Below are positions 1-64,000 of a stretch of DNA of 64,000 nt, piece after piece. Source of the stretch: Fusobacterium ulcerans ATCC 49185 (GTDB lineage Bacteria > Fusobacteriota > Fusobacteriia > Fusobacteriales > Fusobacteriaceae); the NCBI RefSeq assembly GCF_900683735.1, contig NZ_LR215979.1, positions 3,534,001 to 3,598,000 on the forward strand, read 5' to 3'. Position numbers and translations under genes: made by a program. How positions within the stretch are numbered: position 1 is the first letter of the stretch; every line of letters starts with the position of its first letter. The notes below the pieces were generated by a model. It had not been told where the DNA came from. It was given only the letters and a program-made list of their open reading frames with translations, and did no database searches.

Positions 1-235
1 GTTTTTCAGCAGTGAGGTCAGTGAGAGGTTGGAACCAGTGGGTAAAGTGAGTGGCACCATTTTCAATGGCCCAGTTTTTTACAGTAGATGCAATTATATC
101 TGCGACTTCTGAAGGCAGTTCACCCTCACCAAGTTGAGCAGATTTAAATTTTTTGAATATTGTTTCAGGCACCCTACTTTTCAAGTCTAGTTCAGAAAAA
201 TAGTTAATCCCAAAGGTTTCTAGCATACTTTTCAT
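1..235 (-). CDS. glnN: Glutamine synthetase type III, N-terminal fragment
   Basis: The first 78 codons of a gene that runs off the left edge of the window. The translation starts MKSMLETFGINYFSELDLKS and contains NWAIENGATHFTHWFQPLT, a segment characteristic of the large type III (GlnN) glutamine synthetases that make glutamine from glutamate, ammonia and ATP in the cytoplasm. The ATG at 235 is preceded by a strong AGGAGG-like ribosome site at about 241-248. The catalytic C-terminal region lies outside the window, so intactness cannot be judged. Confidence 0.85.
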   Translation of the reverse strand, partial: MKSMLETFGINYFSELDLKSRVPETIFKKFKSAQLGEGELPSEVADIIASTVKNWAIENGATHFTHWFQPLTDLTAEK

Positions 236-556
236 TTTTCTCCTCCTTATAAATAAAAAAATATTTTTATTATAAAGAAACACGTGCTCTTTTTTTCAAA
301 AATTTTATTTCAAAATTTTAGCATAAGATTATTTTTTACGCAATACTTTTTTTTAAGTAATATGATGCTGAAAAAATATAAATTTAAAATTTAGAAGTAT
401 TTAACAGTAATATTATTAAAGAAAAAAATATAAAAAAAATTTATGATGTTTAAAATAATTTTATGTATTGTGCTAAAAAATAAAAAAAGTACCATAATAA
501 TACGATACTTTTTTAAAAATAAAATTTATAGTATTTATAATAATTATTATAAATTT
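236..556. other. AT-rich intergenic region, no gene
   Basis: About 320 bases between glnN and the MocR regulator, both read leftward. It is extremely AT-rich with no credible open frame. It holds the glnN ribosome site at its left end, presumably the glnN promoter, and a weak hairpin at 482-514 that can end the regulator transcript. Nothing else is recognisable. Confidence 0.6.
482..514 (-). terminator. Probable terminator of the MocR gene
   Basis: Arms AAAAAAAGTA and TACTTTTTT pair around an AT-rich loop just past the stop codon of the regulator. On the minus strand the hairpin ends in a run of T residues. It is GC-poor, so it may be a weak terminator. Confidence 0.45.
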
Positions 557-2005
557 CTATCTTAAGAGAAGAGAAATAAAATCTTCTTTGAATAAAAAAT
601 CTTTTTTCTGTGAAAATTCTTCTAAAGACTTTTTGATTATTTCAATACCTCTTATTATTTCTTCTTTTGTTACAGCAGCAAAACTTAAACGAATATGGTC
701 ATTTTCCTGTTCATCATTTATATAAAATACAGAGTCAGGAAGAATAGAAACATGTCTTTCTTTTAACACATTATAGAATACATTAGAATTAAGCCCTTTT
801 GGCAGTTTTATCCATATATAGAATCCCCCATTGGGAATATATGGAAGTTCTATTTCTTTTATTTCTTTCAAAAGAGATAAAGTGAGTTCATATTTTTCTT
901 TAAATACTTCTCTTAACTTTTCTATGTGAGGTTCTAAATATCCTCTTTTGATAAAAAGATGAAGAGCCAGCTGCAGAAGACCTGCAGAAGATATATCAGC
1001 AGAAAATTTTGCAGCAATAATATCAGAAATTAAGTTAGTAGGAACAATCATATATCCAAGTCTTAATCCAGGCATTATGAGCTTTGAAAAAGAATTTATA
1101 TATATAACTTTATTTTTTCTGTCCATAGTTTTTAAAGGAGTAGTAATATTGTTGTAATAATAGAGATGAGAATGACAGTCATCTTCTATAATAGTGAAAT
1201 TATATTTTTCTGAAAGTTCTAGTATTTTTTTCTTCTTTTCTGTTGACCATGAAATTCCAGTTGGACTTTCAAAATTTATCATAGTATAAATAAAATCTAC
1301 TTTATTTTTTTGTAGAATTTTTTCTAACTCTTCAATATTTATCCCATCTTCTTCTAAAGGAACACTTATCATTTTAGCTATTTCAGAAAAAGTGTTTATA
1401 GCCCCATAATATGTGGGAGTTGCAGCTACCATTGTAGTAGTTTTTCTTTTTAGAATGATTTTTTTTATAAGATCCAATGCTTGTTGGGAACCTGAAACTA
1501 TTTGAATATTATTTGGAGATGTATAAATATTACTGTTTTTAAGTTTTTCAGCTATTGTTTCTCTTAATTCTAAAAGTCCCTGTGTATTAAAATAATTGAA
1601 AGCTTTTTCTCCATAATTATTAAATATATCATTTATGAGTTCCTGAAAAATAGAAACAGGATAAAGATCAGCAGCAGGAGTAGCGCTTGCAAAATTTATA
1701 TCTTTATTTATTATTGCAAAATTATTTATGACAGGTTTTTGAGTATTTGAGATAAGTTTATTTTTTTCTTTGACAAAACATCCTTTTCCAGAAAGCTTAA
1801 AGATATAGTTATTCTTCTCTAAAAGGTCATAAGCTTTCAATACAGTAAGTGTATTTATATCAAATTTAATAGCTATCTGCCTGATAGAAGGGAGCTTTTC
1901 ATTAGGAAGAGCTTCACCAGTTTCTATCATATTTTTTATAGAGTCATACAACTGCAAGTAAATTTTATGAGGTGAATCTTTGTAGATTAAAAAATTAAGT
2001 TTCAT
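557..2005 (-). CDS. MocR-type GntR regulator with aminotransferase domain
   Basis: A 482-residue fusion typical of the MocR subfamily. Residues 1-80 form a GntR winged helix (LPSIRQIAIKFDINTLTVLKAY), and about 105-470 form a fold-type I aminotransferase-like domain. The expected PLP lysine is in NSFSKLIMPGLRLGY, Lys308. Such proteins sense pyridoxal phosphate or an amino-compound adduct and usually act on a divergent promoter. Here it diverges from the malY-nhaC-megL cluster, and the intergenic region carries five copies of an AAACTGTTATA-like motif, so it is probably the local regulator of that cluster. The ATG at 2005 has an AGGAG site upstream. The identity of the effector is not visible in the sequence. 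Confidence 0.9.
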   Translation of the reverse strand: MKLNFLIYKDSPHKIYLQLYDSIKNMIETGEALPNEKLPSIRQIAIKFDINTLTVLKAYDLLEKNNYIFKLSGKGCFVKEKNKLISNTQKPVINNFAIINKDINFASATPAADLYPVSIFQELINDIFNNYGEKAFNYFNTQGLLELRETIAEKLKNSNIYTSPNNIQIVSGSQQALDLIKKIILKRKTTTMVAATPTYYGAINTFSEIAKMISVPLEEDGINIEELEKILQKNKVDFIYTMINFESPTGISWSTEKKKKILELSEKYNFTIIEDDCHSHLYYYNNITTPLKTMDRKNKVIYINSFSKLIMPGLRLGYMIVPTNLISDIIAAKFSADISSAGLLQLALHLFIKRGYLEPHIEKLREVFKEKYELTLSLLKEIKEIELPYIPNGGFYIWIKLPKGLNSNVFYNVLKERHVSILPDSVFYINDEQENDHIRLSFAAVTKEEIIRGIEIIKKSLEEFSQKKDFLFKEDFISLLLR

Positions 2006-2028
2006 AAAAATTTTCTCCTTTCTATAAT

Positions 2029-2227
2029 AAACTGTTTTATAATATTAAAAAAAGTTTGATATAATTAAAACAAAAAAGTGTTATACAACAGATATTGAAA
2101 CAGGTTTTATCTTTTAAAAATAGATCTTAAAATACGTAAAATAGACATTTGTATTAAAACAATAAACTGTTATATATCACTTTCAACAGTTATATATCTT
2201 GACTAAAAGAGTATAACGGTTTATAGT
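2029..2227 (+). promoter_or_regulatory. Divergent control region with operator array and malY promoter
   Basis: A good promoter for malY is visible: TTGACT at 2199-2204, 17-bp spacer, TATAGT at 2222-2227. Directly upstream are two direct repeats ending GTTATATATC (2164-2178 and 2184-2198), exactly 20 bp apart. An inverted copy (TATAACGGTTTATAG, 2212-2226) overlaps the promoter. Looser copies lie at 2029-2041 and 2078-2086, near the regulator gene. Direct repeats abutting the -35 box are typical of MocR activators such as GabR and PdxR; the assignment of these repeats to the neighbouring MocR protein is inference. Confidence 0.65.
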
Positions 2228-2304
2228 TGTATTATAATATATGAATCAAAAAATTGCTATGTATTTAAAAAAAATATGAGTGTTGTTTCTGTAAGGAGGA
2301 AAAA

Positions 2305-3495
2305 ATGAAATATTCTTTTGATGAAAAAATTGACAGAACAGGAAATCATGCAGCTAAATGGGAAGAAATGGGGAAAAAATTTATATCAAATGATTTGTGG
2401 CCAATGTGGATAGCAGATATGGACTTGAAAACAGCTCCTGAAATAATAGAGGCTATGAAAGAAAAAGTGGAACAGGGAATATTTGGTTATGTATATAGAC
2501 CAGATTCATATTATCAAGCAGCAGCAGATTGGTTAGAAAGAAGATTTGGATACAAGATTGATCCAACTACTCTTATAAATAGCCCAGGAGTTGTTCCTAC
2601 ACTTTCTTTATTAGTAAGAAGTATGACTAAACCAGGGGAAAAAATACTTATCCAAAGTCCAGTATATTATCCTTTTGCAGCTACAATAAGAGATAATGGA
2701 AGAGAAGTAGTAGAAAATGAACTTGTGAAAGATACTGAAGGATATTATACAATAGATTTTGAAGATTTTGAGAAAAAACTTTCAGATGAAAATGTTAATT
2801 TATTTATTTTATGCAGTCCACATAATCCTGTGGGAAGAGTATGGAAAAGAGAAGAACTTCAAAAAATGTCTGAGCTTTGTTTGAAATATAAAGTAAGAGT
2901 AATAGCTGATGAAATTTGGAGAGATATAATAATGCCAGGATACAAACATATACCAGCAGCTTCTCTAGGAAAAGAAATAGAAGATAATACTATTACTTGT
3001 TTTTCACCAACTAAAACATTTAATATAGCAGGGCTTCAAGCTTCATTTGTAACATTCCCAAGAAGAGAAGAGTGGGAAAAATTTGATAATGAACTTGGAA
3101 TATTAGATGTAAAAAGAAACAGTCCATTCAGTCTGGTAGCTTTTGAAACTGGATATACAAAATGTGATGAATGGGTGGATCAATTAATTCAGCATTTAAA
3201 TGGAAATATGGATTATGTAATAGAATTTGTAAAAGAAAAACTTCCAGAAGTGAAAGTTAGAAAACCAGAAGGAACTTATCTTATGTGGTTTGATTTCTCA
3301 AAATTAGGACTATCTAAAGAAGAGTTGTCAAAGTTTATGCAGGAAAAATGTAAAATAGCATTAGATGATGGATTCTGGTTTGGAGAAAATGGAATAGGGT
3401 TTGAAAGAATGAATATAGCTTGTCCAAGATATATGGTAGAAGAAGGAATGAATAGAATAGAAAAAGGTATAAAAAAATGGAGAGAAGAAAAATAA
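2305..3495 (+). CDS. MalY/PatB-family cystathionine beta-lyase / aminotransferase
   Basis: A 396-residue cytoplasmic PLP enzyme of fold type I. The MalY/PatB signature is clear: MWIADMD near residue 35, SPHNPVGRVW near 171, ADEIW at 201 and the PLP lysine in SPTKTFNIAGLQ, Lys237. Family members cleave cystathionine or cysteine by C-S beta-elimination, giving pyruvate, ammonia and H2S or homocysteine; some are aminotransferases. A GGAGG site lies just before the ATG. It is the first gene of a cluster with an NhaC transporter 20 bp downstream and methionine gamma-lyase further on, supporting a role in sulfur amino-acid breakdown. Exact substrate preference cannot be read from the sequence. Confidence 0.88.
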   Translation: MKYSFDEKIDRTGNHAAKWEEMGKKFISNDLWPMWIADMDLKTAPEIIEAMKEKVEQGIFGYVYRPDSYYQAAADWLERRFGYKIDPTTLINSPGVVPTLSLLVRSMTKPGEKILIQSPVYYPFAATIRDNGREVVENELVKDTEGYYTIDFEDFEKKLSDENVNLFILCSPHNPVGRVWKREELQKMSELCLKYKVRVIADEIWRDIIMPGYKHIPAASLGKEIEDNTITCFSPTKTFNIAGLQASFVTFPRREEWEKFDNELGILDVKRNSPFSLVAFETGYTKCDEWVDQLIQHLNGNMDYVIEFVKEKLPEVKVRKPEGTYLMWFDFSKLGLSKEELSKFMQEKCKIALDDGFWFGENGIGFERMNIACPRYMVEEGMNRIEKGIKKWREEK

Positions 3496-3515
3496 GAACT
3501 TAGGGAGGATTTAAA

Positions 3516-4868
3516 ATGAGTGAAAAAAGTGGAGAAAAAAAATATGGTGCAATAGCATTTTTACCATTATTAGTATTTTTAGTGTTGTACATAGGAAGTG
3601 GACTTATATTTACATTTATGGGAGTAGATGGAGCATTTAAAAAATTCCCTAGACACGTTGCTCTTCTTATAGGGATAGCAGTAGCCCTTATTATGAATAA
3701 ATCAATGAAGCTTGAAAAAAAGATAGATATATTCTCTGAAAATGCAGGAAATGCAGGAGTTATACTTATAGGGTTGATTTACCTATTGGCAGGAGGATTC
3801 CAAGGAGCAGCAAAATCTATGGGTGGGGTTGAATCAGTAGTTAACCTTGGACTTACATTTATTCCAGGAGCGGCTCTTGTTCCAGGAGTATTTCTTATAT
3901 CATGTTTTATTTCAACTGCAATAGGGACATCTATGGGAACAGTTGCAGCTATGGCTCCAATAGCAATAGGTGTAGCTCAGGCAGCAGGACTAAATCTGCC
4001 TCTGACATGTGCAGCAGTTATAGGAGGAGCATATTTTGGAGATAATCTTTCAATGATTTCAGATACTACTATTTCAGCAGCAAAAGGTGTAGGATCAGAA
4101 ATGAAAGATAAATTTAAGATGAACTTTTTTATCGCACTGCCAGCAGCAATAATTGCAGTAATTGGATATTGGGCATTTGGAGGAGCAGGAGTAATAACAG
4201 GAGCACATCCATTTTATCTTCTACGTGTAATTCCATATATAGTAGTATTGATAGCAGCTTTAATGGGATTTAATGTAGCAGGAGTTTTATTTATAGGGAT
4301 AGCAATGACAGGAGTTATAGGGCTTGGAGAAGGAAGTATAAGTTTCCTAGATTGGGTAGGTGCAATTGGTGGTGGAATGGAAGACATGTTCAGTATTACT
4401 ATTGTAGCTATATTGATTTCTGGACTTATAGGATTAATTAAATATTATGGTGGAGTAGATTGGCTTGTAAATAGTATTGTATCTAGAATTAAGGAACGTA
4501 AAGGTGCAGAATATGGAATTGGACTTCTTTCAGGACTTTTATCAGCAGCTTTGGTAAATAATACAATTGCTATAATTATATCAGCTCCTATAGCTAAGGA
4601 AATAGGTAAAAATTATGGAATTGCTCCAAAACGTCTTGCCAGCCTTATAGATATATTTGCCTGTGCATTTATTGCATTGACACCTTATGATGGAGGTATG
4701 TTGATAGTTACAGGGCTTTCAGATGTATCACCTATGGCAGTATTGAAATACATGTTCTATATGTTTGCCCTAATAATTACAACTTGTATTACTATTCAAT
4801 TTGGGCTACTGCGTACAAAAGAAGAAAAAGAATTTATTGAAAAAAATCCTAATGGAATAAGAGAATAA
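3516..4868 (+). CDS. NhaC-family Na+/H+ antiporter-like transporter
   Basis: A 450-residue polytopic inner-membrane protein with about eleven hydrophobic segments, beginning near residue 13. It contains family-like stretches such as GTSMGTVAAMAPIAIGVA and GAYFGDNLSMISDTTI (about residues 140-190), as in NhaC/MleN antiporters. NhaC-type carriers exchange protons for sodium and some relatives move organic acids or amino acids. Its place between malY and megL suggests it serves sulfur amino-acid catabolism, perhaps by importing substrate or exporting product; that role is inference. The ATG follows GGAGG at about 3503. Confidence 0.85.
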   Translation: MSEKSGEKKYGAIAFLPLLVFLVLYIGSGLIFTFMGVDGAFKKFPRHVALLIGIAVALIMNKSMKLEKKIDIFSENAGNAGVILIGLIYLLAGGFQGAAKSMGGVESVVNLGLTFIPGAALVPGVFLISCFISTAIGTSMGTVAAMAPIAIGVAQAAGLNLPLTCAAVIGGAYFGDNLSMISDTTISAAKGVGSEMKDKFKMNFFIALPAAIIAVIGYWAFGGAGVITGAHPFYLLRVIPYIVVLIAALMGFNVAGVLFIGIAMTGVIGLGEGSISFLDWVGAIGGGMEDMFSITIVAILISGLIGLIKYYGGVDWLVNSIVSRIKERKGAEYGIGLLSGLLSAALVNNTIAIIISAPIAKEIGKNYGIAPKRLASLIDIFACAFIALTPYDGGMLIVTGLSDVSPMAVLKYMFYMFALIITTCITIQFGLLRTKEEKEFIEKNPNGIRE

Positions 4869-4910
4869 AAATTAATATAAGATTATTTTAAATTTTATGG
4901 AGGGGGAGCA

Positions 4911-6104
4911 ATGAAAGACTTAAAAAATAAAGGAATAGGAACAATAGCTATTCATGCAGGACAAGGAAAAAATCCATTTGGAGCTTTATCAACTCCAATA
5001 TATCAAACATCAACATTTGTATTTGATTCTACAGAGCAAGGAGGAGCAAGATTTGCAGGAAAAGAGGAAGGGTATATCTATTCAAGACTTGGAAACCCTA
5101 CAACAACAGTAGCAGAAGAAAAAATAGCTGCATTAGAGTGTGGAGAGGCAGCAGCAGCAACATCTTCAGGAATGGGAGCTATATCATCTGCACTTTGGAC
5201 ACTGCTGAGAGCAGGGGATCATGTAATAGCTGATAAAATACTGTATGGATGCACCTTCGCATTATTGAGCCATGGAATGACTAGATATGGAGTTGAGGTT
5301 GAATTTTTAGATACATCTGACTTAGAAGCAGTAAAAAAAGCTATGAAGAAAAATACGAGAGTAGTATATCTTGAAACACCAGCAAATCCAAATTTAAAAA
5401 TATCAGATATAGAAGAAATAGCAAAAATAGCTCATACAAATGAATATACAAAGGTAGTAGTGGATAATACATTTGCTTCTCCATATTTACAAAGACCTTT
5501 GGAATTAGGAGCAGATTTGGTAGTTCATTCAGCAACTAAATATCTGAATGGACATGGAGATGTAATAGCAGGATTTGTAGTTGGAAACAAAGAGCTTATA
5601 ACAGAAGTAAAATTATTTGGAATAAAAGATATGACAGGATCAGTATTAGGACCAACAGAAGCACATCTTATAATAAGAGGATTAAAAACTTTTGAAATAA
5701 GAATGCAAAGACATTGTGAAAATGCAATGAAAGTTGCTGAATATTTAAATGCACATCCTAAAGTATCAAAAGTATATTATCCAGGACTGGAAGATCATGA
5801 AGGATATAAGATAGCTAAAAAACAAATGACAGGGTTTGGGGGAATAATGTCATTTGAACTTAAAGGTGGATTTGAAGCAGGAAAAACATTATTAAATAAT
5901 GTGGAAATGTGTGCTCTTGCAGTAAGTTTGGGAGATACAGAAACATTGATACAGCATCCAGCATCAATGACACACTCAGCTTATACAAGTGAAGAGTTAA
6001 AAGAAGCTGGAATCCCTGAAGGATTAGTAAGGTTGTCAGTAGGATTGGAAAATATAGAGGATATAATAGCTGATTTAGATAAAGCATTGGAAAAAGTAAA
6101 ATAA
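4911..6104 (+). CDS. megL: Methionine gamma-lyase
   Basis: A 397-residue Cys/Met-metabolism PLP enzyme. The PLP lysine is Lys210 in HSATKYLNGHGDV. Cys114 in LYGCT matches the cysteine that distinguishes methionine gamma-lyases from cystathionine lyases and gamma-synthases, and YSRLGNPT near residue 57 is the neighbouring-subunit cofactor motif. The enzyme converts methionine to methanethiol, 2-oxobutanoate and ammonia, a well-known activity in fusobacteria that contributes to volatile sulfur production. It follows the NhaC gene by 42 bp and has an excellent GGAGGGGG ribosome site. A hairpin terminator lies just downstream, marking the end of the cluster. Confidence 0.92.
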   Translation: MKDLKNKGIGTIAIHAGQGKNPFGALSTPIYQTSTFVFDSTEQGGARFAGKEEGYIYSRLGNPTTTVAEEKIAALECGEAAAATSSGMGAISSALWTLLRAGDHVIADKILYGCTFALLSHGMTRYGVEVEFLDTSDLEAVKKAMKKNTRVVYLETPANPNLKISDIEEIAKIAHTNEYTKVVVDNTFASPYLQRPLELGADLVVHSATKYLNGHGDVIAGFVVGNKELITEVKLFGIKDMTGSVLGPTEAHLIIRGLKTFEIRMQRHCENAMKVAEYLNAHPKVSKVYYPGLEDHEGYKIAKKQMTGFGGIMSFELKGGFEAGKTLLNNVEMCALAVSLGDTETLIQHPASMTHSAYTSEELKEAGIPEGLVRLSVGLENIEDIIADLDKALEKVK

Positions 6105-6120
6105 GTATAATAAATAACTA

Positions 6121-6152
6121 AGGAGCAAGAAGAAATTTCTGCTCCTTTTTTT
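6121..6152 (+). terminator. Rho-independent terminator after megL
   Basis: GGAGCA and TGCTCC pair, extended by a GAA/TTT inner stem, and are followed by seven T residues (6146-6152). It closes the malY-nhaC-megL cluster. Confidence 0.8.
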
Positions 6153-6272
6153 GAAATTTTATAGCATTTTTTTTAAAAGATATGAAATAAAAATTCATAT
6201 TTTGATTGAAAGAGTTAAAGAACTGTGCTAAAATTAAACTATTAACCAATACTATATTAGGGGGTATTATAC

Positions 6273-7328
6273 ATGAATAAATTGAAATTAGTAGCAGGAA
6301 TTTTAACTGTATTATCCTTAGTAGGATGTACTTCAACAAAAACTTTTGAAGATCAGAAGAAAATAAATGAATATACTCAAACTGGAATATACTACTATTG
6401 GAATGGGGGAGATTTACAAAAAGTAGAAAAAGAATTTTTTAAAGGAATAACATTAAAAGGAAAATATGATGTTGTTGAAAATTCTTTCAGAGAAGCAAGT
6501 ATACTTGACCCTGATAGATTAGACTTGAGATTTGGAATAGCAACAACTCAAGTACTTCAAAGTAAAGTACAAGAAGCTTTAGCTACATATAAAGATATAA
6601 TAAAAATATATCCTGAAAGTTTTGATGCAAATATTTTGTTAGCTGGGTATAGCAGAGCTTTAGGAGATAATAATACTTACACTAATACAATAGCAGCTAT
6701 GGAAAAAATTTATCCAGAAATGACTAGGAAATTTGTAGAAAGATTTGACAGAACAGATAATTATATGAATACTGTTCTGAAAGTAAAACCAGAATCTTTA
6801 AATTTAAAAAATCATGCTATCGTTATTTTAGGATATGCTTTAGGAGAAAATGGAGTAATGAAAGAGCCATTAATAGGAAGACTGGAACAAGGGCTTGCTA
6901 TGTCTAAAAAAAATCCTGATGCTGAAATAATAGTAACTGGGGGAGTTCCAAAAGGTGGAGTAACAGAAGCGTATCTTATGAAAAAATGGTTGGTGGAAAA
7001 AGGGGTAAATCCAGATAAAGTTCATATTGAAGATCAGGCAAAAGATACAGTAGGAAATGCACTTTATTCAGTAGAGATTATGAAAAAATTAGGAATAGAA
7101 AACATGACTTTAATAAGCAGTGCAAGCCATATGAGAAGAGGACTGGCTGTTTTTAAAGAAATGGCTATAAGTGAGGGGTTAAATCTTTCAGTTATGGATA
7201 ATTTAGTATATTTGGATTATCCAACTTTAGAAGAAGCACAAAAAGTATCTAATAATGAAAAATTAGTTATTTATAGAGATATGATGAGAGCGGCAGGAAT
7301 GTGGGCTTATCCAGGAATTCAAAGATAA
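6273..7328 (+). CDS. DUF218 (YdcF/SanA-like) lipoprotein with helical repeat region
   Basis: A 351-residue predicted lipoprotein: a short signal peptide ends in a lipobox, LVGC, with Cys19. Residues about 70-150 look like tetratricopeptide-type helices (SIDLDP-like and IIKIYPESFDANILL). Residues about 185-340 form a DUF218 domain, with VILGYAL, TGGVPKGG, DTVGNALYS and SSASHMRRGLAVF in the order expected for YdcF/SanA proteins. DUF218 proteins are implicated in envelope integrity, but no reaction is firmly assigned. It is a single gene between two terminators with a GGGGG ribosome site. Confidence 0.8.
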   Translation: MNKLKLVAGILTVLSLVGCTSTKTFEDQKKINEYTQTGIYYYWNGGDLQKVEKEFFKGITLKGKYDVVENSFREASILDPDRLDLRFGIATTQVLQSKVQEALATYKDIIKIYPESFDANILLAGYSRALGDNNTYTNTIAAMEKIYPEMTRKFVERFDRTDNYMNTVLKVKPESLNLKNHAIVILGYALGENGVMKEPLIGRLEQGLAMSKKNPDAEIIVTGGVPKGGVTEAYLMKKWLVEKGVNPDKVHIEDQAKDTVGNALYSVEIMKKLGIENMTLISSASHMRRGLAVFKEMAISEGLNLSVMDNLVYLDYPTLEEAQKVSNNEKLVIYRDMMRAAGMWAYPGIQR

Positions 7329-7339
7329 AAATAAAACAT

Positions 7340-7372
7340 AGAGCTTTCAGGAATAACTTGAAAGCTCTTTTT
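7340..7372 (+). terminator. Rho-independent terminator after the DUF218 gene
   Basis: AGAGCTTTCA pairs with TTGAAAGCTCT across an 8-base loop, followed by five T residues. Confidence 0.8.
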
Positions 7373-7396
7373 AAAATATGTCTTAAGAATTAAGAA

Positions 7397-7425
7397 TTGA
7401 AAAATTAAGAAAAACATGGTAGAAT
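7397..7425 (+). promoter_or_regulatory. Sigma-70-type promoter for an untranslated transcript
   Basis: TTGAAA at 7397-7402, a 17-bp spacer, then TAGAAT at 7420-7425. It lies in the tyrS upstream gap and would start transcription near 7432. Confidence 0.65.
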
Positions 7426-7431
7426 TTAAAG

Positions 7432-7611
7432 AAATAAAAATACACAGAGGTCTAAAATGTTTAGTAAAAATAATGTATTTATAACATCTTCATACTATTA
7501 CTGCTACTAGGATTTAGGAAACTAAATCCCTTTTGTCATGCAGTTTGAATAGTAAAGGGAGATGTATTAATAGATAGAAAAGCCTATTGATACAATCAAT
7601 AGGCTTTTATT
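7432..7611 (+). ncRNA. Candidate small RNA or tyrS leader with terminator
   Basis: Between a good promoter and a strong terminator lie about 180 bases without a coding frame but with nested pairing. ACATCT/AGATGT, TACTATT/AATAGTA and CTGC/GCAG enclose a perfect 8-bp hairpin, GGATTTAG-GAAA-CTAAATCC (about 7511-7530). The terminator AAAGCCTATTGA/TCAATAGGCTTTT (7579-7608) follows and ends in TTTATTTTT. This could be a free small RNA or an attenuator leader for tyrS about 60 bp downstream. I see no T-box consensus and cannot match it to a named family. A second, weaker promoter-like sequence near 7635-7645 may serve tyrS directly. Confidence 0.55.
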
Positions 7612-7671
7612 TTTCTTTAAAAATAAAGGGCTTTGTGTTAAAATAATATAGAAAAAATAAGGGAGGACGAG

Positions 7672-8892
7672 ATGGAAAACGTATTTGATGTGTTAGTAGG
7701 ACGTGGATACTTAAAACAATTCACTCATGAAGAAGAAATGAGAGAAATATTAGGGAAAGAGAAAGTTACTTTTTATATAGGGTTTGACCCAACAGCAGAC
7801 AGCTTACATGTGGGACATTTTATTGCTATGATGTTTATGTCTCATATGCAAAAACATGGACACAGACCAATAGCTCTTCTTGGTGCAGGAACTGCCATGA
7901 TAGGAGATCCAAGTGGAAGAACTGACATGAGAACAATGATGACAAAAGAAATTATTGCTCATAATGCAGCCTCTATAAAAAAACAAATGGAAAAATTCAT
8001 AGATTTTTCTGATGGAAAAGCGATACTTGAAAACAATGCAGACTGGTTATTAAAACTTAACTATGTAGATTTTATAAGAGATATAGGAGCACATTTTTCT
8101 GTAAATAGAATGCTTGCAGCAGAATGTTTCAAATCAAGAATGGAAGTAGGACTTTCTTTCCTTGAATTTAACTATATGCTTATGCAGGGATATGATTTTC
8201 TTGTGTTGAATCAAAAACATGGATGTACTATGCAGTTAGGTGGAGATGACCAATGGTCTAATATGATAGCAGGAGTAGAACTTATCAGAAAAAAAGAACA
8301 AAAACAAGCTTTTGCTATGACTTGTACTCTTCTTACTAACAGTGAAGGAAAGAAAATGGGAAAAACAGCTAAAGGAGCTTTATGGCTAGATCCTGAAAAA
8401 ACATCTCCATATGAATTTTATCAATATTGGAGAAATGTTGATGATGCAGATGTTGAAAAATGTCTTTCATTATTAACATTCATTCCTATGGATGAAGTAA
8501 AAAGATTAAGTGCATTAGAAGGTGCAGAAATAAATGAAGCTAAAAAGATACTTGCTTTTGAAGTTACAAAAATGATCCATGGAGAAGAGGAAGCTCTTAA
8601 AGCTAAAACAGCAGCAGAAGCTCTATTTGGTGGAGGGCAGGATATGAGTAATGTTCCTTCAGTAGAAATAGAGGAAGCAGCTTTAGGAACTGGATTTGTA
8701 GATTTCTTAGTAGAAAAAGGAATATTAAAAACTAAAAGTGAAGGAAGAAGACTAGTTCAGCAGAATGGTATAAATATAGGAGACAGCAAAGTTACAGATT
8801 TTGCTATGCCTATAACAAAAGAACTTTTCACAGATGGTGAATTCCTTGTTAAAATAGGAAAGAAAAAATATCATAAAGTAGTTTTAAAATAG
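7672..8892 (+). CDS. tyrS: Tyrosyl-tRNA synthetase
   Basis: A 406-residue class I aminoacyl-tRNA synthetase that charges tRNA-Tyr. The HIGH-like motif is HVGH (residues 46-49) and the KMSKS-like motif is KMGKT (228-232). The tyrosine pocket sequence [12 protein letters not shown] and GGDDQWSN are present, and an S4 RNA-binding domain occupies about 335-406. The ATG follows AGGGAGGA. The next gene starts 15 bp after the stop, so the two are probably cotranscribed. Confidence 0.96.
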
Positions 8893-8907
8893 TCAAAGGT
8901 GAGTTTA

Positions 8908-10038
8908 TTGATTGAGATAATATTGAGAAAAATTATGGATAAGGATATACCTGACATTTATAGGTATATCCATCTGAATTATGTAAAAAAATACTATCCT
9001 GATAATGAAAAAGAGCAGTGGGAGGCTCATAGAAGATGGTACAGTTTTGTTATAAATTCACCATCATATCTTTTCTATACTGTAGAAAGTTTGAGCAGGG
9101 AGTTTTTAGGAACTGTAAAATTTGAATTAGATGAAGAAGAAGCTGCTATAAGTGTATATCTTATAGAAGATATAAGAGGAAAAGGGTATTCAGAAACTGT
9201 TATTCTCAATAGTATCAATGAACTCTGCTTTGAAAAGCCCAATATAAAAAAAATATCAGCATATATATTAGAAGAAAATGAGATATCACAAAAAGTATTT
9301 AGTAAGATTGGTTTTAAACGAAAAAAAATAGAAGAATATAATGGGACTGAACATATTTTATTTGAGAAGAAAGTGAAAACTTCAGAGGAAAAAACTATGA
9401 CTAAGAAAGAAAAAGTAAAAAAAATACTTGAAAAACTTCATGAAAAATTTGGGGATCCTAAATGTGCCTTGGACTTTAAGACACCTTTTGAACTTCTTGT
9501 AGCTGTTATTCTTTCAGCTCAATGTACAGATGTAAGAGTAAATATTGTTACAAAAGAGATGTATAAAAAAGTTAATACTCCTGAAGGTTTTGCAGCTCTT
9601 CCAGTAGAAAAAATAGAAGAGATGATAAAAAGTACAGGATTTTTTAGAAATAAAGCAAAAAATATAAAATTATGCAGCCAGCAGCTTCTTTCAAAATATA
9701 ATGGAGAGATACCAAAAGATATGGATGAATTAATAGGACTGGCAGGAGTAGGAAGAAAAACAGCCAATGTAGTAAGAGGTGAAGTATGGGGACTTGCAGA
9801 TGGAATAACTGTAGATACTCATGTAAAAAGATTGACAAATCTTATTGGATTGGTAAAAAATGATGATCCTGTAAAAATAGAGCAGGAGCTTATGAAAATA
9901 GTTCCTAAAAAAGATTGGATTGATTTTTCACACTACCTTATATTACAAGGAAGAGATAAATGTATAGCTAGAAGACCAAAATGCAGTGAATGTGAAATAA
10001 AAGAGTTTTGTAATTATGGAAAAAATATAGATAAATAA
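8908..10038 (+). CDS. nth: GNAT acetyltransferase fused to endonuclease III
   Basis: One uninterrupted frame encodes two enzymes. Residues about 1-155 resemble a RimJ/RimL-type GNAT N-acetyltransferase, with EDIRGKGYSETVI as the acetyl-CoA loop and ISQKVFSKIGFKRKK near its end. Residues about 165-376 are endonuclease III, which removes oxidised pyrimidines and nicks the abasic site. That part has the helix-hairpin-helix GLAGVGRKTANVV with the catalytic lysine, VDTHVKRL with the catalytic aspartate, and four iron-sulfur cysteines spaced C-X6-C-X2-C-X5-C. I place the start at TTG 8908, spaced correctly from AAGGTGAG. An in-frame ATG at 9397, preceded by AGAGGA, could also launch Nth alone. Confidence 0.85.
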   Translation: MIEIILRKIMDKDIPDIYRYIHLNYVKKYYPDNEKEQWEAHRRWYSFVINSPSYLFYTVESLSREFLGTVKFELDEEEAAISVYLIEDIRGKGYSETVILNSINELCFEKPNIKKISAYILEENEISQKVFSKIGFKRKKIEEYNGTEHILFEKKVKTSEEKTMTKKEKVKKILEKLHEKFGDPKCALDFKTPFELLVAVILSAQCTDVRVNIVTKEMYKKVNTPEGFAALPVEKIEEMIKSTGFFRNKAKNIKLCSQQLLSKYNGEIPKDMDELIGLAGVGRKTANVVRGEVWGLADGITVDTHVKRLTNLIGLVKNDDPVKIEQELMKIVPKKDWIDFSHYLILQGRDKCIARRPKCSECEIKEFCNYGKNIDK

Positions 10039-10050
10039 TCATTTTAATTC

Positions 10051-10079
10051 TTGACAAAATAAATAAGGAATGGTATAAC
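10051..10079 (+). promoter_or_regulatory. Promoter of iscS-iscU
   Basis: TTGACA at 10051-10056, 17-bp spacer, TATAAC at 10074-10079, about 40 bp before the iscS start. No clear IscR-type site was seen. Confidence 0.75.
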
Positions 10080-10118
10080 ATAGTAGTAATAGAAATGTAA
10101 TTCAAGGAGACGATAAAT

Positions 10119-11288
10119 ATGAGAGTTTATCTAGACAATAATGCAACAACAAAGATGGATAATGAAGTATTTGAAGCAATGGTACCTTATTTAACAGAGT
10201 ACTATGGAAACGCTTCAAGCTTGCATCTTTTTGGTAAGGAAACAAATAAAGCTATGAATGAATCAAGAGAAACTATCGCAAAATATCTTGGTGCAGAACC
10301 TAGTGAAATTATATTCACAGCATCAGGAAGTGAATCTGACAACCTTGCAATTAGAGGAATAGCCAGAGCATATAAAAATAGAGGAAAACATATAATAGCA
10401 AGTCCAATAGAGCACCCAGCAATTAAAAATACATTAAAAGATCTTGAAGATGAAGGGTATGAAGTAACAATTCTTCATGTTGATAAAAATGGAATGTTGG
10501 ATGTAGAGGAACTTAAAAATGCAATAAAAGATGAAACTATCTTAATAACTGTAATGCATGCTAATAATGAAGTTGGAACTTTCCAACCAATAGAAGAAAT
10601 AGGTAAAATAGCAAAAGAAAATAAAATTATATTCCATGTGGATGCAGTTCAGACAATGGGAAAAGTAGATATAAAACCAAAAGAAATGGGAATAGATCTT
10701 CTTTCTTTTTCTGCACATAAATTCTATGGACCTAAAGGAGTAGCAGCTCTTTATTGGAGAAATGGAGTAAGATTTGGTAAAGTTCTTACAGGTGGAGGTC
10801 AAGAAGGAAAAAGAAGACCAGGAACTTCAAATGTTCCAGGAATGGTTGGAATGGCTAAGGCACTAGAAATAGCTTACAGAGATATGGCAGAAGAATTCAA
10901 AAAAGAAGAAGAATTAAGAGATTATTTTGAAAGTGAAGTATTGAAGAGAATACCTGAGGTTGTAATAAATGCTAAAGAAGCAAAAAGACTTCCAGGAACT
11001 TCAAGTATAACATTTAAATATCTTGAAGGAGAATCAATTCTTCTTAGTTTAAGTTATAAAGGGATAGCAGTAAGTTCAGGATCAGCTTGTTCATCAGATG
11101 ATTTACAGGCTTCTCATGTATTGTTGGCAATGGGAATTGAACCTGAGTTTGCACATGGGACTATTAGATTTGGTTTAGGAAAATATAATACAAAGGAAGA
11201 AATAGATTATACATTGGATGTTCTGGTAGAAGTGATCGAAAAATTAAGAGCGATCTCTCCTCTTTGGAATGAATTTAAAAATAAATAA
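10119..11288 (+). CDS. iscS: Cysteine desulfurase (NifS/IscS family)
   Basis: A 389-residue PLP enzyme that takes sulfur from cysteine, leaving alanine, and passes it as a persulfide to the Fe-S scaffold. YLDNNATT at residues 4-11 is the family start, FSAHKFYGPKG holds the PLP lysine Lys201, and the catalytic cysteine is Cys324 in SSGSACSSDD. A GGAG site precedes the ATG, and a near-consensus promoter lies upstream. The scaffold gene follows after 20 bp, so the pair forms a minimal Fe-S cluster assembly operon. Confidence 0.93.
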   Translation: MRVYLDNNATTKMDNEVFEAMVPYLTEYYGNASSLHLFGKETNKAMNESRETIAKYLGAEPSEIIFTASGSESDNLAIRGIARAYKNRGKHIIASPIEHPAIKNTLKDLEDEGYEVTILHVDKNGMLDVEELKNAIKDETILITVMHANNEVGTFQPIEEIGKIAKENKIIFHVDAVQTMGKVDIKPKEMGIDLLSFSAHKFYGPKGVAALYWRNGVRFGKVLTGGGQEGKRRPGTSNVPGMVGMAKALEIAYRDMAEEFKKEEELRDYFESEVLKRIPEVVINAKEAKRLPGTSSITFKYLEGESILLSLSYKGIAVSSGSACSSDDLQASHVLLAMGIEPEFAHGTIRFGLGKYNTKEEIDYTLDVLVEVIEKLRAISPLWNEFKNK

Positions 11289-11308
11289 TGTAAATAAGGA
11301 GTATGAAA

Positions 11309-11695
11309 ATGCAATATACAGAAAAAGTAATGGAACATTTTATGAATCCGCATAATGTTGGAGTTATAGAGAATCCATCTGGATATGGAAAAGTAGGAAA
11401 TCCTTCATGTGGGGATATAATGGAAATATTTATTAAAGTAGAAGACAATATAATAACTGATGTTAAGTTTAGAACTTTTGGGTGTGCTTCAGCAATAGCT
11501 AGCTCTTCAGTATCTACAGAACTTATTATGGGAAAAACTGTTGATGAAGCTTTAGCTCTTACAAATAAAAAAGTAGTAGAGGCATTAGGTGGACTTCCAC
11601 CAGTGAAAATGCATTGTTCTGTACTTGCAGAGGAAGCTATTAAATTAGCTATTGAAGATTACCTTTCTAAAAAAGATAAAAAAGAAGAAAAATAA
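11309..11695 (+). CDS. iscU: IscU/NifU-type Fe-S cluster scaffold
   Basis: A 128-residue scaffold on which Fe-S clusters are built before transfer to apoproteins. The three cluster cysteines are Cys34 (GNPSCGD), Cys59 (TFGCASA) and Cys103 (MHCSVLA). I chose ATG 11309, giving MQYTEKVMEHFMNP, rather than the ATG six bases earlier because AAGGAG at 11296-11301 is only one base from the earlier codon. The C-terminal NFU domain found in long NifU proteins is absent. A terminator lies downstream. Confidence 0.92.
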   Translation: MQYTEKVMEHFMNPHNVGVIENPSGYGKVGNPSCGDIMEIFIKVEDNIITDVKFRTFGCASAIASSSVSTELIMGKTVDEALALTNKKVVEALGGLPPVKMHCSVLAEEAIKLAIEDYLSKKDKKEEK

Positions 11696-11725
11696 AAATA
11701 GCTCATTGAAAAATTAATTTTTAAT

Positions 11726-11773
11726 ATAAGCTTCTGTAAATTTGTGATATAATTTTACAGAAGCTTATTTTTA
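11726..11773 (+). terminator. Terminator hairpin after iscU, with embedded extended -10 promoter
   Basis: ATAAGCTTCTGTAAA (11726-11740) pairs perfectly with TTTACAGAAGCTTAT (11754-11768), followed by T-rich sequence. The loop contains TGATATAAT, an extended -10 box that may drive the next gene. Confidence 0.75.
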
Positions 11774-11791
11774 TACAACAGGAGATGCGTA

Positions 11792-12928
11792 ATGAAGAAA
11801 ATTATAAATGTATTGTTATTAACTATTATACTTGCTAGTTCTACAGTTTTTGCTAAAGAAGCAGAAAATGAAGTTACAGTGAAAGAGGAAAAACCTTCAT
11901 ATAAAGCAATACTTTTAGGAGATGAAAAAGGAAAAATATATTATTCAGAAAACATAGATGAAAAATACCCTTTGGCTTCTCTTACAAAAATGATGACTTT
12001 AATGGTAACTTTTGACCACCTGGAAAAAGGCAGCATAAGAATGAAAGATAAAATTAAAATCAGTAAGAAATCAGCTCAAATCGGAGGGAGCAGAATCCCT
12101 ATGAAAGAAGGAGATGTTTTCACACTTGAAGATTTAATTAAAGCAACGGCTATATACTCAGCTAATAATGCAGCCTATGCAATAGCTGAATATATAGGAA
12201 AAGGGGATGTAGATAAATTTGTAAAAATGATGAATAAAAAATCAACAGACTTAGGATTAGAGAAGGAACTGGAGTTTTATACACCAGCAGGTCTTCCAAG
12301 TGATATGACTAAAAAAGGAATGGATGCTGGAACAACAAGAGGAATATATAAATTATCTCTTGAAGCTGCTAAATATAGTAAATATATGGAAATAGCTTCT
12401 ATAAAAGAAACTACTATACATGATGGGAAGCTGAAAATAAAAAATAGAAATCTTTTATTAGGTGAAGAAGGGATATATGGAATAAAAACAGGACATCATT
12501 CTAAAGTAGGATATAATATTTCTGTATTAAGTGATAAGGAAGGTATGCAAATATTTACAGTTGTTGTGGGAGGGGCTACTTATAAAAAGAGGGATGAGAG
12601 TGTTTTAAATCAAATGGAAGAATTTTATGAGCATTATCAGTTCAGAAAACTTACTGATGAAAACATTTCTATAGCTAAAGTACCTGTATTTAGTGGAGAA
12701 AAGGAATATGCTGATTTATATCCTGATAAAAACTTTACAGATATTTTAAATAAAGACAGTGATATAAAAATATCTATAAAGAGAAATAAAGGAGCAATTG
12801 CTCCAGTAGAAGCAGGAAAGGTTTTAGGAGAATATAAAGTTGTAGTAGATGGTAACATTGTTGAATCTGGAAATCTTGTGACAAAAGAAGAAGTGAAATT
12901 AAGTATATCTTTAAAAAATATATTTTAA
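11792..12928 (+). CDS. dacA: D-alanyl-D-alanine carboxypeptidase (PBP5 family)
   Basis: A 378-residue secreted serine peptidase that removes the terminal D-alanine from peptidoglycan stem peptides. An N-terminal signal peptide ends near residue 21 (TVFA). The three penicillin-binding motifs are SLTK (Ser63-Lys66), SAN (Ser123-Asn125) and KTG (Lys232-Gly234). The region after about residue 275 resembles the beta-rich PBP5 C-terminal domain, and no strong terminal amphipathic helix is obvious. The gene stands alone between a terminator and the rRNA operon. Confidence 0.9.
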   Translation: MKKIINVLLLTIILASSTVFAKEAENEVTVKEEKPSYKAILLGDEKGKIYYSENIDEKYPLASLTKMMTLMVTFDHLEKGSIRMKDKIKISKKSAQIGGSRIPMKEGDVFTLEDLIKATAIYSANNAAYAIAEYIGKGDVDKFVKMMNKKSTDLGLEKELEFYTPAGLPSDMTKKGMDAGTTRGIYKLSLEAAKYSKYMEIASIKETTIHDGKLKIKNRNLLLGEEGIYGIKTGHHSKVGYNISVLSDKEGMQIFTVVVGGATYKKRDESVLNQMEEFYEHYQFRKLTDENISIAKVPVFSGEKEYADLYPDKNFTDILNKDSDIKISIKRNKGAIAPVEAGKVLGEYKVVVDGNIVESGNLVTKEEVKLSISLKNIF

Positions 12929-13051
12929 AAATATAAAGAAACCTTGGGGAAAAGATTTGATGTTAAAATTTAAGAAAAGCTAGTAATATAAAAGATAAAT
13001 TAAAGACTTTAATAAATAAATAATTTTTTTTGAAAAAAAGTAAAAAAAATA

Positions 13052-13080
13052 TTGACGAAACCTAAAAACTATGATATTAT
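13052..13080 (+). promoter_or_regulatory. rRNA operon promoter
   Basis: TTGACG at 13052-13057, 17-bp spacer, then TATTAT at 13075-13080 with an extended TGA in front. It lies about 135 bp before 16S. A small CCGC/GCGG hairpin follows in the leader at about 13092-13105. Confidence 0.7.
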
Positions 13081-13213
13081 AATCAATGTACCGCAGGAAA
13101 GCGGGAAGCAAAAAGCAATAAAAAAGGACATTAACAACAGAATAGAGAGAGAAGAAAAAATCAACAAACAATAAATAGGTGTAAACAATCAGTTAAAAAA
13201 ACTGAGTAAATAG

Positions 13214-14724
<1,511 letters not shown>

Positions 14725-14816
14725 TAAGGAGATCATTTCTCTTTCTCTATTCTATTGATGGTGTTCTTGTGATAACGGCAGTTATCATCTAAAAATAGAA
14801 CAGTATCTTTATGAAT

Positions 14817-14893
14817 GCGTTTGTAGCTCAGCTGGTTAGAGCACACGCCTGATAAGCGTGAGGTCGGTGGTTCGAGTCCACTCAAACGCACCA
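14817..14893 (+). tRNA. tRNA-Ile (GAT)
   Basis: A 77-base cloverleaf in the 16S-23S spacer. Acceptor arms GCGTTTG and CAAACGC pair, the anticodon loop reads CTGATAA, the T arm has GGTTCGAGTCC, and CCA is encoded. Confidence 0.97.
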
Positions 14894-14901
14894 TATGGTA
14901 T

Positions 14902-14977
14902 GGGGATATAGCTCAGTTGGGAGAGCGACGCACTTGCACTGCGTAGGTCAGCGGTTCGATCCCGCTTATCTCCACCA
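14902..14977 (+). tRNA. tRNA-Ala (TGC)
   Basis: A 76-base cloverleaf following tRNA-Ile by 8 bases. Acceptor GGGGATA pairs with TATCTCC including one G-U pair. The anticodon loop CTTGCAC gives TGC, and CCA is encoded. Ile-Ala in the spacer is the classic bacterial arrangement. Confidence 0.97.
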
Positions 14978-15094
14978 AATTTTTTTTCGATTTTTTTATG
15001 GACATTGGAAACTATATAGTAGATAAAATACAATTTTAACTCTTGTTTATATAAACAGAGTTAGCTGTCAATCAAATTAAACAAAAACAAAATA

Positions 15095-18003
<2,909 letters not shown>

Positions 18004-18074
18004 TAAAGATTGAAAGCGCGAAAGCGTATGCTACTATATAGTTTCAAGTGTCTATTAGAAAAAATAAAGACACA

Positions 18075-18192
18075 GCTTGGTAAGAATAGCTGCGGGGGTA
18101 CACCTGGTCCCATTCCGAACCCAGAAGTTAAGCCCGTAAACGCTGAAAGTACTTGGAGGGAAGCCTCCCGGGAGGATAGGAACTTGCCAAGC
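18075..18192 (+). rRNA. 5S ribosomal RNA
   Basis: About 118 bases. GCTTGG at the 5' end pairs with CCAAGC at the 3' end, and the conserved CCATTCCGAACCCAGAAG segment is present. Confidence 0.95.
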
Positions 18193-18202
18193 TCAAATGA
18201 GT

Positions 18203-18278
18203 GCTTCCTTAGCTCAGTCGGTAGAGCATGCGGCTGTTAACCGCAGTGTCAATGGTTCAAGTCCATTAGGAAGCGCCA
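18203..18278 (+). tRNA. tRNA-Asn (GTT)
   Basis: A 76-base cloverleaf 10 bases after 5S. Acceptor GCTTCCT pairs with AGGAAGC, the anticodon loop is CTGTTAA, and CCA is encoded. A T-rich stretch follows, but there is no strong terminator hairpin before the next gene. Confidence 0.96.
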
Positions 18279-18316
18279 TTTTTTTATTTTTTGGAAAATT
18301 TTTTCTGGAGGTCATT

Positions 18317-18787
18317 ATGAAGAAAACTAATGCAATGAGAGAACTGGATAAAAATAAAATAAAATATGAATATGTAGAATATGAAGTAGATGAGAATGAT
18401 CTAAGTGCAATATCTGTATCAATAAAAACAGGGCAGGATATAACAAAGATATTTAAGACTTTAATACTTTTAAATGAAAAAAGAGAAATGCTGGTAGCCT
18501 GTATTCCTGGAAGTGATAATATTGATTTAAAAAAATTAGCAAAACTATCTGGAGATAAAAAAGTAGAAATGTTAGAAATGAAAGAACTTTTTAATATGAC
18601 TGGATACATTAGAGGGGGATGTTCACCTGTTGGGATAAAGAAAAAACATAAAGCATTTATACATCAGTCAGCTGCAACAAAGGATACAATATTTGTAAGT
18701 GGTGGAATGAGAGGAATTCAGATTATAATATCACCAAAAGATTTAATAAAATATTTGAATATGACAGTTGGAGATATAATAGTTTAG
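18317..18787 (+). CDS. ybaK: YbaK/EbsC-family Cys-tRNA(Pro) deacylase
   Basis: A 156-residue cytoplasmic protein of the YbaK editing family, which hydrolyses Cys-tRNA(Pro) made by misacylation. Family landmarks are IFKTLIL near residue 46, the conserved lysine and glycine-rich stretches, and GYIRGGCSPVGIKKK near residue 96. The ATG at 18317 follows TGGAGG; an upstream extension of the frame overlaps tRNA-Asn and is rejected. Lying only 38 bp after that tRNA, it may be reached by readthrough from the rRNA operon. Confidence 0.9.
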   Translation: MKKTNAMRELDKNKIKYEYVEYEVDENDLSAISVSIKTGQDITKIFKTLILLNEKREMLVACIPGSDNIDLKKLAKLSGDKKVEMLEMKELFNMTGYIRGGCSPVGIKKKHKAFIHQSAATKDTIFVSGGMRGIQIIISPKDLIKYLNMTVGDIIV

Positions 18788-18841
18788 AAATTTTTGTTTT
18801 TATATGATAAAATTCTATTATAAAGATCAAAGGGGGATTAT

Positions 18842-19339
18842 ATGGAATATTTTATCAGAGAAATGGAAGATAAAGATTGGGAAGATGTACTGAAAATATA
18901 TAAACAGGGAATAGAATCAGGAATATCTACATTCAGAAAAGATTTACCTGATAAGAAATCATGGGAAAGTTCACATTTGAAAGCATGCAGATTTATATTA
19001 TGTCATAATAGCGGCAGTGTAGTAGGTTGGGCAGCGCTCAGTCCCACATCCAGCAGAATAGACTATTGTGGAGTAACTGAAGTAAGTATATATATTGATA
19101 AAGCTCATCAAGGAAAAAAACTTGGTGAATTTCTTTTAAATAAGATAAAAGATGAAGCAGAAAAAAATGGAATCTGGACTTTGCAATCTTCAATATTTCA
19201 AGCAAATAAAGCAAGCTTAAAACTCCATAAAAAATGTGGATTCCGTGAAGTAGGTTATAGAGAAAAGATAGCAAAGGATAAAAATGATATTTGGCAGAAT
19301 ACAGTTTTAATGGAATACAGAAGTCAAAATATATATTAA
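18842..19339 (+). CDS. GNAT N-acetyltransferase (Pat-like)
   Basis: A 165-residue single-domain acetyltransferase resembling the phosphinothricin-acetyltransferase-like branch. IREMEDKDWEDVLKIYKQGI is the usual start, VSIYIDKAHQGKKLGEFLL (about 80-98) is the acetyl-CoA-binding loop, and KLHKKCGFREVGYREKIA (about 124-140) is the typical end. The substrate cannot be predicted; relatives acetylate amino acids such as methionine sulfoximine. It has a GGGGG ribosome site and may share a transcript with the downstream MATE gene. Confidence 0.85.
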   Translation: MEYFIREMEDKDWEDVLKIYKQGIESGISTFRKDLPDKKSWESSHLKACRFILCHNSGSVVGWAALSPTSSRIDYCGVTEVSIYIDKAHQGKKLGEFLLNKIKDEAEKNGIWTLQSSIFQANKASLKLHKKCGFREVGYREKIAKDKNDIWQNTVLMEYRSQNIY

Positions 19340-19402
19340 ACTATATGTATATGAATAGTAATAAAATTATAAAAACAAAATTTTGGAGTATTGGGGGAGA
19401 AT

Positions 19403-20773
19403 ATGGCACAAAATGATTTGTTTATAAAGATGACGGAAACAAAAATATCAAAATTAATACCAAGACTGGCTATACCTACTATAATAAGTATGTTAGTAAC
19501 TTCTATTTATAATATGGCAGATACATTTTTTGTAAGTCAAATAGGAACTTCAGCTTCAGCTGCTGTAGGAATAAATTTTTCTGTAATGGCAATGATACAG
19601 GCTATTGGATTTACTTTGGGAATGGGAAGCGGAAATTATATATCGAGAAGCTTGGGAAGGCAGGATAGAGAGGGAGCTCATGAAGCAGCAGCTACAGCTT
19701 TTTTTACAGCTCTAATCTTAGGGGCTTTTTTAGCTATTCTAGGATTATTATTTCTGGATAAATTTGTAAGAATGCTCGGAGCTACAGAAACAATTGCTCC
19801 TTATGCAAAAGATTATGCTAAATATATTCTTATAGCTACACCTTATATGTGCTGTTCTTTTGTGCTGAATAATATAATACGTTCTCAAGGAAATGCTTTT
19901 TATTCAATGATTGGAATAGGAACTGGAGGAATACTTAATATGGTCCTTGATCCAATATTCATATTTGAATTGAATTTAGGAATATCTGGAGCTGCTTTGG
20001 CTACCATAATAAGCCAATTTATAAGTTTTTCAATATTGATGTATATGTGTAATAAAAACAAAGAACATGTAACTATAAAATTAAGTAGCTTTAAATTTAG
20101 ACTCACTATGTATAAAGAGATATTTCGTGCAGGATTTCCAACTCTTTCAAGGCAGGGACTTGCAAGTATGGCAGCTGTTGCATTAAATGTATGTGCTTCC
20201 CCTTTTGGAGATGCAGCTATCGCAGCTATGTCAATAGTATCAAGGATAATGATGTTTATTAATTCAAGCTTGATAGGATTTGGACAAGGATTTCAACCAG
20301 TATGTGGATTTAATTATGGAGCAAAAAGATATGACAGAGTATTGGAAGCTTATCATTTTTGTTTAAAAGTTGCAGTGATTCTTTTAACTGTTCTAGGAAC
20401 TGTGTGTTTTATATTTGCTCCAAATATTCTAGCTCTGTTTAGAAAAACAGATCTTGAAGTTATAGAGATAGGTGCTCTTGCGTTGAGATTTCAATGTATG
20501 ACTCTTCCAATACAGGCATGCATAATAATGGCAAATATGCTAACTCAATCTATTGGATATGGATTCATGGCAACTCTTGTAGCAATGGGAAGGCAAGGAA
20601 TATTCCTTATTCCAGTATTATTCATATTCCCAAGAGTTGGAGGAATAAGAGGGTTACAACTATGTCAGCCTTTTGCTGATGTATGCACTTTTATATTAGG
20701 AACTGTAATAGCATTTAAAGTAGTGAAGGATTTGAAATCTCGTATGGTTAAACAGGAAGAAAAAAAAGAATAA
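19403..20773 (+). CDS. MATE-family multidrug/metabolite efflux transporter
   Basis: A 456-residue inner-membrane protein with about twelve transmembrane segments in two MatE repeats (about 15-180 and 235-400). Motifs such as PTIISMLVTSIYNMADTFFV, GGILNMVLDPIFI and IGFGQGFQPVCGFNYGAKRY are typical of MATE antiporters of the MepA/NorM type, driven by sodium or protons. I chose ATG 19403, correctly spaced from GGGGGAG, over the upstream TTG. Substrate is unknown. Confidence 0.92.
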   Translation: MAQNDLFIKMTETKISKLIPRLAIPTIISMLVTSIYNMADTFFVSQIGTSASAAVGINFSVMAMIQAIGFTLGMGSGNYISRSLGRQDREGAHEAAATAFFTALILGAFLAILGLLFLDKFVRMLGATETIAPYAKDYAKYILIATPYMCCSFVLNNIIRSQGNAFYSMIGIGTGGILNMVLDPIFIFELNLGISGAALATIISQFISFSILMYMCNKNKEHVTIKLSSFKFRLTMYKEIFRAGFPTLSRQGLASMAAVALNVCASPFGDAAIAAMSIVSRIMMFINSSLIGFGQGFQPVCGFNYGAKRYDRVLEAYHFCLKVAVILLTVLGTVCFIFAPNILALFRKTDLEVIEIGALALRFQCMTLPIQACIIMANMLTQSIGYGFMATLVAMGRQGIFLIPVLFIFPRVGGIRGLQLCQPFADVCTFILGTVIAFKVVKDLKSRMVKQEEKKE

Positions 20774-20782
20774 TAATAAAAA

Positions 20783-20830
20783 AGAATAGAAAATATATTG
20801 CACCTAAAATTTTAGATAACTAAGATGGAG
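20783..20830 (+). repeat. Intergenic repeat, copy A
   Basis: The segment GAAAATATATTG, then TAAAATTTTAGATA, then AAGATGGAG recurs in a second intergenic position (32998-33043) with roughly 80 per cent identity and the same orientation relative to the preceding gene. In this copy GCACC and GGTGT plus seven T residues can form an outer hairpin, so it may act as the MATE terminator. Confidence 0.5.
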
Positions 20831-20914
20831 GGTGTTTTTTTATGCAAAAATTTTATTTAGATTTACCAGTTTTAATATGTTTAGAAATTATATTTTTAAG
20901 TTTTTAATATAAAA

Positions 20915-20938
20915 AGAGGAAGTATAAATACTTCCTCT
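20915..20938. terminator. Perfect hairpin downstream of the MATE gene
   Basis: AGAGGAAGTAT and ATACTTCCTCT form an 11-bp stem. The T-run lies on the minus-strand side (CTCTTTTTATA), so as an intrinsic terminator it points leftward, where no gene is visible. It may instead stabilise or end the MATE transcript. Confidence 0.5.
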
Positions 20939-21421
20939 AAATAATCGTAGTAAAATTATTTTTGTATGCCATTGATTATAATATTATTATACACTATAAA
21001 ATAAAAAATATCAACTATTTTTTTAGTTATTTCAAAATAATTTTGTATGATGAAATAATTTTTATTAAAATATAAAATTAAGGCATAGATAAATATTTAA
21101 TAAATTTTAAAAAATATAATATTTAGATAAAAAAAAATAAAATAAAATATTGATTAAATATTTAAAATATTATTTTAAATTTTGATTTTTTTGTGTCTGA
21201 ATAGTGAAGAATAAAATAATCTATAATTATATTTTTGTTTATTATCTTTTAAATTAGATTTTAAAGTATTTTTTAGATGTTAAAATATAAATTTTTATAT
21301 ATAAATATTAAAAATATATAAAATATAGACTTTAATAAATAAATAGTGTATATTAAAATAGGAATATATTTTATTTTTTGATTGAATAAAATATGGAAAT
21401 ATAAACTATGGGGAGGAAATT

Positions 21422-22945
21422 ATGTTTTTAGGTCTAGGAGTTTCTTTAGTTGTTTTTTTAGGAATTATATTGATAGGGGGAGCAGTTCTTATATATAGAA
21501 AATGTCCCAATGATGTTATTCTTGTAAAGTATGGTCTTGGTGGAAATAAGATAATAACATCCAATGGTACTTTTATACTGCCAATAGTTCAAGGATGTAA
21601 AAAGCTTAATTTGAAACCTATGAATATAGATATAGATTTGAGGGAGGATTCAAATGTAGTATCTAATGATAAAATCAGAGTAGTAGTGGAAGCAGATGCT
21701 ACTTTTGCTATATCTAGTTCACCAGAAGAAAGAGTTATAGCTTCGCACAGATTGCTAAGTTTTAATGATAATGAAATATGTACACTAGCTAAGGAAATAC
21801 TTACAGGTCAGACAAGAACTATCATATCAGAAATGGAATTTGAGGATTTATTACAAGATAGAGTTCTATTAATGACAAAAGTTAGTGAAAATGCAGAAAA
21901 AGAACTTAGTAAACTAGGACTTGATTTAATTAACTATAATATCAAGATGATAAAAGATATGGATGGAATTACAGAAATGCTTGGTAAAAAAGCATCAGCT
22001 CTTGCAACTTCAGATGCACAGATAGCTGTGGCAGAACAACAGAGAAAATCTGATGTAGGAGTAGCAGAAGCCAATGCTCAAAGAGATATAGCTGTTACTG
22101 AACAGGATAAAATAAGACAGATACAGGTATCAAAAACTAGAGCAGTAATAACAGAGGAAACAATCAAAGCTGAACTAATTCAAACAAATGCTACTCAGAA
22201 TAAAATGGCTGAGGAAAAGAGAATGGAATCTGAATCTCAAAAAGCTCAAAATCTTTATAGAATAGAAACTGAAAAATCTATTAATTTAAAAGAGCTGGAC
22301 AAAGAAAAAGAAATTAAACTTCAAGAAGAAAGTTTAAAGCAAGAGATAGCAGATAAGTCTAAGGAGACTGTTAAGAAACAGGCAGAAGTTGCACTGGAAA
22401 CTCAGAGAGCAAAAGAGATAGTAGAAACAAAAGTATATAATGAAAAACTTGAGATAGAAAAAATTACAGAACTTAAACTTAAAAAACTTGAAGCAGATAA
22501 TCAATTAGAAATAGCTAAAATAAAGGCAGATGCAATATTAATAGAGGCAAGAGCAGAAGCAGATAAATTAAAAGCTTTGGCAGAAGCAGATGCAATCAAA
22601 GTTGCATTACCTATTGAGAAAAAAGCTGAAGCAGAGAAAAAACTTTTAGAAGTATATGGACAATCAGGAATTATGGGACTTAAACTTATTGAGATACTGC
22701 CTCAATTAGCTAAAGCTCAGGCAGATGCAGTTGCAAATATAGATATCAACAGCTTAAATATTATATCTGGTGATGGAGGAACAGGGATATCAGATGGAGG
22801 TAATGGAGCTGGGAATCAAATAGCGGGAATAGTAACAGATATAACAAGAGCTATTCCAGCTTTTAAGATGGCAAATGATATAGCAAAATCTATAAATATG
22901 CCAGAACTCTCAATAACTGGGGATAATTCAAAAAAAGAAAAATAA
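21422..22945 (+). CDS. Flotillin-like SPFH-domain membrane protein
   Basis: A 507-residue protein with one N-terminal membrane helix (about residues 5-27), an SPFH/band-7 domain (about 35-190), then a long charged coiled coil rich in alanine and glutamate (about 195-400) and a glycine-rich stretch near 445-465. This is the flotillin plan (FloT/YuaG). Flotillins assemble into ring-like cages on the inner face of the membrane and organise microdomains. Length and layout are typical. It is flanked by a long AT-rich gap and a bidirectional terminator, so it is probably transcribed alone. Confidence 0.88.
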   Translation: MFLGLGVSLVVFLGIILIGGAVLIYRKCPNDVILVKYGLGGNKIITSNGTFILPIVQGCKKLNLKPMNIDIDLREDSNVVSNDKIRVVVEADATFAISSSPEERVIASHRLLSFNDNEICTLAKEILTGQTRTIISEMEFEDLLQDRVLLMTKVSENAEKELSKLGLDLINYNIKMIKDMDGITEMLGKKASALATSDAQIAVAEQQRKSDVGVAEANAQRDIAVTEQDKIRQIQVSKTRAVITEETIKAELIQTNATQNKMAEEKRMESESQKAQNLYRIETEKSINLKELDKEKEIKLQEESLKQEIADKSKETVKKQAEVALETQRAKEIVETKVYNEKLEIEKITELKLKKLEADNQLEIAKIKADAILIEARAEADKLKALAEADAIKVALPIEKKAEAEKKLLEVYGQSGIMGLKLIEILPQLAKAQADAVANIDINSLNIISGDGGTGISDGGNGAGNQIAGIVTDITRAIPAFKMANDIAKSINMPELSITGDNSKKEK

Positions 22946-22950
22946 TAAAA

Positions 22951-22978
22951 AGGAGGATGTTGATTCATCCTCCTCTTT
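22951..22978. terminator. Bidirectional terminator between converging genes
   Basis: AGGAGGATG pairs with CATCCTCCT across a 6-base loop, with T-rich sequence to the right and A-rich sequence to the left. It can end both the flotillin-like gene and the leftward response-regulator operon. Confidence 0.75.
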
Positions 22979-23001
22979 TGTATTGCTATTTCTATAGAAC
23001 T

Positions 23002-23727
23002 TTATTTTATAACCAATATTTCTTTAAACTCTTTTATATTATTTCTGCTCACAGGTATTTTAAATTTTAAGTCTTGTATTTTTAATACATAAGTGCCATT
23101 AAACCAAGGTTCAACCTCTGTTATTTTATCAAGGTTAACCATGTATGATCTATGTGTTCTATAGAATTTATTTTTAGGGAGCATTTCTTCCCATTTAGAT
23201 ATTTTTATTTTTGAAGAATATGAATTATCTTTAGTATAAACCATACTTTCTTTTTCTCCAGCTTCAATATAGTAAATATTATTAATGGAAATAACATACA
23301 TTTTATCTCCAGATGTAACAGTAACTTTATTGATTTTACTGATATCTTTTATGTGCTCTGACTTTCTTTCCTTGGTAAGATTCTCTAAAACCTCATTTAT
23401 TCTCTTTTCTGAATAAGGTTTTAAAAGATAATCAAAAGCTTTGATTTCAAATGCTTCTGCAGCATATTCTTTATAGGCTGTAATAAATACTATTTTTAAA
23501 TTTTCATTAAGTTTAGAAAGAATTTTTCCAAGACTCATTCCATCTAATTCAGGCATATTTATATCTAGAAAAATTATATCAATTTTATTATCCTGAAGAT
23601 ATTTAAGAGCGTCTAAAGGACTGTCAAATTCTTTTTCAAGTTCTATTTCTTCATGTTTTTCTATAAAAAATTTTAATTCTTCTCTAGCTGGAAATTCATC
23701 TTCTACAATTATACATTTTAGCATCAC
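23002..23727 (-). CDS. LytTR-family response regulator
   Basis: A 241-residue transcription factor. The receiver domain (residues 1-118) has the acidic pair near residues 9-10 and phosphoacceptor Asp55 in IIFLDINMPELDG. The LytTR DNA-binding domain (about 140-240) includes YIEAGEKESMVYT, KFYRTHRSYMVNLDKI and IPVSRNNIKEFKEIL. It lies 6 bp downstream of the sensor kinase gene, so the two form one operon. LytTR regulators bind direct repeats upstream of targets; the divergent cstA-like gene is the likely target. Confidence 0.92.
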   Translation of the reverse strand: MMLKCIIVEDEFPAREELKFFIEKHEEIELEKEFDSPLDALKYLQDNKIDIIFLDINMPELDGMSLGKILSKLNENLKIVFITAYKEYAAEAFEIKAFDYLLKPYSEKRINEVLENLTKERKSEHIKDISKINKVTVTSGDKMYVISINNIYYIEAGEKESMVYTKDNSYSSKIKISKWEEMLPKNKFYRTHRSYMVNLDKITEVEPWFNGTYVLKIQDLKFKIPVSRNNIKEFKEILVIK

Positions 23728-23733
23728 TACCTC

Positions 23734-25389
23734 CTATTCTATATAAAAGGATGTTTTTGTTCCTTTTTTCAGACACTCGATAACTAATCCTTTTCCATAC
23801 ATTAATTTAATTCTGTTATGAACATTTTTAAGTCCAATACTTTTTTCCATTCTTTCATCTAATTCTTCTATCATTTTAGGGTCTATACCAATACCATCAT
23901 CTTCAATAGTGACAATACATCCTTTATCTTTTTTCTTTGCTGTGATATATACATGCCCTCCCTCTCTTTGTTTTAACAGACCATGTTTTATACTGTTTTC
24001 AACAAGAGGTTGTATAGTAAGGCTAGGTATTTTTATGTTTTCTAGTCCTTCTTCTATATTATATTCTACTGAAATTTTTTCTCCAAAACGGGCTTTTTCT
24101 ATATTAACATAAGCTTTTACTTGAGTAAGTTCCATATCAAGGGATACCACTTTTGAAGCATTTTCTAAATTATAACGGAGATATGTTGACAAATCAATTA
24201 TTACCTCTTTTGCTTTTGCAGGATCCATTCTTACAAAGAAAGCAGTAGCATGAAGTGCATTAAATAAAAAATGTGGATTGATCTGTGTCTGTAAAGCTTT
24301 CAGTTCAGCATCTCTTGCCATAGCTTTAAAATTTTCAACAGTACTGATTTCTAACTGTGTAGAAATGAGCAGAGAAAGTCCTTCAGCCAGATATTGATTC
24401 CTAGCAGTGATATTTTCAGCTTTATCAAAATATATTTTAAGAGTTCCAGATACTATTTTTTCTCCTTGAAAAAGAGGAGAGATTATACAAGATTTTATTT
24501 TTCCTGAAATACAATGAAAATCTTTTATTCCATTTTCTTCTCCCAGAACAAGAACTTTTCCAGTTTTTAATACCAGCTTTGTAGCTTCGCTTCTTATATC
24601 TGTATGATCTATTTTAAATTCATCAGATTCAGCATAGCTGGCAATAATATATTTATCATTAGTTATTACAACTGCTTTAGCCTCTAAAGAATTTAAAATT
24701 ATTTTACATATTTCATTCATCGACTCCCCTTTTCTAAAATAAGGAAGAGTTTTATTAGCTATTTCAAGAGCTAATTTTGCTTGTTTACCAGCTATAATTT
24801 CTTTTTCAGAAATTATGTCCTGAATAATAAGAATTACAATTGATACTCCAACAGCATTGGCAAGTATCATTGGAAAATATATTTTAGAAACTATATCTTT
24901 TGCCAGTTCAAAATCTGAACCAAGTACAAGTATTAATATCATACTGAGATTTTCTACTATAAATCCACCAAGAAAGCCATAAAGATAACAGTTTTTTTCA
25001 TTAGTTTTTTTGTAAAGTTGAGAAGTGATGAAACCACCTGACATTGTAGCAATAGCACATGGAATTGTAGTTATAGAGCTTGCATCTACAAATAATCTGT
25101 GAATACCAGCAATAAGACCAACCATGATACCTACTTCAGGACCAGCAAGAATACCTCCAACAACTACACCAATATTTCTGACATTTACTATTGCACCTCG
25201 ATAATCTACTCCTGTGTATGTACCAATTATAGCAAGTCCTGAAAAGAACATTGAAAGAAGAAGAATATCTTTTTGGCTGTATTTTTTTCTTGTGAATATA
25301 TTCTTGGCACTTTTAAATTTTGTAAAAAAGAAAGCTATTGCAATAATATACCCTAAATTATTTAATAAGTGGCTGGTTAATTTTAACAA
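23734..25389 (-). CDS. LytS-type sensor histidine kinase
   Basis: A 551-residue membrane kinase. Residues about 1-195 hold five to six membrane segments of the 5TM-5TMR_LYT type with ATMSGGFITSQLYK and AGPEVGIMVG. A GAF-like cytoplasmic sensor occupies about 210-350, then a His_kinase domain with the phosphorylated histidine in QINPHFLFNALH, and a GHKL ATPase with PLVENSIKHG and DDGIG. E. coli relatives BtsS and YpdA sense pyruvate. The partner response regulator is immediately downstream and a CstA-family gene diverges upstream, matching the BtsSR/BtsT theme. Confidence 0.92.
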   Translation of the reverse strand: MLKLTSHLLNNLGYIIAIAFFFTKFKSAKNIFTRKKYSQKDILLLSMFFSGLAIIGTYTGVDYRGAIVNVRNIGVVVGGILAGPEVGIMVGLIAGIHRLFVDASSITTIPCAIATMSGGFITSQLYKKTNEKNCYLYGFLGGFIVENLSMILILVLGSDFELAKDIVSKIYFPMILANAVGVSIVILIIQDIISEKEIIAGKQAKLALEIANKTLPYFRKGESMNEICKIILNSLEAKAVVITNDKYIIASYAESDEFKIDHTDIRSEATKLVLKTGKVLVLGEENGIKDFHCISGKIKSCIISPLFQGEKIVSGTLKIYFDKAENITARNQYLAEGLSLLISTQLEISTVENFKAMARDAELKALQTQINPHFLFNALHATAFFVRMDPAKAKEVIIDLSTYLRYNLENASKVVSLDMELTQVKAYVNIEKARFGEKISVEYNIEEGLENIKIPSLTIQPLVENSIKHGLLKQREGGHVYITAKKKDKGCIVTIEDDGIGIDPKMIEELDERMEKSIGLKNVHNRIKLMYGKGLVIECLKKGTKTSFYIE

Positions 25390-25521
25390 TTTTATCCTCC
25401 TCCCTAACAGACATAAAAATTATACCACAAAGAATAGAATATAAAAAGTAATATTAAAGCATTTATTTTTGCATTTTAAGTATTGATTTTAGCCTTTTAA
25501 AGAACAATCCATTCTTTTTAA

Positions 25522-25551
25522 AAGCTTTTAGTGTATTATCTATGATAGAAT
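25522..25551 (+). promoter_or_regulatory. Promoter region of the CstA-family gene
   Basis: TGATAGAAT at 25543-25551 is an extended -10 box; the -35 is poor, as expected for an activator-dependent promoter. Upstream, GCATTT occurs twice about 12 bp apart near 25459-25476 and is a possible but weak LytTR-site candidate. Confidence 0.45.
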
Positions 25552-25580
25552 AATGTTTGTATCATGTATAAAATATAAAA

Positions 25581-27035
25581 ATGGGAGGCAGATTTATGTT
25601 TAGTTTTATTATTTCAATAATAGCTCTAATAGTAGGATATTTAGTTTATGGAAAAATAGTTGAAGGTATATTTGGTATTGAGCCAAATAGAGGAACGCCA
25701 GCAAAAAGATTAAGTGATGGTGTGGACTATGTAGAAATGGGATGGAAGAAAGCGTTTCTTATTCAGTTTCTAAATATAGCTGGAACAGGACCTATATTTG
25801 GGGCTGTAGCAGGAGCAATGTGGGGACCAGCAGCATTTTTATGGATCGTTTTTGGATGTATATTTGCAGGGGCTGTACATGACTTCTTAATTGGGATGAT
25901 GTCTCTAAGAAAAGATGGAGCGAGTGTTGCAGAATTAGTTGGAGAAAATCTTGGTAGCGGAGCAAGAAAACTTATGGTAGTTTTCTCAATTATTCTTCTA
26001 GTACTTGTTGGAGTTGTATTTATAACAAGTCCAGCAGCTATCTTAAATGATCTTACAGGAATTGATAAAATGGTACTTATTGGTATTATAATAATATACT
26101 ATCTAGCAGCAACTGTATTGCCAATAGATAAAATAATAGGAAGAATTTATCCAATATTTGGTATAGCATTATTAGTAATGGCAGTAGGAATTGGAATTGG
26201 AATAGTAGTTCAAGGATATCATATCCCAGAAATTTCTCTTCATAATTTCCATCCAGCAAAACAATCAATTTTCCCTTATTTATTCATAACAATAGCTTGT
26301 GGAGCAATCAGTGGATTCCATGCTACTCAATCTCCTATGATGGCTAGATGTCTTGAAAATGAATCAGAAGGAAGAAAAGTATTCTATGGTGCAATGATTT
26401 CAGAAGGTGTTGTAGCTTTAGTATGGGCAGCAGCAGCAATGAGTTTCTTTGGTGGAACTCCAGGACTTGGAGAAGCATTAGGACATGGTGGAGCAGCAGT
26501 TGTAGTAAATAGAATTTCAAATACAGTATTAGGAAGAGTTGGAGGAGCATTGGCTCTATTGGGAGTTGTTGCATGTCCAATAACATCAGGAGATACAGCA
26601 TTTAGAAGTGCAAGACTTACAATAGCAGATGCAATTGGATATAAACAAGGTCCAATTGCGAATAGATTTATGGTTGCTATTCCTTTATTTATAGTTGGTA
26701 TTGCACTATGTTTTATAGATTTTAATATCTTATGGAGATACTTCAGCTGGTCTAACCAAACACTTGCTACAATAGCACTTTGGGCAGCAGCTAAATATTT
26801 AAATAATCATGGAAAAAATTATTATATAGCTCTTATTCCAGCGATGTTTATGACTGTAGTTGTTACTGACTATATAGTTATAGCTCCAGAAGGATTTGTA
26901 AGATTCTTCCAAGGAACACCAGTAGCAACTATAGAAATGATTGGATTGATTTGTGGATTAGTATTGTCAGCAGTATGTACTTTAGCATTTTTTAAAAGTT
27001 TAAAAAAGGAAAAAATTGCTGAAGTAAATGCATAA
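25581..27035 (+). CDS. cstA: CstA-family carbon starvation / pyruvate transporter
   Basis: A 484-residue polytopic membrane protein of the short CstA type. Conserved family stretches include NIAGTGPIFGAVAGAMWG (about 66-83), CIFAGAVHDFLIGMMSLRKDG (split across about 93-112), GFHATQSPMMARCLENE and SGDTAFRSARL. E. coli CstA and BtsT are much longer, near 700 residues, but short homologues occur in anaerobes. The family imports pyruvate or peptides during carbon limitation. It diverges from the LytS/LytTR pair, its probable regulator. A terminator follows. Confidence 0.88.
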   Translation: MGGRFMFSFIISIIALIVGYLVYGKIVEGIFGIEPNRGTPAKRLSDGVDYVEMGWKKAFLIQFLNIAGTGPIFGAVAGAMWGPAAFLWIVFGCIFAGAVHDFLIGMMSLRKDGASVAELVGENLGSGARKLMVVFSIILLVLVGVVFITSPAAILNDLTGIDKMVLIGIIIIYYLAATVLPIDKIIGRIYPIFGIALLVMAVGIGIGIVVQGYHIPEISLHNFHPAKQSIFPYLFITIACGAISGFHATQSPMMARCLENESEGRKVFYGAMISEGVVALVWAAAAMSFFGGTPGLGEALGHGGAAVVVNRISNTVLGRVGGALALLGVVACPITSGDTAFRSARLTIADAIGYKQGPIANRFMVAIPLFIVGIALCFIDFNILWRYFSWSNQTLATIALWAAAKYLNNHGKNYYIALIPAMFMTVVVTDYIVIAPEGFVRFFQGTPVATIEMIGLICGLVLSAVCTLAFFKSLKKEKIAEVNA

Positions 27036-27500
27036 TAAAAAATTTAGTTGAAATTATAAAAATTAAATAAAAAAATATTTTAATAAAAAAATCGTCACCC
27101 ATGAGGGAAATTCACCTTGTGGGTGATTTTTTGTTTTGGTAGATAATTTTTCATAAAAAGATAGTTTTAATATTAAAATAGGCTTCAGACTTTTTTTAGG
27201 AGTTGTGACAAAAATAATGAATTTTTTAAAATAGAAAAATAAAAAAATCATTAAAAAAATGCTTTAAAAAATATCAATAAGATAAAATTGATTAAGAGAG
27301 ATATCATAAATAATTATAATATATTTTATTCTGTTCTTTATTTCAAGACTTGATTCTGCTATATACAAGAATAGAATGTTATGCTAATATATGAATCGTA
27401 ACATTTGCAAAAAGTTTAAAAAAATTAAAAAAAGATTATAAAAAAAGTATTAGTTATAAAAAAATTAGTAGATATTAATATAAACTTGAAGGAGTGAAAG
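27036..27500. other. Intergenic boundary between core and accessory region
   Basis: About 465 bases. The cstA terminator lies near 27090-27132; the rest is AT-rich with no gene. A GAAGGAG ribosome site for the next gene lies at its right end. Confidence 0.6.
27090..27132 (+). terminator. Rho-independent terminator after the cstA-like gene
   Basis: TCACCCA and TGGGTGA pair, with an inner GAGG/CCTT stem, followed by six T residues. Confidence 0.8.
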
Positions 27501-28151
27501 ATGGATAACAAAAGAAGCACAAAGAACCAGCCATTCTGCTGGCAGGAGAAAAAAATACTGCGGTTGCTAAGGTGTCAGTATGAGGGAAAGGAACATGACA
27601 AACTTAGAAATTTGTATTTAACTCTTACAGAAATCTACAGTGATTTTAATGGGAAAGATATCAAATACTACACTCAAACAATAATTAAATACAGCAGTTT
27701 AAGCAAGGATTGGATCCCCAAAGGATTAAAAATATTTGAAAACCTAAAAGTGATACAGCTTGTGGAAGAGAGAAACAAGGGGAAATTTAAAGGGAAAAGA
27801 TTAATATTCACTCCTGAAAATATAGAAGAAATGGAAAAATTTACCAATGAACAAAAAATCAGTGACGAGAATACCATTACTGATAAAACCGTTCCCGAAT
27901 TTTTAGAGCCATCAGAAGATAGTCTTTATTTAGAAGATAATAAAAGAATAGAAGATATAAATAATACACACACAGGGGAAGATAAAAAAGTTCATGATAA
28001 GAAACAGGAAGAAGAATTTGAAAATGGAAATTTTAAAGGTAAAGCAAATAGAGCAAAGAATACCTATGAGAACAAGAAAGAGTTTGAAAGACCAGCATAT
28101 GAGAATACTACAGGGGACTTTATAAAAGACTTGCTCAATGGAGCAAAATAA
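27501..28151 (+). CDS. Unknown protein with winged-helix-like N-terminal region
   Basis: A 216-residue cytoplasmic protein not recognised. Residues about 10-105 look like a winged-helix domain (helical EKKILRLLRC and YTQTIIKYSSLS, then a basic hairpin EERNKGKFKGKRLIF), as in replication or mobile-element DNA-binding proteins. The remainder is acidic, lysine-rich and probably disordered, ending with a short helix, DFIKDLLNGAK. A GAAGGAG site precedes the ATG. It sits among gene remnants, so it may belong to a decayed mobile element; that is inference. Confidence 0.6.
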   Translation: MDNKRSTKNQPFCWQEKKILRLLRCQYEGKEHDKLRNLYLTLTEIYSDFNGKDIKYYTQTIIKYSSLSKDWIPKGLKIFENLKVIQLVEERNKGKFKGKRLIFTPENIEEMEKFTNEQKISDENTITDKTVPEFLEPSEDSLYLEDNKRIEDINNTHTGEDKKVHDKKQEEEFENGNFKGKANRAKNTYENKKEFERPAYENTTGDFIKDLLNGAK

Positions 28152-28152
28152 G

Positions 28153-28269
28153 ATGAGAAAGTATCTAGAGGAATGATGCAGAAGAGATTTGCAGAATTTA
28201 TATCTTAAAAAATTTAAGAGGAAAAATGGGAAGAGAGTATACAAAAGAAAAACAAAAAAGGAGAAGTGA
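28153..28269 (+). pseudogene. Short basic reading frame interrupted by TGA
   Basis: An ATG at 28153 opens a frame that meets TGA at 28174-28176, then continues for 30 codons of strongly basic sequence (CRRDLQNLYLKKFKRKNGKR...) up to a TGA at 28267-28269, three bases before the next gene. It may be a nonsense-broken small gene or chance. No homologue is recognised. Confidence 0.25.
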
Positions 28270-28271
28270 AA

Positions 28272-28511
28272 ATGACTAGAGAAGATTATATGTGTCAAAA
28301 ATTAGGAAGTCTTTCAAATTTTGATAAACTGCTGGTGGAGAAAATGGTGGAACAACTTGGAGAATGGGCAACAATAGAGGATGCAGCCAAGTATTTTAAA
28401 AGACATAAAAATACTATTTATGACAAAGTGGAAGGGGGAGAAGTTCTCAATAGAAGAATTGGAAATAAAATTTTAATTTATACAAGGAGCTTGATTTTTT
28501 TGATGGAATAA
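28272..28511 (+). CDS. Excisionase-like helix-turn-helix protein
   Basis: A 79-residue protein with a MerR/excisionase-type helix-turn-helix: WATIEDAAKYFKRHKNTIYDKV followed by the wing RRIGNKILIYTRSLI, about residues 32-76. Such proteins act as recombination directionality factors or small repressors in mobile elements. I chose ATG 28272, eight bases after GGAG. The reading frame closes just after a run of seven T residues. Another frame then continues with NNFESFTISANGWGLKQRIE to about 28591, so the protein may have lost its end to a frameshift. Confidence 0.65.
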   Translation: MTREDYMCQKLGSLSNFDKLLVEKMVEQLGEWATIEDAAKYFKRHKNTIYDKVEGGEVLNRRIGNKILIYTRSLIFLME

Positions 28512-28611
28512 TTTTGAGAGCTTCACAATATCTGCAAATGGCTGGGGACTAAAACAAAGGATAGAGGAACAGCTGGTAAAAAAGAATAGAAGCTGAAAGA
28601 AAAAATAAAAT

Positions 28612-28640
28612 GCAGAGAGTAAAATCTCTGTATTTTTTTA
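28612..28640 (+). terminator. Rho-independent terminator
   Basis: GCAGAGA pairs with TCTCTGT across a 6-base loop, followed by seven T residues. It ends transcription from the excisionase-like gene. Confidence 0.7.
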
Positions 28641-28643
28641 TGT

Positions 28644-28763
28644 TACAAAGAATTTTTTCAGATAGCTTCTAAAAGAAAAAATATAAAAAGCTCCTTTGAA
28701 GTGGAAAATCTTGAGATTTCAGCAGAAGAAAAAGAAATAAAAAAAGTTCTCTTTTATACATAA
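28644..28763 (+). pseudogene. Startless protein-like fragment
   Basis: An open stretch of 39 codons with no start or ribosome site, rich in Lys/Glu and shaped like an authentic C-terminus (KRKNIKSSFEVENLEIS...), ending TAA. It overlaps the minus-strand terminator that follows. Origin unknown; I infer a remnant of a deleted gene. Confidence 0.3.
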
Positions 28764-28771
28764 AAGAGAAC
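28735..28771 (-). terminator. Leftward-pointing terminator with no visible gene
   Basis: GTTCTCTTTTAT and ATAAAAGAGAAC form a perfect 12-bp stem with a 2-base centre; on the minus strand it ends in TTTTTTATTTC. To its right (28791-28861) the minus strand has about 23 codons ending in IIDVKYPKYGLKVF and a stop, which may be the tail of a lost gene. Confidence 0.5.
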
Positions 28772-28927
28772 ACTAACTACTTACTTGTTTCTAAAAAACC
28801 TTTAAACCATATTTTGGATACTTAACATCTATGATAGATAATACTCTAAATTTGATTAAAAGTCAATAGTTAATCTGCAAATAATATTCTTTAAAATTGA
28901 AAAATACTCATCAGTGCTTGTTTATGT

Positions 28928-28972
28928 ATAAATGCGAACATTTATTGAAGAGAATTAGGATTTTTTTATACC
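28928..28972 (+). promoter_or_regulatory. Autotransporter promoter with palindromic operator candidate
   Basis: A perfect palindrome ATAAATG-CGAA-CATTTAT (28928-28945) touches a promoter-like pair, TTGAAG (28945-28950) and TATACC (28967-28972), 16 bp apart. This is the only promoter candidate seen close to the 1105-residue autotransporter gene. Confidence 0.45.
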
Positions 28973-29035
28973 AATTTAAGAATATTATAATGAGTTTTTA
29001 CTTTAGAATTGAATTAAATTTTATGGAGGGAAAAG

Positions 29036-32000
29036 ATGATAGAAAAAATTATGAAGGCTGTAAAAAGTGGGAACAAAAAAAGAGGAAGAAATATAACAAT
29101 AGGAGCAGTAGTAGGATTTTTACTTTCATGTACTGTAGCAATAGGAGCAGATGAATATTTATGGATAAAAAATGATGAGGGAATAAAATTTAGTATAGAT
29201 GGAAATTCCACTGGAAGTGGAGAGAGTTGGAATGAAGATAATCCATATACTGATGAAAATATTTGGAATGCAGATACTAAAACTTATGTAAATAATATAA
29301 CATTATCAGGAACAGATAATGATGTGTCAAGTTTTATCCAAATTGGATATGGATTAAAATTAGAAGGAGATTTAGGAGCATTTAAACTTATAAATAATGG
29401 TTCAGTAGCAGGAACAGCAGGAAGTGATGGAACTGGTTATGGAATTTATAATAATGCAGGAAGTATAGAAAGCCTAGTAAATAACGGTTCAATAGCAGGA
29501 ACAGGAGAAGGGTATGGTAGGGGAATTCATAGTGCCTCAAAAAGTAACATAGGAAGCCTAGTAAATAATGGAGCAGTTATAGGAAATATGGGACATGGGC
29601 ATGGAATTTATAATGCTGGTACTATAGAAAGTCTAATAAACAACAGTTCAATAACAGGAAGTGGTACAGGAGATATGATGCATGGGATAGGAATTTATAA
29701 TTCAGGAGGTACCATAGGAAGCCTAGTAAATAATGGCTTAATAACAGGAACAGCTACAGGAAATGGTGGAAATGGTTATGGAATTAATAGTAGTGTAATG
29801 GGAAGTATAGAAAGCATAGCAAATAGTGGTTTAATAATAGGAACATCTGCATTATCTAAAGGTATTGGAATTTATAATGCTCCTAATGTAACAATAGATG
29901 CAATAACAAATACAGGAGTTATTTATGGAAAAACTAATGCTGTACAGAATGATACTGTTGGAATAATAACTAATTTTAATAACTATGGAATATTAGCAAC
30001 AAAAGGAAGTTCCGTTGTAACTAATAGTGGGACAATATCAAGTGAAAAATATTATGGACTAGAGATTGACGAAGCTAGTGGAATAGTAAGTAATGGTTCT
30101 GATTATGCTAGTCTAATGGATTTACCAACAGAAATAATTGTAGGTTATGATGAAAATGGAGACCCAATAAAAAGAAATATGACAATAAAAAATGCTAATA
30201 TCCAAGGAGGAGGATCAGGTTCAGGAACATCAACAGATAGTTTTGTATTTTTATCTAATCCTACTGAATTTGATAACACTATACTAAATGGAAAAGATAA
30301 GACATTAAAAGTTATTGGAACAGACAGAGAGGTAAAAGGTTCAATAATAAATGCTTATGGAACAGCAGTTGCTTTTGAAGGAGCAAATGGTCAGCTTACA
30401 TTATCAGGAACAACAGTAAATGGCGGGACAGATGAAACAAATAATATAACAGTATCAGGAAGCGACAATGGAGATACCTTGATACTTCAATCAGGAGAAG
30501 TTGAGTATGTAGGTGGAGGAGAAGGAACTCAAAATACTATAATAAATGGAAATATAGATATGAAAGCAGGATATGATACTTTTACTCTTACTAAAGGGAC
30601 AATAATTAATGGAAATATAGCTATGGGAGCTGATAATGATACCCTTACAGTAGAAGCAGGAAGTATTATTAATGGAACTCTTGATGGAGAAATGGGAAGT
30701 GACACTCTTAGTTTTAATTCACCAGCAGCAAGAGATGCAGCTAATGGTGGAATAAATATTCATCATAACATATCAGGATTTGAAAAGATGAATATAAATA
30801 CAAATGTAACTCTATTTGAAAAAACTGTTAAAGATGATGGAAGTGTGGGAGATTTAACAGTAACAGATGCAGAAAATATAGCAATAGGAGCAGGAGGAAT
30901 ACTTACTTTAAGAATAGATACAAGTAAGTTAGGGGATTCAGGAGATGCAGGTAAGATTGTAGGTCATGCATTGTATGGAAATGATGGAACTATATCTTCA
31001 AAAGGAGGAAAACTGCTGCTGGCACTAAATGGAGCAGGGAATAGCAGTATAATAAGTTTTGGGGGGACTCAATTAGGTAGCAGCTTAGTTACAGATTATG
31101 AAGGATTATTTCAAAAAGAAGATGTAACTTTTGGGACTACATCATTACTCCATTCAGTAAAAAGAGTAGAAGGAAGCAATAATGAAGTGATAATTACATC
31201 TAAAGTTGATCTTCCTACAGATATAAGTTATAAAAAATTGAATGAAGTATATCATAGTATTCTTTCAGTAGATGAATTAGGAAATTTCAATGTAGATGAT
31301 GATGAAAAATTATCAACATTCTTAGGATATTTAAATGATATTTATGCAGGAAATCCTTACTCATATTCTAGTGAACTTTCAAGAAAATCTGTAGGAATGT
31401 TCAGAGATATAGTAACAGAAAATATTTTCAAACCAGAAACAAATAAATGGATGATACATGGAGGACTTACTCATGTAGATGGAGGAACTAAAGATACTTA
31501 CTATGGAAAAGGTTACTATACTTATGACATAGGAAGTTCTGATATGGATGCAGATACAAAAATTACAGGAGCATATATGTTAGGAGAATATGGAGTATCT
31601 GATACACTTACTTCTGGAGTAGTGATAGGAGGGAATAAACTTAAATCTGACTTGTCTAATGGGTCTAAAGTTGATGGAAGCACGCTGTATCTGGGAGCTT
31701 ATGCAAAGAAATATGTAGGAAATCTAAAAGTAACAGCAGGAGCAGGATTCCAATATGGAGATTATGATGCAGACAGACTGGCAGTAAACAAAGTAGCAAG
31801 TGATACAGAAATGTCAGCAGTAAAATATTCTGATAATTACAATGATATGACATATGATATCTATTTGAATGGAAGATATTCATATAATATTGGAGATAAC
31901 CTATTCTTAGAACCATATGGGACTTTATCATATACATACATAGATCAAGATGGTGCAGATGAAGGAAATCAAACTCTAGCAATAGAAACTGATTCAAAAT

Positions 32001-32353
32001 CATTTGACTATACATCAGCTAAAATAGGAGCAGACTTGAAGAAAGTTATACCTCATGAAAAAGGAAAGAGTACACTTTCAGCAGGAGTAAGCTACACAAG
32101 AATACTTGATGGAGCAGATGAGGAGTTTATCACAGGAAGATTTAAAGGTGGAAGCGACTTTGATATACTGGTTGCTCACAAAAATGAACAGAACATAGGA
32201 TTAAATGCAAAATATGCTCTTGAACTTGAAAATGGAGTACTATTTGATGTAAAAGGAACTTATGCAGTAGAAGGAGATTCAGATAATCAATCAGGAAAGA
32301 ATAAGACAAAAGGAGAATGGATAGTAGGAGCAGGATTAGGGTATAAGTTCTAA
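29036..32353 (+). CDS. Type V autotransporter, 1105 residues
   Basis: A large surface protein. A basic, extended signal peptide (residues 1-38, hydrophobic core IGAVVGFLLSCTVAIGA) leads to a passenger of glycine/asparagine/threonine-rich beta-helix repeats. About six repeats of roughly 30 residues containing SLVNNG and GYGIYN lie between residues 118 and 290. Aspartate-rich segments follow. About residues 800-1105 form an outer-membrane beta-barrel ending in GLGYKF, with the terminal phenylalanine needed for barrel assembly. It has a GGAGGG ribosome site, its own promoter candidate and a terminator, so it is probably monocistronic. The ligand is unknown; adhesion is the likely role from family knowledge. 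Confidence 0.9.
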   Translation: MIEKIMKAVKSGNKKRGRNITIGAVVGFLLSCTVAIGADEYLWIKNDEGIKFSIDGNSTGSGESWNEDNPYTDENIWNADTKTYVNNITLSGTDNDVSSFIQIGYGLKLEGDLGAFKLINNGSVAGTAGSDGTGYGIYNNAGSIESLVNNGSIAGTGEGYGRGIHSASKSNIGSLVNNGAVIGNMGHGHGIYNAGTIESLINNSSITGSGTGDMMHGIGIYNSGGTIGSLVNNGLITGTATGNGGNGYGINSSVMGSIESIANSGLIIGTSALSKGIGIYNAPNVTIDAITNTGVIYGKTNAVQNDTVGIITNFNNYGILATKGSSVVTNSGTISSEKYYGLEIDEASGIVSNGSDYASLMDLPTEIIVGYDENGDPIKRNMTIKNANIQGGGSGSGTSTDSFVFLSNPTEFDNTILNGKDKTLKVIGTDREVKGSIINAYGTAVAFEGANGQLTLSGTTVNGGTDETNNITVSGSDNGDTLILQSGEVEYVGGGEGTQNTIINGNIDMKAGYDTFTLTKGTIINGNIAMGADNDTLTVEAGSIINGTLDGEMGSDTLSFNSPAARDAANGGINIHHNISGFEKMNINTNVTLFEKTVKDDGSVGDLTVTDAENIAIGAGGILTLRIDTSKLGDSGDAGKIVGHALYGNDGTISSKGGKLLLALNGAGNSSIISFGGTQLGSSLVTDYEGLFQKEDVTFGTTSLLHSVKRVEGSNNEVIITSKVDLPTDISYKKLNEVYHSILSVDELGNFNVDDDEKLSTFLGYLNDIYAGNPYSYSSELSRKSVGMFRDIVTENIFKPETNKWMIHGGLTHVDGGTKDTYYGKGYYTYDIGSSDMDADTKITGAYMLGEYGVSDTLTSGVVIGGNKLKSDLSNGSKVDGSTLYLGAYAKKYVGNLKVTAGAGFQYGDYDADRLAVNKVASDTEMSAVKYSDNYNDMTYDIYLNGRYSYNIGDNLFLEPYGTLSYTYIDQDGADEGNQTLAIETDSKSFDYTSAKIGADLKKVIPHEKGKSTLSAGVSYTRILDGADEEFITGRFKGGSDFDILVAHKNEQNIGLNAKYALELENGVLFDVKGTYAVEGDSDNQSGKNKTKGEWIVGAGLGYKF

Positions 32354-32365
32354 AGATTATAAAGT

Positions 32366-32396
32366 GAAAGGCTGGCTGATGAATAGCCAGCCTTTT
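32366..32396 (+). terminator. Rho-independent terminator after the 1105-residue autotransporter
   Basis: AAAGGCTGGCT and AGCCAGCCTTTT pair across a 7-base loop. Confidence 0.8.
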
Positions 32397-32434
32397 AACT
32401 CAACAAGTAATCATGATATTTCAAGGGGGAAGTT

Positions 32435-32728
32435 ATGACAGAAGGAAAATTTATAAGATTTTATAAAAAGAGAAATAAAAGTAAAAATCATAAAGAAGTG
32501 AAAGAAAAAATAGACTTATTTTGGAAAGTACTGCAGAAAGCTTTAGATGAAGAGAATAAAATAACCTTTAAAAATTGGGGAATATTTGAGCAAAAAGAGG
32601 TAAGGTCAAGAAAAATAGTGATACCTAAAATGGATAAAGTTGGTTATACAAAAGCTAAGAAAAAGATAAGATTTAAAGCAGGAGCAGGATTACAGGATAT
32701 AGTAAATGGAGCTGGTACTGATGAATAA
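32435..32728 (+). CDS. HU/IHF-like DNA-binding protein (first of two)
   Basis: A 97-residue basic protein. VLQKALDEENKITFKNWGIFEQKEVRSRK (split, about residues 32-60) has the HU pattern of a helix followed by FxNWGxF and basic beta-arms, and KKKIRFKAGAGLQDIVN gives the usual HU C-terminus. The extra basic N-terminal 20 residues are unusual for HU. The next gene starts within its last codons, so translation is coupled. It lies downstream of an autotransporter; a local nucleoid or regulatory role is inference. Confidence 0.7.
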   Translation: MTEGKFIRFYKKRNKSKNHKEVKEKIDLFWKVLQKALDEENKITFKNWGIFEQKEVRSRKIVIPKMDKVGYTKAKKKIRFKAGAGLQDIVNGAGTDE

Positions 32729-32987
32729 AAGAGAATTAGCAAAAGTATACAGTGAGATGGGTAATGGAGAAATATCAGAAAGAAAGGCACTAAAAGAAAT
32801 AGATATATTTCTTGAAACAGTACAGGAGGCTTTGCAGAAAAGCCGTTCATTAATATTTATAAATATAGGAATATTTGAAATAAAGGAAAGAAAACCAAGA
32901 ATAATATCAAATCCAGTAACAAGAGAACTAATGAAAATCTATCCAAAGAAGACAGTAAGATTTAGAATGTCTAAAAAAATGAAATAA
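32721..32987 (+). CDS. HU/IHF-like DNA-binding protein (second of two)
   Basis: An 88-residue basic protein with the HU order: an N-terminal helical part MNKRELAKVYSEMG, FLETVQEALQKS, then FINIGIFEIKERKPRIISNP as the DNA arm and KKTVRFRMSKKMK at the end. ATG 32721 overlaps the previous gene by 8 bp, with GGAG at about 32708-32711. An earlier in-frame ATG at 32706 is less likely. It is diverged from its neighbour, so the pair may form a heterodimer as IHF does. Confidence 0.7.
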   Translation: MNKRELAKVYSEMGNGEISERKALKEIDIFLETVQEALQKSRSLIFINIGIFEIKERKPRIISNPVTRELMKIYPKKTVRFRMSKKMK

Positions 32988-32992
32988 TCAAT

Positions 32993-33070
32993 AAAAAGAC
33001 AGAGAAAATATATTGTATTTAAAATCTTAGAGATAAGATGGAGATAATAATATAAATCTCTGTCTTTTTT
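32993..33070 (+). terminator. Terminator built around intergenic repeat copy B
   Basis: AAAAAGACAGAGA at the left pairs with TCTCTGTCTTTTTT at the right, enclosing about 50 bases. The enclosed segment (32998-33043) is the second copy of the repeat seen at 20783-20830, with its own small CTTA/TAAG hairpin. Confidence 0.6.
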
Positions 33071-33213
33071 ATTTAAAAATAAGAAAATTGAAATAAAACT
33101 AGAGTGAAAATTTTAATGTATTGTATAGTTAAAATGATAAAAAGGAAGTCTAATATATCAGACTTCCTAAAATAATATTATTTAATCTAAAAGATTATTT
33201 CCCTTAGTAGCTA

Positions 33214-33615
<402 letters not shown>

Positions 33616-34111
33616 AATTCTATACTTTATATATTTTTTTCAACTCTCTCTTTATTCTATTCTGGAATACTTTTTTTAATAGCTTTTTTAAAACACTTAT
33701 AATATTTTAATAATTTCATTTTTTTACATTTGATATCTAATACCTCTATTTTTTATAAATCAATATAATTTAGTCGCTTTTATTTATTATATATTCAAAA
33801 AATAAGTACATATTTGTATAAAAATATTTTTAACAAATAATATCTATAAATCTAAAATATATATGAATATTAAAAAAATAATTGATTAATAATATATTTT
33901 TATTTGTATGTAAAAAAATATCATGCTATAATTAACTTAATTAAAGAAAAATGTAAACAAAAATAATTATCAATTTTTGGAATGAATCAATTCTAAAAAC
34001 CATATTTTTAGAATATTTGTTTGTCATTTTATAAAAAAGGAGGGATAGACTTTTATTTTTAAAAAACTAAAACATCTTAAAAAGTAATTTATTCTTAAGG
34101 AGGAAAGAGAT
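33616..34111. other. AT-rich intergenic region upstream of the adhesin operon
   Basis: No gene is visible. A perfect 9-bp dyad, TTCTAAAAA-ccata-TTTTTAGAA (33991-34013), about 100 bp before the coiled-coil gene is an operator candidate. A GGAGGG at about 34039 and a GGAGG at about 34099 are seen; the second serves the next gene. Confidence 0.5.
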
Positions 34112-34693
34112 ATGAAAAAAATGTTCACAGTATTTCTTTTTCTATCTTGTTTAACAACTGCACTTTATTCACAAGAAGTAAGTGAAAAAGAGGGGAAAAA
34201 AGTTCTTGAACAGATAAGAAGAGAAATACAGGCAGAGGAAAAGGCAAAACAAAAAGCTATTGAAGATGCTGAAAAAGCAAAAGCTGAAGAGGAAAAAGCC
34301 AGAATAGCAGCAGAAAAAGCTGAAGAAAAAAAAGGGAAAAAAATACTTGAAGATATCAGAAGAGATATGAATGAATCTCTGGAAGAAAAAGTATTTAGAA
34401 GTGAAAATAATCCTGAAGCCAGAATAGCAGCAGCTGGAGCAGCTTTTGAAATAGGTAAGGAAAGAATGGCTTTTCTGAAAATGGAAGAAGAGGAAATTAT
34501 AAAACTAGAAGAGGTTTTGGGGATGGAACCTGATGAAAACAGAGTATTTTTGAGCCAGAAATTTGATGAGGTATATGATGAGTTTAATTCAAACAATAAT
34601 GAGATTGAACTTCTTTTACTTGAAAATGAGAAGCTTAATGAATACTTGAGTAGATTAGATAGAATGGAACAGAAAGTAAGAGCAGGAAATTAA
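34112..34693 (+). CDS. Secreted coiled-coil protein preceding the giant autotransporter
   Basis: A 193-residue protein with a cleavable signal peptide (residues 1-20, ending ALYS). The mature part is almost wholly helical and charged. GKKVLEQIRREI (28-39) and GKKILEDIRRDM (75-86) are an internal duplication 47 residues apart around an alanine/glutamate/lysine coiled coil. A second helical part with heptads lies at about 115-190 and ends KVRAGN, like the RAGN end of FadA. Small secreted coiled-coil proteins precede RadD in F. nucleatum. It lies 17 bp before the autotransporter, so it is probably an accessory or partner. No enzymatic function is apparent. Confidence 0.75.
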   Translation: MKKMFTVFLFLSCLTTALYSQEVSEKEGKKVLEQIRREIQAEEKAKQKAIEDAEKAKAEEEKARIAAEKAEEKKGKKILEDIRRDMNESLEEKVFRSENNPEARIAAAGAAFEIGKERMAFLKMEEEEIIKLEEVLGMEPDENRVFLSQKFDEVYDEFNSNNNEIELLLLENEKLNEYLSRLDRMEQKVRAGN

Positions 34694-34709
34694 ATAGGGG
34701 GAAGATTTT

Positions 34710-37700
34710 ATGAGAAAAAATGACATTGAAAAATCTTTAAAGAGATTTTTGAAAAGAAAGGTCAGTTATTCTCTTTCGCTTTTGATAGCCTTCATGATAA
34801 CAGGAGGAATATCTTTAGGTGCAGGAATAACAGCAGAGGAAATACAGGAAACTAAAAGCGATCTTTTAACTAGGATACAAACAGAACGAGAAGAAATAAA
34901 AAGAAAAATAGCAGAAAATGAAAGATTAATAAAAGAATATAATTCAGATTTTGTGGAACTTGTAAGAAAAGGAGACTTTTATTCAAAACCTTTATTCAAC
35001 AGTACACAGGTCTTTTTTACTTATCAGTATTTAGATAATGGAAAAGTGAAAGACAGAACAGATAAAGAATTTAAAGAAACAATAGACGCAATAAATAAAC
35101 ATTATGGAACAAAGAGTGGAAGAAGTCTGTTTAGAGCAACTGGAAATGTTGGAAAAGATAAAATAATGTCTGGAAATGGAGTAGCTGTAGATAATGAAGT
35201 ATTCAGAGAAACAATTGAAGTTGGAGCTAATATAAAACCAATTGAACCTGAACTTCCAATGATTAATCCAAGTGTATCAGTAAGTGTATCAGCACCAACT
35301 GTAAATCTTGGAGCATTGCCAGGAACAGTAAGTCCAACAATGCCAACAATGCCAACAGTAACAGCACCAGTGGTTGCAGTGCCAACAGCACCAAGTGGAG
35401 TAAATGTATCAGTTACAACACCAGGAGCTGTAGATAAAATAACAGTAACAGCACCAACAATAACAACACCAACAACACCAAGTGATAAAAATATAAATGT
35501 TACAGCACCAGCAACACCAACAGGATTTGAGCCAACTACTGTAACAGCACCAACAGCACCAAGTATCCCAGTTATTGTACCACCAACTATTCCATCGTTT
35601 GCTTCAAATGTTGTTTCAAATGGAAATGGAACAGCTAATCATATTGATACTAGAACTTTAAGTAATGGTGTTATAGAAATGGTTGCAATTAAAGGTGGAA
35701 ATTTTAATTTAGTCAGAAATACTGCTAATACATGGACATATGAATATACTGGATATAGTGGAGCTAATGTCTGGGCTATAGGAGATGCTAAAAGTGATCT
35801 TCATGCAGACGTTGGATCAGGATTGACATGGAGCGGTTTAGCTAGAACTTCTACAGCTTCTGGTGGATCTCAACTAGGGTTTCAAAAATTGGTTGGGTCA
35901 GGAGCTCAATCAACAATGTTAAGCAATGCAACATTTCTTTATACTAGAGGAATGGAAAATGCAACTTCTAACCTAGGAGAATTTGTACATATGGATATTC
36001 ATGGAGCTGCTGCACCAGCAGGTCAAAGAACAGGATTAGATACTGGAACTAATGGATTGAGTAATAAAACTGCCATTTTAGCGGCTTATGATGATGCTGG
36101 AAATAATATTAACTGGACTTATGGAACAACAAAAAATACAACAGCAGCTTCAGATAGATATACATGGATAAATAGTGGAAAAATAGTTATTGAAGGAGGA
36201 AACACTTCTCTTACTAACCATTATGACCATAGTTCAGCAGGAAGAAAAGCTATAGCTATGAATACAGGGGAGGTAATCTTTCAACCATATTTTAATGGAA
36301 CTAATTATTTTCAAAAATATACTTCTGTATTCGTAATGTCTCTTGATGGAACTGGAGTACATCATATAATGTACAATGGACCAACAGGAAGCATAAAAAC
36401 ATATACTCAAACAGCTTCTATTTTCCTATCTGGATCTAGTGGTGCAGGAAGACCATTGAGTATTGTAAATAGAGGAACGTTAGAAATGTATGGAGAAAAT
36501 TCAGCTGGAATTTTCCTAAAAACAGGTTCTGATAATGATTTATATTTTACTACTGATAACTTTGCTTTCAATAGTTCAACTAATACTGTAACTGCTGGAA
36601 GTTATAAGCCATTGAAGTTATTTGGAGATAAAAGTATAGGTCTATATGGGGCTGCTACAGATGGTTCTACAATTGGAAATTTTGCAGTAGATATTGGAGA
36701 AACTGGCAAAGGAAATCAGAATTTTACAACTTCTACAGCTTCTGGAACTACTAATGGAACAAACTTAACAGATTATAATATCAATCCAAGTGGTGGAACA
36801 AATAAAAATATAGAAGGATCTTTTGGAATAATTGCCAATGCACCTATGAAGCTTACAAGCCACCAGATAAGAATATATGATAAAACTGAAAATAATGTTG
36901 GAGTATATCCTAATGCTGATGTTGCACTTAATCTTGGAGGAGGAGAAATTTCTTTAAATGGTGGAAATACAAATATTGGTATTTTAATTAATGGTAAGGG
37001 AAGTGTAACTTCTACAGGTAATGTTTCAGTAACAGGTGGAGTAAAAAATATGGCTGTTTATGTTAAAGGAGGGACTTCTGGTCCTGCAGAAACAGTTTCA
37101 GTAAATAAAGTAACAGCTACAAATACAGAAGATTCAGTAGTTGTTTATGGAGAAAGTGGAGCAAAGATTACAGCAAAGGAATTAAATGTTGTTTCAAAAG
37201 TAGGGGCAAATCCAACAACTGGAAATGGAAAAGATACAGGAGCTGCTTTTGCTTCAGGAGCTAATACTGTTATTACAATTGATAGAGCAGCAACTCCTGG
37301 AAGTGCTAATATATCTATAACAGGATCAAAATTAGATGATGCAGACAGATATGTTGGATTTGGAGTTATGGCAACAAATGGTGGAGTTGTTAATGCTAAA
37401 AACAACTATATAAAGGTAGTTAATGGATCAACAGCAGCAGCATCTATAGGGGCAAACTCTAATATAGATTTATCAGGAGGAACAGTAGAATTTGATGGTT
37501 CAGGATATGCTGTTTATTCAGATGGAGTAGGAAAAATAAATTTAAGTAATTCTAAAATGATTCTTAAAGGAAAAGCAACAGCTTTTGATGTAGATATGCT
37601 GGCAGGAATACCACCTGTAACATTAGATGCAAATTCAAGAATTCATGTAGAATCAAATGATGTTGTTGTCTTTAACCTAAAAAATGCAACAGGACTAAGT

Positions 37701-40700
37701 ACAAGTGGATTAGAAGCTAGTATAACTACAGCTCTTGGATCAGCTCTTGGAGGAGCAAATCTTTCATCTCTTATAGTTGCAGGTGGAGGTATTGACAAAT
37801 ACAAAATAGCTGCAGTTGATGGTGGAACAATTAGTATTGGAAATTTAGATAAAACTGGAATAGGTGCAGGAGGGGAAACTCAGGCTCAAGAAGATGGAAA
37901 CTTCTACTATAACAGATTCTTAGGACAAAGACTTGTAGCAACAGCTACAAACAGTACTATTTCTGCCGTTCTTAATAATACTCAGGCTTCTAAATTTAAC
38001 AACCAAGTAGTTGGATTGGAAATGAACTCAAGTAAATTGGCTACTTCTAATGCAGAAGCAGGAATAAATTTAGTTAACTCAACTATTATAGCTGATAGAG
38101 ATGACAGCGGATCAGGTGCAATAGGAGCTTTCATAAACTATGGAGTTGTAACTGTAGATGGAACTAGCTCAATAAAGGTTGAAAAAGAAAGTAATGCAGC
38201 AAATGCTCAAGCAGTTGGTATTTACGCAGTAAATGGAAGTAAAGTTGATAATGCTGGAGAGATTGAAGTAGGTGGAAATCAATCTATAGGAATTCTAGGG
38301 CTGGCATATAGAGAAGATTCTTCTAGTATGCCAATAATTGACGAATTTGGTCCATCAGCACTGGGACAAGGTAAAGTTAATATTATTAATAATAAAAATA
38401 TAGCTCTTAATGGAATAGGAAGTATAGGTATCTATGCAGATAATAATAAACCAACAGGAGTAAAAGGGGATGTACTTGTGACAAATACAGCCTCTGGAGT
38501 GATAACTGTAAGAAACTCAGATAGTATTGGTATCTATGGAGAGAAAGCTACAATTTCTAACCTTGGAAAAGTATCAGTTGGGGATGGAGGAGTAGCTATA
38601 TATGCTAAAAATGGAACTGAAGTAACAGATCTAGGTACTTTGGATCTTGGAGCTGATGGAGTAGGGGTTATGGCTGATGGGACTTCTGATATAACTGCAA
38701 CATCTGTAACTCTGACATCAAATAATACTGGAACTCTTGGAAAAACTGGTATCTTCTATAAAGGGGACTCAGGGACAGAAAGTAAAACTATAGGTGTAGC
38801 AGTAAATGCTTCAGCTTTTGATAAAGGGACTGCTATATATGTTGAAAATATGAATATCACTTCTTCGGGAACTTTAAATATAGGTAAGGAAGGAGTAGGT
38901 ATTTTTGTGAAAGGAAATTCAACTCAAACAGGTACAAATACAGGAACTATTGATCTTACATCTGGAAAAACAGGTGCAGTAGGTATGTACACAAAAACTG
39001 CCAATATCCTTAATAATACAAGTGGAATCATAAATGTAAATGACACTTCTCAAATAGGTATGTATGCAGAAGGAACAGGAAACAAAGCAACAAATAAAGG
39101 AACAATAAATTTAAATGTAGACAGTTCTACAGGTATTTATGTAAAATCAGGGGCTATTACAGATATTGATACTAATGGTATAGTGTTTGCTGGAAAATCA
39201 AGTGTAGGAGTTTTTGCAGAAGGTGCTCAAGTAAACTTCAAAGATAATTTGATTCTTGCTAATAATAATGAAAATAAAAATATCTATGTTTATGGTAAAG
39301 GTGCTACTGTAGGAATTGATGCAGGTAAAACAATAACTGTAAATGGTGTAGCTACTCCATCAACAGTAGGGAATAAAACAGTTGGAATATATCTTGAAAA
39401 TGCTGGTACTGCAAGTACATTTAATGGAACTGCAGGACAGCTTGCTGTCACAAATGAAGCAGTAGGTATCTATTCTAAAGGTAATAATACTCTAAATGTA
39501 AATGTTACTGCTGCTGGAGAAAAAACTACAGGAGTATTCATAGATGGAGCTTCTACAATAACAGGAACTGTAACTGCTACAGGATCTCCAACTGTTGGAG
39601 CAGTAGGAGTATATGGCAGTGGTGGAGTTGTAACTATAGGCGCAGGAGGACTTACTCTTAATACAAACTCTGGAAAAGGAACAGGAATGTACCTTACAGA
39701 TGGAGCTTCTGCTGCTGGTGGAACAATAACTGTAAATAATACATTAGGTGTTAAAAATATAGGGGTATATTACAGTAAAGGAACTACATCTGGAACTGTA
39801 ACAAATAATTCTGCTGTTTCTCTTGTTGGAAGCGACAGTATAGGAATATATGCAGCTGATGGAATAACACTTGTAAATAGCGCTAATATAACATCAACAG
39901 CTGGACAAAGTGACAGTATAGCTTCATATGTAGGAGGAGGGTCACAATTAACTTCAAATGGAACTATCGAATTATATGATACAGCTGGTGGAATAGGAAT
40001 ATATACAGAAGAAGGAAAAGGAGTAAATTCTGGGACTATAACATTAAATGGAACAGCAGGTTCAATGGTTGGAATGGTATCAGAAGCTCAAACAGGAAAA
40101 GTAGCTTCTATAGAAAATACAAATACAATTACTGTAGGAAATAATCTGGGAATGTATGTAGCAGGTGCTGGAATAAGTTCAGGAAAAAATACAGGAAGTA
40201 TAGTTGCTACAACAGGAACAGGAGTATATGTAGATGGTGGAGGAAACAGCTTTGATGGAACTGGGGGAACTATTACATCAAATGCAGTTGGAATCTATCT
40301 AAAAAATACAGATACTAATAAAATAACAGCAGGAACTTTAAATATAGCTTCAGGAGGAGTTGGAGTATTTGGAGAAAATGCAAAAATAGATTTTGCAGTA
40401 AATGTTACAGGAACAGGAGCAGTAGGAGTTGCAGCTAAAACTAACTCTGTAATATCTGGAAATATAACAACTGGACAGGATTCAGTTGGAGTATACCTTC
40501 TTGATGATACTGTTGCATTTAATGGTGCTAATATAACAACTGGAACAAATAATTTAGGAACATCAGTAGGAATATTGTTTGATGCAGGAATAACTGGTGC
40601 ATACACTATGAATAATGTAAGTGTAAATGCTAAAAATGGAGTAGGTATATATCTAGGTGGAGCTGGAATGACTCTTAATCACAATGGAAATGTAACTACT

Positions 40701-43700
40701 GAAAATGGAATTGGAATATATGTTCCTACAGGAACTACTTTAGCTACTGGTACATCAACTATGAATATTAATGGTGGAACTGGAGTATATGTAGATGGAG
40801 GAACTGCCAACCTTGGAACAGCTGGAAATCTTAAATTTAATTTCCTAGCTGGTGGAGGAATAGGAGTATTCAACAATGGTGGAACTCTTAATCTTGGAAA
40901 CAACATAACTGTAACTGGTTCAGGATCACTTGCAGCTACTTCAAATGGAAGCCTTAATTCTACTGGAAACCTAAACATAGGAGAAGGTGCTACTGGAATG
41001 CTTGGAACATATGATTCAGCAATGACAGGACCTCAAAGTATATCAAATACAGGTGGAACAATAACAGCTGCATCTGGAGGAATAGGCCTTGCAGCAATAA
41101 AAGGAAGTACTAATCCTGGATTCCCAGTAACAATAACTAATACAGGGACAATCACTGCATCTGGAGTATCAACTACAAATACACCATCAATAGGAATTTA
41201 CACAGATGTAGCAGATATAGCAAATACTGGAAATATTAATGTGGGAAGCAAAGGAATTGGAATATACTCTAACCATAATGGAGTTATGACATCAGTACAA
41301 AATAATAATATGACTATGACAGGAACAGATGGAATAGGAGTATATATTAAAGGAGCAACAAATGGACTTGTATCAAATAATATAAATTCAACAGGTTCAA
41401 GAAATACAGGGGTAGTTCTTGAAGGAGTAACATCAAATATAAATGCAGGAACTATTAATTTAAATAATGAAAGTGTAGGAGTATTGGCAACATCAGGAAC
41501 AACTTCTACAATAAATGGAACTATCTCAGTTGGAGCTTCAAGCAGTACTAAGAGTGCAATAGGAATAGTAGCAAATGCAGGTTCTAATGTAACTGTTGCA
41601 GGAACAGCAGCTGTTGCAACTGGAAATGGAGGAATAGGAGTATACGCTGAAGGAGCTGGAACAACAGTTACAGTTGCAAATACAGGAAATATTTCAGTAG
41701 GAACAGATGGAATATATATGTATTCTAAAGATGCTACTCTGAATTTCACAGGAAATATCACGGCTAATAATCAAATAGGAATAGTAGCAGATGGTGGAAC
41801 TATCAATGCAATGGGAGCATCAACTATAACTGTTCAAAATGGAGGAATAGGAGCATATGTAAAAAATGCAGCTCCAGCATTTGGAACAACAACAATAGCA
41901 GTACAGGCAGGAAATAGTTCTGAATATTCTATGGGAGTTTATTATGATGGAGTGGCAGCACTTGGAGCAGCTCCAATAATTACTCAAACAGGAAGCTATA
42001 CTATTGGAATGGTGTTGAATAATTCAACAGGAACAACTGCTGGAGGAATTTCTATTGGAGGAACAGGAACAACAAATCAGGTAGGAGTAATGGCAAAAGG
42101 AAACTCTAATCTTACAGTGGCAGGACCTGTGACAGTAAGTGGAGGAGATAATAATATTGGTGTATATGGTGAAAGCAGTGCAATTACAGTTAATAGTAAT
42201 ATAGCAGTAGCAACACCAGGAACAGCAGCACCAAGTGGTGATCCAATGAAATACTCTTCAGTGGGAGTATTTATGGATAAAGGGTTATATGCAGGAACAG
42301 GAAATGTAACAGTTGGAAATAATAGTATTGGAATCTATGGAAAAGATTTAAATGGAGGCTCAATTACTCAAACTGGAACTACAATGACTGCAGGAGATAA
42401 TGGAGTTGGTGTATATGGAACTGGTACAGGTACTGGAACAGAAAATATCAATTTGACAATGACTGCAGGAATAACACTTGGAAATAATAATTCTATAGGA
42501 GTGTATGCAAAAAATATAAATTCAAATGTTACAGGAGATATATCTACTGGAACAGATACAAGTATAGGGATTGTAAGCGAAGGTAATGGAAATATAACAT
42601 ATACAGGTGATATGGCTATTGGCAACAAGTCAGTGGGTATCTATAAATTTGATGGAACAGGAACTATAACTACATCAGCAGGTAATTGGAATATAGGAAA
42701 TAATGGATATGGAATATTTCTTAAACAATCAGCAGAACAAAAAGTTACAATCAATAATAATGCTGATATGAGTTTAGGAACAGCATCAGTAGGAATATTC
42801 TCTAATGGAAAAAATGAAGTAAATAATACTGGAAATATAATAGTAGGAATGACAGATTTAAATGGAGAAACTCATGAGAATGTTCAAAAACATCTTAACT
42901 CAGTAGGTATATATGTTACTGGTGGAACAACAGCAACAAGTTCTGGAACTATCACAGTAAACTATGATCATTCAGTAGGAGTTTATGCAAGTGGAACAGG
43001 GACAAATTTCACAAATACTGGAACTATGAATATAGATAATGGTGGTGTTGGTATTATTGTAAGAGATGGAGCAGTAGCTGTAAATGCTGTAGGAGCTAAC
43101 ATTAATCTAGGAGGAACACTGGCAGCATGTGGAGCAACAACAGTAGGAATGTCAGCAGGAATGGGATCTACTATTATTAATAATGGAACTATTACAGTAA
43201 ATCAGGGAGTAGGAATGCTCGTAGTAACTGGAGCAACATTTAAAAATAATGGAACTATTATAGTAAACAATGGAATAGGAATAGAAGGAATTGGAAGTAC
43301 AGTAAATGCTGGACACATAATAGTAAATGGTGGGTCAGCTGTTGGATCAGGCGGTTTATCTACTGCTAGTGTAGGAGCTATTGAGATAAAACCAGATGGA
43401 ACTATTAAAATCAATGGAAACTATACTTCTATTGGAGGAACTCTTTCTACAGCGGGATCTATCATAGTAGATGGAGCTTATGTAGATGTAACAACTGGAA
43501 CACCACTATTTAATGCACACAGTGTAAGTGGAGAAGTAAATATACTTCCAAACTTTGCTTCAACAGGAAATGGTCGTACATATGAAATAGAAGGTTTTGT
43601 AAATACAGCTATGGGAACAATAACAGGAACAAAACTTACTCCTATAACATCACCTATGTTTGTAGGGAAAATAACAGATGATGGAAAACTAGTGTTAGTA

Positions 43701-44849
43701 GTAAGAGATTATACAGGATTGACTTTAGGTGAACAATTTAATGAACTGTATAAAGGGTTGGATAACTTAATTGATTATACTAATGGAAAAGGAAAAGATG
43801 CTCAGATTCTAAAAGAACTAAATGAATATCTAGGTCATTTCCATGGAGATGAATTTGAAAGAGAAGCTTCAAAGAAATTAGCTGAAACAAGAGGAGATAT
43901 TTATGCAACTATTCAAGGAAGAATGCAGGATATCAACAGAGCTTTTGATAACTCTTTCTACGAACTTGAATCTTCATATAATCTGACTAAAGACAGCAGT
44001 AAATACAGTGTTATCTATACTGATGGAAACTATAAAGATGGAACATTAGGAATAGATGACTATGATTACAAGGTAATGGGACTTCTTTATATGAAAGAGA
44101 AAGAGGGAACAGAATATGGAAGTAAATATGGATATACATTAGGATTTGCAGGATCAAAGTTTGATTTTGATGATGGCGGATCAAAAGAGGATGTATACTC
44201 ATTAAGAGTAGGAGCGCATAGAGTTAAAAATCTAAGTGAAGAACATAAAGTATCATGGTTATCAAGAATAGAACTTGGATACAACAGACATATTGCTAAG
44301 AGAAAGCTTGAGTTGGATAAAACTTATGAAAATAAGGGAGAGTACAATACTTACTCTGTAGCATTTGATAACAGACTTACTAAAGTTATGTATACAGACC
44401 TTTCTAGACAATTAGATGTATATGCTGATTTAGATTTAGAATATGGAAAAATAGATGACTTCAAAGAAAGTGCTGGAAGCAAAGGTGGACTGGAAGTACA
44501 AATCAAAGATAATGACTACTTCAGTGCACAAGCAGGAGCAGGAGTTAAAGCATCACAAAGAATCTATGCAGGAAATGATATATCTGTAAAAGTAACAGCA
44601 GATGTAAAATATGCATATGAATTTGGAGATAACTATGATGGAAACAAAGCAAGAATTAAAAATGGAGGGGAAGGGTATTACAGCCTAATCACACCAGAAG
44701 AGAGAGAAGGAAAATTAACAGGAAAAGTTGGACTTACAATAGAAAAAGCTAACCACATGGGAGTAACATTTGAAGTGGAAGCAGCAGATGAAAATCATAA
44801 AAATGATTCATCAATCAAGTATGGAGTAAGATTCAATTACAAATTCTAA
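34710..44849 (+). CDS. Giant RadD-like type V autotransporter adhesin, 3379 residues
   Basis: The N-terminus MRKNDIEKSLKRFLKRKVSY with a membrane-targeting segment to about residue 38, then a helical stretch (40-75), is the fusobacterial autotransporter-associated N-terminal domain. Residues about 185-298 are Thr/Pro/Val-rich. The passenger (about 300-3080) is a very long beta-helix with scores of short G-V/I-G-V/I-Y/F units separated by 20-45 residues. Residues about 3085-3379 form the outer-membrane barrel, ending FNYKF. Size and design match RadD/Fap2-class adhesins that mediate coaggregation and host binding. It lies in a probable operon with coiled-coil and FadA-family genes. The partner molecule cannot be predicted. 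Confidence 0.92.
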   Translation: MRKNDIEKSLKRFLKRKVSYSLSLLIAFMITGGISLGAGITAEEIQETKSDLLTRIQTEREEIKRKIAENERLIKEYNSDFVELVRKGDFYSKPLFNSTQVFFTYQYLDNGKVKDRTDKEFKETIDAINKHYGTKSGRSLFRATGNVGKDKIMSGNGVAVDNEVFRETIEVGANIKPIEPELPMINPSVSVSVSAPTVNLGALPGTVSPTMPTMPTVTAPVVAVPTAPSGVNVSVTTPGAVDKITVTAPTITTPTTPSDKNINVTAPATPTGFEPTTVTAPTAPSIPVIVPPTIPSFASNVVSNGNGTANHIDTRTLSNGVIEMVAIKGGNFNLVRNTANTWTYEYTGYSGANVWAIGDAKSDLHADVGSGLTWSGLARTSTASGGSQLGFQKLVGSGAQSTMLSNATFLYTRGMENATSNLGEFVHMDIHGAAAPAGQRTGLDTGTNGLSNKTAILAAYDDAGNNINWTYGTTKNTTAASDRYTWINSGKIVIEGGNTSLTNHYDHSSAGRKAIAMNTGEVIFQPYFNGTNYFQKYTSVFVMSLDGTGVHHIMYNGPTGSIKTYTQTASIFLSGSSGAGRPLSIVNRGTLEMYGENSAGIFLKTGSDNDLYFTTDNFAFNSSTNTVTAGSYKPLKLFGDKSIGLYGAATDGSTIGNFAVDIGETGKGNQNFTTSTASGTTNGTNLTDYNINPSGGTNKNIEGSFGIIANAPMKLTSHQIRIYDKTENNVGVYPNADVALNLGGGEISLNGGNTNIGILINGKGSVTSTGNVSVTGGVKNMAVYVKGGTSGPAETVSVNKVTATNTEDSVVVYGESGAKITAKELNVVSKVGANPTTGNGKDTGAAFASGANTVITIDRAATPGSANISITGSKLDDADRYVGFGVMATNGGVVNAKNNYIKVVNGSTAAASIGANSNIDLSGGTVEFDGSGYAVYSDGVGKINLSNSKMILKGKATAFDVDMLAGIPPVTLDANSRIHVESNDVVVFNLKNATGLSTSGLEASITTALGSALGGANLSSLIVAGGGIDKYKIAAVDGGTISIGNLDKTGIGAGGETQAQEDGNFYYNRFLGQRLVATATNSTISAVLNNTQASKFNNQVVGLEMNSSKLATSNAEAGINLVNSTIIADRDDSGSGAIGAFINYGVVTVDGTSSIKVEKESNAANAQAVGIYAVNGSKVDNAGEIEVGGNQSIGILGLAYREDSSSMPIIDEFGPSALGQGKVNIINNKNIALNGIGSIGIYADNNKPTGVKGDVLVTNTASGVITVRNSDSIGIYGEKATISNLGKVSVGDGGVAIYAKNGTEVTDLGTLDLGADGVGVMADGTSDITATSVTLTSNNTGTLGKTGIFYKGDSGTESKTIGVAVNASAFDKGTAIYVENMNITSSGTLNIGKEGVGIFVKGNSTQTGTNTGTIDLTSGKTGAVGMYTKTANILNNTSGIINVNDTSQIGMYAEGTGNKATNKGTINLNVDSSTGIYVKSGAITDIDTNGIVFAGKSSVGVFAEGAQVNFKDNLILANNNENKNIYVYGKGATVGIDAGKTITVNGVATPSTVGNKTVGIYLENAGTASTFNGTAGQLAVTNEAVGIYSKGNNTLNVNVTAAGEKTTGVFIDGASTITGTVTATGSPTVGAVGVYGSGGVVTIGAGGLTLNTNSGKGTGMYLTDGASAAGGTITVNNTLGVKNIGVYYSKGTTSGTVTNNSAVSLVGSDSIGIYAADGITLVNSANITSTAGQSDSIASYVGGGSQLTSNGTIELYDTAGGIGIYTEEGKGVNSGTITLNGTAGSMVGMVSEAQTGKVASIENTNTITVGNNLGMYVAGAGISSGKNTGSIVATTGTGVYVDGGGNSFDGTGGTITSNAVGIYLKNTDTNKITAGTLNIASGGVGVFGENAKIDFAVNVTGTGAVGVAAKTNSVISGNITTGQDSVGVYLLDDTVAFNGANITTGTNNLGTSVGILFDAGITGAYTMNNVSVNAKNGVGIYLGGAGMTLNHNGNVTTENGIGIYVPTGTTLATGTSTMNINGGTGVYVDGGTANLGTAGNLKFNFLAGGGIGVFNNGGTLNLGNNITVTGSGSLAATSNGSLNSTGNLNIGEGATGMLGTYDSAMTGPQSISNTGGTITAASGGIGLAAIKGSTNPGFPVTITNTGTITASGVSTTNTPSIGIYTDVADIANTGNINVGSKGIGIYSNHNGVMTSVQNNNMTMTGTDGIGVYIKGATNGLVSNNINSTGSRNTGVVLEGVTSNINAGTINLNNESVGVLATSGTTSTINGTISVGASSSTKSAIGIVANAGSNVTVAGTAAVATGNGGIGVYAEGAGTTVTVANTGNISVGTDGIYMYSKDATLNFTGNITANNQIGIVADGGTINAMGASTITVQNGGIGAYVKNAAPAFGTTTIAVQAGNSSEYSMGVYYDGVAALGAAPIITQTGSYTIGMVLNNSTGTTAGGISIGGTGTTNQVGVMAKGNSNLTVAGPVTVSGGDNNIGVYGESSAITVNSNIAVATPGTAAPSGDPMKYSSVGVFMDKGLYAGTGNVTVGNNSIGIYGKDLNGGSITQTGTTMTAGDNGVGVYGTGTGTGTENINLTMTAGITLGNNNSIGVYAKNINSNVTGDISTGTDTSIGIVSEGNGNITYTGDMAIGNKSVGIYKFDGTGTITTSAGNWNIGNNGYGIFLKQSAEQKVTINNNADMSLGTASVGIFSNGKNEVNNTGNIIVGMTDLNGETHENVQKHLNSVGIYVTGGTTATSSGTITVNYDHSVGVYASGTGTNFTNTGTMNIDNGGVGIIVRDGAVAVNAVGANINLGGTLAACGATTVGMSAGMGSTIINNGTITVNQGVGMLVVTGATFKNNGTIIVNNGIGIEGIGSTVNAGHIIVNGGSAVGSGGLSTASVGAIEIKPDGTIKINGNYTSIGGTLSTAGSIIVDGAYVDVTTGTPLFNAHSVSGEVNILPNFASTGNGRTYEIEGFVNTAMGTITGTKLTPITSPMFVGKITDDGKLVLVVRDYTGLTLGEQFNELYKGLDNLIDYTNGKGKDAQILKELNEYLGHFHGDEFEREASKKLAETRGDIYATIQGRMQDINRAFDNSFYELESSYNLTKDSSKYSVIYTDGNYKDGTLGIDDYDYKVMGLLYMKEKEGTEYGSKYGYTLGFAGSKFDFDDGGSKEDVYSLRVGAHRVKNLSEEHKVSWLSRIELGYNRHIAKRKLELDKTYENKGEYNTYSVAFDNRLTKVMYTDLSRQLDVYADLDLEYGKIDDFKESAGSKGGLEVQIKDNDYFSAQAGAGVKASQRIYAGNDISVKVTADVKYAYEFGDNYDGNKARIKNGGEGYYSLITPEEREGKLTGKVGLTIEKANHMGVTFEVEAADENHKNDSSIKYGVRFNYKF

Positions 44850-44861
44850 TTAATTAAAAAA

Positions 44862-44897
44862 TATTAGACTGTTCTTAATTTTAAGAACAGTCTAATA
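44862..44897 (+). terminator. Near-perfect 36-bp palindrome after the giant autotransporter
   Basis: TATTAGACTGTTCTTAA and TTAAGAACAGTCTAATA are perfect 17-bp arms around TT. There is no T-run after it, so it may be a leaky terminator, an mRNA-stabilising stem that lowers downstream expression, or a dyad-binding site for the small proteins encoded just after it. Confidence 0.55.
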
Positions 44898-44918
44898 ATA
44901 CTAAAGGAGGCAATATTT

Positions 44919-45131
44919 ATGGGTGAAAGAAAAAAGAGAGGCCGCCCTTTAGGAAGTGGAGTAAAAAATTACTGTACTCTTGGGTGTCGCTTCACTGAAA
45001 AAGAATATTTATTGATTCAAAAAAGCTTAAAAAATCTAAAAGAAGAATATGGATCAAATAATAAAATAATCTTAAATCTTTTTAAAAAATATGGAGATAA
45101 TCTAGAAAAAAGGAAAAAGAACACTACTTAA
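44919..45131 (+). CDS. Small GCRF-motif protein 1, possible DNA-binding
   Basis: A 70-residue basic protein. KKRGRPLGSG at residues 4-13 resembles an AT-hook (RGRP core). LGCRFTEKEYLLIQKSLKNL and the following helix NNKIILNLFKKYGD suggest a ribbon-helix-helix-like fold. The 60-residue protein at 45953 shares the GCRF-X-E pattern and the two helices, so the pair are paralogues. It has a GGAGG site and follows the giant autotransporter by 69 bp. A regulatory role in the adhesin operon is inference. Confidence 0.6.
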   Translation: MGERKKRGRPLGSGVKNYCTLGCRFTEKEYLLIQKSLKNLKEEYGSNNKIILNLFKKYGDNLEKRKKNTT

Positions 45132-45155
45132 AAAATACTGTTTTGGAGGAAGATG

Positions 45156-45581
45156 ATGATAAAATTAACAAAAAAAGAACTGGAAGCTTTAGGGGAAAAT
45201 AAGGATGCGGTGGCTCAGCTTTTAGTAAGAAAAGCTATTCTTGCAGAAATGGAAAAGAAAGAATACACAGAAGAGGAAAAAAAATATCTTGAGGAAATGA
45301 AACTTAATATGGAGATTGAATTCTATTTAAATTCAGTAGCTCAAAAAACAGTTCAAATATATGATTACGAACTTTTAGAGGTATATAAAAACAATACTGA
45401 GGTATTGAAGGATAAAAATACTGTAGAAGTATATCCACAACTTCAACAGGCATTATTCAATCAGAAATTAGGAGAAGAAAAAGTAAAAGTCATAAATGCA
45501 CTAGTTGAAAAATATAAAATAAATGATGTGTTAAAAGAATATATAAAACCAGAAGATGAAAAAAATAGGGGGGAAAGATGA
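45156..45581 (+). CDS. Unknown 141-residue helical protein in adhesin operon
   Basis: Not confidently recognised. The protein lacks a signal peptide and is predicted to be helical and charged, with DAVAQLLVRKAILAEMEKKEY near residue 18, EFYLNSVAQKTVQIYDYELLE near 50 and VYPQLQQALFNQKLGEEKV near 90. The layout faintly resembles the non-catalytic chaperone part of SurA/parvulin proteins. I chose ATG 45156, six bases from GGAGG, rather than 45153. Its end overlaps the FadA-family start as ATGA, showing translational coupling and suggesting a shared role. Confidence 0.55.
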   Translation: MIKLTKKELEALGENKDAVAQLLVRKAILAEMEKKEYTEEEKKYLEEMKLNMEIEFYLNSVAQKTVQIYDYELLEVYKNNTEVLKDKNTVEVYPQLQQALFNQKLGEEKVKVINALVEKYKINDVLKEYIKPEDEKNRGER

Positions 45582-45940
45582 AAAAAATATTAGTGGGATG
45601 CTTCTTAGCAGTATCAGCAATATCATATTCAGCAACAGATGTAATGTCAACATTTGAGCAGCTTGAACTTAATCTTCAGCAGTTAGAAGCTGAAGAAAGA
45701 GCTATGTATAATCAAAGAAAAGCAGAGGCTGAAGAAGCTGAAAAAACTCTGGCAGCTCAAAGAAAAATGTATGCAGAGATTTCAGAAAAAGAGAAGAGAA
45801 TTTTAAGTGTAAAAGATAATAAATTCTATAAAACTCAATATCAGGAATTAGCAAAAAAATATTCAGAAGCTAAAAAAGAATTGGAAAAGGACATGAAAAG
45901 ACAGGAAGAGATAATAAGCATATTTGAAGCTATTAGATAA
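45578..45940 (+). CDS. fadA: FadA-family adhesin
   Basis: A 120-residue secreted coiled-coil protein. The signal peptide ends near residue 18 (ISYSA). The mature part matches the FadA hairpin: QLEAEERAMYNQRKAEAEE, a turn, then KFYKTQYQELAKKYSEAKKEL, corresponding to FadA RFYKSQYQELASKYEDA. FadA of F. nucleatum forms filaments of antiparallel helices that bind cadherins. This copy ends at FEAIR and lacks the LRAGN tail I recall for FadA. It is coupled to the upstream gene by an ATGA overlap. Receptor binding by this paralogue is not established. Confidence 0.88.
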   Translation: MKKILVGCFLAVSAISYSATDVMSTFEQLELNLQQLEAEERAMYNQRKAEAEEAEKTLAAQRKMYAEISEKEKRILSVKDNKFYKTQYQELAKKYSEAKKELEKDMKRQEEIISIFEAIR

Positions 45941-45952
45941 AAGAGTGATGCT

Positions 45953-46135
45953 ATGAAAAAGGAAGATAAAAGAATAGAAAAAATTTATAGACTGTTTGGA
46001 TGTCGTTTTATTGAAGAAGATTTTAAGTATATAAATAAAAAATTGAAAAAAATAAAAAAAAGGCAGGAAATGTCAAATAGTGTAATACTTTTAGAACTTT
46101 TTAAAATATATAGTGAAGAAAATAAAAGAAAATAA
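45953..46135 (+). CDS. Small GCRF-motif protein 2, possible DNA-binding
   Basis: A 60-residue basic protein starting 12 bp after the FadA-family gene. FGCRFIEEDFKYINKKLKKI and the helix SNSVILLELFKIYSEE align with LGCRFTEKEYLLIQKSLKNL and NNKIILNLFKKYGD of the protein at 44919, but the AT-hook-like N-terminus is absent. A two-helix, ribbon-helix-helix-like regulator is plausible. The ribosome site is weak (GAGTGATG), suggesting low or coupled translation. A terminator follows. Confidence 0.55.
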   Translation: MKKEDKRIEKIYRLFGCRFIEEDFKYINKKLKKIKKRQEMSNSVILLELFKIYSEENKRK

Positions 46136-46142
46136 AAAATTT

Positions 46143-46174
46143 AAAGCTGTGAACAGGAAAATTCACAGCTTTTT
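46143..46174. terminator. Bidirectional terminator between adhesin operon and modification cassette
   Basis: AAAGCTGTGAA pairs with TTCACAGCTTTTT across an 8-base loop. It lies between the rightward adhesin genes and the leftward methyltransferase operon. Confidence 0.75.
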
Positions 46175-46194
46175 ATAACTCTCAATATTTTAAA

Positions 46195-46830
46195 TCAAGA
46201 ATATTTTATTTTAGATATATTTTCCAGAAGAACTGATAATCTTTTGTGATTTAATTCTATACCTACAAAATTTTTATTGTTAAGATAGGAATTTAAACCT
46301 ACAAGTCCTCTTCCCATGCAAATATCTCCAATACAGTTATATTCAATATTTTTACATATAAATTCTATTATTTTTTCTTCATCCATACCATCTAATTTTA
46401 GATTAAGCCTTTTTTCACTTCCTTGAACTATATAACAGATATTTTTATTGTTATTATAATATGTACTATTATAAAAGGTTACATATTTAAATAGTTTTTT
46501 CATTTCCATTATAAAATCTGCAAGGTATTCCTTCCCTATCTCAACAAAACAAAGTTTTGGTTTTATTTCACTTATTCTTTTAAAAAGAATTTTATAGAAT
46601 TCTTCATATGTTTCTAATCTTGGTATTAATCTAGCTTTCATATAAAAGGTATTAAGATTTCTTAAATTCCAAGGGGGATCAATAAATAGTATATCTGCTT
46701 TTTTCATAAAATCAGGAAGTTCATCAGTAAGATCATGGACCATAATGATATTTTCATCTATATTGTATGGAACAGCAGATTTTATTGGGTAACTTATATA
46801 AGAACCACCATATTCCCATTTTTCAATCAT
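46195..46830 (-). CDS. Putative DNA adenine/cytosine N-methyltransferase (DPPW type)
   Basis: A 211-residue protein with methyltransferase landmarks in beta-class order. The catalytic motif FIDPPW is at about 49-54, then IGDICMGRGLVGL resembles the SAM-binding F-x-G-x-G motif near 165, and NFVGIELNHKRL gives the following strand. DPPW is used by N6-adenine and N4-cytosine methylases, including MT-A70 proteins. No restriction nuclease lies beside it. The start is ATG 46830, six bases after AGGAGG; the gene overlaps the upstream ParB-like gene by 8 bp. It is the last gene of a tightly overlapping four-gene operon, so its role is probably tied to the IbrA/IbrB-like pair. Confidence 0.7.
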   Translation of the reverse strand: MIEKWEYGGSYISYPIKSAVPYNIDENIIMVHDLTDELPDFMKKADILFIDPPWNLRNLNTFYMKARLIPRLETYEEFYKILFKRISEIKPKLCFVEIGKEYLADFIMEMKKLFKYVTFYNSTYYNNNKNICYIVQGSEKRLNLKLDGMDEEKIIEFICKNIEYNCIGDICMGRGLVGLNSYLNNKNFVGIELNHKRLSVLLENISKIKYS

Positions 46831-47359
46831 CATCAACCTCCTGCATTTCCCAGCTTTTTGAATAAGCTTTATTTTTAAAAATTTCTGCTATACCTGTTAT
46901 TTGTTTTAATCTGAAGACTTCTTCCTCTTCCATTCCTAGAGTATTGGCTATTTTTTCATCTTCAAGGCCTTTTTCATATAGTTCTCTTACTAATTCTCCC
47001 ATAAGCTCAACCTGATGAACACCTCTAGCTCTATTAAACTGAACAGTTGCTGCCATTCTTTTCTCTATATTATGTTCTAATACAATTATTGGAATTTCTT
47101 TAGCCTTAAAATATTTTTTAAAAATTTCATATCTATGGAAACCATCAATTATTATATATTTATCTCTAGCTTTGTCATAGATAGTAACCACAGCAAAACA
47201 GAAGCCATTATCTAATATAGATCTTTCAAGTAATTCCATATTATTTATAGCCACCTTGTTGGGATTGTATTTATTTGGTTCTAATTTGTGTATAGGAACT
47301 ATAATAGGATTCATAACAGGAAGTGCTACATTTCCTTTTTTTGTTTTTATATATTTCAT
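46823..47359 (-). CDS. ibrB: IbrB-like ParB/Srx-domain protein
   Basis: A 178-residue protein with a ParB/sulfiredoxin-like domain (about residues 10-110). IIVPIHKLEPNKYNPNKV is the typical start and YIIIDGFHRYEIF the signature loop, then AATVQFNRARGVHQVELMGELV (split) and a helix-turn-helix-like segment EDEKIANTLGMEEEEVFRLKQI. The RARG-H and SKSWE pieces closely recall IbrB of E. coli. IbrB with IbrA is needed for expression of Eib autotransporter adhesins. I chose ATG 47359 because it forms an ATGA overlap with the upstream stop and has GGAG nine bases before it; ATG 47374 is an alternative. Confidence 0.78.
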   Translation of the reverse strand: MKYIKTKKGNVALPVMNPIIVPIHKLEPNKYNPNKVAINNMELLERSILDNGFCFAVVTIYDKARDKYIIIDGFHRYEIFKKYFKAKEIPIIVLEHNIEKRMAATVQFNRARGVHQVELMGELVRELYEKGLEDEKIANTLGMEEEEVFRLKQITGIAEIFKNKAYSKSWEMQEVDDD

Positions 47360-48495
47360 AGTATTGTTCTCCATTTTTTCAACTTTTCCAATCTTGGATC
47401 TTTTTTATTGTCAACTGGCAGATTATTTTCATAATCATTTAGTATGAGCTGCTTACATTGTTGTCTTGCTACGTATTCATTTTCAAGATGTTTTTGAAAT
47501 CGTTTTTCAAATATCCATTTTTTATTTTCATTGGGATATGTTTTTAATAAAAAATCTCTATACTCCTTCCATGAATTATAATTTTTAGGAAGTTTGGTAC
47601 ATCTCAGCATTTTGCTGTCTTTCCCATAAAGATTTCCAATACTTATTCCAGCTATTCTTTTAAGAAGTTTATCATATGTTTTAGGTTCAAATTCAGGAAG
47701 GTCCACTAGAGCTTTAAAACTTTTTTCATGTATTAGAGATGAAACTCTTATTTCTCTTAGTCCAGTTCCTTTTTTATATTGATAATCATAGATTTTAGAG
47801 TATTTTAATTTTTCATTGTAAATATACTTCCATACATCATGAAAATTCCAATCATAAATAGGATAAAAAGAAAAATTTTCATACTTTAATTTTGTTCCCC
47901 AATAAACAAGAGTTCCATTTATATTTACTGGATTTTTTACTACTGCACCCCAACGATTTGGGCTTTCTGTAGCTCTCAGACCAACTAGGAAAACAGTATC
48001 ATTTTTCAGCTTTTGAAAGTTTTCTATTACATCATAGAATCCAAATCCTTTGTTTTTATCTCTTATAGTTTCAGTTTTTATATCCCATGGTTTATTTTGT
48101 ATAGAATATTTTTCTTTTGTTCTCATCCAGAGATGAGATTTGTTTTTTTCCCAGCATTTCAGCTGTCCTTCTGTGATGCTTGTTGCATTGGTAAGATTAA
48201 ATTCTATTTGAAGCCAATAATTTATAGTATTTTGAGGAAAGAGATTCATCAAATACTTTATCTGTTTTATTGTACTGCTATATACTACCTCTTCATCCAG
48301 AAAAAATAATCCTACTTTTCTATTTCTTTTAACTGCTTCTTTCAATACAAGATGAGCAAGGACAGTACTATCCTTTCCTCCTGAAATAGAAACACAGATA
48401 TTTTTGAAATTATCAAAAAGAAAACTTATTCTCTCTTTTGAAGCTTCAAGAACATTTTTATTGGTATACATCTGCTTTATCATAGATTTCTTCAC
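47356..48495 (-). CDS. ibrA: IbrA-like PP-loop / PAPS-reductase-family protein (DUF3440)
   Basis: A 379-residue PP-loop ATP-pyrophosphatase-family protein. YTNKNVLEASKERISFLF leads to the nucleotide loop SISGGKDSTVLAHLV (SGGKDS at 38-43). FFLDEEVVY follows, then QLKCWEKNKSHLW-type PAPS-reductase features, and a C-terminal DUF3440-like part with LREIRVSSLIHEKSF and LLKRIAGISIGNLYG. This is the IbrA pattern. PP-loop relatives adenylate substrates, reduce PAPS, or place sulfur in DNA (DndC); the chemistry of IbrA is unassigned. GTG 48495 has AAGGA five bases away, giving a 38-bp overlap with the upstream gene; ATG 48471 is possible. Confidence 0.82.
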   Translation of the reverse strand: MKKSMIKQMYTNKNVLEASKERISFLFDNFKNICVSISGGKDSTVLAHLVLKEAVKRNRKVGLFFLDEEVVYSSTIKQIKYLMNLFPQNTINYWLQIEFNLTNATSITEGQLKCWEKNKSHLWMRTKEKYSIQNKPWDIKTETIRDKNKGFGFYDVIENFQKLKNDTVFLVGLRATESPNRWGAVVKNPVNINGTLVYWGTKLKYENFSFYPIYDWNFHDVWKYIYNEKLKYSKIYDYQYKKGTGLREIRVSSLIHEKSFKALVDLPEFEPKTYDKLLKRIAGISIGNLYGKDSKMLRCTKLPKNYNSWKEYRDFLLKTYPNENKKWIFEKRFQKHLENEYVARQQCKQLILNDYENNLPVDNKKDPRLEKLKKWRTIL

Positions 48496-49345
48496 ATCTT
48501 TCCTTCCATTCTATATAACTCTTTGCATAAAATTTATCAACAGGTAAACTTGTTGATAGAAATTCAAATTCTTTAATATTTTTCATAGTTTTTAGAAAGT
48601 CATTGAAATTTAATCTTCTATAATGAAAGTCAACTACAAGTATTTCTGATTCTTCAGATATTTTATTGATATTAGTATATGAAACAACATTTTTAAATCG
48701 AAATCTGTTGTTTCTTGCAACAGCAGTTTTTTCTTTTATATGTTCTTTTTTAAAATCTCCAGTTAATAGATGAAGATTTCTGGGAATTGTATCTGGGTCT
48801 TGATTTCCAAGAAGTTTAAATAAAAGATTTTTTTCTCTTTCATATCTTTCTCTCATAAATCTTGTTGTTCTTACATTTTTTATTTTCATGGGAATAGTTC
48901 TCTTTATCATTTTGATATCTTCTGCCTTCAAATGACTGAATTCAAATGGTTTTCCTTTATATTTTCCCTTATTTTCAAAATTTAAAAGTATCATAAAATC
49001 TTCATAGTTTTCTATTATAGGAAAATATTCAAAGATTATTCTATGAGGACTTTGATTTAAATAATGATGTGCACAATTATATGTTAATTTATTTCTATTA
49101 CTTGCTCTCATACATTCATCTATTATGATTAAAGAATCTTCAGTTATTTCTTCTAATAACCTATAGAAATACTTATATTTTTCAATATCAGAATATTCAA
49201 TATATTCAATATTTTTGTTCCCAATATTATATTTAGTATAAAATTTTTTAAAAAAGAAACAATAAATTTTATTAATATTTTTATTATTTAAGTATTTTAT
49301 AATTTCCTGTTCTTTTTGTTCCTTGGTTAATCCAATCCTAATCAT
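48458..49345 (-). CDS. Unknown 295-residue protein heading the IbrA/B-methylase cassette
   Basis: Not recognised. The protein is lysine-rich, soluble and starts at ATG 49345 behind GGAGG. LIIIDECMRASNRNK near residue 73 resembles a Walker B/DExx motif, but no Walker A loop is visible. Other notable stretches are RTTRFMRERYEREKNLLFKL near 160 and NILVVDF-type ILVVDFHYRRLNFNDFL near 245. It may be a nucleic-acid-dependent NTPase-like or scaffold protein, but that is guesswork. Overlap with the next gene by 38 bp shows it is part of the same operon, and its position first suggests a stoichiometric role with the IbrA-like protein. Confidence 0.6.
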   Translation of the reverse strand: MIRIGLTKEQKEQEIIKYLNNKNINKIYCFFFKKFYTKYNIGNKNIEYIEYSDIEKYKYFYRLLEEITEDSLIIIDECMRASNRNKLTYNCAHHYLNQSPHRIIFEYFPIIENYEDFMILLNFENKGKYKGKPFEFSHLKAEDIKMIKRTIPMKIKNVRTTRFMRERYEREKNLLFKLLGNQDPDTIPRNLHLLTGDFKKEHIKEKTAVARNNRFRFKNVVSYTNINKISEESEILVVDFHYRRLNFNDFLKTMKNIKEFEFLSTSLPVDKFYAKSYIEWKERCEEIYDKADVYQ

Positions 49346-49678
49346 ATGTTTTGTACCTCCTAAACATCAGCTGTATCCCTAACTGTATTTTAATTTGATT
49401 TTTATTAATAAAACCAAATTGTTTATTTATGTTTTATGTTTCTTTAGAAGCTTATTGAATTGTACAATTAGAATTTTAACATTTTTTAAGGATTTTATAT
49501 ACCTAAAAAATTATATTATACATTGCAATGAATCATTAACTATCTTCAACACGTTTAATTTAGATTAAATATATTTTTTAAAACAATTTAATTATTAAAA
49601 TATATGTAATTCATTAATTATTGTGTGAAAAAATTTTGAATAAAATTAAAAAAAGTTCAATGTGAAAAAATAATTTTA
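49346..49678. other. AT-rich region upstream of the cassette and nucleoside operon
   Basis: About 330 bases separating divergent operons, no gene. It must contain the promoter of the leftward cassette, but no convincing -35/-10 pair stands out. The GGAGG ribosome site of the first cassette gene lies at 49356-49360. Confidence 0.5.
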
Positions 49679-49706
49679 ATATCTGTAACAGAACTGTCAC
49701 AGATAT
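49679..49706. promoter_or_regulatory. 28-bp near-perfect dyad, operator candidate
   Basis: ATATCTGTAACAG and CTGTCACAGATAT are 13-bp arms with one mismatch around AA. Its symmetry and length are typical of a dimeric regulator site, with inner TGT/ACA spacing reminiscent of CRP/FNR-family boxes. It lies between the divergent cassette and nucleoside operon and could serve either. Confidence 0.55.
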
Positions 49707-49761
49707 CTAGTATTATTAAAGCATATAAATCTTTCCCCAAGATGTTTTATATATAGATATG

Positions 49762-49803
49762 AAAAAACGGCATGACAATCAAGTCATTTGCCGTTTTTTT
49801 CAT
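49762..49803 (+). terminator. Terminator upstream of udp
   Basis: AACGGCATGAC and GTCATTTGCCGTT pair with one bulge, followed by seven T residues. It ends a transcript from the left, though no gene is there, implying a leader or small RNA between the dyad and this point. Confidence 0.65.
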
Positions 49804-49818
49804 TTTAGAGTAATTTAT

Positions 49819-49848
49819 TCGACAATGTAGTTGGATCTGTGGTATATT
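49819..49848 (+). promoter_or_regulatory. Promoter of the nucleoside operon
   Basis: TCGACA at 49819-49824, 18-bp spacer, TATATT at 49843-49848 preceded by an extended TGG. It lies just after the terminator and before udp. Confidence 0.6.
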
Positions 49849-49901
49849 AAACATATAGAGAATATAATTTTAAAAATATATCAGATATTGGAGGTATAAT
49901 C

Positions 49902-50675
49902 ATGAAGTATGCAGAAGAGGGAGTTCAATATCATATAGGAATAAGAAAAGGTGATGTAGGAAGATATGTAATACTTCCTGGAGATCCAAAACGTTGTGAA
50001 AAAATAGCAAAATATTTTGAAGATGCAAAACTTGTGGCAGATAATAGGGAATATATTACATACACTGGATATCTTGATGGTGTGAAAGTCAGTGTCACTT
50101 CTACAGGAATAGGAGGACCATCAGCAGCTATAGCCTTGGAGGAGCTTGTAAAATCAGGAGCAGATACATTTTTACGTGTGGGAACATGTGGAGGGATGCA
50201 GACTGAAATTATGGGAGGAGATATAGTGATTGCTACTGGAGCTATCAGAATGGAAGGAACTAGCAGAGAATATGCTCCAATTGAATTTCCAGCAGTGGCA
50301 GATATAGATATAGTAAATGCTCTTATACAGGGAGCAAAGGATTTAGGAGAAAAATATCATACTGGAATAGTTCAATGCAAAGATTCATTTTATGGACAGC
50401 ACGAACCTGAAACAAAGCCAGTAAGTTATGAATTGATGGATAAATGGGAAGCATGGATACGTCTAGGATGTAAAGCTTCAGAAATGGAATCAGCAGCACT
50501 TTTTGTAGTGGGAGATTATTTAAGAGTTCGTGTAGGATCAGCATTCTTAGTAGTAGCTAATCAAGAAAGAGAAAAAGCAGGACTTGAAAATCCAGTTGTC
50601 CATGATACAGATGCAGCCATAAGAGTAGCCATTGAAGCTATACGTAACCTTATAAAAACAGATATGCCAGAATAA
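49902..50675 (+). CDS. udp: Uridine phosphorylase
   Basis: A 257-residue cytoplasmic nucleoside phosphorylase that splits uridine with phosphate to uracil and ribose-1-phosphate. [14 protein letters not shown] near residue 23 binds phosphate, [15 protein letters not shown] near 70 and [11 protein letters not shown] near 91 are family motifs, and [11 protein letters not shown] near 190 contacts the ribose. It begins a five-gene operon with cdd, deoD, deoB and deoC, all separated by 10-20 bp, converting nucleosides to glycolytic intermediates. Confidence 0.94.
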
Positions 50676-50687
50676 AGGAGGCAGGAT

Positions 50688-51086
50688 ATGGAAAAATACA
50701 GAGATATACTGGAAAGAGCTTTTTCAGCTATGGACAATGCCTATGCACCATATTCTAATTATCATGTAGGGGCCTGTGTAAAAACAAAAGATGGAAAATA
50801 TTTTATAGGTGCCAATGTGGAGAATGCTTCTTATGGACTGACTAACTGCGCAGAGAGAAATGCTATCTTTCAAGTATACTCACAGGGATATAGAAAAGAG
50901 GATGTGGAAGCTATTGCCATTGTGAGCAGTGGAAAGACTCTTGCAACACCATGTGGAGCTTGCAGACAGGTACTGATAGAACTTTTAAATAGAGATACTC
51001 CTATTGTATTATCTAATAGAGAAAAAGAAATGGTAACAAATATAGAGGAACTTTTACCAATGTCATTTACAAGTGATGACCTATAA
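50688..51086 (+). CDS. cdd: Cytidine deaminase
   Basis: A 132-residue zinc enzyme that deaminates cytidine and deoxycytidine to uridine forms. The zinc-binding and proton-shuttle motifs are CAERNAIF near residue 54 and PCGACRQ near 88; APYSNYHVGA near 20 is the substrate-binding start. Its product feeds the uridine phosphorylase encoded 12 bp upstream. AAGGAGG precedes the start. Confidence 0.95.
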   Translation: MEKYRDILERAFSAMDNAYAPYSNYHVGACVKTKDGKYFIGANVENASYGLTNCAERNAIFQVYSQGYRKEDVEAIAIVSSGKTLATPCGACRQVLIELLNRDTPIVLSNREKEMVTNIEELLPMSFTSDDL

Positions 51087-51097
51087 GGAGGGAAATT

Positions 51098-51808
51098 ATG
51101 TCTACACCACACAATCAGGCAAAACCTGGAGATATAGCAAAAAATGTATTGATGCCAGGAGATCCATTGAGAGCTAAATTTATAGCAGAAACATTTTTAA
51201 CAAATGTAAGACAGGTAAACTCTGTAAGAAATATGCTTGCTTTCACTGGAGAGTATAAAGGAAAAGAAATAACAGTTATGGCTTCTGGAATGGGAATGCC
51301 ATCTATTGGAATATATTCATATGAGCTATATACAGTTTATGGAGTAGAGAATATAATTCGTGTTGGATCAGCAGGATCTTATGTAGAAAAATTGAATATA
51401 TATGATGTAGTACTTGCAGAGAGTGCATGGAGTGAATCAACTTTTGCTCATACACAGAATGGATTTGAGGGAGATACAATTCTTCCAAGTGTTCAATTAA
51501 ATAAAAAAATATTAGAAACAGCAGAAAAATTAGGGGTAAAAGTACACCTGGACAAAATACATTCAAGTGATGTTTTCTACAGAGAAAGTAATGTAGATGG
51601 ATATAAGGAGCTTCAAGCTAAATATGGATGCACTTGTGTAGAGATGGAGAGTTTTGCACTTTTTCATAATGCAGCAGTTTTAGGGAAAAATGCTGCATGT
51701 CTTTTGACTATATCAGATTCTTTTGTAACTAAACAGGAAACTACACCAGAAGAGAGACAATCATCTTTTATAAATATGATGAAAGTGGCTCTTGAAACTT
51801 TCTGTTGA
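51098..51808 (+). CDS. deoD: Purine nucleoside phosphorylase, DeoD type
   Basis: A 236-residue hexameric-type purine nucleoside phosphorylase releasing purine bases and (deoxy)ribose-1-phosphate. [20 protein letters not shown] with [12 protein letters not shown]-like [22 protein letters not shown] near 87, [10 protein letters not shown] near 178 and the catalytic aspartate in TISDSF near 205 are all present. It has an AAGGAGG site 11 bp after cdd. Confidence 0.95.
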
Positions 51809-51827
51809 TTCAACGGAGGTAATACTT

Positions 51828-53018
51828 ATGAGAAAATATAAGAGGATATTTACCATAGTTATAGATTCTTTGGGAATAGGAGCTATGGAAGATGCTGAAA
51901 AATATGGAGATACAGGAGCAGATACATTAGGACATATAGCTGCTTCAGTAGAAAAATTTAATATACCAAATCTTCAAAAATTAGGACTTGCTAATCTTCA
52001 TCCAATGAAAAATGTAAAAGTAGCAGAAAAACCTCTTGCCTATTATGGAGAACTTAAAGAGAGAAGTGTAGGAAAGGACACTATGACTGGACATTGGGAA
52101 ATGATGGGATTGGAGATAAAAACTCCATTTAAAACATTTACAGAAACAGGATTTCCAAAAGAATTAATAGATGAGATGGAGAAGAGGTTTGAACGGAAGA
52201 TAGTAGGAAACAAATCAGCAAGTGGAACAGAAATATTGGAAGAATATGGAGAACATGAGATAGCTACAGGAGATGTTATTGTATATACAAGTGCTGATTC
52301 TGTCCTTCAAATATGTGGTAATGAAGAAACTATGGGACTTGAAACTCTATATAGATTTTGTGAAATAGCAAGAGAACTTACTATGAGGGATGAATGGAAA
52401 GTGGGAAGAGTAATAGCCAGACCATATATAGGAATGAAAAAAGGTGAATTTAAACGTACAAGTAACCGTCATGACTATGCTTTAAAACCATATGGAAAAA
52501 CTGTTTTAGATGTATTGAAGGCAGGAGGATTTGATGTTATATCTGTTGGAAAAATCAGAGATATTTTTGATGGAGAAGGAATAACAGAAGCATATAAATC
52601 AAAGAGTTCAGTCCATGGAATGGAGCAGACTCTGGAACTTTTAGATACAGATTTTACTGGATTATGTTTTGTAAATCTAGTTGATTTTGATGCTCTGTGG
52701 GGACACAGAAGAAATCCAAAAGGATATGCAGATGAATTAGAAAAATTTGATGTAAATTTAGGAAAAGTTTTGGAAAAACTTCAAGAAGATGATCTTTTAA
52801 TAATAACTGCCGACCATGGAAATGATCCTACATTCAAAGGAACTGACCATACTAGAGAAAAAGTTCCCTTTATAGTATACTCACCATCTATGAAAGAGGC
52901 AGGGGCTTTGCCCATAGCAGACACTTTTGCTGTAATAGGAGCTACTATTGCTGATAATTTTGATATAGTGATGCCTGAAAATACAATAGGAAGATCTGTG
53001 CTTGAGGAATTAAAATAA
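51828..53018 (+). CDS. deoB: Phosphopentomutase
   Basis: A 396-residue metalloenzyme converting (deoxy)ribose-1-phosphate to the 5-phosphate. [19 protein letters not shown] has the first metal aspartate, GADTLGH holds the phosphorylated threonine, and [25 protein letters not shown] and [11 protein letters not shown] are the alkaline-phosphatase-superfamily metal motifs. I start it at ATG 51828 behind GGAGG; a longer upstream frame overlaps deoD and lacks a ribosome site. Confidence 0.95.
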
Positions 53019-53032
53019 TCATAGGAGAAAAA

Positions 53033-53689
53033 ATGAATAGAAAAGATATATTGAAAATAGTGGATCATACTCTTTTAGCTCAAACATCTACATGGGAGCA
53101 GATAAAAGAAATACTTGATGATGGAATAAAATATGAAATAGCTTCTGCATGTATACCTTCATCATTTGTAAAAAGAGCCAAAGAATATGTAAAAAATTCT
53201 CTTCCTATATGTACTGTGATAGGATTTCCAAATGGATACAGCACAACAGCTGTAAAAGTATTTGAAACAGAGGAAGCAGTGAAAAATGGTGCTGATGAAA
53301 TAGATATGGTAATCAATATGGGAGATTTGAAAGATAAAAAATATGATATTATTTTAAATGAGATAAAAGATATCCACAAGGCTTGTAAAGGGAAAATATT
53401 AAAAGTAATTATTGAAACATGCCTTCTTACTGAGAAGGAAAAAATAAAAATGTGTGAAATAGTTACTGAATCAGGAGCTGAATATATCAAGACTTCTACA
53501 GGATTTTCTACCTCTGGGGCCACATTGGAAGATGTTTTTCTTATGAAAAAATATGTAGGAAAGAATGTAAAAATAAAGGCAGCTGGTGGGATAAGTTCTT
53601 TTGAAGATGCAGAAAAATTTATAGAGGCAGGAGCAGATAGATTAGGAACAAGCAGACTGGTAAAAATAATAAAAATAGAGGATATCTAA
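53033..53689 (+). CDS. deoC: Deoxyribose-phosphate aldolase
   Basis: A 218-residue class I aldolase that splits deoxyribose-5-phosphate to acetaldehyde and glyceraldehyde-3-phosphate. IVDHTLL opens the barrel, [10 protein letters not shown] is the typical strand, KVIIETCLL holds one active-site lysine, [14 protein letters not shown] the Schiff-base lysine near 154 and IKAAGGISS the final lysine near 182. It closes the nucleoside operon. No simple terminator follows; a long imperfect inverted repeat does. Confidence 0.95.
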
Positions 53690-53702
53690 AAAGTTTTGAA
53701 TA

Positions 53703-53857
53703 AGTTTTAGAAATTTGGAAATTAGAAAGGTTTGTATAATTAATGAAGTAAGTAAAACGTAAAAAATAGTATGTTTGAATGAAATGAGTTTACTATTTTT
53801 AGTTTTAGGAACGAAATTAATAACAAACCTTTCTACTGAAAAAGTTCTAAAATTTAT
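53703..53857. repeat. 155-bp imperfect inverted repeat
   Basis: Nested arms share one centre near 53780: TTTTAGAA/TTCTAAAA (53705, 53845), GAAAGGTTTGT/ACAAACCTTTC (53725, 53823), ATTAAT/ATTAAT (53739, 53816), GTAAAAC/GTTTTA (about 53752, 53802) and TAGTA/TACTA (53767, 53791). It lies between converging genes and could be a miniature transposable element or a long bidirectional terminator. Confidence 0.6.
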
Positions 53858-53866
53858 TTCTGCTTA

Positions 53867-56659
53867 TTAGAATCTAAATTTATATCCTATTGATATCATA
53901 TTATCAGAAATTTTTGATCTTTCTACAGAGATATCATAAGAAGCATTTATTGATGTCTGTTCACTTATTTTTGCTTCTATTCCTAGATTAATCCAAGTAG
54001 TATTTTTATTTAGTTTTATACCTGTTATATTATATTTATTGCCACTTGTATCACCTACATATCTTGCTTTAAAATCAAGTTTATCTTCAGAAAGAGAAAC
54101 CACCTGAGTTATACCGCTATATAGTTTGATTTTATCAAGTTCAAGCTCTCCCCTTATTCCAGCTGTTCCAGAGAATTGTTCATAATTTTTTCTGTCAGCT
54201 TCTATTCCATAGATACTGTTAGAATCTTCATTGAAACTTCCTCTTCTTACATGATCATACATAAGTCCAGCAAAAGGATTTATTTTTATCTTTTCAGTAA
54301 TAGAAAATTTATATCCTAATTCTCCATATAAAGAGTAAGTAATACTATCATAATCTGTCTTTAGATGGATATTATCATTATTTATCCAGATATCTCTTTC
54401 AACATCACTCTCTGTATAGCCTATTCCTATTCTTCCTAAAGTATAGAAATTTTTATTAAATTCATATAAACCATATCCAGATAACATAATATTTGTATTT
54501 TCAGCTTTACCAGCATATTTATTGAAATCAGCTTCAGCTTTTGATGCAGAAATAGCGGCTCCTAATAGAAGTTTATCTGTAAAATAACTATCTATCCCAA
54601 GTTGTCCACCATATAGTTTAGTATCTGCTTTAGCATAACCGCTTTGATAAAGTTCTCCCTTTGCTCCTATTCCATTAAACCAGAATCCAGCCATATTTTT
54701 ATTCTTGTCATTTGAAATCAGTATCATTCTATTAGAGAGATCTCTATTCATTTCTTTTAGTTGTTTAAATATAAGATTCTGAGATGAAGCATATATTTCA
54801 GCAGACAGAGAATCAATAGTTCTTGGAAGCAGAGCATTAGGAGTAGCTAATATTCCTGAAGCTGCTCTTAAAAGAGCATCATCATTTCCAATAGAACTAA
54901 AAGAATTTTCTAAATTCAAAGCTGTATTCATGGCAGAAGCAGATTTTATACCAAGACTGCTTACTACATATTCAGTAGAATTTCTTTTATAATCTAAATG
55001 TATTTTCTGTCCTGTAACAGTTATATTCTTAAGATCAAAATAATTATTTAGAGTGCTGGTATCAATATCACCAACTGTTGTATTTTGAACAGCTCCAGCT
55101 ATGATTATATCTTTAGTAGTATATACTGAAGCTGATGGAATATTTTTACTGCCATAGGTAATATTTATTTTACCATTTCCATTGTCAAATGTTCCAGTTA
55201 CTTTTAAAGCAGATGTTATGTCAATACTGATAGAACTCAAAGTGTTTCCTGTATAATTTCCATTTATTTTTAGTCCACCTCTGGATATACTCAATCCCTC
55301 CAAAGAAGAAGATGTATTTTTTATATTTCCATTTACAGTAACAGTTCTTTCAGAAGTACCCAAAGGAGAAATAAGTCCAACAGCCCTCATAGTACCATTT
55401 TTTTCTATTACTACATCTGAATTTAAATGATTTGTAACAGTAAGTACTCCCTCCTGTATGGCAGTTTGACCAGAATAAGTATTGTAACCTGTAAACCATA
55501 ATGTTCCAGACCCTTTTTTTATAACACCAGCATTTCCAGATATGTTATTTGAAAAAGTATAACTATCAATATCATTGGAAGAAGTAGGATGCCCTTCCAT
55601 ATCTATAATTACATCATTTGAACGATATCCATGTTCATCAAAAGTTAGCCTTTTATCGAAGGCAGCAGGACCTTTCATTGCTTTTTCCAGATTTAGAAGT
55701 CCCCAACCATAAATATCATCCACCCCAGCATCTCCTAAATCTGTTGCTGTAGTTAGCAAAGATTGTTTGATAAGATCTCTGGACATCCATGGATATTTTA
55801 ATTGAATGGCACCAGCAGCACCAGCTACTACTGGAGCAGCAAAAGAAGTTCCGTATGCAGTGGTAGAATAAACATTAACTCCGGAAATTTTTTCAACTGT
55901 AACTTCATAATTAGCAGCAATAGTCCAGTTTTTAGCATCTCCTGCTCTATTAGATTCAGAGTCTATCAATCCTGTTTTAGGATTTATTCCTACAACAGAT
56001 ATCCAACCTTTTTCAGCTCTTGGATAAAGTTTAGGAAAAAGAGCTTCAGCAGCAGGATTACTTTTTCCATTGTTTCCTGCAGCAAAAATAAATAAACTAT
56101 CAGTAGATGACCTGCTTACATAAAAATTGACTAGAGAGCTAGAAGCAGGAAATTTTTCAGAAGTTAAATCATTAGTTGGACTTCCAAAGGACTGGCTGAA
56201 TATTCTTACTCCTGCCTGATACATTTTTTGATACATACTTCCTTGTACTTTTATTTGATCACTGTATGCTAGAAAAGATGGAATAGCATAAATTTTTACA
56301 TCATCAGTAACACCAGTTTTATTGCCACCAATGAGAAGAGAGACTAATTCGCCATGTGTGTAGGATTTAGCTTTTCTTTCTTCTGGATCAGTTGGGAAAC
56401 TGTCATCTATAAATATTCTGTACTTTCCAGAAGGATCTTTGAATTCATCAAGATATGAAAAAGAAGAATCAATAACCCCTATAATAGTATCAGACTTTTT
56501 AAAATCCATAGTTACATTTTGAGATGGAGGAGTGATGTTATTTGTGTTATTATTGCCAGATGAACTTCCACCACCACCGCTTCCTCCTCCACAGCTGCTT
56601 AAAAATATGCATAGAGAAAGAAGAGTCATTATTTTCCAGTATTTATTATGTATATTCAT
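53867..56659 (-). CDS. Subtilisin-like (S8) serine protease autotransporter lipoprotein
   Basis: A 930-residue secreted protease. The signal peptide ends in a lipobox, LSSC with Cys23, followed by a Gly/Ser/Asn linker (24-45). The S8 domain (about 50-330) has the catalytic triad Asp64 in GVIDSS, His102 in SYTHGELV and Ser272 in YGTSFAAPVVAG, with the oxyanion region FAAGNNG near 192. A beta-helical part with GSGTLWFTGYNTYSGQT follows, and residues about 655-930 form the outer-membrane barrel ending GYKFRF. This is the fusolisin/NalP plan of a lipid-anchored protease that can cleave surface or host proteins. It has a GGAGG ribosome site. Confidence 0.93.
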   Translation of the reverse strand: MNIHNKYWKIMTLLSLCIFLSSCGGGSGGGGSSSGNNNTNNITPPSQNVTMDFKKSDTIIGVIDSSFSYLDEFKDPSGKYRIFIDDSFPTDPEERKAKSYTHGELVSLLIGGNKTGVTDDVKIYAIPSFLAYSDQIKVQGSMYQKMYQAGVRIFSQSFGSPTNDLTSEKFPASSSLVNFYVSRSSTDSLFIFAAGNNGKSNPAAEALFPKLYPRAEKGWISVVGINPKTGLIDSESNRAGDAKNWTIAANYEVTVEKISGVNVYSTTAYGTSFAAPVVAGAAGAIQLKYPWMSRDLIKQSLLTTATDLGDAGVDDIYGWGLLNLEKAMKGPAAFDKRLTFDEHGYRSNDVIIDMEGHPTSSNDIDSYTFSNNISGNAGVIKKGSGTLWFTGYNTYSGQTAIQEGVLTVTNHLNSDVVIEKNGTMRAVGLISPLGTSERTVTVNGNIKNTSSSLEGLSISRGGLKINGNYTGNTLSSISIDITSALKVTGTFDNGNGKINITYGSKNIPSASVYTTKDIIIAGAVQNTTVGDIDTSTLNNYFDLKNITVTGQKIHLDYKRNSTEYVVSSLGIKSASAMNTALNLENSFSSIGNDDALLRAASGILATPNALLPRTIDSLSAEIYASSQNLIFKQLKEMNRDLSNRMILISNDKNKNMAGFWFNGIGAKGELYQSGYAKADTKLYGGQLGIDSYFTDKLLLGAAISASKAEADFNKYAGKAENTNIMLSGYGLYEFNKNFYTLGRIGIGYTESDVERDIWINNDNIHLKTDYDSITYSLYGELGYKFSITEKIKINPFAGLMYDHVRRGSFNEDSNSIYGIEADRKNYEQFSGTAGIRGELELDKIKLYSGITQVVSLSEDKLDFKARYVGDTSGNKYNITGIKLNKNTTWINLGIEAKISEQTSINASYDISVERSKISDNMISIGYKFRF

Positions 56660-56726
56660 TATTTCCTCCTTTATTATGTAAGAATTATTTGTATTTAGGT
56701 GGATAAAGATGTTGCTGTTCTTATTC

Positions 56727-57380
56727 TTATTTTCTTTCCATTATTCCATCTTTTTTAATAGAATCAGGAAACCAGATTGTAGTAATAAGAGAAGCAGAAA
56801 AATCTATTAAGAAAAAAGCTAAAAGAATAGAAGCAAATATTTTCTGTCCCTTTACAGATACTTTATCAATTATTTTTTTTCCAAGAGGCTGAATAGTATA
56901 ATATGCTGCAGTTCCTCCAGCAGCAAAAATAAAGCTTGTTTTTGGAGATATTCTTCCTTGGAAATTCATCCATTCATTAGTGTAATCCCATAATACTAAA
57001 CCCAAAGTATATTCCATAATATAGCTTCCTATGAGTTCAGCAATAGTGGAAAGAACTAGAATGAGCATAAATATTTTTAAAGGTCTTAAGCTGAATTTAT
57101 TATTTTCATCAGGTTCATCTATAAATTGTGAAATGACTATCATAATAATGACAGCTCCAAAACCATATATTGGAATATAAGGACCAAAGTTAAAACCTCT
57201 GTTGATAAAATGGCCCTCTTCAACTGTAAATAATATAGTTTCATATATCCATCCAATAAATGAATAAAGCATAAATAGAAAAAAATACATTCTCAGTTCA
57301 TATTTAATTTTTTCTCGACTTGCCATTTGATTGTATAATGAGAAAAATCCAGAATAGTTTTGTTTATGGATTAACCTCAA
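56727..57380 (-). CDS. CmpB-type (PF06541-like) polytopic membrane protein
   Basis: A 217-residue membrane protein with about five hydrophobic segments after a short N-terminus. YSFIGWIYETILFTVEEGHF and RGFNFGPYIPIYGFGAV match the so-called ABC-transporter type IV permease family, whose function is undefined. I place the start at TTG 57380, preceded by GGGGGGAAG; a longer frame to 57491 includes an unlikely extension. It lies downstream of nothing obvious and upstream of the protease, both leftward. Confidence 0.7.
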   Translation of the reverse strand: MRLIHKQNYSGFFSLYNQMASREKIKYELRMYFFLFMLYSFIGWIYETILFTVEEGHFINRGFNFGPYIPIYGFGAVIIMIVISQFIDEPDENNKFSLRPLKIFMLILVLSTIAELIGSYIMEYTLGLVLWDYTNEWMNFQGRISPKTSFIFAAGGTAAYYTIQPLGKKIIDKVSVKGQKIFASILLAFFLIDFSASLITTIWFPDSIKKDGIMERK

Positions 57381-57629
57381 AATACTTCCCCCCTTTTGCT
57401 TAATAAAATCAAAATTTGCTAAACACTGCTTTATTAAAAGTATACCATTAAGAAATGAAAAATTCTTCATATTTTTATAGAGAAAAAACATTTGTTTTGC
57501 TAAAAAAAGAGATTTTTTTCTTTATTCCTAAATAATTTTTGTATATAAAAATAAAAATTTAAAATTTAATTATCAAAGGAATCAAAGGTTTAAATATAAT
57601 GATTTAATGGAAGGAAAAAGAAAATTTAT

Positions 57630-57658
57630 TTGACTTTGCAGTAGAGATAATCTATACT
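57630..57658 (+). promoter_or_regulatory. Promoter of the marR-like gene
   Basis: TTGACT at 57630-57635, 17-bp spacer, TATACT at 57653-57658, about 57 bp before the GTG start. Confidence 0.7.
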
Positions 57659-57715
57659 TTAATAGAAAGTTTGCAAAAGAAGACAAAAGCTTTCACTGCT
57701 TTAAGGAGGATTAAA

Positions 57716-58147
57716 GTGAAAACTGTCAAGGTAGTAGGAATGATATCTAATATAAGGGAAAAAAGTGCGCAGTTCATTAATAGTCAATTGAGAGAAAAAG
57801 GAGTGGAAGGACTTATAAATAGTCATGGAACTATTCTTTCTATATTGTATGATAATAATGGAAAAATAACCATGAATGAAATAGGCAAAATAGTTGGAAA
57901 GAAAAAATCTACACTTACAGATTTAATAAGAAAACTTGTGGAACTTGGGTATATTACAAGAGGGAAAAGTGAAAAAGATTCGAGGGTTGTTGAAATAACT
58001 CTTACAGAAAAAGGTTGGGAATTTAAATCTTTGTTTGAAGAGATAAGTAACAATCTTTTAAAAAAGACATACAAAGATTTTACTGAGGAAGAAAAAGAAA
58101 TTCTTATATTTTTGTTGGATAAAATAAGAAAAAACTACCAAAATTAA
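57716..58147 (+). CDS. MarR-family transcriptional regulator
   Basis: A 143-residue winged-helix repressor-type protein. The HTH MNEIGKIVGKKKSTLTDLIRKLVELGYITR and the wing RGKSEKDSRVVEITLTEKG (split across about residues 60-105) are typical MarR. I chose GTG 57716, six bases after AAGGAGG; the longer frame to 57671 has no ribosome site. The ligand and targets are unknown. The next gene on this strand is a small membrane protein after a terminator-like hairpin. Confidence 0.88.
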   Translation: MKTVKVVGMISNIREKSAQFINSQLREKGVEGLINSHGTILSILYDNNGKITMNEIGKIVGKKKSTLTDLIRKLVELGYITRGKSEKDSRVVEITLTEKGWEFKSLFEEISNNLLKKTYKDFTEEEKEILIFLLDKIRKNYQN

Positions 58148-58171
58148 AAAAATTATTAAATGAAAGAATCT

Positions 58172-58210
58172 CAAGCTATAGACTATTATTAGTTTGTAGC
58201 TTTTTTTGTG
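58172..58210 (+). terminator. Terminator after the marR-like gene
   Basis: AAGCTA and TAGCTT pair, with an inner ACTA/TAGT stem, followed by seven T residues. Confidence 0.65.
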
Positions 58211-58321
58211 CATGCATTTCTCTTGATTTTATTTTATAAACATGTGTATAATAATATTAGACATTTTAAAAATAAATTAAGATTATTATAGTATATAAAA
58301 ATAAAAAAAAGGAGAAATTGT

Positions 58322-58705
58322 ATGAAAGATTATTTTGATCGATTTGTTCTAGATTTAGGATTAGTTTTAAATTTTCTGGCTGTGGCTCTTATTAGTAAAA
58401 GTATTTTTGATAATAATAAAAACCTTATGAGAATAGTGGAATACCTATCAATGAGTAAAAGTATAATTATTTTTGCTTATTGGGTATTAGATGATTATTA
58501 TGGAGTAAAATATTATTTAGGATATTTTCTTTCTAATTTATTAGCTATGAGCCTTACAAATTTTTTAATCAGCCCAAATATAATTTATGTTAACTTTAAA
58601 TTTGTTCCTTTGATAGTATTTGTTGTAGGATTATTTCTTGCAGTTATAAATTCGTTGTTTTACCAAATATACAAAGTAAACTCATATGCTGTTAATAAGA
58701 ATTAA
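58322..58705 (+). CDS. Small membrane protein of unknown function
   Basis: A 127-residue protein with three or four predicted membrane segments (about residues 10-27, 45-58, 64-82 and 92-116). No family was recognised. It has an AGGAG ribosome site and its own terminator. An arginine- or lysine-rich loop is seen only at the end. It could belong to a small-conductance or regulatory membrane family, but nothing in the sequence decides. Confidence 0.55.
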   Translation: MKDYFDRFVLDLGLVLNFLAVALISKSIFDNNKNLMRIVEYLSMSKSIIIFAYWVLDDYYGVKYYLGYFLSNLLAMSLTNFLISPNIIYVNFKFVPLIVFVVGLFLAVINSLFYQIYKVNSYAVNKN

Positions 58706-58738
58706 AAAAGGTCTTAGTCTCTACTAAGACCTTTTTTA
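58704..58738. terminator. Bidirectional terminator
   Basis: AAAAAAGGTCTTAGT and ACTAAGACCTTTTTT form a perfect 15-bp stem around CTCT. It serves the small membrane protein gene and the converging hutG. Confidence 0.85.
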
Positions 58739-58748
58739 ATTCCAGCAA

Positions 58749-59645
58749 TTATTTTTTTATATGCTCCATTACTTCATAGATTAGGCATCCAGCAAGTTTT
58801 GCAGTCATATTATCTATATCATACACAGGATTTACCTCTGCAAAATCTACACACACTACTTTTCCAGTTTCCATAATGAACCTCAACAATCTTTTTCCTT
58901 TTTTAGGCTCCAATCCCATTACAACAGGAGCAGATACTCCAGGAGCTGAACTTGCATCAAATACATCCATACAGAAAGTTACATAGACAATATCTACTTT
59001 TTTTATAAAATCTTTTAATGCTTCAATAGTTGATTCTTCAGAACATTCCTCTTCTAAAATCAATACATTAAAGGATTCAGCAGTTTTTATAAGTCTCTCT
59101 GTATTCCCCATTTTTTGAAATCCTACTATTGCATATTGTGCGTCTTTATCATTGTCCATTATTTCTTTGAATGAAGTGCCAGAAGTTCTTCCTTTATCAT
59201 ATGGTCTCATATCTAAGTGAGCATCAAAATTTATTATTCCTATTTTTTTGTCAGGATTAGCTTTTCTTACTCCCAAATACGATCCATAAGCTATATCATG
59301 TCCTCCTCCTAATCCAATAGGGAAAATTCCTGATTTGAGGACATCTGCTATTTTTTCAGAATATTCTTTCTGAGCTTCTTCTACATTTTTCTTTTCCAGA
59401 TTTCTATAGTCATATACTTTTAGTCCCTTTAGTTGTGGAAAAGATTGAATAGCTTTTCTGATAGCATTTGAACCACCTTCTGCACCTTTTCTTCCTAGGT
59501 TTCTCACTACTCCATCATCTGTATCATATCCTATAAAACATACCCCGCCAGCTTCCTGAGCTTCAGTTATCTCTTGTATTACCTGCCAGAGTCTGAGATC
59601 TATTTCCTCATAACTATCTAATCTCCCATTCCATAAGTCTTTCAT
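58749..59645 (-). CDS. hutG: Formimidoylglutamase (arginase/ureohydrolase family)
   Basis: A 298-residue binuclear-metal hydrolase. Metal ligands sit in GLGGGHDIAYG near residue 113, NFDAHLDMR near 139 and the CMDVFD motif near 225. Presence of hutD immediately upstream favours formimidoylglutamase, which converts N-formimidoyl-glutamate to glutamate and formamide, over agmatinase or arginase. It starts 26 bp after hutD with AGGAGG. The rest of the histidine pathway (hutH, hutU, hutI) is not in this window. Confidence 0.85.
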   Translation of the reverse strand: MKDLWNGRLDSYEEIDLRLWQVIQEITEAQEAGGVCFIGYDTDDGVVRNLGRKGAEGGSNAIRKAIQSFPQLKGLKVYDYRNLEKKNVEEAQKEYSEKIADVLKSGIFPIGLGGGHDIAYGSYLGVRKANPDKKIGIINFDAHLDMRPYDKGRTSGTSFKEIMDNDKDAQYAIVGFQKMGNTERLIKTAESFNVLILEEECSEESTIEALKDFIKKVDIVYVTFCMDVFDASSAPGVSAPVVMGLEPKKGKRLLRFIMETGKVVCVDFAEVNPVYDIDNMTAKLAGCLIYEVMEHIKK

Positions 59646-59671
59646 TTTAATCCTCCTATTAACTGCAATTA

Positions 59672-60217
59672 TTACTTAGTTACATAACCATAGAATATTT
59701 TGCTGTTATTCCCAGAGATAGTTATATTTTTTCCAGTTCCAACAGCTAATTCATTTTCCAATAGAGTTTTTTCAGATATTTTAACTTTTCCATAAATACA
59801 GTAAACAAAAAATATTACTTCCTCTTCTCCAAGATTAATTTTTTCACTGCCATTTATTTCTTTGTGTAGAAAATCGCCATCACAATCTTTAAGCATAAGA
59901 TTGAAATCTTTTACTTTACCTTTAGAAGTAGTATCCCAATCTCCAATAAATCTATCTATTTCATAGGGCATCAATGTAATGTCATATCTGTTTTTATGAG
60001 ACAGTTCCATTTTTCCTTCAAGTATAGAGATAATTCTTTTTACTCCTTCCAGTTTTGTAAATGTAGATTCCATAAGTTCTGTGGTTGCTATACTTATTCT
60101 GAATTTAAAATTTCTTTTTTGATAATCTCCATCTTTGGGATAGATATACAGTTGTGTAGTTATTCCTCCACTCCACCTGCTTTCTTTGAAATTAGAACTT
60201 TTTATGATTTCGACCAT
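59672..60217 (-). CDS. hutD: HutD-family cupin protein
   Basis: A 181-residue protein of the HutD/Ves family: KESRWSGGITTQLYIYP near residue 12, FRISIATTELMESTFTKLEGVKR and MPYEIDRFIGDW are family pieces. HutD folds as a bicupin and is thought to govern or limit histidine-utilisation activity; its ligand may be formimidoyl-glutamate or urocanate. A TTGACT on the minus strand near 60280 may be part of its promoter. It is coupled with hutG. Confidence 0.82.
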   Translation of the reverse strand: MVEIIKSSNFKESRWSGGITTQLYIYPKDGDYQKRNFKFRISIATTELMESTFTKLEGVKRIISILEGKMELSHKNRYDITLMPYEIDRFIGDWDTTSKGKVKDFNLMLKDCDGDFLHKEINGSEKINLGEEEVIFFVYCIYGKVKISEKTLLENELAVGTGKNITISGNNSKIFYGYVTK

Positions 60218-60320
60218 TTATACTCTCCCTTTATAAATTTCCTTGATAGAGATTTACCACATAATTAGTAAATAGTCAACGTCAAAATAAAAGTTTTATT
60301 TTATCATACAGAATTTAAAT

Positions 60321-60366
60321 AAAAAAACAGCTATTAAAAAAGATAAATTTAACAACTGTTTTTTAA
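60321..60366 (-). terminator. Terminator of the AcuI/YhdH gene
   Basis: On the minus strand AAAAAACAG and CTGTTTTTTT pair with an inner GTTGTTAAA/TTTAATAGC stem, followed by T-rich sequence. Confidence 0.65.
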
Positions 60367-60375
60367 ACTTTTAGA

Positions 60376-61362
60376 CTATTTATGCTTAAGAATAATTCTT
60401 CCTATAAGTTGTTGAGCTAGCATTTTATCTACCGAATCAGATATTTCCTCAAGACTTACTTCTTTAATACCTTTTTCCAGATTTTCACCCTTCCATTTTT
60501 CTGCAAGAGTATCCCATACTTCTTTTCTTTTTTTCATAGGACATTGAACAGAATCTATTCCTATAAGCTTTACACCTCTTAAAATAAAAGGATAAACATT
60601 AGCAGCAGGGATATCTCCACCAGCTATATTTCCGCATGTAGTAACTACTCCAGCATATTTTAATGATCTTAGAGCAGTAGAAAGAGGATTTCCTCCTACT
60701 GTATCAATTACTCCAGCCCATTTTTGTTTCAGCATAGGTTTGCCAGATTTATCATCTATTTCATCTCTTAATATACAAGCAGAAGCACCAAGTTCTTTTG
60801 CATATTTAATACCTTTTTCATCATTTACTACAGCAGTTACATTATAACCAAGTTTAGTAAGAAATTTTACAGAGTGGCTTCCTACACCGCCACCAGCACC
60901 AATTACAAGAACATCTCCATCTTCAGGAGATACTTCTTTTATTAATTCAAAAACAGATAGAGCAGAAGTGAATCCAGCTGTCCCATATATCATCGCTTCT
61001 TTTAAAGAAAGATTAGCAGGTTTTTTTACCACCCAGTTTGCTGGAACTCTGACATATTCTCCAAATCCACCATCAGTATTCATACCTAAATCATATCCTG
61101 TGATGAAAACTTCTTCTCCTTTGATAAATTCAGAAACTTTAGAATCTTCTACAATACCAGCAGCATCTATTCCAGGAGTATGAGGATATTCTCTGGTTAC
61201 TCCTCTGTTTCCTATACAAGATAGTGCATCTTTATAGTTAAGTGATGAATATTTAACCTTAATTAAAACTTCTCCTTCAGGAAGTTCATTAATATCTCTT
61301 TCAACGATTTTTCTTATAAAAGTACCATTTTCTTCATAAATTCTTAAAGCTTTAAAATTCAT
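60376..61362 (-). CDS. YhdH/AcuI-family NADPH-dependent oxidoreductase
   Basis: A 328-residue medium-chain dehydrogenase of the YhdH/YhfP branch, which includes AcuI acrylyl-CoA reductase. SSLNYKDALSCIGNRGVTR near residue 50, PHTPGIDAAG near 61, the Rossmann loop VIGAGGGVGSHSVKFL near 153 and GVIDTVGGNPL near 216 are typical; zinc ligands are absent as expected. It reduces an activated double bond with NADPH. A clean promoter and a palindrome at the start site indicate regulated, monocistronic expression. The in vivo substrate is unknown. Confidence 0.88.
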   Translation of the reverse strand: MNFKALRIYEENGTFIRKIVERDINELPEGEVLIKVKYSSLNYKDALSCIGNRGVTREYPHTPGIDAAGIVEDSKVSEFIKGEEVFITGYDLGMNTDGGFGEYVRVPANWVVKKPANLSLKEAMIYGTAGFTSALSVFELIKEVSPEDGDVLVIGAGGGVGSHSVKFLTKLGYNVTAVVNDEKGIKYAKELGASACILRDEIDDKSGKPMLKQKWAGVIDTVGGNPLSTALRSLKYAGVVTTCGNIAGGDIPAANVYPFILRGVKLIGIDSVQCPMKKRKEVWDTLAEKWKGENLEKGIKEVSLEEISDSVDKMLAQQLIGRIILKHK

Positions 61363-61377
61363 TTTCCACCTCCATAT

Positions 61378-61433
61378 AGTACGGTATCGTACTTTTGTAT
61401 ATTGATTGTAATATTATTTTCTAATAAAGTCAA
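61378..61433 (-). promoter_or_regulatory. Promoter and operator-like palindrome of the AcuI/YhdH gene
   Basis: On the minus strand TTGACT (61433-61428), 17-bp spacer, TACAAT (61410-61405). A perfect palindrome AGTACG-GTAT-CGTACT (61378-61393) covers the predicted early transcribed region, the usual place for a repressor site. Confidence 0.65.
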
Positions 61434-61510
61434 ACTTTTCTTTTTTTATAAATATTTTATTAGAAAAATTTAGGTGAAGAATTAATTATAAAGAATACAC
61501 AGAATGTAAA

Positions 61511-61554
61511 AAAGAACCTTTTCTATTAGAAATATCTAACACTTCAGGTTCTTT
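61511..61554 (-). terminator. Terminator of the thyA-dfr operon
   Basis: On the minus strand AAAGAACC and GGTTCTT pair with an inner TTAG/CTAA stem, followed by T residues. Confidence 0.7.
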
Positions 61555-61570
61555 ATTATAAATTATTATT

Positions 61571-62050
61571 TTATTTTTTATATATTGCTGCAGTAAAATC
61601 ATTGTAGTCAGTTTCAGATACAATCTTATATCCATATTTTTCTACATCAGGAAAATAAAGAGGATTAGCAGCATGAGCTACCTTTACATGAGGTTTTAAT
61701 TTAGAAATATAAATTTCATCCAATCCATAATTATCAAGATAATACTTATAAATAGTATATCCCCCACATATAAAAATATCTTTTCCACTATCTTTGTAAT
61801 GTTCCATAATATCTTCAAGTTTGGAATCAAGAGTAAGGACTATTACCTCCCTATTTTTTTTCATTAAATTAATTGGAACATATTTAGCTGTATTTTCTCC
61901 AAATAAAACTACATTTCCAATAGTTTTAGATTTATAATAATTTAATTCTTCTATAGAATGCCATAAAAGCCCATTTCCTTCTGGAACTCTATCACCTATT
62001 AAATTATTTTCTGCCACACATACTATCATGTTTAATTTTGGTTTATTCAT
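61571..62050 (-). CDS. Dihydrofolate reductase
   Basis: A 159-residue protein with the dihydrofolate reductase fold: MIVCVAENNLIGD at the start, NGLLWHSIEEL as the active-site loop and helix, VVLFGENTA near 47, and IFICGGYTIYKYYLDNY near 92 as the NADPH loop. It regenerates tetrahydrofolate used by thymidylate synthase. Its ATG overlaps the thyA stop as TAATG, so translation is coupled. It is a divergent member, with GEN in place of the usual GRKT motif, so it may be trimethoprim-tolerant; that is inference. Confidence 0.82.
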   Translation of the reverse strand: MNKPKLNMIVCVAENNLIGDRVPEGNGLLWHSIEELNYYKSKTIGNVVLFGENTAKYVPINLMKKNREVIVLTLDSKLEDIMEHYKDSGKDIFICGGYTIYKYYLDNYGLDEIYISKLKPHVKVAHAANPLYFPDVEKYGYKIVSETDYNDFTAAIYKK

Positions 62051-62874
62051 TATATTGCCACCTCATAAGAAATTTTATCTCCATATTGATAGTTTTCAAC
62101 AACTACATCATCAGGTTTAAAATCATAGATAGATTTAAAGTTTTCAATTCTTACAGTTGCTCCATCAATTGAAGGTCTTTTTATCTGCTCTAAAAGTTCA
62201 GGCATGTGTCTGTCATAAATATGTACGTTATGAATATTCCATATAATTTCAGCAGGTTCCAGATTGCATTCCATAGCCACTAACTTGTGGAGTATAGAAT
62301 ATTGAAACACATTAGCTACAAGTCCAAGTGCTACATCACAGCTTCTTTGTCTTACCTCTAAGTAAAGTTTATTTCCAATAACACTCCATTGAGTAAGATG
62401 TACACAAGGAGTAAGAGCCATTTTGTCGAGATCTTCTGGCACCCATATCTCTGTCATTATTCTACGGCTGTTAGGATTTTTTTTCAATTCTCCTATAACA
62501 TAATCAAGCTGACTTTTATATCCAAATGTTTGTTTTGCTATTTGGTATCCATAGGCTTTTCCTATAGTGCCATCTTTCATTTTCCATTCATCCCAGAATT
62601 TACATTTTAATTTATTTAATTCATCTACATCATTAGACTGCATTACCCATATCCAGTAAAGTTCTCTGATAGGAGCTTTGTTTGGAGCAAACCTGGTAGT
62701 GATAAGATGTGCTTCATCAGTAGAATTATCAAGCCTGAATTGATATCCTATATAGCTTTTGTAATGAGCAGGAGTTCCATCAGCATATTTTGTTCTGACA
62801 TTTCCTTCACTCCATATTCCTTTTTTATCTATAGTTTCAACAATTTCTTTGTATATTTTATCAAATTTAGCCAT
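62050..62874 (-). CDS. thyA: Thymidylate synthase
   Basis: A 274-residue enzyme converting dUMP and methylene-tetrahydrofolate to dTMP and dihydrofolate. LTPCVHLTQW carries the catalytic cysteine, RQRSCDVALGLVANVFQYS (split) binds dUMP, and NSRRIMTEIW gives the phosphate arginines. The start is ATG 62874, six bases after GGAG; an upstream TTG is less well placed. It is followed directly by the reductase gene, a common pairing. Confidence 0.93.
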   Translation of the reverse strand: MAKFDKIYKEIVETIDKKGIWSEGNVRTKYADGTPAHYKSYIGYQFRLDNSTDEAHLITTRFAPNKAPIRELYWIWVMQSNDVDELNKLKCKFWDEWKMKDGTIGKAYGYQIAKQTFGYKSQLDYVIGELKKNPNSRRIMTEIWVPEDLDKMALTPCVHLTQWSVIGNKLYLEVRQRSCDVALGLVANVFQYSILHKLVAMECNLEPAEIIWNIHNVHIYDRHMPELLEQIKRPSIDGATVRIENFKSIYDFKPDDVVVENYQYGDKISYEVAI

Positions 62875-62910
62875 ACTCAACTCCTTTAGACAATCAAATT
62901 TTATCGTTAT

Positions 62911-62939
62911 ATTTTATCATAAATTTATGATTATTACAA
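62911..62939 (-). promoter_or_regulatory. Promoter of thyA-dfr with palindromic spacer
   Basis: On the minus strand TTGTAA, 17-bp spacer, extended TGATAAAAT. The spacer contains a perfect 16-bp palindrome ATCATAAATTTATGAT (62916-62931), a possible operator or AT-rich coincidence. Confidence 0.55.
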
Positions 62940-63073
62940 AGAGAGAAATTTGGTGTAGTTTATTAAAAAAAAGAAAAATAGCAGAACATCTAAAGAATGA
63001 AGGTTGATTTTTTATGAAAAAACAAATATAATTATTGAATATAGGAAACATAAAAGTATTTTGGGGGTAAGAT

Positions 63074-63859
63074 ATGCCAGTTATTTTTTTGTTAGTCAGT
63101 TTTTTTTCTTCTCTTGTAGGGTCAATATGTGGTATAGGTGGGGGAGTAATAATTAAACCTGTTCTTGATGCAACAGGGACTATGAGTGTAACAGCTATAA
63201 GTTTTTTATCAGGATGTACAGTTCTTTCTATGTCTGTTATTTCTGTAGCTAAAGCAATGAAAAATAGTACTGTAAAGATAAATACAAAGATTACTACTTG
63301 GCTTGCATTAGGAAGTGTATTGGGAGGAATGACAGGAAAAGTTATGTTTCAAGCTGTAAAAGAGGTTCTTCAAAATGAGAACAGGACAGGAGCAGTTCAA
63401 TCAATTGTTATGATATTTATAACATTGGGAACTTTAATATATACAGCTAAGAAAAATGATATAAAAACACATAATTTTGAAAATAAGATTCTATGCTTTA
63501 TTATAGGAGTTATTCTAGGGATATTTTCATCATTTCTAGGAATTGGAGGAGGACCTATCAATCTTGTAATATTGATTTTCTTCTTTTCAATGACTACTAA
63601 GGAAGCAGCTATTAATTCTATATACATAATACTATTTTCACAAATAGCAAGTCTGGCACATACTATATTTGCAAGAAAAACTCCAGATGTAAGTGTTCTT
63701 TATCTTGGACTTATGGTGTTGGGAGGAGTATGTGGAGGAATGGCAGGAAGCATGGTTAATAAAAAGATATCTGAAGAAAAAGTGGATAAACTTTTTATGG
63801 GACTTATGCTGGTTATAGTATTCATAAATATTTACAATGCATATGTTTTTATGAAATAG
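63074..63859 (+). CDS. TauE/SafE-family sulfite/organosulfonate exporter
   Basis: A 261-residue inner-membrane permease with about eight segments. The two GxGGG repeats of the family are FSSLVGSICGIGGGVIIKP (about 11-29) and SFLGIGGGPINLVIL (about 155-170). Members export sulfite, sulfoacetate or related anions, though many are unassigned. A GGGGGT ribosome site precedes ATG 63074. The next gene starts 62 bp later on the same strand. Confidence 0.85.
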   Translation: MPVIFLLVSFFSSLVGSICGIGGGVIIKPVLDATGTMSVTAISFLSGCTVLSMSVISVAKAMKNSTVKINTKITTWLALGSVLGGMTGKVMFQAVKEVLQNENRTGAVQSIVMIFITLGTLIYTAKKNDIKTHNFENKILCFIIGVILGIFSSFLGIGGGPINLVILIFFFSMTTKEAAINSIYIILFSQIASLAHTIFARKTPDVSVLYLGLMVLGGVCGGMAGSMVNKKISEEKVDKLFMGLMLVIVFINIYNAYVFMK

Positions 63860-63921
63860 AAATTAATATTCTCTAAATGATATTACATTAAAAAATTACT
63901 TGAAAACATGAGGAGAAGAGA

Positions 63922-64000
63922 ATGAAAATAGATTATGAAAAAAATATAATGGGAACAATATCTTTAGTAATAGGAATACTTCTGCTTATTGCTAGTGGAT
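63922..64000 (+). CDS. Start of an unidentified membrane protein
   Basis: The window ends after 26 codons: MKIDYEKNIMGTISLVIGIL followed by more hydrophobic residues. AGGAGAAG precedes the ATG. The first membrane helix is consistent with a TctB-like or other small transport subunit, but too little is present to identify it. Probably in one operon with the TauE/SafE gene. Confidence 0.5.
   Translation, partial: MKIDYEKNIMGTISLVIGILLLIASG

Follow-up and report, generated by a model that had tools for sequence, protein, structure and literature searches.

A four-gene cassette of Fusobacterium ulcerans belongs to a phage-borne IbrA/ParB module that is paired elsewhere with either an SNF2 helicase or type IV CRISPR genes

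The window analysed here, 64,000 nt of Fusobacterium ulcerans ATCC 49185 (contig NZ_LR215979.1, positions 3,534,001 to 3,598,000), contains a four-gene cassette that we read as a nucleic-acid modification module of phage origin, whose targeting front ends can be exchanged and which has been domesticated in the Fusobacterium lineage. We put the probability of this reading, in which the chemistry is what we infer, at about 0.5. Its four proteins co-evolve and travel as a block, and in relatives this block is paired with either an active SNF2 translocase or the Csf complex of type IV-B.

All four predicted ORFs were confirmed (46195-49345; Table 1). They lie on the minus strand, overlap one another and are followed by a terminator-like hairpin, in agreement with an earlier note on this DNA that described a single leftward unit. 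Terminator-like sites numbered 8 in the region vs. 0.5 in shuffled sequences, and an Rfam search of the locus returned no RNA element. The longest starts give overlaps of 38, 19 and 14 bp; the 38, 4 and 8 bp given previously result when the internal ATGs at 47359 and 46830 are taken instead. Most Firmicutes-type phage relatives also have the 19-bp overlap of the IbrA and ParB genes, so translation of ParB probably begins at 47374. The neighbors of the cassette in the window are deoD, cdd and an autotransporter gene. Because the order gene 1-IbrA-ParB is invariant across 55 distinct loci, a chance cluster is excluded, and the cassette is one overlapping unit with a terminator at its end.

Table 1. 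Features of the cassette (positions are those of the window)
Feature	Position	Strand	Basis
Gene 1, pseudo-Snf2 helicase, 295 aa	48458..49345	-	AlphaFold2 and structure search
Walker A remnant in gene 1 (G5...K11)	49313..49333	-	Alignment of 55 members
DE of the gene 1 "DExx" string	49115..49120	-	Aligned by hhalign to motif II of active helicases
Gene 2, IbrA-like PP-loop (PAPS-reductase family) protein with DUF3440, 379 aa	47356..48495	-	Pfam and PHROG profiles
PP-loop of gene 2 (SGGKDS)	48367..48384	-	Alignment of relatives
Gene 3, IbrB-like ParB/Srx-fold protein, 183 aa	46823..47374	-	Pfam, PHROG and TIGR profiles
DGFHR motif of gene 3	47132..47146	-	Alignment of relatives
Gene 4, small permuted (beta-class-like) N6/N4 DNA methyltransferase, 213 aa	46195..46836	-	Motifs and profiles
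DPPW catalytic motif of gene 4	46669..46680	-	Motif alignment
Bidirectional terminator-like hairpin closing the unit, just past gene 4	46143..46172	.	Terminator scan

Gene 1, previously called an unknown DExx protein, is a shrunken, degenerate Snf2 pseudo-helicase with worn ATPase motifs, and founds an unnamed family. The Pfam SNF2-rel_dom profile matched it at only 0.0011, under the cut-off. Its AlphaFold2 model (pLDDT 87.3) found Swi2/Snf2 ATPases as its best solved-structure matches (Z 18.2, 285 of 295 residues aligned, rmsd 3.5), with a Foldseek E of 1e-6 against the Swi2/Snf2 fold; as modeled, the protein is a full-length Snf2 fold with both RecA-like domains arranged as in Snf2. When 55 family members were aligned, GK[ST] was absent from the Walker A position, where G5 (55/55) and K11 (52/55) persist. 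The DExx string is present in the window protein but is not kept, the motif II position being NE in 36/55, DG in 9/55 and DE in only 7/55. The marks of an active Snf2/SF2 helicase, a GK[ST] Walker A and a DExx motif II, are not conserved in the family, motif II being NE or DG in 45/55. Inactive Snf2-like domains have also been reported in DndH and PglZ (PMC12839542). As a single query, gene 1 gave zero matches by tblastn against annotated phages and zero in a scan of viral contigs; an alignment-based scan recovered 57 loci.

The identities proposed for the other three products held up. Gene 2 matched PF01507 (PAPS_reduct; 5e-16) and PF11922 (DUF3440; 3e-11), both above cut-off, and phrog_2302 (6e-84); its PP-loop, the ATP-pyrophosphatase loop, is kept in 52/52 IbrA relatives, and its AlphaFold2 model was poor (pLDDT 64.8). 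Gene 3 matched PF02195 (ParB_N; 4e-5, just under cut-off), phrog_2159 (2e-55) and TIGR00180 (1e-6), with DG.HR in 51/51 ParB relatives and GERR in 0/51. Gene 4 carries both DPPW and a SAM motif I in permuted order, motif IV (DPPW) preceding motif I (GD.CMGRGLVG); among its relatives DPPW occurs in 37/41 and a GD.CMGRGL-type motif I in 36/41. The same order characterizes the beta-class N6-adenine methyltransferases DpnA and MboIIA, which gave its best solved-structure profile matches (0.0013 for the DpnA type, with the Pfam score under cut-off). In contrast to them, gene 4 is very divergent and encodes just 213 aa, in which no target-recognition domain was identified. As noted earlier, no restriction nuclease was found among the cassette genes by profile searches.

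Surveying the neighborhoods of 55 distinct gene 1 relatives, we found IbrA next in 49/49 loci with room for it and ParB in 48/48, and a methyltransferase within the locus in 40/41. Rare co-occurrence was what the earlier note had offered as evidence against a system, and the result was the opposite. Most carriers are phages or prophages, and plasmids also carry the module. PADLOC assigned the cassette to no system, and literature searches on IbrA/IbrB, on DUF3440 and on PAPS reductase combined with ParB plus either SNF2 or a methyltransferase turned up no description of the module (a mention in 10.1093/nar/gkz1197 is possible). The set still matches no described type.

What varies is the partner. 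An active SNF2 helicase lies upstream of the module in 35/55 loci, with Walker A (30/35), motif II (35/35) and motif VI (33/35) kept. In at least 13 distinct loci, about one quarter, profiles instead identified flanking type IV CRISPR genes (the csf genes of type IV-B: csf1, cas11, csf2, csf3), often overlapping the module and usually accompanied by a CysH-like PP-loop gene (loci with the latter include L018, L020, L045, L059, L064, L066, L068, L079 and L084). Both partners occurred together in 0 loci. PADLOC confirmed type IV genes in seven distinct module loci (L018, L022, L026, L045, L059, L064, L066); in L045 the matches were Csf1 5e-45, Cas11 5e-37, Csf2 3e-93 and Csf3 6e-60. The two kinds of locus are intermixed in the IbrA tree, with nine changes by parsimony, at least three of them forced. 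For example, L064 and L068 (type IV) cluster with L058 (helicase), and the IbrA proteins of L058 and L064 are 85% identical. The converse idea, that type IV-B always comes with the module, was rejected, as IbrA and ParB were found in 3/10 annotated and ~8/36 (redundant) viral type IV-B loci; most type IV-B loci are without the module. In the triads of Streptococcus and Flavobacterium phages, IbrA and ParB adjoin a helicase that matches the same profile at 206-234 bits, but the pseudo-Snf2 and the module-family methyltransferase were not found there.

In Fusobacterium both partners have been lost, and the module occupies the same chromosomal site in four species. No csf genes are present at the window locus, Csf2 was unmatched in the genome in a search run without a positive control, and none of the genes next to the cassette was recognized as a separate CysH-like one. 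As candidates to stand in for the lost helicase, the genome has only general SNF2 proteins of ~920 and ~1040 aa (~25-27% identity). All four genes gave dN/dS values of 0.036-0.104 across the four Fusobacterium chromosomes, indicating strong purifying selection, and the best reading of this copy is a domesticated phage-derived module.

The earlier suggestion of a DNA-modification or epigenetic-control role appears likely to us, the chemistry being the part that we infer. In the phage setting, the partner (SNF2 translocase or Csf complex) would find or open a DNA target. The pseudo-helicase, working without helicase-type ATP hydrolysis, might serve as an adaptor, either gripping duplex DNA or docking to the partner, and ParB would load on DNA in an NTP-dependent manner. 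IbrA would AMPylate, and thereby activate, a group on the target at the expense of ATP, with no sulfur transfer, and the methyltransferase would add or complete the mark, which could protect phage DNA or alter transcription. Since Fusobacterium lacks the front end, this model may not apply there; the module would act on its own, presumably on host DNA, in an epigenetic or regulatory capacity. The CysH of type IV-B has been argued to lack a catalytic Cys and possibly to AMPylate nucleic acid, and has been reviewed as the probable key to type IV-B function (PMC8175902). More tentatively, the module may supply a subset of type IV-B systems with their missing chemical half: the Csf ribonucleoprotein, or the SNF2 translocase in sister phages, would direct a complex of pseudo-Snf2, IbrA, ParB and methyltransferase, which would place a sulfur-free mark on DNA at the cost of ATP, and Fusobacterium would have retained this writer on its chromosome as an epigenetic system.

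Comparison with E. coli raises the strongest alternative, which we still consider unlikely: that IbrA and IbrB are a DNA-binding regulatory pair which modifies no DNA and, in Fusobacterium, controls the adhesin next door. E. coli IbrAB reportedly raise expression of the Eib autotransporters, a transcriptional effect that is, to our knowledge, the sole experimental lead on the pair and does not by itself prove modification. A RadD-like giant autotransporter gene and a FadA-like gene lie beside the cassette in all four Fusobacterium chromosomes, and a giant autotransporter lies ~6 kb from the F. varium plasmid copy. Phage annotations name the pair "co-activator of prophage gene expression," and DNA binding is common among ParB-like proteins. 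As in the cassette, a DUF3440 PP-loop protein adjoins a ParB/Srx protein in E. coli and phages, and module-family profiles recognize the E. coli plasmid and phage proteins (IbrA, 177-184 bits; ParB, 155-160 bits). E. coli IbrA is ~28% identical to gene 2, and the pair consists of two genes with no pseudo-Snf2 or module-family methyltransferase adjoining in the two loci viewed. Against the regulatory reading, the PP-loop (52/52) and methyltransferase motifs are kept across phyla, beyond what pure DNA binding needs, and no adhesin gene adjoins the module in the inspected phage loci.

Somewhat less likely is defence or superinfection exclusion, in which the module would mark or inactivate incoming DNA and the Fusobacterium copy would protect its host. 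The location on prophages and plasmids and the CRISPR partner in about a quarter of loci would suit this role, as would the recurrence of SNF2 helicases, ParB and PAPS-reductase proteins in BREX/Dnd-type systems (PMC12839542). The module nevertheless has no nuclease or other effector, PADLOC returned only weak MTase and DndC matches, and in the many carriers that are phage genomes, where it adjoins lysis, integration or terminase genes, self-protection fits equally. Modification of Csf-bound RNA by IbrA, CysH and the methyltransferase, or synthesis of a nucleotide signal, with DNA not the substrate, is improbable. Type IV-B complexes do carry heterogeneous small RNA (PMC7937560, PMC8175902), and nucleic acid modification or second messengers have been listed as options for CysH (PMC8175902), but in 35/55 loci there is an SNF2 translocase while RNA-binding Cas proteins are absent, and ParB and the DPPW methyltransferase point to DNA.

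The analogy with DndC drawn in the earlier note is weakened. IbrA shares the PP-loop PAPS-reductase family with Dnd/Ssp and BREX type 4 and matches DndC profiles over ~70 residues (PADLOC 5e-8; NCBIfam 24.2 bits against a curated cut-off of 290.4). Phosphorothioation or base thiolation is very improbable because no cysteine is invariant among 52 IbrA relatives (best column 45/50); in addition, the cassette has no desulfurase and no DndD/DndE/SspB-type, other Dnd/Ssp or Brx/Pgl partner, and DndC had zero matches in the genome (a control search gave matches in other genomes, all below cut-off). Least probable of all is a decaying prophage remnant without present function: the phage origin, the lost helicase and upstream gene and the truncated gene 1 of the plasmid copy would fit, but the chromosomal copies are under the purifying selection described above: the four species, with dS of 0.5-1.0, all keep the four frames intact, and dN/dS (0.04-0.10) is near that of neighboring deoD.

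Taken as a whole, the phage origin, the exchange of SNF2 and type IV-B partners and the domestication without either are not visible from a single window. Use of one module with a Csf complex or an SNF2 translocase leads to the testable idea of interchangeable delivery of one chemistry to DNA, and bears on what type IV-B CRISPR systems and their CysH companion do. The module also places IbrAB, for which some two decades of annotation have, as far as we know, brought no mechanism, in a family context. In Fusobacterium the chemistry is easier to study in isolation, as the chromosomal copy is compact, with four genes and no front end.

The cassette lies in a complete, 3.84-Mb genome and comprises four minus-strand ORFs closed by a bidirectional terminator-like hairpin. 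If the longest starts are taken, successive ORFs overlap by 38, 19, and 14 bp; internal ATGs give 38, 4, and 8 bp, the values in an earlier note, whose description of four leftward, overlapping genes is confirmed. Gene 2 encodes an IbrA-like PP-loop protein of the PAPS-reductase family with DUF3440 (phrog_2302, 6e-84), gene 3 an IbrB-like ParB/Srx protein (phrog_2159, 2e-55), and gene 4 a small, very divergent, permuted methyltransferase in which DPPW precedes the SAM motif and whose closest solved structures are DpnA-type adenine methyltransferases. SGGKDS of IbrA was found in 52/52 relatives and DG.HR of ParB in 51/51, and catalytic motifs were also conserved in the methyltransferase relatives; together, these motifs argue for the module being an enzyme assembly.

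Profile searches with gene 1 returned no phage-family match and a weak match to SNF2. A structure model made from 19 relatives (pLDDT 87.3, good) showed that the Snf2 fold is complete, with both of its domains (Z 18.2 across 285 residues), in agreement with Foldseek. Among 55 relatives, Walker A kept G5 in 55 and K11 in 52, GK[ST] was absent, and motif II read NE in 36 and DE in seven. With its ATPase motifs eroded in this way, gene 1 encodes a pseudo-helicase, to judge by the motifs an inactive one, and the DExx noted earlier in a protein then described as unknown, although present, is a relic.

Merging IbrA-like loci from viral contigs with gene 1-derived loci from genomes and viral contigs gave 55 distinct loci, in which the order gene 1-IbrA-ParB on a single strand was without exception. 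IbrA was present in 49/49 loci with room and ParB in 48/48, and a methyltransferase lay downstream in 36 of 41 loci with enough flank and upstream in four more, where it scored weakly (30-63 bits). Carriers include Firmicutes prophages and viral contigs, with terminase, integrase, and endolysin genes close by. At two loci, a divergent second IbrA-ParB pair directly follows the first.

Two kinds of front end, or flanking partner genes, were found. An active-looking SNF2 helicase of ~470 aa (Pfam SNF2 6e-18, Helicase_C 9e-12; motif counts agree) lies upstream of the module in 35 loci, usually directly, and is preceded in most by a ~380-aa protein of unassigned function (phrog_16123) that had no Pfam match. 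Two helicase ORFs of 820 aa appear to carry an intein-like interruption right after the Walker A lysine ('MGTGKALPLDTKIVTTLGMVEMRNISVGD'). In 13 loci, type IV CRISPR effector genes flank the same module; the five tabulated sit in prophages and viral contigs. At L045 (Caldicoprobacter, terminase nearby), PADLOC identified Csf1 (5e-45), Cas11 (5e-37), Csf2 (3e-93), and Csf3 (6e-60); next comes a PP-loop protein resembling CysH, whose ORF overlaps gene 1. The csf genes are downstream of the module at L066 and L084, parts of the locus are rearranged at L020, L022, and L026, and L033, a near relative of L027, contributes a further Csf3 (5e-37). Both front ends occurred together in none of the 55 loci, and neither in seven, mostly because contigs end there.

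Type IV and helicase loci are intermixed on the IbrA tree, several deep forks of which are unresolved; the type IV label changes 9 times by parsimony, with at least 3 changes forced by well supported branches. Type IV loci L064 and L068 cluster with helicase locus L058 (support 94/96), and L064 and L058 share 85% identity in IbrA, 76% in ParB, 67% in the methyltransferase, and 54% in the pseudo-helicase, whose greatest divergence would fit the part contacting the partner. When the search was started from type IV-B, the module proved a minority companion: among 36 partly redundant Csf2-anchored viral loci, four contained the complete module and another four IbrA with ParB. This pair also lies near csf genes on Actinarchaeum, Natrinema, and Rhodovastum plasmids and was absent from the csf loci viewed in Rhodococcus, Gordonia, Xylanimonas, Mycobacterium, Thermococcus, and a Skermania phage. 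The subset of published type IV accounts that was examined names neither ParB nor a methyltransferase as a partner of the csf operon.

Positions of the cassette, its neighbors, and features of related loci
Feature	Sequence	Position
Four-gene cassette, minus strand	window	49345-46195
RadD-like adhesin	window	34710-44849
Small secreted coiled-coil (FadA-like) protein	window	45578-45940
deoD	window	49902-50675
IbrA-ParB-methyltransferase, F. varium plasmid	L108 / AP017970	65027-67430
~380-aa phrog_16123 protein (example)	L014	4604-5761
820-aa helicase ORF	L028	3145-5607
820-aa helicase ORF	L103	5013-7475
Second IbrA-ParB pair	L076	5637-7303
Second IbrA-ParB pair	L091	11436-13102
Type IV effector genes csf1, csf2, csf3, some with cas11 and cysH	L045	5755-9023
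Same	L018	4410-7163
Same	L026	2562-6221
Same	L064	5741-8995
Same	L066	12118-16341

In four Fusobacterium species the cassette occupies the same site, flanked by a RadD-like autotransporter region on one side and deoD on the other; it was absent at deoD from four sister genomes examined. The RadD-like adhesin, a 3379-aa autotransporter (NCBIfam RadD 1613 bits, under the 3500 cut-off), and the FadA-like protein converge on the cassette. Fusobacterium IbrA is sister to the IbrA of a Peptostreptococcus helicase-type prophage (support 99/98). The F. ulcerans genome contained no cassette-type helicase, its general SNF2 proteins reaching 25-27% identity only, and no Csf2 match. Since dN/dS was 0.036-0.104 across all four genes, at dS 0.5-1.0, the module is very probably functional despite having no front end. 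Between F. ulcerans and another genome that carries the cassette, deoD is nearly identical (dS 0.066) whereas the adjacent cassette has dS 0.7-1.0, suggesting recombination across deoD. The genome was placed in the F. varium/ulcerans group from synteny and from its IbrA, which is 92% identical to that of F. varium plasmid AP017970. The plasmid copy is a second, recent one (dS 0.01-0.05 from the chromosomal copy), with gene 1 cut to its last ~50 residues and weaker constraint, based on few changes; a giant autotransporter lies ~6 kb away.

No cysteine was invariant among the 52 IbrA relatives. A published analysis argued likewise that the CysH of type IV-B lacks the catalytic Cys, and proposed AMPylation of nucleic acid (PMC8175902). 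From these two points we favor an ATP-dependent, sulfur-free chemistry that would modify DNA; the pseudo-helicase would act as an adaptor linking the modifying enzymes to a targeting partner, either the SNF2 translocase or a Csf complex. The data establish the association, the predicted fold, the states of the motifs, the exchange of front ends, and the selection, from which the substrate, the chemistry, the adaptor role, and the purpose are inferred. Assignment of the cassette as a Dnd system, as a recognizable R-M unit, or as itself a type IV-B locus was rejected. The cassette is of the IbrA/IbrB kind, inside a larger, widely conserved assembly of which we found no description in the literature searched.
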